Origin: a virus
Length of the DNA: 20,984 nt
Virus record (IMG/VR): IMGVR_UViG_3300046010_006940
Coordinates: 1-20,984 of that record
Direction: 5' to 3' (one strand)
Shown: in pieces, positions 1-20,984 of the stretch
How the letters are laid out: each line of letters begins with the position of its first letter
Numbering within the stretch: position 1 is the stretch's first letter
Program-made: the position numbers and the translations under genes
Notes under the pieces: model-generated
What the model saw: only the letters and a program-made list of their open reading frames with translations
What the model was told of the DNA's origin: nothing
Database searches by the model: none

Positions 1-336
1 CCGTACATCGCGTCGTTTTTTTCTTCACTGCCTAAGTCATCGAATCCGCACAAGGTGTTTTCAGATCGGCTGGAGGAATTGCACGAAGATCCCGAGATTC
101 GGTCCAGAATCACCGGCAGGCAGTGTGCAGAGCTTCCTAAAGACGTTGTTCTGCTGCGAACGCTGAAGACAGCAGAAACCGTTATGGATCACATTTTGAC
201 GCACGGCGAGCGAGTGCCAAACGTCGATGAGTTCTTCCGGCTGATCAATCGCATCGAGCAAAAGCTGAAGTCGATTGCGCCGAACAAAACCGCACAGACT
301 GTTCGTGTTCCTGCAGATATGTGGAGTGACAAGTAA
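1..336 (+). CDS. Unknown protein, C-terminal part (cut by window edge)
   Basis: The reading frame is open from the first base, so the gene begins outside the window; at least 111 codons are present. A GTG at 55 could act as a start, but the codons upstream of it also read as ordinary protein, so a truncated longer gene is preferred. The visible part is mostly helical and charged, with no cysteine pair, membrane segment or motif I recognise. Its TAA stop overlaps the ATG of the next gene (TAATG), which points to translational coupling. Function unknown; that it codes is fairly sure because of the coupling and the protein-like composition. Confidence 0.6.
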   Translation, partial: PYIASFFSSLPKSSNPHKVFSDRLEELHEDPEIRSRITGRQCAELPKDVVLLRTLKTAETVMDHILTHGERVPNVDEFFRLINRIEQKLKSIAPNKTAQTVRVPADMWSDK

Positions 337-1109
337 TGAGCGTTTCTCAAGTAAAAAAACGGTTTGCTGAAATTGAGTCCTACCTAGGACGGGACAAAGA
401 GGCGTTGCGTCGGCTGAAGTTACTCAAGGACGACGTGAACGTGCTGAGAACCTCGCTGGCTGCGGCTGTGGAAAGATTGGCGGAAGCGGAGGCCATTAAA
501 GATGCGGCACGGAAGCGGGCGGATGATGCGGAACTGCATGTTGTTGCGTTAAAGGCGGAAGTCGAAAGGCTTGGAAACAAGAACGACAGTTTGCAGCAAG
601 AAAACGCAATCGTCAGTAAGCAATTGCATGACGTTACTCACAGAGAAAGAGTGCCTTTTGCAAGTGGCAATTTAACGAAAGATCTATCTTTAGAAAGGAT
701 TGAGCGATGGGCATACAAGACGCTGAAAGAACAGGGCGGTACGCTGGTGCCTCCAAAAAAATGCACGACACGCAATCCAATTGGATTTGAGCTTGAAAGC
801 GTACTGACAGGATTTGACGAATACGGATTTGCGACACTTGGCAGAACGATTGTGTTGCAGTTGCTTTTGCGAAAAGCTATCGCAGTATTTTGGACGGATG
901 AAGCGGATGGGGTCGATCCGGAGGAAATTATTAAGGCGGTTTGGAATCAGAATGGCTCTGCAAAAGCAAGAACGCGAATGATGCAGTTGTTTCTGCATCA
1001 ATTTGACAAACGTTCAGATGAACAAATTCTGAGAGACAGGACGTCTGGTAAGGCCCGTGTTCCTGAGTATGCAGAGAGCGCGATAGATATACTTTTCGGA
1101 AAGTCTTGA
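336..1109 (+). CDS. Coiled-coil protein of unknown function (257 aa)
   Basis: The ATG overlaps the preceding stop (TAATG). Residues from about 5 to 105 are rich in Leu, Ala, Glu, Lys and Arg with heptad-like spacing and no proline, so a long coiled coil is likely. After a short linker, residues from about 115 to 257 form a separate, more mixed domain with an aromatic and hydrophobic core. No signal peptide, membrane segment or catalytic motif is visible. The stop codon TGA lies inside the -35 box of the next promoter. It may be structural or a scaffold/adaptor protein, but nothing in the sequence decides this. Confidence 0.75.
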   Translation: MSVSQVKKRFAEIESYLGRDKEALRRLKLLKDDVNVLRTSLAAAVERLAEAEAIKDAARKRADDAELHVVALKAEVERLGNKNDSLQQENAIVSKQLHDVTHRERVPFASGNLTKDLSLERIERWAYKTLKEQGGTLVPPKKCTTRNPIGFELESVLTGFDEYGFATLGRTIVLQLLLRKAIAVFWTDEADGVDPEEIIKAVWNQNGSAKARTRMMQLFLHQFDKRSDEQILRDRTSGKARVPEYAESAIDILFGKS

Positions 1110-1134
1110 CAAACCCCGCAGAATCGCTCACGAT
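1106..1134 (+). promoter_or_regulatory. Sigma-70-type promoter (TTGACA-17-CACGAT)
   Basis: A perfect TTGACA box at 1106-1111 overlaps the stop codon of the coiled-coil gene. Seventeen bases later lies CACGAT, a weak match to TATAAT. The box is followed by AAACCCCGC, close to the AAACCTTGC after the -35 box at 4302 and the ATCCCCGC after the one at 9159. That shared context supports a real promoter family despite the poor -10. Transcription would begin near 1141. Confidence 0.5.
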
Positions 1135-1140
1135 GCGTCT

Positions 1141-1282
1141 GCTGTCACCGTGGAACGTGAACAGCGACGGAGATGAACGAACAAGATTGATTTAATCGGC
1201 GTTATGCCGTACAGTTGATGCACTCGCGATTCTCCGTCGCACAATCCACAATGACAGCCAGAGCAGAAATGCCCTGGCTGTC
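1141..1282 (+). ncRNA. Candidate structured leader RNA or small RNA
   Basis: Three nested or adjacent foldings are visible. GCTGT at 1141 pairs with ACAGC at 1161, with CAC/GTG inside, leaving a loop that contains GGA. GCGACGGAGA (1164-1173) is the exact reverse complement of TCTCCGTCGC (1231-1240) and closes a branched region with smaller hairpins (GATT/AATC and CGGC/GCCG). GACAGCCAG (1253-1261) pairs perfectly with CTGGCTGTC (1274-1282), with an inner GCA/TGC closing a GAAA tetraloop. No T-run follows the last hairpin, so it is not a standard terminator. The first stem shares 1164-1165 with the second, so the two may be alternatives. Function unknown. Confidence 0.4.
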
Positions 1283-1305
1283 GGCGTTTGGGGAGTGCAG
1301 GAAAT

Positions 1306-1431
1306 GTGATTCTTTTAGGTCGACGGACAGCCTCGCAAGCTGAAATCACTACATACTTTCACCGAATCAATCCGGGCAACGTCCAAACTGACGACCCGGC
1401 CCGTCCCGAGGTGATGGTCACTGGAATGTGA
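1306..1431 (+). CDS. Possible 41-aa small protein (GTG start)
   Basis: A GTG-started frame of 41 codons follows GGGGAG at about 10 bases. Its start region (TTTGGGGAGTGCA then GGAAATG) is close to that of the gene at 4449 (TTTGTGGAGTGCA then CGGAATG), which supports either a real small gene or the remnant of one. The ATG that aligns with the 4449 start is immediately followed by TGA here, so the frame would have to use GTG one base later. The peptide shows no recognised motif. It could equally be non-coding. Confidence 0.25.
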   Translation: MILLGRRTASQAEITTYFHRINPGNVQTDDPARPEVMVTGM

Positions 1432-1613
1432 GCCTGAACAGGAAAGCAGAATCCGAACGTCTCAAGCACTAAGGGACGGGATAAAGATGCGATGTGCAAA
1501 GTGGCCGCCATTCCACCCGATAACACCCCGTCACCGGACACACCACAACCACGCGAATCATGATCGGTTCTTTTGTCATGGAATTGGTTATCGACAATTT
1601 TGAAAATGATCTG
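1432..1613. other. Gap without a convincing gene
   Basis: No well-supported frame is found here. The only structure seen is a long-range inverted repeat: CCCGTCCC at 1400-1407 pairs with GGGACGGG at 1473-1480 around a 65-base loop. A 38-codon frame at 1487-1603 is rich in His and Arg and looks like chance. The stretch separates the two leader regions of the 658-bp gap. Confidence 0.4.
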
Positions 1614-1642
1614 TTGACAAAAAGCCGATAGATAGCAAGACT
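1614..1642 (+). promoter_or_regulatory. Promoter for the helicase-methyltransferase operon
   Basis: A perfect TTGACA (1614-1619) is followed after 17 bases by AAGACT. The -10 region reads TAGCAAGACT, identical to that of the promoter at 4302, also at 17-bp spacing, so the two are probably read by the same polymerase form. The predicted start near 1649 gives a leader of about 120 nt before the helicase ATG. Confidence 0.6.
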
Positions 1643-1692
1643 GTCCCGCCGCTGGCCGAGTAGAAGCGACCCGCCGCTAAAATCCGATTGAT

Positions 1693-1754
1693 AGCCTTCG
1701 GGCTTTTCATAAACCGCCGCAACTGGCCTTCTACCTGGTTGCGTGCGGTTTTTT
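1693..1754 (+). terminator. UUCG hairpin and intrinsic terminator in the helicase leader
   Basis: A small hairpin, AGCC-TTCG-GGCT (1693-1704), is followed by a strong stem: AACCGC and CGCAAC (1712-1723) pair with GTTGCG and GCGGTT (1738-1750), with one bulged T. A run of six T ends at 1754. The helicase ATG is only 13 bases further on. Because a promoter lies upstream at 1614, the terminator sits between promoter and gene, as in an attenuator. Confidence 0.8.
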
Positions 1755-1767
1755 GTTTGGGTGCAAA

Positions 1768-3129
1768 ATGGAGTACGAACAGTTCATTGCTACGAAAAGC
1801 CAATGGCTGAATGAGTCGGGATTCGATGCGGAAGAGCTGCCGCCGTTTCTGTATGACTTTCAGCAATATCTCGTTCGGTGGGCCTTGCGGATGGGTCGAT
1901 CTGCGATATTTGCAGACTGCGGAATGGGAAAGACGGCCATGCAGTTGGCATGGGCTCAAAAGGTAATCGAGCGAACGAACAAGCCAGTGCTGATTGTAAC
2001 CCCGCTTGCGGTGGGTGCTCAGACCGTGGAAGAGGCTGAACGATTCGGGATAACTGCTTTTCGATCTCGCGATGGAAAGCACAGCGGCAATCCGGAGTGC
2101 GTTGTCACAAACTACGAGCAGCTTCACAAGTTCGATCCGGCGTCATTCGCTGGTGTTGTCTGTGATGAGTCCAGCGGTATCAAAGACTTCAAGAGCGAAC
2201 GCAAGGCAACGGTCGTTGAGTTTATGAGGACGATTCAGTTCCGTCTGCTTTGCACTGCGACAGCGGCCCCAAATGATTTTTGGGAGCTTGGCACATCATC
2301 CGAGGCTCTTGGATTGCTTGGTTTCCGTGACATGATCACCAAGTTTTTCAAACAGGAAACCTCAAAAGATCATCACGGCTGGGGGCGAACGAAATATCGG
2401 TTTCGAGGGCATGCCGAAGAACCGTTTTGGTCTTGGGTGTGTTCGTGGGCACGGTCAATACAGAAACCGTCTGACCTTGGATTCGATGACAGCCGGTTCA
2501 TTCTTCCGCCTCTCACTGAGCGTGCCCACGTTATCGAATGCACGAAGGCGAGGGCTGGCAACCTGTTCGCGATGGCTGCAAACGACATGAGAGAAGAGCG
2601 GGAAGAACGCCGAGTTACAATCAAAGAACGCTGCGAAAAGGCCGGCGAACTTGCCAGCAATCACGAGGGATCTACAGCACTGTGGGGTGAATTGAATCCA
2701 GAATGCGATCTGCTCGAAAAAATGCTTGACGACTGCGTTCAGGTCAAGGGGTCAATGAGCGATGAACAAAAGGAGGAATACCTTTTGGGATTCGCAAAGG
2801 GACAAATTCGCAGACTGGTCTGCAAACCAAAGATTGGAGCATGGGGGCTCAATTTTCAGATCTGCAATCACGAGGTGATTTTTCCGAGTCATTCGTTTGA
2901 GCAGTACTATCAAGTGGTTCGCCGATGCTACCGATTCGGACAGAAAAACCCCGTTACGATTGATATGGTTTTGAGTGAAGGCGAACGCAAGATTGCTGAA
3001 AATCTTGAGCGTAAAAAGCAGCAGGTTCAAAGAATGTTCCAGAGTCTAGTGGCTCACATGCAAGACAGCATGCACCTCGTGTCCCGTGATTATTTCCCAG
3101 AGAAAGAGCAGGTTCCCAGATGGCTGTAA
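1768..3129 (+). CDS. SNF2-type superfamily 2 DNA helicase/translocase
   Basis: The 453-aa product is an ATP-dependent DNA translocase or helicase of superfamily 2. Seen in order: Walker A GMGKT (52-56), a DESS Walker B variant (133-136) in place of DEAH/DEAD, TATAAP motif III (163-168), a motif V region with GAWGLNFQ (357-364) and motif VI QVVRRCYRFGQ (382-392), whose RxGQ ending is typical of SNF2 proteins. The ATG at 1768 is chosen over a TTG at 1753, which falls in the terminator T-run. The end overlaps the methyltransferase start, so the two are coupled. In phages such helicases are often found beside methyltransferases; a role in DNA modification, replication or host takeover is inference. 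Confidence 0.9.
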   Translation: MEYEQFIATKSQWLNESGFDAEELPPFLYDFQQYLVRWALRMGRSAIFADCGMGKTAMQLAWAQKVIERTNKPVLIVTPLAVGAQTVEEAERFGITAFRSRDGKHSGNPECVVTNYEQLHKFDPASFAGVVCDESSGIKDFKSERKATVVEFMRTIQFRLLCTATAAPNDFWELGTSSEALGLLGFRDMITKFFKQETSKDHHGWGRTKYRFRGHAEEPFWSWVCSWARSIQKPSDLGFDDSRFILPPLTERAHVIECTKARAGNLFAMAANDMREEREERRVTIKERCEKAGELASNHEGSTALWGELNPECDLLEKMLDDCVQVKGSMSDEQKEEYLLGFAKGQIRRLVCKPKIGAWGLNFQICNHEVIFPSHSFEQYYQVVRRCYRFGQKNPVTIDMVLSEGERKIAENLERKKQQVQRMFQSLVAHMQDSMHLVSRDYFPEKEQVPRWL

Positions 3130-4112
3130 TGGATCAAGTTATTTGCGATCAGTACGCGATTTACAACGGAGACTCTGCGGAGGTTCTGCAAAGTATTCCT
3201 GACGAATCGGTGGGTATGTCCATCTATTCCCCGCCATTCGCCACCGAGAACGGCGGATGTCTTTACAACTACAGTTCAAGCGTCAGAGATTTGTCTAACT
3301 CGCGGACGTACGAAGAGTTTTTCGAGCACTACGGTTTCATCGTGAAACACATTGCAAGAGCAATGAAGCCCGGTCGGATTTCCGCAGTGCATTGTATGGA
3401 CGTCCCAAAGCAGGGAGCGAACATTTGCGGCTACACGGATTTTCCAGGCGACATCATTCGGCTTCACGAGTCTTTGGGTTTCGAGATGCTTCCGAGGATC
3501 TGCATTTGGAAAGAGCCACTTGCCGTCCGCAACCGCACCATGAGTAAGGCTCTGGCACATAGGCAGATTTGTGAGGACGCAACGCTAACAAATGTTGCAT
3601 CGGCAGACTACCTGATTCCATTCCGAAAACGTGGAATCAATCCGGAACCGGTGACTCACCCTAACGGGCTGTTTGAGTATCACGGGGAACGTGAGATTCC
3701 GAAAGATCTTTTGAAGTTCAAAGGCTGGAAAGGAAACCAGATCGAGAACAAATACAGTCACTGGATTTGGCGGCATTACGCCTCGTCGTTTTGGGATGAC
3801 ATTCGACTGGAAAACGTGCTGCCATACGAAGAATCAAAAGATGAAGGCGACGAACGTCATCAGCATCCGTTGCAACTGGATGTGATTGCACGGGCTGTGC
3901 AAATGTGGACAAATCCAGGTGATGTAGTGCTCACGCCATTCATGGGAGTTGGTTCTGAGGTCTATGCACCGGTGATTCAGGGGCGTCGAGGCGTGGGATG
4001 TGAGCTGAAGCCAAGCTATTATCGACAGGCAGTGAAAAACCTCGCGGCTGCCGTAGCGGAAAAAAAACCGTCGCCAGTGCGGTCGCTCGCGTTTGCCGAG
4101 GACGACGAATGA
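3120..4112 (+). CDS. DNA methyltransferase, beta class (N4-cytosine or N6-adenine)
   Basis: The 330-aa product should transfer a methyl group from S-adenosylmethionine to an amino group in DNA. The catalytic motif IV SPPF (37-40) comes before the AdoMet-binding motif I FMGVG (274-278), the order that defines beta-class enzymes. The following GVGCELKPSYY (291-301) matches the usual post-motif I region ending in the acidic residue that holds the cofactor. SPP-aromatic is commonest in N4-cytosine enzymes but does not settle the base. The start may be ATG 3120 or ATG 3129; the latter gives a TAATG junction with the helicase. No restriction endonuclease is adjacent, so self-protection or regulation is more likely than a full restriction system. 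Confidence 0.9.
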   Translation: MAVMDQVICDQYAIYNGDSAEVLQSIPDESVGMSIYSPPFATENGGCLYNYSSSVRDLSNSRTYEEFFEHYGFIVKHIARAMKPGRISAVHCMDVPKQGANICGYTDFPGDIIRLHESLGFEMLPRICIWKEPLAVRNRTMSKALAHRQICEDATLTNVASADYLIPFRKRGINPEPVTHPNGLFEYHGEREIPKDLLKFKGWKGNQIENKYSHWIWRHYASSFWDDIRLENVLPYEESKDEGDERHQHPLQLDVIARAVQMWTNPGDVVLTPFMGVGSEVYAPVIQGRRGVGCELKPSYYRQAVKNLAAAVAEKKPSPVRSLAFAEDDE

Positions 4113-4291
4113 AGCCAAAGAAGAAAACAAAACGCATTCTCTCATGGCTCGGATCGGAATGCATCATTGTGTCGCGTGAAACAATCACAACATCGGAGGG
4201 CCACGCAAAGAAATGCTGCACGATTCGCGTTTCCAATCAACTTCGATTTGTATCGGAATCTGAGCTGAAGATGATCGAAATAGAAATCTGA
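4109..4291 (+). CDS. Small basic hypothetical protein (60 aa)
   Basis: The start overlaps the methyltransferase stop as ATGA, so it is the third gene of the helicase-methyltransferase operon. The N-terminus is a lysine-rich cluster, followed by alternating hydrophobic and polar residues that suggest a small beta-rich fold. A CC pair lies at about residues 35-36, with no metal-binding pattern. No membrane segment is present. The function is not recognised; its constant link to the two enzymes would be worth checking in relatives. Confidence 0.7.
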   Translation: MKPKKKTKRILSWLGSECIIVSRETITTSEGHAKKCCTIRVSNQLRFVSESELKMIEIEI

Positions 4292-4301
4292 AAACCACCT
4301 A

Positions 4302-4330
4302 TTGACAAACCTTGCGACCTTAGCAAGACT
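4302..4330 (+). promoter_or_regulatory. Promoter of the early small-gene operon
   Basis: TTGACA (4302-4307) is followed after 17 bases by AAGACT, in the same TAGCAAGACT context as the promoter at 1614. The -35 is followed by AAACCTTGC, similar to the one at 1106. It lies 10 bases after the preceding stop. Transcription should begin near 4337. Confidence 0.6.
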
Positions 4331-4336
4331 CTCTGC

Positions 4337-4434
4337 TCAGTCGTACGAGGACTGGCAAAGAGATCATCGACCGGGAAACCGGATTTGATAAAGCCCTGCG
4401 GAAAAGCTCGTACCTTTTCTGTCAGGGCTTTTTT
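4337..4434 (+). terminator. Folded leader ending in an intrinsic terminator
   Basis: The leader holds a CAGTC/GACTG stem (near 4347-4363) and a CCGG-GAAA-CCGG hairpin (near 4370-4382). It ends in a textbook terminator: AAAGCCCTG (4390-4398) pairs with CAGGGCTTT (4423-4431), an inner GAAAAG/CTTTTC stem lies inside, and six T follow (4429-4434). The next gene starts at 4449, and its ribosome binding site GTGGAG directly abuts the T-run. With the promoter at 4302 this makes a premature-termination layout or a terminated small RNA of about 100 nt. Confidence 0.8.
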
Positions 4435-4448
4435 GTGGAGTGCACGGA

Positions 4449-4778
4449 ATGAATCAACTCCAATTGTTCGATAAAAAGCCAGTCAAACTCTCCCGCCGCT
4501 CCGACCCAATCACGTCGCAGCAAAGTGCGGCAGACACAGAACCAAAACTAAACGGGTTGCAGTCCTCCTGCATGTGGGTTCTCGGCAGAGCCATCGCACC
4601 GAGAACGGCAAACGAGATCGCAGCCGAATGCGTTCGACAGTACGGCAAGATGGCAGAGTCCTATCGCAAGCGGCTTCACGAACTTGTTGAGCTAAACAAG
4701 GCAGAAGAATGCGGCGAACGTCGCTGCGAAGTGACTGGCAAACTGGCAATGACGTTCAGAGCAAAGGAGCAGGCATGA
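4449..4778 (+). CDS. Small protein with N-terminal sliding-clamp motif and winged-helix-like region
   Basis: The ATG at 4449 has GTGGAG about 9 bases upstream; an in-frame GTG at 4440 is less likely. Residues 3-7 are QLQLF, matching the bacterial beta-clamp-binding consensus QL(S/D)LF. A RRSDPITSQQSA stretch follows, which resembles the (R/N)xDPxTSxxAA signature of many small phage proteins. The rest (about 38-100) is helical and looks like a winged helix that could bind DNA. It is the first gene of the early operon and its end overlaps the next gene as ATGA. A clamp-linked role in replication is inference. Confidence 0.75.
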   Translation: MNQLQLFDKKPVKLSRRSDPITSQQSAADTEPKLNGLQSSCMWVLGRAIAPRTANEIAAECVRQYGKMAESYRKRLHELVELNKAEECGERRCEVTGKLAMTFRAKEQA

Positions 4779-5053
4779 CAAAGCCAATCCCGCACCCTGA
4801 ATCTCGCTTCACCGTCCTGTGGCAAGTCGAGGACTACATCCGCAGAGACATGCGTCGGTGTTCACAGTGGCTATGTCAGTGCGTCTGCGGAACAACAAAA
4901 AGAATCGTAGTGACGCAACTCCGCAACGGTCACATCAAGTCGTGCGGATGTTTGCGACGCGAGAAGGCACGAGAAAAAGGACTTAGGACTGCTCACATTG
5001 CACGAGCGGCGTTGAAAGAAAAGCGAAGGAGAGAAGCATGTGGAACGAAATAA
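4775..5053 (+). CDS. Cysteine-cluster (zinc-finger-like) phage protein, 92 aa
   Basis: The start overlaps the preceding stop (ATGA). Cysteines at 34, 36 and 38 in CQCVCG and the pair in SCGCL (57 and 59) match a small metal-binding module common in phage proteins, where a W-C-x-C-x-CG motif is followed about 18 residues later by SCGC. The C-terminal third is strongly basic and helical, suited to nucleic-acid binding. The module also occurs fused to homing-type nucleases in other phages, but no nuclease domain is present here. Function unknown. Confidence 0.75.
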   Translation: MTKPIPHPESRFTVLWQVEDYIRRDMRRCSQWLCQCVCGTTKRIVVTQLRNGHIKSCGCLRREKAREKGLRTAHIARAALKEKRRREACGTK

Positions 5054-5190
5054 TCGACGGCTTTGGCGTGTTCATGGTGCTGGTGATTCTTGGGTGCTTC
5101 GCAGCAGGTTCGTGCGAGGCGATGAATGACAAGGCTGAACGCAAGCGGATTCAGCGAGAGATTCGTGAGAAGTATGGAAGGACGTATTGA
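5038..5190 (+). CDS. Small membrane protein (50 aa)
   Basis: An ATG at 5038, with AGGAGAG just upstream, opens a 50-codon frame overlapping the end of the previous gene by 16 bases. Residues from about 8 to 25 are a continuous hydrophobic stretch (Val, Leu, Ile, Phe, Gly, Ala), followed by a charged helix rich in Arg, Lys and Glu. This gives a single-pass membrane protein with a cytoplasmic tail. A Cys at 26 after the hydrophobic part is not in a good lipobox. The good ribosome binding site and tight packing support it as real. Confidence 0.6.
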   Translation: MWNEIIDGFGVFMVLVILGCFAAGSCEAMNDKAERKRIQREIREKYGRTY

Positions 5191-5191
5191 G

Positions 5192-5425
5192 ATGGCAGAG
5201 CCAAAGCAGTTAACACCATCACAACAGGAGTTGCTCGATGCTATGAAAGCTGGCGTCGTGCTGCACTACATGCCATACGTCGGGCGAGTAAATCCAAACG
5301 AATACTACTTTAGAAGCGACACAATGAGAAAATGCACATCGCCAGCGAAAGCACTCCTAAAAGCCGGTTTAGTTCAGGTGACAAACAAGGATTGGCGCGG
5401 GCATACGCTGGAGTTTGAACACTAA
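5192..5425 (+). CDS. Winged-helix-like small protein (77 aa)
   Basis: The ATG at 5192 follows a good purine-rich site (GGAAGGA) and lies one base after the previous stop; a longer frame from 5126 would run through the previous gene and is rejected. The product starts with a helix containing LTPSQQELLDAMKAG and ends with a short strand pattern (VQVTN...HTLEFEH), consistent with a compact winged-helix domain. No membrane segment or cysteine pattern. It is the last gene before the csrA leader. Function unknown. Confidence 0.65.
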   Translation: MAEPKQLTPSQQELLDAMKAGVVLHYMPYVGRVNPNEYYFRSDTMRKCTSPAKALLKAGLVQVTNKDWRGHTLEFEH

Positions 5426-5614
5426 CCGGCGAGGGCAAGGGTCCACCGGATTTCAAATCAGAACAGGCAGAGCGTTTCTGTCTGGCCCTGTGGCAACGGC
5501 ACAGGGCGAATACTCCCCTCAGGGCCTGACTGATCGGAACTGATGCCGACGGCTGGCCCCCGCAAGCCATCAAGGCGGGTCAGGCTCTGAGTTTTACTCA
5601 CGAAAGGATTTCAC
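5426..5614 (+). promoter_or_regulatory. Folded csrA leader with repeated GGATTTCA and terminator-like stem
   Basis: This 189-nt gap holds no gene. GCCCTGTG (5485-5492) pairs perfectly with CACAGGGC (5500-5507). A 13-bp stem, CTCAGGGCCTGAC (5518-5530) with GTCAGGCTCTGAG (5579-5591), has a single G-U pair, encloses further TGATG/CATCA and GGCT/AGCC pairings, and is followed by TTTT. The word GGATTTCA occurs at 5448-5455 and again at 5606-5613, where it includes the csrA ribosome binding site. GGA is the core recognised by CsrA, so autoregulation through two sites is plausible. No clear promoter is seen. Confidence 0.6.
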
Positions 5615-5854
5615 ATGCTGGTGCTCGCTCGCAATTTTGGACAAGAGGTCGTCGTCACAATTGGCGAACACAAGTTGGTCATTAAGGTCATCGAAATGAC
5701 CGGACGTCAGGTCAAGCTCGGGTTCACGTCATCGCGAGACGTGCGAATTGACCGCAAAGAGATTCATGACGCGCTGATGGAAACTGGCTTCAATCCGGAA
5801 GCAAAGCCCTTCCTGCGAATCGGCGACCCGCTCGTACCGAACGGAGGCAAGTGA
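5615..5854 (+). CDS. csrA: CsrA/RsmA-family translational regulator
   Basis: The product is a member of the CsrA family: small homodimeric RNA-binding proteins that bind GGA motifs in hairpin loops, often over ribosome binding sites. The start MLVLAR matches the family's first strand (MLxLxR), including Leu4, and the VRIDRKEI segment near residues 43-50 holds the conserved RNA-contacting Arg of the VxRxEI motif. At 79 aa it is longer than the usual 60-70 because of a C-terminal extension rich in Pro, Gly and Lys. The usual GE after the first strand is GQ here. It could retune host CsrA targets or control phage mRNAs; both are inference. Confidence 0.93.
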   Translation: MLVLARNFGQEVVVTIGEHKLVIKVIEMTGRQVKLGFTSSRDVRIDRKEIHDALMETGFNPEAKPFLRIGDPLVPNGGK

Positions 5855-6054
5855 TGGACCGCAAACCAGTGACGCCAGACCCGACGCCAGAAGAAATCTG
5901 GGGCACAGAAACCACGATGGGACTGGCTGAACAGATCCGCATGGAACGGCCGGATCACCCGGAAAACAAGGGCGTTTACAGGGCACCGATGATACGAGAG
6001 TGCAGCACCAAAATGCTGCCCGGTGGTAAGGGCGTTTTGAGGGGACAGGGATGA
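5854..6054 (+). CDS. Hypothetical protein (66 aa)
   Basis: The ATG overlaps the csrA stop as TGATG; a GTG one codon earlier is also possible. The product is hydrophilic, with proline- and aspartate-rich N-terminal residues and a glycine-rich tail, and no motif I recognise. The upstream end of csrA (GGAGGCAAGTG) supplies a strong ribosome binding site. Being coupled to csrA on one side and to the RusA gene by an ATGA overlap on the other suggests a genuine gene. Function unknown. Confidence 0.65.
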   Translation: MDRKPVTPDPTPEEIWGTETTMGLAEQIRMERPDHPENKGVYRAPMIRECSTKMLPGGKGVLRGQG

Positions 6055-6428
6055 GTTTGGACCATCATTTCTTTATCGATCCAATCGGTAAACCGCGAAT
6101 GACACAGCGGGACAGATGGAAGCAGCGGCCATGCGTTATGCGGTACAGGGCATTTTGTGACAAGTTGCGAGCAGAGTTTACACAAGCTTACATTAGCCTT
6201 CCCGACGCATTTGAAATTCAGTTCACGATTGAGATGCCCGCCAGTTGGTCGCAGAAGAAACGAAACAAGATGTGCGGCAGGCCGCACCAGAGCCGGCCGG
6301 ATTTGGACAACATGTTAAAGGCCGTTTGCGATGCTGCGAGCAAGGAAGACAGCACTATTCATTCAGTGCTGGCAACCAAAGTTTGGGGCAAGTGTGGCAT
6401 GATTGAAATTGGCGAGTTTTATGGATGA
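6051..6428 (+). CDS. rusA: RusA-type Holliday junction resolvase
   Basis: The 125-aa product should cut four-way DNA junctions during phage recombination or before packaging. The family signature is visible as RPDLDNMLKAVCDA around residues 81-94, with the two metal-binding aspartates of PDLDN, then EDSTIHS near 98-104 giving the third aspartate, followed by the VLATKVW strand. The N-terminal GKPRMTQRDRW resembles the KPRPR-like start of RusA proteins. Length fits the family (about 120 aa). It overlaps both neighbours by a few bases, inside the early recombination operon. Confidence 0.88.
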   Translation: MSLDHHFFIDPIGKPRMTQRDRWKQRPCVMRYRAFCDKLRAEFTQAYISLPDAFEIQFTIEMPASWSQKKRNKMCGRPHQSRPDLDNMLKAVCDAASKEDSTIHSVLATKVWGKCGMIEIGEFYG

Positions 6429-6753
6429 AGTAATCGCAATCAGCTTCCATACATCACTGGAATATCGCGACCACATCTATCGACGCGTCATTAACGAACG
6501 CAGTTACGGAGCAACGGCGGGCGATTCGTTCTGGATGGGGTACGGCGATTACGACGAGGTCGACCAGTTTGCGAGGTATCGAGACGACGAACGCGAGCCA
6601 ATTACAAATCCGTTGTGGCGAGCACGAATTGAAAAAGCCCGAAAGTTTCGGGAAGACAATGATTCGATGTGGAGAGTTCGAGATATGGCGGCAGCGTTGC
6701 GGCCATCAGTGGTGAAGGCATTTTTGAGGGCGTTGAATAATGGCGAAAGCTGA
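6421..6753 (+). CDS. Hypothetical acidic/aromatic protein (110 aa)
   Basis: The ATG at 6421 overlaps the end of the RusA gene by 8 bases; an upstream TTG is not needed. The N-terminal half is rich in Tyr, Asp and Arg (for example GYGDYDEVDQFARYRDDE), and the C-terminal half is helical. There is no membrane segment, cysteine pattern or motif I recognise. The position between the resolvase and the 333-aa putative recombination protein suggests a role in DNA metabolism, but the sequence itself does not show it. Confidence 0.7.
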   Translation: MDEVIAISFHTSLEYRDHIYRRVINERSYGATAGDSFWMGYGDYDEVDQFARYRDDEREPITNPLWRARIEKARKFREDNDSMWRVRDMAAALRPSVVKAFLRALNNGES

Positions 6754-7741
6754 ATTGATACTTACCGAGGAACAGGCGATTAAGTTTGGGCAGGCGTTGC
6801 AGACTCCTCTGGTTGCCATTGCAAGGACGGCTGAGCTGTCTCGGCTGCATGGCGACACCGTCGCAAGCCTGTATCGAGTTGCGGCGTTGAAGGAGTTTCG
6901 GAAAGTCGTATCTGCGGAAGAGATTAAAGCTCTGATTGTCGCAGCGGCTGGTGACGGCTACGAGGTTGCGGAGTCCGACAAGTTTAAGATTCCGGATGAG
7001 ATTAAGCTAGAAGGGGCTGTACGTGCGATGCAGAAAGGCTATCTGTTGAGCGATGAAGCTGGGCCGCATTTCACGGTGATTCTCGGAAAGGGCGGCGTGT
7101 CGGTCTTGATCAAGGAAGCTGGCCACCGTCACAAGTTGCGTCGCGCTGGATGCAAAAACGTTGACGTCGTCGCAGCGGCCACAAAGATGCGGCCACGTCC
7201 AAACGCTGGCGGAAAGTTTGACATGATCGTCGAAGGCCGGGCATCTTGCGTGCTTAATGGTGAAATAATTGAAGTGCATCGTGGGGAGGACCTGCCAATC
7301 ATTCTGCCATGCTACGAAACAGACGGGCCTGACGGGCACGAGGCGAAAGCTCGGCGGCGGTTACTTCGAGATCTTTGGGCAAAGGTGTCTGGAGACTTTG
7401 AACCAATTGAACTGGATGAGGTCGACAGCGAATCACAGGTCGAGCAGGTTCGATCAGCAGCGGCCGTAATCGAACAGAAGACAGTCGCAGAACCATCCGA
7501 AACCGAAAAGCACGAGCCATCACTGGCACGTATCCGCAAGATTCTGGGCGACAACCCGGACCAGTTGACGTTCGTTGAGTCGGTCTGGAATGAAATCGCA
7601 GCGGCGAAGACTCAGGAGAAACTGGAAGAGGCTGGGAAGGAGCTGGCTGCGATGAAAGCCAGCGTAAGTCAGCAAGTGCTGTCACTGGTGCGGCCATACT
7701 ATCAGGCTCGGCAGGCAGAGTTGAAAGGCGGTGCGGCATGA
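6740..7741 (+). CDS. Putative phage recombination protein (RecT-like annealing protein suspected)
   Basis: The 333-aa product has a central domain (about 85-220) with strand-rich segments such as FTVILGKGGVSVLIKEAG and GKFDMIVEGRASC, ending in a basic helix EAKARRRLLRDLWAKVSGD. This order, compact strands followed by an A-K-x-R-R-x-L-x-D-L helix, resembles single-strand annealing proteins of the RecT/Erf type. The neighbouring resolvase and replication genes fit that reading. A low-complexity acidic linker (about 222-260) precedes a C-terminal helical region. I see no diagnostic catalytic motif, so the assignment rests on general resemblance and context. A different nucleic-acid-binding function is possible. 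Confidence 0.7.
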   Translation: MAKAELILTEEQAIKFGQALQTPLVAIARTAELSRLHGDTVASLYRVAALKEFRKVVSAEEIKALIVAAAGDGYEVAESDKFKIPDEIKLEGAVRAMQKGYLLSDEAGPHFTVILGKGGVSVLIKEAGHRHKLRRAGCKNVDVVAAATKMRPRPNAGGKFDMIVEGRASCVLNGEIIEVHRGEDLPIILPCYETDGPDGHEAKARRRLLRDLWAKVSGDFEPIELDEVDSESQVEQVRSAAAVIEQKTVAEPSETEKHEPSLARIRKILGDNPDQLTFVESVWNEIAAAKTQEKLEEAGKELAAMKASVSQQVLSLVRPYYQARQAELKGGAA

Positions 7742-7947
7742 GCGGCATCACCATTGGCCCGGATGGCAACGTGGAGTTATCACAGCGGCCATCAGACAAG
7801 CCAGTTGATTACCTGATCGTTCTTCGTGCGTCGCTCAATGCTGCACAGGCTGCAGAATTTGAGGACTGCGAGGAAGTGATTCTGCGACATCCGAAAGAGC
7901 CTGCGTTGCTGCGGGCAAAGGTCAAAGGCGTGGAGGTGATTCGATGA
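7738..7947 (+). CDS. Hypothetical protein (69 aa)
   Basis: It starts with an ATGA overlap on the putative recombination gene and ends with an ATGA overlap on the next frame, which strongly suggests a translated link in the operon. The middle of the product (about 24-62) alternates strands and helices: DYLIVLRASL, then an acidic helix, then EEVILRHP and LLRAKVKGVEV. This could be a small alpha/beta fold. No cysteines in metal-binding spacing, no membrane segment and no family recognised. Confidence 0.65.
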   Translation: MSGITIGPDGNVELSQRPSDKPVDYLIVLRASLNAAQAAEFEDCEEVILRHPKEPALLRAKVKGVEVIR

Positions 7948-8141
7948 CCAAACGCAAAACACGATTTCACGACGAGTGGTTTGCGGTCTATGGCTATGAA
8001 ATGCCTCCACACGTTGAGCGATTGCCGATCGGGCAGATTCAGGAAGCGATTGAGTTTGGCAGAAAGAAACATCGGCCTGTTACCGAGACGAGTGGGAATG
8101 ATGATTCGATGACCGAATGGGATGCACACAAGCAACACTGA
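7944..8141 (+). CDS. Hypothetical protein (65 aa)
   Basis: Coupled to the previous gene by ATGA. The product is hydrophilic, with a basic N-terminus (MTKRKTRFHDEW) and a central PIGQIQEAIEFGRKKHR helix; the C-terminal third is rich in Ser, Asn and Asp. No domain is recognised. It is followed by a 31-bp gap before the next well-supported start. Small size and tight packing are typical of phage early-region accessory proteins. Confidence 0.6.
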   Translation: MTKRKTRFHDEWFAVYGYEMPPHVERLPIGQIQEAIEFGRKKHRPVTETSGNDDSMTEWDAHKQH

Positions 8142-8172
8142 TATGAGGGCGAGGACAACAAAGGGATTTGAT

Positions 8173-8547
8173 ATGAAAAAAAGACTTTTACGACATGCGG
8201 AAATCGCTCCGTGCATGCTTGGCTGCAACGCCGTAGTTATGCGGCTCTTACAGCAACAACTGAAGTTCGATCGAGCGGCAAATGCCTATCGGAAAGAGCA
8301 CGGCGAGCGTTCAATGGAGATCGATATCGACTTGGTGGAAATAGTCGCGGATATGTACGGAGTGCCACAGGATAACAAAGTGGAAACGAATGCGTCTTTC
8401 TGCGCACTGTGGCCATCAAATGCGTATTGCAGAGACTGGCTACTTCACTGCTGGATGAACGTTGTTGAGGGCAGATGGAGTGTTTTTCGATTCGTTGAAG
8501 AAATTCGCGATGAAGTACACCAGTTACGTTTCAAGGCACTGACATGA
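8173..8547 (+). CDS. Hypothetical protein (124 aa)
   Basis: Three in-frame ATG codons exist (8122, 8143, 8173). The last is chosen because AAAGGG lies 8 bases before it and because the upstream residues look unstructured. The product is helical, contains several Cys and Trp residues (ASFCALWPSNAYCRDWLLHCW) and has no membrane segment. The cysteines are not in CxxC spacing, so a zinc site is not evident. Its end overlaps the next gene as ATGA. No family recognised. Confidence 0.65.
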   Translation: MKKRLLRHAEIAPCMLGCNAVVMRLLQQQLKFDRAANAYRKEHGERSMEIDIDLVEIVADMYGVPQDNKVETNASFCALWPSNAYCRDWLLHCWMNVVEGRWSVFRFVEEIRDEVHQLRFKALT

Positions 8548-8825
8548 GCCATAACCAAAGACTCTACTGGCTTCGCACGCTCGGTTTTACTCCGGAGGAT
8601 TGGGGTGCGGACCTGAAAGAACTGGGGCGCGCGGTTTGCGTCAAAGGCATCCGGCAGGGTCAGCCTGAATCATTCTGGCTTGCTGCTAATGATGGGTCGG
8701 CGGTGGTCCACGGCGAGAACACGCCTGTCAAGACGTGGGAGGAGCTTCAGGCGTGGATTACGGAGCAGCCCGAGGCAAAGAAACCTTTGGCGGCGCAAAG
8801 AAATCTTTTTGGGGATGATGAATGA
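8544..8825 (+). CDS. Small protein with C-terminal sliding-clamp motif
   Basis: The 93-aa product begins with an ATGA overlap. Its last nine residues are QRNLFGDDE; QRNLF (85-89) fits the QxxLF form of the beta-clamp-binding peptide, and such peptides are often found at the very end of a protein as here. The body is a mixed alpha/beta domain with several Trp residues and no catalytic motif recognised. Together with the QLQLF motif of the gene at 4449, it suggests that this phage tethers small proteins to the replication clamp. That function is inference. Confidence 0.65.
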   Translation: MSHNQRLYWLRTLGFTPEDWGADLKELGRAVCVKGIRQGQPESFWLAANDGSAVVHGENTPVKTWEELQAWITEQPEAKKPLAAQRNLFGDDE

Positions 8826-9151
8826 AACTGAAAGCAGCAATGCGGCAATTGGATAAGATGAACCTTGGGCCGGAAGAATACAACTGCAGCTTAATCATGA
8901 TAGGCGTGTGGAAGATCAGCAAAGAGGCCGTTGCCGTGGCTGAATGGATGCGGTTTCCAGTTGATTACGTTTCGGAACGCATCAGGCGTCTGCATGATAG
9001 CGGGATTGTTACGGCCGATGGGATTATGTCAGACTGGAACGACACTGTGACATTCGTTGCGGATATGATGGTGTGTCAGGGGCTCGTGACGAAGAATGGG
9101 AATGTGTATCGGCTCACCGAAGCTGGGCGAGTAGCGGCGTCGAAGGAATGA
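8822..9151 (+). CDS. Winged-helix-like protein (109 aa)
   Basis: Starts with an ATGA overlap and is the last gene of this operon. The pattern fits a small helix-turn-helix or winged-helix protein: helices around SKEAVAVAEWMRFPVDYVSERIRRLHDSGIV, then a second set ending in LVTKNGNVYRLTEAGRVAA. The latter is the typical wing-and-helix ending GLV...YRLTEAGR of MarR-like and PadR-like folds. It might be a transcription regulator or a structural DNA-binding protein. A promoter begins 8 bases after its stop. Confidence 0.65.
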   Translation: MKLKAAMRQLDKMNLGPEEYNCSLIMIGVWKISKEAVAVAEWMRFPVDYVSERIRRLHDSGIVTADGIMSDWNDTVTFVADMMVCQGLVTKNGNVYRLTEAGRVAASKE

Positions 9152-9158
9152 CCTGCCA

Positions 9159-9187
9159 TTGACAATCCCCGCGAAATGAAATAATGT
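9159..9187 (+). promoter_or_regulatory. Promoter of the replication module (TTGACA-17-TAATGT)
   Basis: This is the best promoter in the window: a perfect TTGACA (9159-9164), a 17-bp spacer and TAATGT (9182-9187), with an AT-rich region just before the -10. The word GCCATTGACAA around the -35 is identical to that of the promoter at 14383. Transcription should start near 9194. Confidence 0.7.
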
Positions 9188-9193
9188 GAATCC

Positions 9194-9301
9194 TGCCGTC
9201 AGTCGAGGACAAGCGATTGGCAGCATTAAATTGATATGACAGCCTTCGGGCTTTCTACCCCGCCGTGTTTGGACTTGTCCCCAAATGCGTGCGGGGTTTT
9301 T
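9194..9301 (+). terminator. Leader with UUCG hairpin and intrinsic terminator
   Basis: The leader contains the hairpin AGCC-TTCG-GGCT (9241-9252), the same 12 bases as in the leader at 1693. A terminator follows: ACCCCGC (9257-9263) pairs with GCGGGGT (9291-9297), with an inner TTTGG/CCAAA stem, and a T-run ends at 9301. The next gene starts at 9317. As at 1614 and 4302, the terminator lies between the promoter and the gene start. The CAGTCGAGGAC word in the first part resembles CAGTCGTACGAGGAC in the 4337 leader. Confidence 0.75.
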
Positions 9302-9316
9302 GTTTTTGGATCAATC

Positions 9317-9523
9317 ATGATCATTGAAATACAGACTGGCGACGGGCCGAAGAAAGTTCGCGTTTGCGACTACTGCAAAACGGCGTGCATTCCATACGGC
9401 CGCTACTGTTCAAGCCGATGCTATTACAAGCATCTTGACGCAATGGTGGCGGAGCAAGAGCGGGAACGTGAGCGGCAACTGCAGGAACTCCATGAGTGGG
9501 AGGCTAAACGCAATGGCCGTTAA
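9317..9523 (+). CDS. Zinc-finger-like small protein with charged helix (68 aa)
   Basis: The ATG at 9317 is chosen; a longer frame from 9236 would run through the terminator hairpin. Cysteines at 17 and 20 (CDYC) and at 31 and 35 (CSSRC) form a likely four-cysteine metal site. The last 25 residues are a strongly charged helix rich in Glu and Arg that could be a short coiled coil. No clear purine-rich ribosome binding site is present (GGATCAATC). It lies directly before the replication gene, so DNA-binding is plausible but not shown. Confidence 0.65.
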   Translation: MIIEIQTGDGPKKVRVCDYCKTACIPYGRYCSSRCYYKHLDAMVAEQERERERQLQELHEWEAKRNGR

Positions 9524-9563
9524 ATATTTGAGGCGATGAATATTGAACAGCATTGCGGCATGA

Positions 9564-9621
9564 TGTAAGCTGCTTACAGGGTTTACGGTAAACAAAAGTA
9601 AAACATTGTAAGGGGTTGTAA
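9564..9621 (+). repeat. Iteron-like array of GTAA sites at 10-bp spacing
   Basis: The 97-bp gap before the replication gene contains two perfect inverted repeats, TGTAAGC-T-GCTTACA (9564-9578) and GTTTAC-G-GTAAAC (9581-9593). The GTAA core then recurs at 9588, 9598, 9608 and 9618, exactly 10 bp apart, so all lie on one face of the helix. The last copy overlaps the ATG. This is the pattern of a multi-site protein-binding array, either iterons of an origin or an operator. A related array lies inside the gene. Confidence 0.6.
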
Positions 9622-10457
9622 TGTACGCGAAACTGTTTTCGTCGATCACAGAGTCTTCGCTGTGGTCGGAGCCAAAAGAAGTGCGGTTGCTGTTCGTCAC
9701 GATGCTGGCGAAAGCTGATCAGATGGGTTTCGTCGAGGCGTCGATTCCTGGACTTGCTCGGGTGGCGAACTTGACCGTTGAAGAGACCGAACGCAGCCTT
9801 GAGTGCCTGCAATCTCCTGACAAGTACAGCAAAAACCCTGAGAATGAAGGCCGCCGGGTAATGGTGGTTCCGGGCGGTTTCGTCCTGCTCAATTACGAGG
9901 ACTATCGCGCACGGCGAAGCACTGAGGAGCGGCGTGAGTACATGCGTGAGTACATGCGTGAGTACCGTAAACCCGCTGTAAACGATGTAAAACGCGGTAA
10001 GCCACAGTTAGCCCAAGCAGAAGCAGAAGCAGAAGCAGAAGCAGAAGCAGAAGCAGAAGCAGAAGCAAAAAAGAAAACAAGGAAGAGTTCGTCTTCTCAA
10101 TCAACAATGCACGAATCGGTTCTTTCAACTTTCAATGCAGCGTTTGGGTGTAATTGCAGGTTGACTGATTCACGAAAAAAGGCATTGAACGCAAGGCTCG
10201 GAGATGACTGGTGGGCCGATCACTGGAAAGAGGCAATCGAGATCGGAAGCAAGTCGCCATTCCTCCGGGGCGAAAACGATCGCGGCTGGAAAATCGACTT
10301 TGAGTTTTTCCTGAAGCCTGAAACCGTGACGAAGATCATCGAGGGGAAATACTCTCCAGTGCAGCCAAAGAAAAAAGATCCGTTTCCATTCGACCTGAAC
10401 AACCCAGCATCAAAAGCCGAATTGGAAAAGCTGTTCCTTGACGGGCTGCACACATGA
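9621..10457 (+). CDS. Phage replication initiator / helicase-loader-like protein
   Basis: The 278-aa product has the architecture of phage replication proteins of the lambda O or DnaD type. An N-terminal winged-helix region (about 1-95) includes FVEASIPGLARVANLTVEETERSLECL. A basic REYMREYMREYR segment and an (Ala-Glu)8 linker follow. The C-terminal domain (about 165-250) has WWADHWKEAIEIGSKSPFLRG and FEFFLKPETVTKIIEGKY, a pattern typical of these proteins. It probably binds the origin and recruits the helicase encoded two genes downstream. Iteron-like sites lie before and inside the gene. Its end overlaps the primase gene as ATGA. Confidence 0.85.
   Translation: MYAKLFSSITESSLWSEPKEVRLLFVTMLAKADQMGFVEASIPGLARVANLTVEETERSLECLQSPDKYSKNPENEGRRVMVVPGGFVLLNYEDYRARRSTEERREYMREYMREYRKPAVNDVKRGKPQLAQAEAEAEAEAEAEAEAEAKKKTRKSSSSQSTMHESVLSTFNAAFGCNCRLTDSRKKALNARLGDDWWADHWKEAIEIGSKSPFLRGENDRGWKIDFEFFLKPETVTKIIEGKYSPVQPKKKDPFPFDLNNPASKAELEKLFLDGLHT
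9934..10002 (+). repeat. Tandem repeats and second GTAAAC array inside the replication gene
   Basis: A 12-bp unit GTGAGTACATGC occurs at 9934 and 9946, with a partial third copy at 9958. It is followed at once by GTAAAC (9967), GTAAAC (9978), GTAAAAC (9987) and GTAAGC (9997), spaced 9 to 11 bp apart. The first repeat also encodes an REYM peptide repeat, so protein-level selection could explain it. The second array matches the sites before the gene and is harder to explain by coding alone. The layout recalls the lambda origin inside gene O. Confidence 0.55.
10017..10064 (+). repeat. (GCAGAA)8 hexanucleotide microsatellite
   Basis: Eight perfect tandem copies of GCAGAA encode (Ala-Glu)8. The tract is followed by more purines (GCAAAAAAGAAAAC), so one strand is almost free of T. 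Because the unit is a multiple of three, copy-number change would alter linker length without a frameshift. The purine bias next to the GTAAAC array could also help strand opening. Confidence 0.9.
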
Positions 10458-10972
10458 TTGAACCAGATTTTTCAAAAGTACCGGCCGAACTGATCGATCG
10501 TCGCCAATGGGTTCTGTGGCGGCTGATAATTCGCGACGGAAAAGAGGCTAAGGTTCCTTGGTCAGTGTACGACTATGCAGCAAGCTCGACTGATCCCGAT
10601 ACTTGGCACGAATACGAGTGCGTCGTGATGCGGTACCGGCCCGGCTACCACGCTGGAATCGGTTTTGTCTTTGCCGATGGCGATGGATTCGCAGGGATCG
10701 ACCTGGACTCCTGCAGGCATCCAGAAAGCGGCCTGATAGCTCCATGGGCTCAGCAGTGGCTGGACAAGTCGGAAGATGCGTACGCTGAAGTCAGCCCGTC
10801 AGAAACCGGAATCAAGATTTGGGTCAGGTCGGAAATGAAACTCGACAAGGGCCGGAACATCAAGATCGACGAAGAACCGCTGGTGCCAGGTAAGAAACCC
10901 GGCATCGAAATTTACACACACGGCAGGTATTTTGCTGTCACTGGCAAGCGGCTGAAGGATTTTGCACGATGA
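10454..10972 (+). CDS. Primase-polymerase (prim-pol) domain protein
   Basis: The 172-aa product consists of little more than the N-terminal bifunctional primase/polymerase domain found in many phage and plasmid primases. Seen are RRQWVLWRL (16-24), KVPWSVYDYAASSTDPDTW (33-51), GIGFVFADGDGFAGIDLDSC with the metal-binding DLD at 83-85, SPSETGIKIWV (114-124) and IEIYTHGRYFAVTG (151-164). It would make RNA or DNA primers for phage replication. In relatives this domain is usually fused to a C-terminal domain and helicase; here it ends at residue 172 and the remaining domains are on the next, ATGA-coupled gene. Confidence 0.87.
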   Translation: MIEPDFSKVPAELIDRRQWVLWRLIIRDGKEAKVPWSVYDYAASSTDPDTWHEYECVVMRYRPGYHAGIGFVFADGDGFAGIDLDSCRHPESGLIAPWAQQWLDKSEDAYAEVSPSETGIKIWVRSEMKLDKGRNIKIDEEPLVPGKKPGIEIYTHGRYFAVTGKRLKDFAR

Positions 10973-12261
10973 GTTCTGGAGATGCACTGATAACGGCCGT
11001 GCTGGAAACCTACGGAGCGGCACAACCACTGGAGTACCATCACCAGCGAGACTTTCGCTCTGAAGATGCTGTTGTTGAGCGTGCTGCAAAGTACGTCGAA
11101 AAGATGCCTCCGGCAGTTTCTGGCGAAAATGGCCACGCAAAGACGTACCACGTAGCCTGCGTTCTGGTTAAAGGCTTTGAGCTTTCGACCGATCAGGCCA
11201 TGAGCATCCTGAAAGAGTACAACGGACGATGTGACCCACCGTGGTCTGATCACGAATTGCAGCACAAACTGGACGACGCACAACGGGCCACTGGGCAAAG
11301 CGGATATTTGCGAAACGCGAAACCGGAACGATGGGATTCTGTCAACGTCCCTCAGTACGCTGAGCCAAAGAAAAAAACAAAGCCTGCAGAAAAAGTAGAA
11401 CGATCAAAACCAACGCGGCGTAGTCTTCGTGACGCTGTCAAGCAGTCGATTGAGCATTCAGCGACAGGAAAAAAAAACCTGATCGACCTCGGTATTCCGG
11501 CTCTGAATCGGGCAATCGGCGGCGGGGCTGAGTTCGGCGAAATGATCATGATTGCTGCGAGGCCATCACACGGGAAATCAGCTATGGCTTTGCAAATGAT
11601 CGACCAGATGACGAGCGATGGAATCAAGTGTGCTTTTTTCTCTGAGGAAATGAATTCCTTGACGGTCGGGAAAAGGGTGTTGCAGTTCGTTGTGGCAACT
11701 CCAGAAACGATGTGGAACGCAAACCGGCAAAAACTTGAACACGATGTAGAAACGCATTTTCGCGAACGGGCAGAATGCGAGGTTATTGAAAATTGCCGAA
11801 CGGCGGAACGTGTAGCCGAAGAAATTCGCGAACTGGCAGCACAGGGTGTGAAGGCAGTTGTGGTTGATTATGTGCAGTTGCTGTCGAGTTCCGGAAACCG
11901 TTTTGAGACAGTGACAGCAAACAGCGTGATACTGCGAAAGGCATGCACTGAAACTGGCGTGCTGCTGATCGTTCTAGCCCAAATGTCGCGAGCAATTGAG
12001 GGCCGGGATTCATTTATTCCGAAAACGTCAGACCTTCGCGAGTCCGGGCAGCTGGAACAGGACGCAGACGTTTTGCTGTTCCTCGTTTGGCCGTGGAAAT
12101 TGAACAGCGAAAAGCCGCGAGATGAATACTTAGTGTTTGTCGCAAAGAACAGGAACAGGGAAATCGTTGACGTATGTGTGCAGTGCCGATTCGATCCTGC
12201 TCGCCAGAAGATTACAGGAGCGGGGCCAGAGGAAGAAAACTACGGATGGACAAATCTTTGA
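10969..12261 (+). CDS. DnaB-type replicative helicase with N-terminal primase-C-terminal-like domain
   Basis: The 430-aa product unwinds DNA at the fork. Residues about 36-110 (AAKYVEKMPPAVSGENGH...GRCDPPWSDHELQHK) match the small helical domain that normally follows a prim-pol domain. After a Lys-rich linker (about 130-150) comes a RecA-fold helicase: Walker A ARPSHGKS (197-204), FFSEEM (223-228), Walker B VVVDYVQLL (297-305), LAQMSR (336-341), DLRESGQLEQDADVLL (355-370) and the arginine-finger region KNRNREI (393-399). The usual DnaB N-terminal domain is absent. A promoter overlaps its stop codon. Confidence 0.9.
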   Translation: MSSGDALITAVLETYGAAQPLEYHHQRDFRSEDAVVERAAKYVEKMPPAVSGENGHAKTYHVACVLVKGFELSTDQAMSILKEYNGRCDPPWSDHELQHKLDDAQRATGQSGYLRNAKPERWDSVNVPQYAEPKKKTKPAEKVERSKPTRRSLRDAVKQSIEHSATGKKNLIDLGIPALNRAIGGGAEFGEMIMIAARPSHGKSAMALQMIDQMTSDGIKCAFFSEEMNSLTVGKRVLQFVVATPETMWNANRQKLEHDVETHFRERAECEVIENCRTAERVAEEIRELAAQGVKAVVVDYVQLLSSSGNRFETVTANSVILRKACTETGVLLIVLAQMSRAIEGRDSFIPKTSDLRESGQLEQDADVLLFLVWPWKLNSEKPRDEYLVFVAKNRNREIVDVCVQCRFDPARQKITGAGPEEENYGWTNL

Positions 12262-12291
12262 CATTGACACCCCAAAACACGGTGATACCAT
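12258..12291 (+). promoter_or_regulatory. Promoter overlapping the helicase stop (double TTGACA)
   Basis: TTGACA occurs twice in tandem (12258-12263 and 12264-12269); the first contains the helicase TGA stop. TACCAT (12286-12291) lies 16 bp after the second box and resembles the TACCGT -10 at 14406. Transcription would start at about 12298, only a couple of bases before the next ATG, giving an almost leaderless mRNA. Confidence 0.55.
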
Positions 12292-12299
12292 AAACCGCC

Positions 12300-12470
12300 A
12301 TGAAACGAAAACCAAAGAAACGCGGCCCAAAGCCAAAGCCCGAGGCAGACAAGGTCGCGAAGATTAAGATCAGCATCACGAAACGCAGGCTGGCGATTGT
12401 GGATCAGCGCGGGCCGAATCGGTCGGCAGCGATTGGGGCGTTGATTGATGAGGCAGCAAACGAGGAATGA
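12300..12470 (+). CDS. Ribbon-helix-helix DNA-binding protein (56 aa)
   Basis: The ATG at 12300 opens a 56-codon frame with a basic N-terminal tail (MKRKPKKRGPKPKPE), then KIKISITKRRLAIVDQ, a strand-like segment running into a helix. The ending NRSAAIGALIDEAANEE carries the (N/S)RSxxIxxLIxEA helix typical of CopG/Arc-type repressors. Such proteins bind as dimers and often control their own promoter, here directly upstream. No ribosome binding site fits in the 9 bases between the -10 box and the ATG, which agrees with leaderless initiation. It is a likely regulator of the downstream small genes; targets are unknown. Confidence 0.72.
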   Translation: MKRKPKKRGPKPKPEADKVAKIKISITKRRLAIVDQRGPNRSAAIGALIDEAANEE

Positions 12471-12471
12471 A

Positions 12472-12486
12472 CATCCGCTGTTCATG
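12472..12486 (+). repeat. 15-bp direct repeat CATCCGCTGTTCATG, first copy
   Basis: The same 15 bases occur again at 12772-12786, exactly 300 bp downstream, each in a gap after a stop codon. In this copy the arms ATGAACA and TGTTCAT form a perfect 7-bp hairpin around TCCGC. Its core TCCGCTG, or the complement CAGCGGA, recurs in other gaps of this region. Confidence 0.6.
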
Positions 12487-12555
12487 GCGGCATGAAAAAA
12501 AACATTGGGGTTTGGTTCAAAAAGTGGTATCGCTGTTGTTTTTGGGAGATTGGAA

Positions 12556-12759
12556 ATGAAATACAAGATCAAGACGATTGATGAGGCGGAACAGTTTCGG
12601 CCATACGAGGTCACGCTGCTAATCGAGTCACGAGAAGAACACGAGATGTTCCACGACAAGATTGCGTGTCAAATCGCAAAGACTAGCCAGTTTATTGGTG
12701 ACGTGTATGAGGCTGGCAAGAAAACGATCATCAACAGCGGAAGTGTCCCGCTGAAGTAA
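12556..12759 (+). CDS. Hypothetical protein (67 aa)
   Basis: The ATG at 12556 is preceded by GGGAGATTGGAA, a good ribosome binding site; a longer frame from 12505 is less likely. The product has an alpha/beta pattern: MKYKIKTIDEAEQF, then PYEVTLLIESREEHEMFHDK, then a helix and a short strand at the end. No cysteine motif or membrane segment. It is the first of a series of individually spaced small genes after the ribbon-helix-helix gene. Function unknown. Confidence 0.6.
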   Translation: MKYKIKTIDEAEQFRPYEVTLLIESREEHEMFHDKIACQIAKTSQFIGDVYEAGKKTIINSGSVPLK

Positions 12760-12771
12760 ACGCGGTAATTG

Positions 12772-12786
12772 CATCCGCTGTTCATG
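12772..12786 (+). repeat. 15-bp direct repeat CATCCGCTGTTCATG, second copy
   Basis: Identical to 12472-12486. Here GCGG (12762-12765) can pair with CCGC inside the repeat to give a different hairpin, so the conserved element appears to be the word itself rather than one fold. It lies between the stop at 12759 and the TTG start at 12808. Confidence 0.55.
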
Positions 12787-12807
12787 AAAATACGGGAGTT
12801 TTGAGTC

Positions 12808-13068
12808 TTGGTCACATTGAGCGACAGCCAAAAGAAAACAGTTCTTGCGATTATCGATCGCGGCGAGTGGAAGCATTCATGGCATTTACCATCGAATGGG
12901 TACGGAACAGATTGGAGAAATCCGGAGACGCTGGAAAAGTGCATCGCAGTGTTGACGGAAATGAAGGCGGATGCGGAGTCACTCATTCGCAGGATTGAAA
13001 CTGTTGATGTTGCTTGTGTGCATCATTTAGAGACGATCAAGAAGCGGCTCGCCGATGACGCAGAATGA
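12808..13068 (+). CDS. Hypothetical helical protein (86 aa, TTG start)
   Basis: A TGA in frame at 12802 excludes any earlier start, so TTG 12808 is the first usable codon, with CGGGAG about 10 bases upstream. The product starts with SDSQKKTVLAIIDRGEW and continues into two long helices (about 40-85) containing LEKCIAVLTEMKADAESLIRR and a C-terminal LETIKKRLADD. This suggests a small helical bundle. Its stop is followed at once by CAGCGGA. No function recognised. Confidence 0.55.
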   Translation: MVTLSDSQKKTVLAIIDRGEWKHSWHLPSNGYGTDWRNPETLEKCIAVLTEMKADAESLIRRIETVDVACVHHLETIKKRLADDAE

Positions 13069-13124
13069 GCAGCGGAACTTGTATGCTCTGTTGGTGTGAA
13101 ACGTGGAAAACAAAGGGGATTTGA

Positions 13125-13499
13125 ATGCGAGTCGAAGCCGTACCAAGAATGTGTCTTTTGATCACTGGTGACTGGCAAACTGTGATCAGTTCCAAAAAGT
13201 ATTGGGAGCAATTGATTGACCAGCGGCCGGACGAGGACATGGCAGACTGGGCACAGTTTCGCGTTGATTGTGCGACGACGGCGGAAATGGTGGCTGCGTA
13301 TCAGGAGTTTCACGACAGGCTGAAACTGCACTGTCATTTTGATTTCGTCGTCAATCAGGAAGAGATCAGCGTTGAGATTATGACAGGATACGCGGAGAAG
13401 GATAACCCGGTCTGCTGGGTGAACGTGAAGCGGTCCACGTCTAAGATGGAAACGGCGATTGACGAGGCGGTCAAAATCTTGACGGCGGCGATCGAGTAG
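13125..13499 (+). CDS. Hypothetical protein (124 aa)
   Basis: The ATG has AAAGGGGATTTG just upstream, a strong ribosome binding site. The product is a soluble mixed alpha/beta protein with Trp and Asp rich parts (LIDQRPDEDMADWAQF) and a C-terminal helix (METAIDEAVKILTAAIE). No domain recognised. The gap before it (13069-13124) holds the CAGCGGA word and no gene; the same word follows its own stop codon. Confidence 0.65.
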   Translation: MRVEAVPRMCLLITGDWQTVISSKKYWEQLIDQRPDEDMADWAQFRVDCATTAEMVAAYQEFHDRLKLHCHFDFVVNQEEISVEIMTGYAEKDNPVCWVNVKRSTSKMETAIDEAVKILTAAIE

Positions 13500-13540
13500 C
13501 AGCGGAATTCCGTTCCGGTCGTCTTTTGTGGAGTGATACA

Positions 13541-13804
13541 GTGCGAGTAAAATACATCGTGGTTTACGAGCCACAGGAGGGCGTTTACTCGCCTATCATT
13601 TTCCCGGAACAGTTGGTTCATCGGCATGTAGCCAGAATTCATTATGCTGGCTTGCGAAACGTGGTTTCTGCCGGATTTGCTCAAATCGACTACGATCAAG
13701 GATGCGGAAATCCTCCCTCGGTTCATGTGTATGGACGAAACGAAAGCCTAGATCTTGGGCCACGTCCGGAAGACGGCGAAGTGATCAAAAATAACTATAC
13801 ATGA
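13541..13804 (+). CDS. Hypothetical protein (87 aa, GTG start)
   Basis: GTG 13541 is chosen because GTGGAG lies 9 bases before it; the TTG at 13526 would place the start inside that site. The context TTTGTGGAGTG is the same as that of the gene at 4449. The product begins with MRVKYIVVYEPQEGVYSPIIF, a strand-rich segment, followed by a helix and a proline-containing tail. No motif recognised. The stop is followed by another CAGCGGA word. Confidence 0.55.
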   Translation: MRVKYIVVYEPQEGVYSPIIFPEQLVHRHVARIHYAGLRNVVSAGFAQIDYDQGCGNPPSVHVYGRNESLDLGPRPEDGEVIKNNYT

Positions 13805-13838
13805 GCAGCGGATAACCATACCGATAGGCGTTGGCACG

Positions 13839-13979
13839 ATGGACCGAAAAGAAAAACGCGGCCGCAAAAACGCAAACCATCGCCGGAACGAAAAGCGGCG
13901 TGGTATGGTCAAGTCACGGAAACTGTTCGGCCCGAATAACAGCGAACAGCACGTCCGATCGTCTTTTGAGGATGCGTAA
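13839..13979 (+). CDS. Very basic small protein (46 aa)
   Basis: An ATG at 13839 opens a 46-codon frame ending directly before the next ATG (TAA ATG). About a third of the residues are Arg or Lys (for example MDRKEKRGRKNANHRRNEKRR), so it probably binds nucleic acid or an acidic partner. No strong ribosome binding site is visible (GGCGTTGGCACG). Direct abutment to the next gene supports it, but composition alone could be chance. Confidence 0.45.
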   Translation: MDRKEKRGRKNANHRRNEKRRGMVKSRKLFGPNNSEQHVRSSFEDA

Positions 13980-14348
13980 ATGAGTGATATGGAAACTGGG
14001 TACGCTAACGCGGCCCAATGTGCACAGTTGCTATCTGAGGCACGAAAAGACGGATGCCTTTTCTGCAAGTGGTTTGCCATGCACGAAGAGGCGACAGCAA
14101 CTAAATCTGCAACCTTCAAACATATAACGCTGCTTGAAGTGCACGGAGACTGCAGGAGGCGTGCGCCGATTGTCCAGTTGCACGAAGAAGATCCGGATAG
14201 CAATCTGACGGTGTGGCCAGAGGTCACGCAAAAGGAATGGTGCGGAGAATTCGAGAAAACGACTGAGATCATAGACGTTGATTACATTTGCTCACCGACG
14301 ACTGACCCCGGTTTCAGAGAATGGATCACGGAACAGGCGATGAAGTAA
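13980..14348 (+). CDS. Four-cysteine phage protein (possible metal or Fe-S site), 122 aa
   Basis: Starts directly after the previous stop. Cysteines at 26 and 29 (CLFC), 58 (GDCRRRAP) and 88 (EWCGEF) follow the pattern of a small family seen in phages and bacteria: CxxC, then G-x-C-R-x-x-A-P, then W-C-G-E-F. The conserved Pro and Glu-Phe contexts support a single metal or iron-sulphur site. The C-terminal 30 residues are an acidic tail. The actual role of the family is not known to me. Confidence 0.7.
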   Translation: MSDMETGYANAAQCAQLLSEARKDGCLFCKWFAMHEEATATKSATFKHITLLEVHGDCRRRAPIVQLHEEDPDSNLTVWPEVTQKEWCGEFEKTTEIIDVDYICSPTTDPGFREWITEQAMK

Positions 14349-14382
14349 CATCGGTTCAGAACTCCGATAGTCACTGTCGCCA

Positions 14383-14411
14383 TTGACAAAACGCACACCG
14401 CCCGCTACCGT
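14383..14411 (+). promoter_or_regulatory. Promoter of the lysis-like block (TTGACA-17-TACCGT)
   Basis: TTGACA (14383-14388) is followed by a 17-bp spacer and TACCGT (14406-14411). The surrounding GCCATTGACAA word is shared with the promoter at 9159. An ATCGG/CCGAT hairpin (14350-14368) lies just upstream and has no T-run. Unlike three other leaders, no terminator lies between this promoter and the gene at 14449. Confidence 0.55.
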
Positions 14412-14448
14412 GATAAAATCCGGTCAATCTTCGGAAGGGGGTGTTGCG

Positions 14449-14646
14449 ATGTCAGAAAAGAAAAAAGTCTGGTACAGCAAAACCAGCATTTTCGGTGCCC
14501 TGCAGTTGGCGGCCGGAACGCTCGCACTCTTCGCTGGCTCGGATCTGATCCAGCAGTATCCAAAAGCCGTGGCTGCTATTGCAGCGGCATCCGGTGTGGT
14601 GACGATCGGGCTGCGGCTGATTACCTCCATCCCGGTGGAGTGGTAG
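14449..14646 (+). CDS. Holin-like membrane protein (65 aa)
   Basis: The ATG at 14449 is preceded by GGAAGGGGGTG, a very strong ribosome binding site. After a short charged start (MSEKKKVWYSK) come two hydrophobic helices, about residues 14-30 and 40-58, separated by a short polar turn, and the protein ends with PVEW. Size, two membrane segments, basic N-terminus and location in front of a peptidase gene fit a small phage holin, which opens the inner membrane for the lysin. No sequence signature is decisive, so another small membrane protein remains possible. Confidence 0.62.
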   Translation: MSEKKKVWYSKTSIFGALQLAAGTLALFAGSDLIQQYPKAVAAIAAASGVVTIGLRLITSIPVEW

Positions 14647-14649
14647 GCC

Positions 14650-14949
14650 ATGATCAGCATTGACTGGCAGCAGGTTATCGGCTCAATCCTGATTGGCGGT
14701 TCCGGTATCGCGGGCGTCATTTGGGCCGCTATAGCACGCTGGAAGAAATTCCGCTCGGTAAAATCTGGCAGCGAAACGCCACGTCCTGCCGATGAACCGG
14801 CTCCATCTGGTGCGGTCGATTGGGCCACAGACATCTGCGAAGCAATGGGGGCAGCGTCAGCCGAAACGAAACTGAAAGCGATTCTCGGCGGTGCGACAAG
14901 AGACGATGCCCGCAAATTGCGTATTGCAGAGCTGGAGGCAAAGCCGTGA
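14650..14949 (+). CDS. Membrane-anchored hypothetical protein (99 aa)
   Basis: Starts three bases after the holin-like gene. Residues from about 8 to 27 form one membrane helix (VIGSILIGGSGIAGVIWAAI), followed by basic residues (ARWKKFRS), a proline-rich linker (about 40-55) and a helical C-terminal part. It is coupled to the next gene through a GTGA overlap. It could be part of the lysis machinery, for example a holin partner or spanin-like factor, but no motif proves this. Confidence 0.6.
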   Translation: MISIDWQQVIGSILIGGSGIAGVIWAAIARWKKFRSVKSGSETPRPADEPAPSGAVDWATDICEAMGAASAETKLKAILGGATRDDARKLRIAELEAKP

Positions 14950-15287
14950 AGTTGCCTCTCGCATTGATTGCCAGCGGATTGATTGGCGGGCTGTTGCTGC
15001 TGAATGGCGGCAAGGTCGCTCCGGGGCCGTCGCCATCCGATGCAGTTTCCGCAGTGTTTGACGCACAGGAATCCACGTTCCGCAAGTTGTCCGGCGAACG
15101 GGCCAAAGCACTCCGCGCGGGGGAAATTACTAGCGAGGCAGCATCAGTCGCATGGATGCAATCACGGTGGCTCCCAGCGTTTGAGGCTGAATGGTCGAAA
15201 TTGTTGACTCAAGAAGCGGCGGCATTCGGTGGCGAGCAATGGACGGCAGAAAAAGAGGCAGCGTGGATTGAAAGGTACGTGCGATGA
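14946..15287 (+). CDS. Membrane-anchored or secreted helical protein (113 aa, GTG start)
   Basis: GTG 14946 overlaps the previous stop as GTGA; earlier in-frame starts would lie deep within the preceding gene. The first 20 residues (MKLPLALIASGLIGGLLLLN) are a hydrophobic helix or signal peptide, followed by GGKVAPGPSPSD and an amphipathic helical region rich in Ala, Glu and Trp up to the C-terminus. No cysteine follows the hydrophobic part, so it is not a lipoprotein. It overlaps the peptidase gene by ATGA. A role in lysis is inferred from position only. Confidence 0.6.
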   Translation: MKLPLALIASGLIGGLLLLNGGKVAPGPSPSDAVSAVFDAQESTFRKLSGERAKALRAGEITSEAASVAWMQSRWLPAFEAEWSKLLTQEAAAFGGEQWTAEKEAAWIERYVR

Positions 15288-16156
15288 CAGAGCCTTTCTA
15301 TGGTTTGCTGGAATCGACACCAGCGGAGATTGCAGCCTGTCAATCAGGTTTTAAGGTGCGGGCAATCGCGGCATCTGATGTTGACGGTTGGGAAGATCGG
15401 TTGGAAGTAAGAACACGTCTTCTGCTTTCAAAGCTTCGAAAGCAAAACCAGCGTCGAAATGACTGCGAGGGCAACGCCCTTGCCAACGGAGCGGAGGCAC
15501 AGCACCAGTTCGTGACAGGTGATTTTGTGCAGTATTCCGACACATACTCATATCAGGCATCTGAGCGGGTAATGGGCCGCAATAATGTGGGACGAGACGC
15601 AGGGGCAAGCATCGAATCAGGCGTGATTGTTCGCACGAAAGGAATTCAGTCTCTTGGAGTAAAGCCTGGCATTCCTCTTGAATCAAATTGGCCGTATGAA
15701 CCATACGAACGTGATGTTGCACGATTTGAGACTCGGGCAAAGTCGGTAAAGATTGAGGACACGTTCGTCGCAGAACATGGGGCTCTACCAGAGTTTAAGC
15801 AAATGTTGATCTCAATGGCGGCGGGTGGTGTTGGTCACATTGGAACGTTTTGGCCATTCCGTGAAGTGTCTTTTGAAGGCTTTCGCCTTATGGACACACT
15901 GCCTACCGGCGGCGGTGGTCACGCGACGTGCATTGTCGGCGGGTTGCGATTTTCCGGCGTTTGGAAAATGGCCGTCTGGAACTCCCACAACTACGGGGCT
16001 TACCTGATGTCTGAGCGGTCCTATGAGACGGCACAAAATCGGAGTTGGAGCCCATTCGGTGGATATTTGATCATGCCGGACAAGCCAGTCGAACGTTACC
16101 ACAATCGCGTCGTCAGTGGCGGTGGATACTTCAGTCCAAGCAATGGGGTGGCGTGA
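15284..16156 (+). CDS. Papain-like (C1A-type) cysteine peptidase, candidate lysin
   Basis: The 290-aa product carries the order of active-site elements of papain-fold enzymes: RNDCEGNA with Cys61 as likely nucleophile and Gln54 or Gln56 just before it for the oxyanion hole, GGGGHATCIVGG with His213, and VWNSHNYGAY with Asn233 replacing the usual NSWG. There is no signal peptide or pro-segment. Because it sits among holin-like and membrane-protein genes, cleavage of cell-envelope peptide cross-links is the likely role; virion maturation or anti-host proteolysis are alternatives. Start and stop overlap both neighbours. Confidence 0.78.
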   Translation: MTEPFYGLLESTPAEIAACQSGFKVRAIAASDVDGWEDRLEVRTRLLLSKLRKQNQRRNDCEGNALANGAEAQHQFVTGDFVQYSDTYSYQASERVMGRNNVGRDAGASIESGVIVRTKGIQSLGVKPGIPLESNWPYEPYERDVARFETRAKSVKIEDTFVAEHGALPEFKQMLISMAAGGVGHIGTFWPFREVSFEGFRLMDTLPTGGGGHATCIVGGLRFSGVWKMAVWNSHNYGAYLMSERSYETAQNRSWSPFGGYLIMPDKPVERYHNRVVSGGGYFSPSNGVA

Positions 16157-16824
16157 TGAGAATTGCATTTGTTATCTGTATGAGTTTTACACTCGGTTGC
16201 GGATCATCAGCTGAAATAGTTTCGCCGGAAGTGCAGGCCCGTGCGTCGGAGTTGTCAGCACTGCTGACATCATCCAAAACGGTTGAGACAAAATCAGACG
16301 AGATTCTTAAGGCAGTTGAATCGAACACAACCGCACTGGCTGCGATCAAAAGCCAGATTGATTCTTTGGAAGCGTCTGTCGTCAGTTCCAAACCTGAATT
16401 GGGAAAGGAAGTGATCCAGTCTAGTGAGCCCCCGGCAAAAGCGAACACTACACCCGATCCTCTCAAAGTCGCTACGCCGGGGGATTCTTCTCGCATTGCA
16501 TCGGACGGAACGGTCCTGCGGTGGAACATTGAAGGCAATTGGAATCCGACGATTCTCGAAACATCAAAGCACCTTGGGCAGGATCATGGCATCGACACCA
16601 ACGGCATGACGCATCAGGAAATGGCGGACCTTCACGCTGATCTGCATGACGGGAAAACGTCAGGAGGTGCGCCGGTCGGTGCAATCTTTCCGAATAACCG
16701 AACGAGTGCGATCACCAGTCAACGCACTTCTGTTCGATCTCTTCCACAGCGGGTCAGTTTCTTTGGGCGGACGAAGTATTCGACTCGACAATCCTGCCCT
16801 TCCGGTCGCTGTCCGCAAAGATGA
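16156..16824 (+). CDS. Probable lipoprotein with coiled coil (222 aa)
   Basis: The ATG at 16156 overlaps the peptidase stop (TGATG). MRIAFVICMSFTLGCGSS is a short signal peptide ending in LGC, an acceptable though imperfect lipobox with Cys15 as the lipidated residue. Residues from about 25 to 80 form a helical, heptad-like region. A Pro- and Thr-rich linker and a DHGIDTNGMTHQEMADLHADLH segment (His, Asp rich) follow. An outer-membrane lysis partner is plausible. The last 59 codons overlap the next frame, and the Arg/Ser-rich ending looks unlike the rest, so the true C-terminus is uncertain. Confidence 0.65.
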   Translation: MRIAFVICMSFTLGCGSSAEIVSPEVQARASELSALLTSSKTVETKSDEILKAVESNTTALAAIKSQIDSLEASVVSSKPELGKEVIQSSEPPAKANTTPDPLKVATPGDSSRIASDGTVLRWNIEGNWNPTILETSKHLGQDHGIDTNGMTHQEMADLHADLHDGKTSGGAPVGAIFPNNRTSAITSQRTSVRSLPQRVSFFGRTKYSTRQSCPSGRCPQR

Positions 16825-16966
16825 TTACGTTCTTTGGGTGTTTTCAAATCCAGTCAAGGTGTCAACACCAGGGCCGGATTCGAGACTAAGGGAAGTCAGG
16901 CAGTATCGAGATCGAATCGAGTTTGAGTTATGGCCGTGGGCTAGTGTTAGGATCGAGTTTGAATGA
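16646..16966 (+). CDS. Hypothetical strand-rich protein (up to 106 aa), overlapping frame
   Basis: This frame overlaps the lipoprotein gene by 179 bases. Its second half reads like a normal protein (PALPVAVRKDDYVLWVFSNP, then RIEFELWPWASVRIEFE) and it ends in an ATGA overlap with the next gene, which supports translation. The start is unclear: ATG 16646 has no good ribosome binding site, and GTG 16706 is another choice. A +1 frameshift, natural or from an assembly error, would join it to the lipoprotein. Function unknown. Confidence 0.55.
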   Translation: MTGKRQEVRRSVQSFRITERVRSPVNALLFDLFHSGSVSLGGRSIRLDNPALPVAVRKDDYVLWVFSNPVKVSTPGPDSRLREVRQYRDRIEFELWPWASVRIEFE

Positions 16967-17259
16967 GCCGAGAAAATACAGTGATTGCATCGGTCATTTA
17001 TGAGCGAAACCGGATGGCTCGCTCGACTGGTGCGGATCGTGCCAGTTTGGATGAGGCCAGAAAAATCGAGCGATACGGTCGGAAGATGATCCGGTTGGCG
17101 GAAGCTAATCGAATCAAACCACAGGATTCAGATGAGGAAATTGCAAGGGCGATAACTCCAATCATGGCATGGCTTTTCTGGCAGATCGCTCCGGAACTGC
17201 TCATGTGGATTGTCGCAGCGATCAGAAAACGAATTTGGCAACAGGAGCCGCAACAATGA
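16963..17259 (+). CDS. Hypothetical protein with C-terminal membrane segment (98 aa)
   Basis: Begins with ATGA on the previous stop. Residues 1-60 are charged and helical (ASLDEARKIERYGRKMIRLAEANR). Residues about 64-87 (AITPIMAWLFWQIAPELLMWIVAAI) form a membrane segment or a membrane-facing amphipathic helix, followed by a basic tail. The next gene begins in an ATGA overlap. It belongs to a run of small membrane proteins after the peptidase. Function unknown. Confidence 0.65.
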   Translation: MSRENTVIASVIYERNRMARSTGADRASLDEARKIERYGRKMIRLAEANRIKPQDSDEEIARAITPIMAWLFWQIAPELLMWIVAAIRKRIWQQEPQQ

Positions 17260-17477
17260 ATATCTCGGCAGACGTCATTTTGGGAGTGATCACTGCACTT
17301 GGCGCGGTCCTGAGTGGGGCTGTTGGCAAAATGTGGATCTGGTTTACGGCGGAATTGCGAGAGTGCAAAGACGATCGCAAATCACTAAACGAACGGGTTG
17401 AGGCGATGCACCAAAATATCGCGGAAATCAGCACGACAGTTGGACGGCTCGAAGGCCGATTAAGTGACGATAAATGA
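17256..17477 (+). CDS. Small membrane protein with coiled-coil tail (73 aa)
   Basis: The ATG at 17256 overlaps the previous stop (ATGA). Residues about 7-30 are hydrophobic (VILGVITALGAVLSGAVGKMWIWF), followed by a soluble helix with heptad-like spacing (RKSLNERVEAMHQNIAEISTTVGRLEGRL). A membrane helix plus coiled coil is common among phage holin-associated or inner-membrane spanin-like proteins, but length and orientation do not settle it. Good coupling on both sides makes the gene credible. Confidence 0.65.
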   Translation: MNISADVILGVITALGAVLSGAVGKMWIWFTAELRECKDDRKSLNERVEAMHQNIAEISTTVGRLEGRLSDDK

Positions 17478-17569
17478 GATCAATTATCAATGCAATCGCG
17501 GTGATGTTGTCGTTGATTTGGGATGTGACAGGCGGTTTAATTTATAGCGCTTGGAAACAGTTACAGTAA
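17474..17569 (+). CDS. Mini membrane peptide (31 aa)
   Basis: An ATGA overlap with the preceding gene opens a 31-codon frame. Most residues are hydrophobic (MRSIINAIAVMLSLIWDVTGG...), enough for one short membrane helix. It is followed by a GCGGA/TCCGC hairpin (17574-17589) without a T-run. Its size makes chance possible, but the coupling and the hydrophobic bias match the surrounding membrane-protein genes. Confidence 0.45.
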   Translation: MRSIINAIAVMLSLIWDVTGGLIYSAWKQLQ

Positions 17570-17623
17570 CACGCGGATAAGTAGTCCGCTGTTGGTGGTT
17601 TCTGGGGGAAATCAGGTGAAAGC

Positions 17624-18046
17624 ATGACTCCAAACGAACTGAAAACCCTGATTGAATCAGACTCTGAAGCCAGTCAATACTGGGCTGATCGTCGTGATGC
17701 AGCTTGTGCGGCTCGATGCTCGGTTATCGCTCCTCAGATTCGCAGACTGGTCACTGCTGATGAGATCCAACTGCACAGCAGCAAGAACGGAACGTGGGCT
17801 GCTATCACTTTAGCTCGTGAATCGCCTGAGACTCCACTGCAGATTAAGGGTGTCTGCATTACGTTTCTTGATTGGGTGAAGTCTGGTCGGTCAGTCGATT
17901 TCGACCTTCCAGAAGTCACTCAGATGGTCGGCGGATTGATTCAGTCAGGTCTGGTAACGCAAGAGCAGGCAGCAGAGCTTGATGCGATTGGCTACGAGTC
18001 GCATACCTTCACGACCGATGATGTACAACAAGCGATGGGAGCGTGA
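17624..18046 (+). CDS. Hypothetical phage protein of the virion-gene region (140 aa)
   Basis: The ATG follows AGGTGAAAGC. The product starts MTPNELKTLIESDSEASQYW, with an Ala/Cys/Arg-rich stretch (about 24-34) and a middle part on leucine and isoleucine strands. I recall a phage family with this MTPxELKxLIESDxEA start that lies next to tail-appendage genes, but I cannot name a function. A GCGGATAAGTAGTCCGC hairpin lies in the short gap before it. The next gene begins three bases after its stop. Confidence 0.7.
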   Translation: MTPNELKTLIESDSEASQYWADRRDAACAARCSVIAPQIRRLVTADEIQLHSSKNGTWAAITLARESPETPLQIKGVCITFLDWVKSGRSVDFDLPEVTQMVGGLIQSGLVTQEQAAELDAIGYESHTFTTDDVQQAMGA

Positions 18047-18049
18047 TCA

Positions 18050-18565
18050 GTGGCGGAAATAAAACGAAAATATCAATCGTCGGCGAATCTGACGGTCACG
18101 AATCTGGCGAGCATTGCCACCTCATCAACGCTTGTTGCGGGCTGGTTGTCCGACATCATCGACAACACGACAGATCTTGATTTGGACAAGCTGATCACTG
18201 GCAAGATTGCACTCGGAAACAGTGCGACAGCCGGTCAGATTGCACTCTATGCGATAGCGATGTTGGACGATTCGAACTGGCCAGCGTCTGCGTTGACTTC
18301 GGGAACATTTGGCACGGAGGGCACTGGAGCCTTTAAGGACGCAACAAATCGTGATGCTGTAGCAATGCTGGTTTGGGCCGTAGGAACGCGAGCTGACTCA
18401 GGAACCGACGATGTTTATCAGATTGCGGCTTCATCGCTCGCTGGTGCGTTTGGTGGAATTCTGCCGGCTAAATGCGTGCTGTTTTTGACGCACTCAACGG
18501 GTGTTAATCTTGCGTCATCGGGGCATCAAATCACGCACAAAGGTGCTACAGAAACGGTGGCCTGA
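18050..18565 (+). CDS. Probable virion structural protein (171 aa, GTG start)
   Basis: GTG 18050 lies three bases after the previous stop. The product is rich in Ala, Ser, Thr and Gly with alternating strands and contains SSANLTVTNLASIATSSTLV and AGWLSDIIDNTTDLDLDKLITGK. This resembles a phage structural family with the pattern TVTNLxSLAxSxxxVAGWxSxxIDN. No membrane segment or catalytic motif. It precedes the LamG-type gene with an overlapping TGATG junction. It may be part of a tail fibre or baseplate; that is inference. Confidence 0.65.
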   Translation: MAEIKRKYQSSANLTVTNLASIATSSTLVAGWLSDIIDNTTDLDLDKLITGKIALGNSATAGQIALYAIAMLDDSNWPASALTSGTFGTEGTGAFKDATNRDAVAMLVWAVGTRADSGTDDVYQIAASSLAGAFGGILPAKCVLFLTHSTGVNLASSGHQITHKGATETVA

Positions 18566-19368
18566 TGCGACACAAACGCACGACAGAATTGAGATATCCG
18601 GGACTGTGGCATGGTTGCATTGGTGCGTGGGCACCCTGCCTTGGTCCGACTGGATTGACGGCGCGTGATTGGAGCGGATACGCAAAACACGGCACGTTGA
18701 CCAATATGGACGCAAGCACAGGCTGGATGGCGAGTAGTGGCCGATACGCGATTAACTTCGACGGATCGAATGATTTTGTAGCGCTACCATTTGCCGAACT
18801 TGCAAATTATGTCCGTTGGCCTGCCGCGTTATCTCTTTGGTTCATGACAAGAGATCCAAGCCAGCGGCAATGTCTCATCGCGGATTTTAACACTTCAGGA
18901 ACAACAATCACTGTCGATATTGAGGTCAGCGGCTTCAACATGACAACTGGCCGGGTTGGCGTCGGGGGGTTTCTCGGTGCCTCTTCTGAGTCAGCATCAC
19001 CGCTGCAGTCGACGGCCAGCATATCGGCAAACAGATGGTATCAACTGCTGGTACAGTCTAATGCGACGGGGTTTGAGTTGTATTTGGATGGTGTGCTGCA
19101 GAGTAGCAAGACAAGCTCTAACACGCCGACTCTCTCCGGAAGTCACATGACGCGAATTGGCCGCCCTGGTGCTTTCCCTTCTGACATATTGATGTTGAAC
19201 GGGCAAGTGGACGACGTGAGGCTTTATCATCGCGAATTGCAAGTACGCGAAATTCGGCAACTCGCCTCACGTCGCGGAATCGCCTACGAGCTTGCACCAC
19301 GTCGCAGGTCTGCATTGGTGTCTGGGTTCAATCGTCGTCGTCGTTTGCTGGTAGGAGCGCATTCATGA
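18565..19368 (+). CDS. LamG/concanavalin-fold protein, likely phage appendage
   Basis: The 267-aa product has the signatures of a LamG (concanavalin A-like) domain: YAINFDGSNDFVALP (about 65-79), ISANRWYQLLVQSNATGFELYLDGV (about 152-176) and LNGQVDDVRLYHRELQVREIRQLA (about 211-234), the typical final strand and helix. Such domains bind carbohydrates, so binding to a host-surface polysaccharide is the likely role. The tail (about 240-267) is strongly basic with repeated Arg (RRRSALVSGFNRRRRLL). The start overlaps the previous stop and the end overlaps the next gene as ATGA. Confidence 0.8.
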   Translation: MRHKRTTELRYPGLWHGCIGAWAPCLGPTGLTARDWSGYAKHGTLTNMDASTGWMASSGRYAINFDGSNDFVALPFAELANYVRWPAALSLWFMTRDPSQRQCLIADFNTSGTTITVDIEVSGFNMTTGRVGVGGFLGASSESASPLQSTASISANRWYQLLVQSNATGFELYLDGVLQSSKTSSNTPTLSGSHMTRIGRPGAFPSDILMLNGQVDDVRLYHRELQVREIRQLASRRGIAYELAPRRRSALVSGFNRRRRLLVGAHS

Positions 19369-19916
19369 TTATTAGGCAATCGACAGCACGCACGATTCTG
19401 GTTGGTCCGGTACTGGACTCGACAGGAGCGGCAAAGACTGACGAAGTTGTCGGAAATATCAAGGTGACGAAAAACGGCACAGTCGGGGCCGCTGACGGAT
19501 CAGCAACGCTCACTCACGATCATGCTGGGAAATACAAACTGGCATTGACAGCAAACGATTGCGACACCGTTGGCGTGTTGGAAATCAGCCTGAACAGCGG
19601 CACAAATGACATGCCGGTCAAGGCTTGCAATGTAATCGAAACGGCCATTTGGGATGCTTTGTTTGCAGATGGTGCGACCGGGTTGTTACCAGCAGATGTT
19701 ACACATTTCGGCGGGACTGCTGGCACGTTCGACACTGGAAAACCAACAGCGGTACTGGACTCCTCTACTCAAACGCAGATCGACAAAATCGAGGCAGTCG
19801 TGGCTGGAACAGTCAGCGGAGCCGGCACATCAACGGAAGTCTTTGTTGGGCCATCTGCGACGGTGACAATTACTGTTGATGCGAGTGGAAACCGTTCGAA
19901 TGTGAGTGTGTCATGA
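19365..19916 (+). CDS. Probable virion-associated beta-rich protein (183 aa)
   Basis: Starts with ATGA on the LamG gene. The sequence is rich in Thr, Val, Gly and Ala with short strands, containing RTILVGPVLDSTGAAKTD, ITKNG-like turns and a DHAGKYKLALTANDCDTVGVLEISL segment. This layout resembles phage appendage proteins of the baseplate or fibre region. The last 18 residues are repeated-looking Val/Thr/Ser strands. Not identified more precisely. Confidence 0.65.
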   Translation: MIIRQSTARTILVGPVLDSTGAAKTDEVVGNIKVTKNGTVGAADGSATLTHDHAGKYKLALTANDCDTVGVLEISLNSGTNDMPVKACNVIETAIWDALFADGATGLLPADVTHFGGTAGTFDTGKPTAVLDSSTQTQIDKIEAVVAGTVSGAGTSTEVFVGPSATVTITVDASGNRSNVSVS

Positions 19917-20122
19917 GTTTAAGAACATTTGCACAACGCACGGTTGCGGCACGAACGTTTATGGCGAGAACGTTCAACGGCAACGGCGTGACCATCACAG
20001 ATCCAGTCAGCGGGTGGATCGCACCGACTGTGAAGCGGCATTTTGTCGCATCGGTGGCTAATAGGTTGAGCATTACGACGCCACAGGACAGAGTTTGGAT
20101 TGCGAGGGCTGACAATGGCTGA
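19913..20122 (+). CDS. Hypothetical small protein (69 aa)
   Basis: ATGA overlap with the previous gene. The N-terminal half holds a partly repeated TFAQRTVAARTFMARTFNG motif (ARTF twice), followed by a beta-rich, soluble part (VTITDPVSGWIAP, RLSITTPQDRVWIA). Its end overlaps the next gene by 8 bases. It is probably another small virion-associated protein, since it lies between two beta-rich genes. Function unknown. Confidence 0.6.
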   Translation: MSLRTFAQRTVAARTFMARTFNGNGVTITDPVSGWIAPTVKRHFVASVANRLSITTPQDRVWIARADNG

Positions 20123-20498
20123 ATGTGTGCAGTCAATCAATGTCATTTGTAAGCATGTGGAATCAAACGACACCTACTACGTCGATTTGGCTCCACGTCT
20201 TGGAACGGGTGAAACGGTCAGCAGCATTACGTCAGTCACGCCATCTGACGCAAACATGACTGCAGCATCGGCGACGGTGTTGACCGGAGCAACAACAGTC
20301 ACGACGACAACACGGGATGAGGCCGGAAACACGACAACCGGAACTTATGTCATTGCAGCAAACAAGGGGGCATCGTTCACGCTGACAGGTGGTTCAACTG
20401 GGGCAGGATGCAGCACAGTTACAGTCAAGTTCGTCAAGAGTACAGGAAAGGCAGATGCCGTTGATTGCAGGGTTGAGGTTCATGGAGTTGATGTATGA
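20115..20498 (+). CDS. Probable virion-associated beta-rich protein (127 aa)
   Basis: ATG 20115 overlaps the previous gene; an upstream start at 20100 would add five residues and is less likely. The sequence is dominated by Thr, Ser, Ala, Val and Gly in strand-forming patterns (SSITSVTPSDANMTAASATV, VTTTTRDEAGNTTTGTYV, ASFTLTGGSTGAGCSTVTV), as in phage tail or head-decoration Ig-like domains. Four cysteines are scattered. End overlaps the next frame as ATGA. Confidence 0.65.
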   Translation: MAECVQSINVICKHVESNDTYYVDLAPRLGTGETVSSITSVTPSDANMTAASATVLTGATTVTTTTRDEAGNTTTGTYVIAANKGASFTLTGGSTGAGCSTVTVKFVKSTGKADAVDCRVEVHGVDV

Positions 20499-20626
20499 GA
20501 ATCATGGGCATCCCGCGTGAGCTTTACATTCAATGTACAGCACAGCGTTACGCTGCAAATTGTCGATCGTGTGAGAGTGAAGGGTGGACATTGTTGGATC
20601 GTAGGCACCGCAGTTATCACTATTAG
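20495..20626 (+). CDS. Small cysteine- and arginine-rich protein (43 aa)
   Basis: An ATGA overlap opens a 43-codon frame. It contains CTAQRYAANCRSC, three cysteines of which the last two (residues 23 and 26) form a CxxC, and a basic C-terminus (DRRHRSYHY). This could be half of a metal-binding site. The coupling argues for a real gene, but it is short and no family is recognised. It is the last gene of the virion block before the HNH gene. Confidence 0.5.
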   Translation: MRIMGIPRELYIQCTAQRYAANCRSCESEGWTLLDRRHRSYHY

Positions 20627-20652
20627 AAAGATTTATTGAATAGGGCAGTCTA

Positions 20653-20946
20653 ATGCCATCGGCACCAAAAACATTTAGGAGCAGCGAAAGACGCAAGGAG
20701 CGGGAGCAGTTTAGGGGGTCAAAGCAGAGCCGTGGCTATGGTGGGGAGTGGGAACGGATCAGTCTGTTGAAGCGACAACAAAGTCCGGTGTGTGAGGTGT
20801 GCAAGAATGCTCCTGCTGATGATGTTGATCATATTACCCCATTCGATGGGGTGAATGACCCAAAGCGGACAGAATGGCAGAACCTGCAAAGCATCTGCAG
20901 AGCCTGCCACAACGGCAAGACTCATGGGAGGGGGCGAAAATGTTGA
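20653..20946 (+). CDS. HNH endonuclease
   Basis: The 97-aa product is a small HNH nuclease. Visible are a basic N-terminus, RGYGGEWERISLLKRQQSPVC (about 27-47), CEVCKNAPADDVDHITPF with two zinc cysteines (47 and 50) and the catalytic Asp59-His60, the middle WQNLQSICRACH with Asn77 and cysteines 82 and 85, and the final His in KTHG (91). Phages commonly carry this type next to the terminase, where it takes part in genome packaging cleavage; homing is an alternative. It is preceded by a 26-bp gap with no gene. Confidence 0.88.
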   Translation: MPSAPKTFRSSERRKEREQFRGSKQSRGYGGEWERISLLKRQQSPVCEVCKNAPADDVDHITPFDGVNDPKRTEWQNLQSICRACHNGKTHGRGRKC

Positions 20947-20984
20947 GAACGATAAAACGGCAGAACCGCCCTTTTCTCCCCCCT
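20940..20984 (+). CDS. Start of an unidentified gene (cut by window edge)
   Basis: An ATG at 20940 overlaps the HNH gene end by 7 bases, has GGGAGGGGGC just upstream as a strong ribosome binding site, and remains open for 15 codons to the right edge (MLRTIKRQNRPFLPP). In phages the gene after an HNH endonuclease is often a small terminase subunit, but too little is present to say. Confidence 0.4.
   Translation, partial: MLRTIKRQNRPFLPP

Follow-up and report, generated by a model that had tools for sequence, protein, structure and literature searches.

The window, by which we mean the whole stretch of DNA analysed, is an IMG/VR virus contig of 20,984 bases and holds three modules, M1, M2 and M3. 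The features of each are given below with their positions, strand and, in brackets, the basis of the assignment.

1614-1642, + strand: M1 promoter, TTGACA, 17 nt, AAGACT (sequence; promoters are enriched here across all elements)
1648-1677, + strand: M1 hairpin P1, loop word L1 GTAGAAG at 1660-1666 (folds)
1689-1709, + strand: M1 hairpin P2, AGCC UUCG GGCU (fold)
1711-1754, + strand: M1 P3, the intrinsic terminator, with L3 CTTCTAC at 1728-1734 and the T-run at 1749-1754 (scan, complement list, fold)
1768-3129, + strand: gene after M1, SNF2/DEAD-type phage helicase (Pfam Helicase_C, PHROG 62 DNA helicase)
4302-4330, + strand: M2 promoter, TTGACA, 17 nt, AAGACT (sequence)
4331-4362, + strand: M2 hairpin P1, 7-nt loop L1 GTACGAG at 4343-4349 (MFE fold, z -5.5)
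4363-4389, + strand: M2 hairpin P2, CCGG GAAA CCGG (fold)
4390-4434, + strand: M2 P3, the intrinsic terminator, with 7-nt loop L3 CTCGTAC at 4407-4413 and the T-run at 4429-4434 (complement list, fold)
4449-4778, + strand: gene after M2, PHROG 1123 family, function unknown
9159-9187, + strand: M3 promoter, TTGACA, 17 nt, TAATGT (sequence)
9194-9225, + strand: M3 hairpin P1, loop word L1 GGACAAG at 9207-9213 (MFE fold, z -4.9)
9238-9255, + strand: M3 hairpin P2, AGCC UUCG GGCU (fold)
9257-9301, + strand: M3 P3, the intrinsic terminator, with L3 CTTGTCC at 9274-9280 and the T-run at 9297-9301 (complement list, fold)
9317-9523, + strand: gene after M3, a 68-aa cysteine-containing protein, family unknown (window protein searches)

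The initial annotation had picked out these modules by their common order, and its description holds: TTGACA with a 17-nt spacer stands at 1614, 4302 and 9159, and each terminator is followed by an ATG, at 1768, 4449 and 9317, lying 13-15 nt past the last T. The words it had listed as shared are likewise present, AGCCTTCGGGCT in M1 and M3, TAGCAAGACT in M1 and M2, and CAGTCG..GAGGAC in M2 and M3. The M3 gene directly precedes the genes for a replication initiator (9621) and DnaB (10969), and relatives of the M2 gene also sit behind a leader of the kind described here in L128 and L088. Close DNA relatives of M1 were absent among named phages, and a genome scan for the host with the helicase behind M1 returned two MAG contigs only.

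A generic scan counted promoters and terminators in the window at or below chance level, and M1 and M2 each have a weak -10 box (AAGACT); taken by themselves, the parts of the modules therefore prove little. The order of promoter, leader and terminator gains significance because the P1 loop of each module holds a perfect 7-nt complement of that module's terminator loop. A listing of exact complements gave such a reverse complement in all three modules, the pairs being GTAGAAG/CTTCTAC (M1), GTACGAG/CTCGTAC (M2) and GGACAAG/CTTGTCC (M3). With the leader permuted, the chance of a loop complement is 0.6% for M1, 1.5% for M2 and 1.2% for M3, and ~1e-6, or one in a million, for all three jointly. 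The modules had been chosen without knowledge of the loop match, which frees the test from circularity. The minimum-energy structures predicted for M2 and M3 leave both complementary words in open hairpin loops. The M1 fold is weaker than these (z -2.0), and its P1 stem has one mismatch at a place that is paired in the sister contig L005/L088. The shared CAGTCG..GAGGAC word turns out to be the P1 hairpin plus part of its kissing loop. The loop words themselves do not match between modules (5 of 7), which would matter if the RNAs act in trans too.

The predicted unit recurs in many unrelated phages. We scanned contigs with relatives of the M1 helicase, the methyltransferase, DnaB, a helicase profile and the M2 gene, with a descriptor that called for a hairpin whose 7-nt loop can pair with the loop of a terminator farther downstream. 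At a score of at least 26 this gave 39 hits, as against none in dinucleotide-shuffled sequence (4.5 Mb, both strands, loci partly overlapping). When the requirement for a T-run was dropped, 18 of 32 hits still ended in one, while shuffled DNA yielded three hits, all of them without it; of the 14 hits in the real sequence that lack a T-run, four are the antisense mirror of true elements. Among terminators defined without reference to a kiss, an upstream 7-nt loop complement was found for 13 of the 38 located 8-25 nt before an ORF start and for 9 of the 106 located elsewhere. A scan of all IMG/VR contigs for two 7-mers plus a T-run, word pair by word pair, recovered the full structure in 43 of 80 fetched hits for the GTACGAG pair (35 distinct) and in 14 of 80 for the GTAGAAG pair (12 distinct), and in 0 of 80 for the permuted control word GAGCATG. 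The GTACGAG element had 0 matches in 398 genomes of one bacterial phylum, where few were expected anyway, and the descriptor scan found no kissing element above noise in lambda, HK022 or Flavobacterium phage FCV-1. Altogether the arrangement of promoter, P1, linker, terminator with complementary loop and start codon some 14 nt later was found, as a predicted structure, in about 70 distinct phage leaders, which carry at least 19 different words.

The genes behind the leaders mostly belong to two functional groups. One comprises replication initiation and primosomal proteins, primases and SNF2-type helicases; the other comprises HNH and GIY-YIG endonucleases (homing nucleases), as in phage hattifnatt9-1 of Flavobacterium sp. 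LMO9 and its relatives, where a kissing leader (in hattifnatt9-1 at about 13305-13395 of MN812207) stands ahead of an HNH endonuclease gene; beside these are some other genes without assigned function. Because the same leader stands before different genes (L232 as compared with L242/L290, and L377/L312 as compared with L389), the leader behaves as a cassette.

Most of the elements were gathered by a descriptor that itself demands the kiss, the window modules and L523 being free of it and the orthologue sets partly so. An alignment of all elements with MAFFT (A1) was useless, the sequences being too divergent, and orthologue sets and the family A6 were used instead. Between the near-identical leaders L122 and L123 a T>G change in the P1 loop is accompanied by A>C at the terminator-loop position with which it pairs, and the related leaders L083, L085, L086 and L207 carry the words GTAGAGC, GTCGAGA, GTAGAGC and GTAGAAG, all of them matched by their partner. 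L523 (MW202710), found by BLAST only and 75% identical to the leader of L229, reads GGTTCAG/CTGAACC where L229 has GTACGAG/CTCGTAC, so that four of the seven kiss pairs are altered on both sides. In the A6 alignment of ten members the structure, kiss included, is paired in 97.5% of cells, with double changes in 29 of 41 pairs; its covariation score is 0.534, while slid structures reach no more than 0.067 and 0 of 500 shuffles score as high, the covariation of the kiss in A6 stemming entirely from the one divergent row, L523.

Across the elements the typical order is predicted start, P1 with its 7-nt loop, a linker often with a small P2, the P3 terminator and the gene, with P1 adjoining the predicted transcript start. 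The 7-nt loop of P3 begins a median of 22 nt ahead of the T-run, and the gene lies a median of 14 nt past it. A same-strand ORF starts 3-40 nt past the T-run in 55 of 61 elements (random expectation 37%); Shine-Dalgarno-like words are frequent past the T-run, standing between it and the ORF in 37 of these 55, and some elements of the Bacteroidetes type have their ATG immediately after the T-run. A sigma-70 promoter scoring at least 9 is present in 34 of 50 elements, compared with 2.9% of control windows, and TAnnTTTG, the Bacteroidetes-type promoter, in 16 elements, compared with 1.4% of control; the kind of promoter, sigma-70 or Bacteroidetes TAnnTTTG, follows the probable host type, and the RNA architecture is unchanged where the promoter is TAnnTTTG. 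In 56 of 68 elements the complementarity is exactly 7 bp and does not run past the edges of the loops, extension being less frequent than chance; in 40 of 68 a G-C pair closes the terminator loop, and most of the words fit the pattern NNNNNAG. The predicted geometry is accordingly that of kissing hairpins with 7-nt loops in which neither stem is broken. A stable terminator of ~14 bp should work unaided, so that the need for a kiss is not obvious.

No other contact between leader and terminator recurs. A 6-nt match to a terminator arm, as expected of an arm-directed antiterminator, is present in 22% of elements and in 20% of shuffled ones; an antisense promoter downstream (score of at least 9) occurs in 10% of elements and 6% of control windows and is not enriched. 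A leader-peptide attenuator was considered and rejected, since 31 of 68 elements lack an ATG in the stretch from P1 to the terminator loop, and M1 and M2 have none either. Since neither arm-directed antiterminator, antisense promoter nor general leader peptide was found, the kiss is the only recurrent leader-terminator contact, and any switch would be non-classical, because no pairing of the leader with a terminator arm was found to underlie it.

The attenuation reading proposed in the initial annotation gains support, in that the promoter is conserved together with the leader, the terminator and the start codon as a single unit. No promoter is seen between terminator and gene, and expression from the module promoter therefore needs read-through; equally, a strong terminator placed between the promoter and its own gene would make sense only with partial or regulated termination. 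Building on the architecture, the compensatory changes and the promoter and gene context, we infer that all three modules are members of a widely distributed family of cis-acting phage transcription attenuators that would control termination by a loop-loop kiss (probability about 0.7). Transcription would begin at or beside P1, cross a linker often bearing P2 and meet the terminator P3 some 14 nt before the gene. The loops of P1 and of the terminator would then form a 7-bp kiss, both stems being kept as in ColE1, while the terminator emerges from RNA polymerase, and the kiss would set the fraction of polymerases that halt before the gene, thereby controlling replication-initiation and homing-endonuclease genes. 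To judge from the 22-nt spacing, the terminator loop would leave the polymerase shortly before the U-run is completed, and this may be the moment for capture by P1. As to direction, we lean tentatively to P1 catching the terminator loop before closure and so lowering termination, with regulators or other copies of the RNA possibly competing; a kiss that instead holds the leader in its terminated state has almost the same likelihood, and the retained stems would fit both directions.

Several other explanations have to be set against attenuation by the kiss. Accidental complementarity between operon-end terminators and neighbouring promoters would agree with the chance-level counts of generic promoters and terminators in the window, yet shuffled and permuted controls are far exceeded and compensatory change is found besides, so that chance, to which we assign almost no weight, is already refuted. 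It is now also unlikely that the terminators serve only to close the operons upstream of them, the outcome named in the initial annotation as contrary to its proposal, since promoter, P1 and terminator occur together and changes in P1 go with changes in the terminator loop. A kiss that strengthens or speeds the terminator, leaving the gene OFF by default until a phage antitermination protein or a kiss-opening RNA switches it on, is a possible though less than probable arrangement: the kiss is compatible with the terminator hairpin and pairing into the terminator arms does not exceed chance (22% as against 20%), but the terminator stems already look strong, and among the window's proteins no shared antitermination protein was recognised. 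The earlier statement that no antiterminator gene is recognisable was borne out among the window proteins tested; a dedicated antitermination mechanism, suggested there as well, may exist all the same. CsrA, named there among the proteins to test, finds no support as a regulator, GGA being present in only a few loops.

A short terminated RNA, the alternative raised in the initial annotation, may arise as product or by-product. The leader might in particular be a product in its own right, namely a short, stable RNA of ~110 nt, closed by the kiss of P1 with P3, resistant to nucleases and acting in trans as decoy, antisense or dimer, with the gene receiving only leak-through. The coexistence of the kiss with both stems, a complementarity that stops at the loop borders and the closeness of P1 to the predicted transcript start would suit such a folded end product; it would nevertheless need neither an ORF at a median of 14 nt past the T-run (55/61), often with a Shine-Dalgarno-like word (37/55), nor downstream genes falling mainly into two functional groups, and we hold it unlikely. 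Less probable again is a loading platform for processive antitermination, whether similar to HK022 put or protein-dependent, and shaped by the kiss: a structured, promoter-proximal RNA does head phage operons, but no unpaired nucleotides common to several families were seen, the loop sequences vary freely, and neither HK022 nor lambda has such an element above noise.

Loop-loop kissing is familiar from the copy control of ColE1 plasmids, in which two RNAs, RNAI and RNAII, kiss through fully complementary 7-nt loops with both stems kept. The phage leaders share with it two fully complementary 7-nt loops flush with intact stems (56/68 exactly 7) and differ in that the kiss lies within one leader and one of the hairpins is the terminator. 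Lambda pR'/6S RNA/tR' presents promoter, short leader RNA, terminator and genes in the same order as the phage leaders. Lambda Q loads through a DNA site in the late promoter (PMC6606751). The present leaders, in contrast, stand mainly before replication genes, with several units per phage and a conserved kiss of the leader with its terminator. Phages also have the c4 antisense RNA, which acts through short complementary stretches and pairs with separate targets. It is catalogued as RF01695 (PMC2864571). No Rfam family matches the phage leaders, a search at gathering score having come up empty both for the window and for 20 loci totalling 116 kb. The put RNA of HK022, which through its binding to RNA polymerase suppresses pausing as well as termination, distant terminators included (PMC9378689), is likewise a phage RNA just past early promoters that deals with termination; a kiss with the terminator loop is no part of put, however, and the kissing descriptor gave no hit above noise in the genome of HK022.

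By analogy the phage leaders would work most like the replication attenuators of pT181-type plasmids, minus the antiterminator that defines these. There a leader terminator precedes the gene for the replication initiator, a separate antisense RNA kisses the leader, and a leader antiterminator pairs with a terminator arm (PMC4878617). Common to both are the intrinsic terminator ahead of a replication-initiator gene and loop-loop kissing as the recognition step; the phage kissing partner, however, lies within the same leader and not in a separate antisense RNA, and the phage leaders have neither an arm-directed antiterminator beyond chance nor an enriched antisense promoter. Having a promoter, a structured leader, an intrinsic terminator and a same-strand gene just downstream, they are classed from their sequence with the attenuator leaders, a kind already known, of which the built-in kiss would be a new variant. 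No earlier description of it was found in Rfam or the open PMC literature, preprints and most subscription papers lying outside the search.

The kissing leader thus looks like a candidate for an undescribed RNA switch governing the onset of phage replication. It would be a broadly distributed phage regulatory RNA with a programmable rule, two complementary 7-nt loops of which one is the terminator's, and such leaders head replication genes in phages of different promoter types. Early control of phage replication thereby becomes testable through compensatory mutations, the kiss signature may aid the annotation of operon starts in phage metagenomes, and leaders with different words offer natural, mutually distinct attenuators for study. 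A more general role, which we regard as rather doubtful, would be that of a phage riboregulator with a built-in kissing antisense and a word of its own in each case, where leader RNA freed by termination kisses nascent leaders in trans; if so, it would provide RNA-based dosage feedback for each replication operon and might let phages with the same word exclude one another.

Beyond the three attenuator modules, the window carries several other leaders and promoter-like sites, which are as follows.

1107-1112: a further TTGACA, located after the upstream gene
5426-5614: leader without coding sequence, about 190 nt long, immediately 5' of a phage csrA gene
5615-5854: phage csrA gene
12264: TTGACA promoter-like site with a short leader, preceding the gene at 12300
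14384: TTGACA promoter-like site with a short leader, preceding the gene at 14449

The sites at 12264 and 14384, in contrast to the three attenuator modules, have no terminator ahead of the gene. The TTGACA at 1107-1112 opens a non-coding stretch of about 500 nt (1107-1613), which is possibly a structured RNA gene; strong folding is predicted at 1136-1300 (-67.6 kcal/mol, z -4.3), and the folded stretch contains both a long stem, GCGACGGAGA/TCTCCGTCGC, and a hairpin, GACAGCCAG/CTGGCTGTC. Elsewhere, a repeat of AGCAGA units (10010-10069) encodes an (Ala-Glu)n tract within the DnaD-like/replication-initiation gene.

Among the kissing leaders, in which the P1 hairpin loop is complementary to the loop of the leader's own terminator hairpin, the P1 loop word ends in AG at its 3' end in most elements, its counterpart being a terminator loop that begins with CT. 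Structured matches in IMG/VR were more numerous for GTACGAG, the word of the second module, than for GTAGAAG, that of the first. In a long-P1 subfamily (L224, L229, L246, L259, L261, L262, L216, L219, L265 and L523, elements from other phage contigs) the lower P1 stem begins GACGGTTTA or similar, and the segment separating P1 from the terminator contains conserved sequence resembling AGGCTGACC. Finally, since the leaders of L232, L242 and L290 are almost the same while their upstream promoters and downstream genes differ, this kissing leader apparently travels as a cassette.
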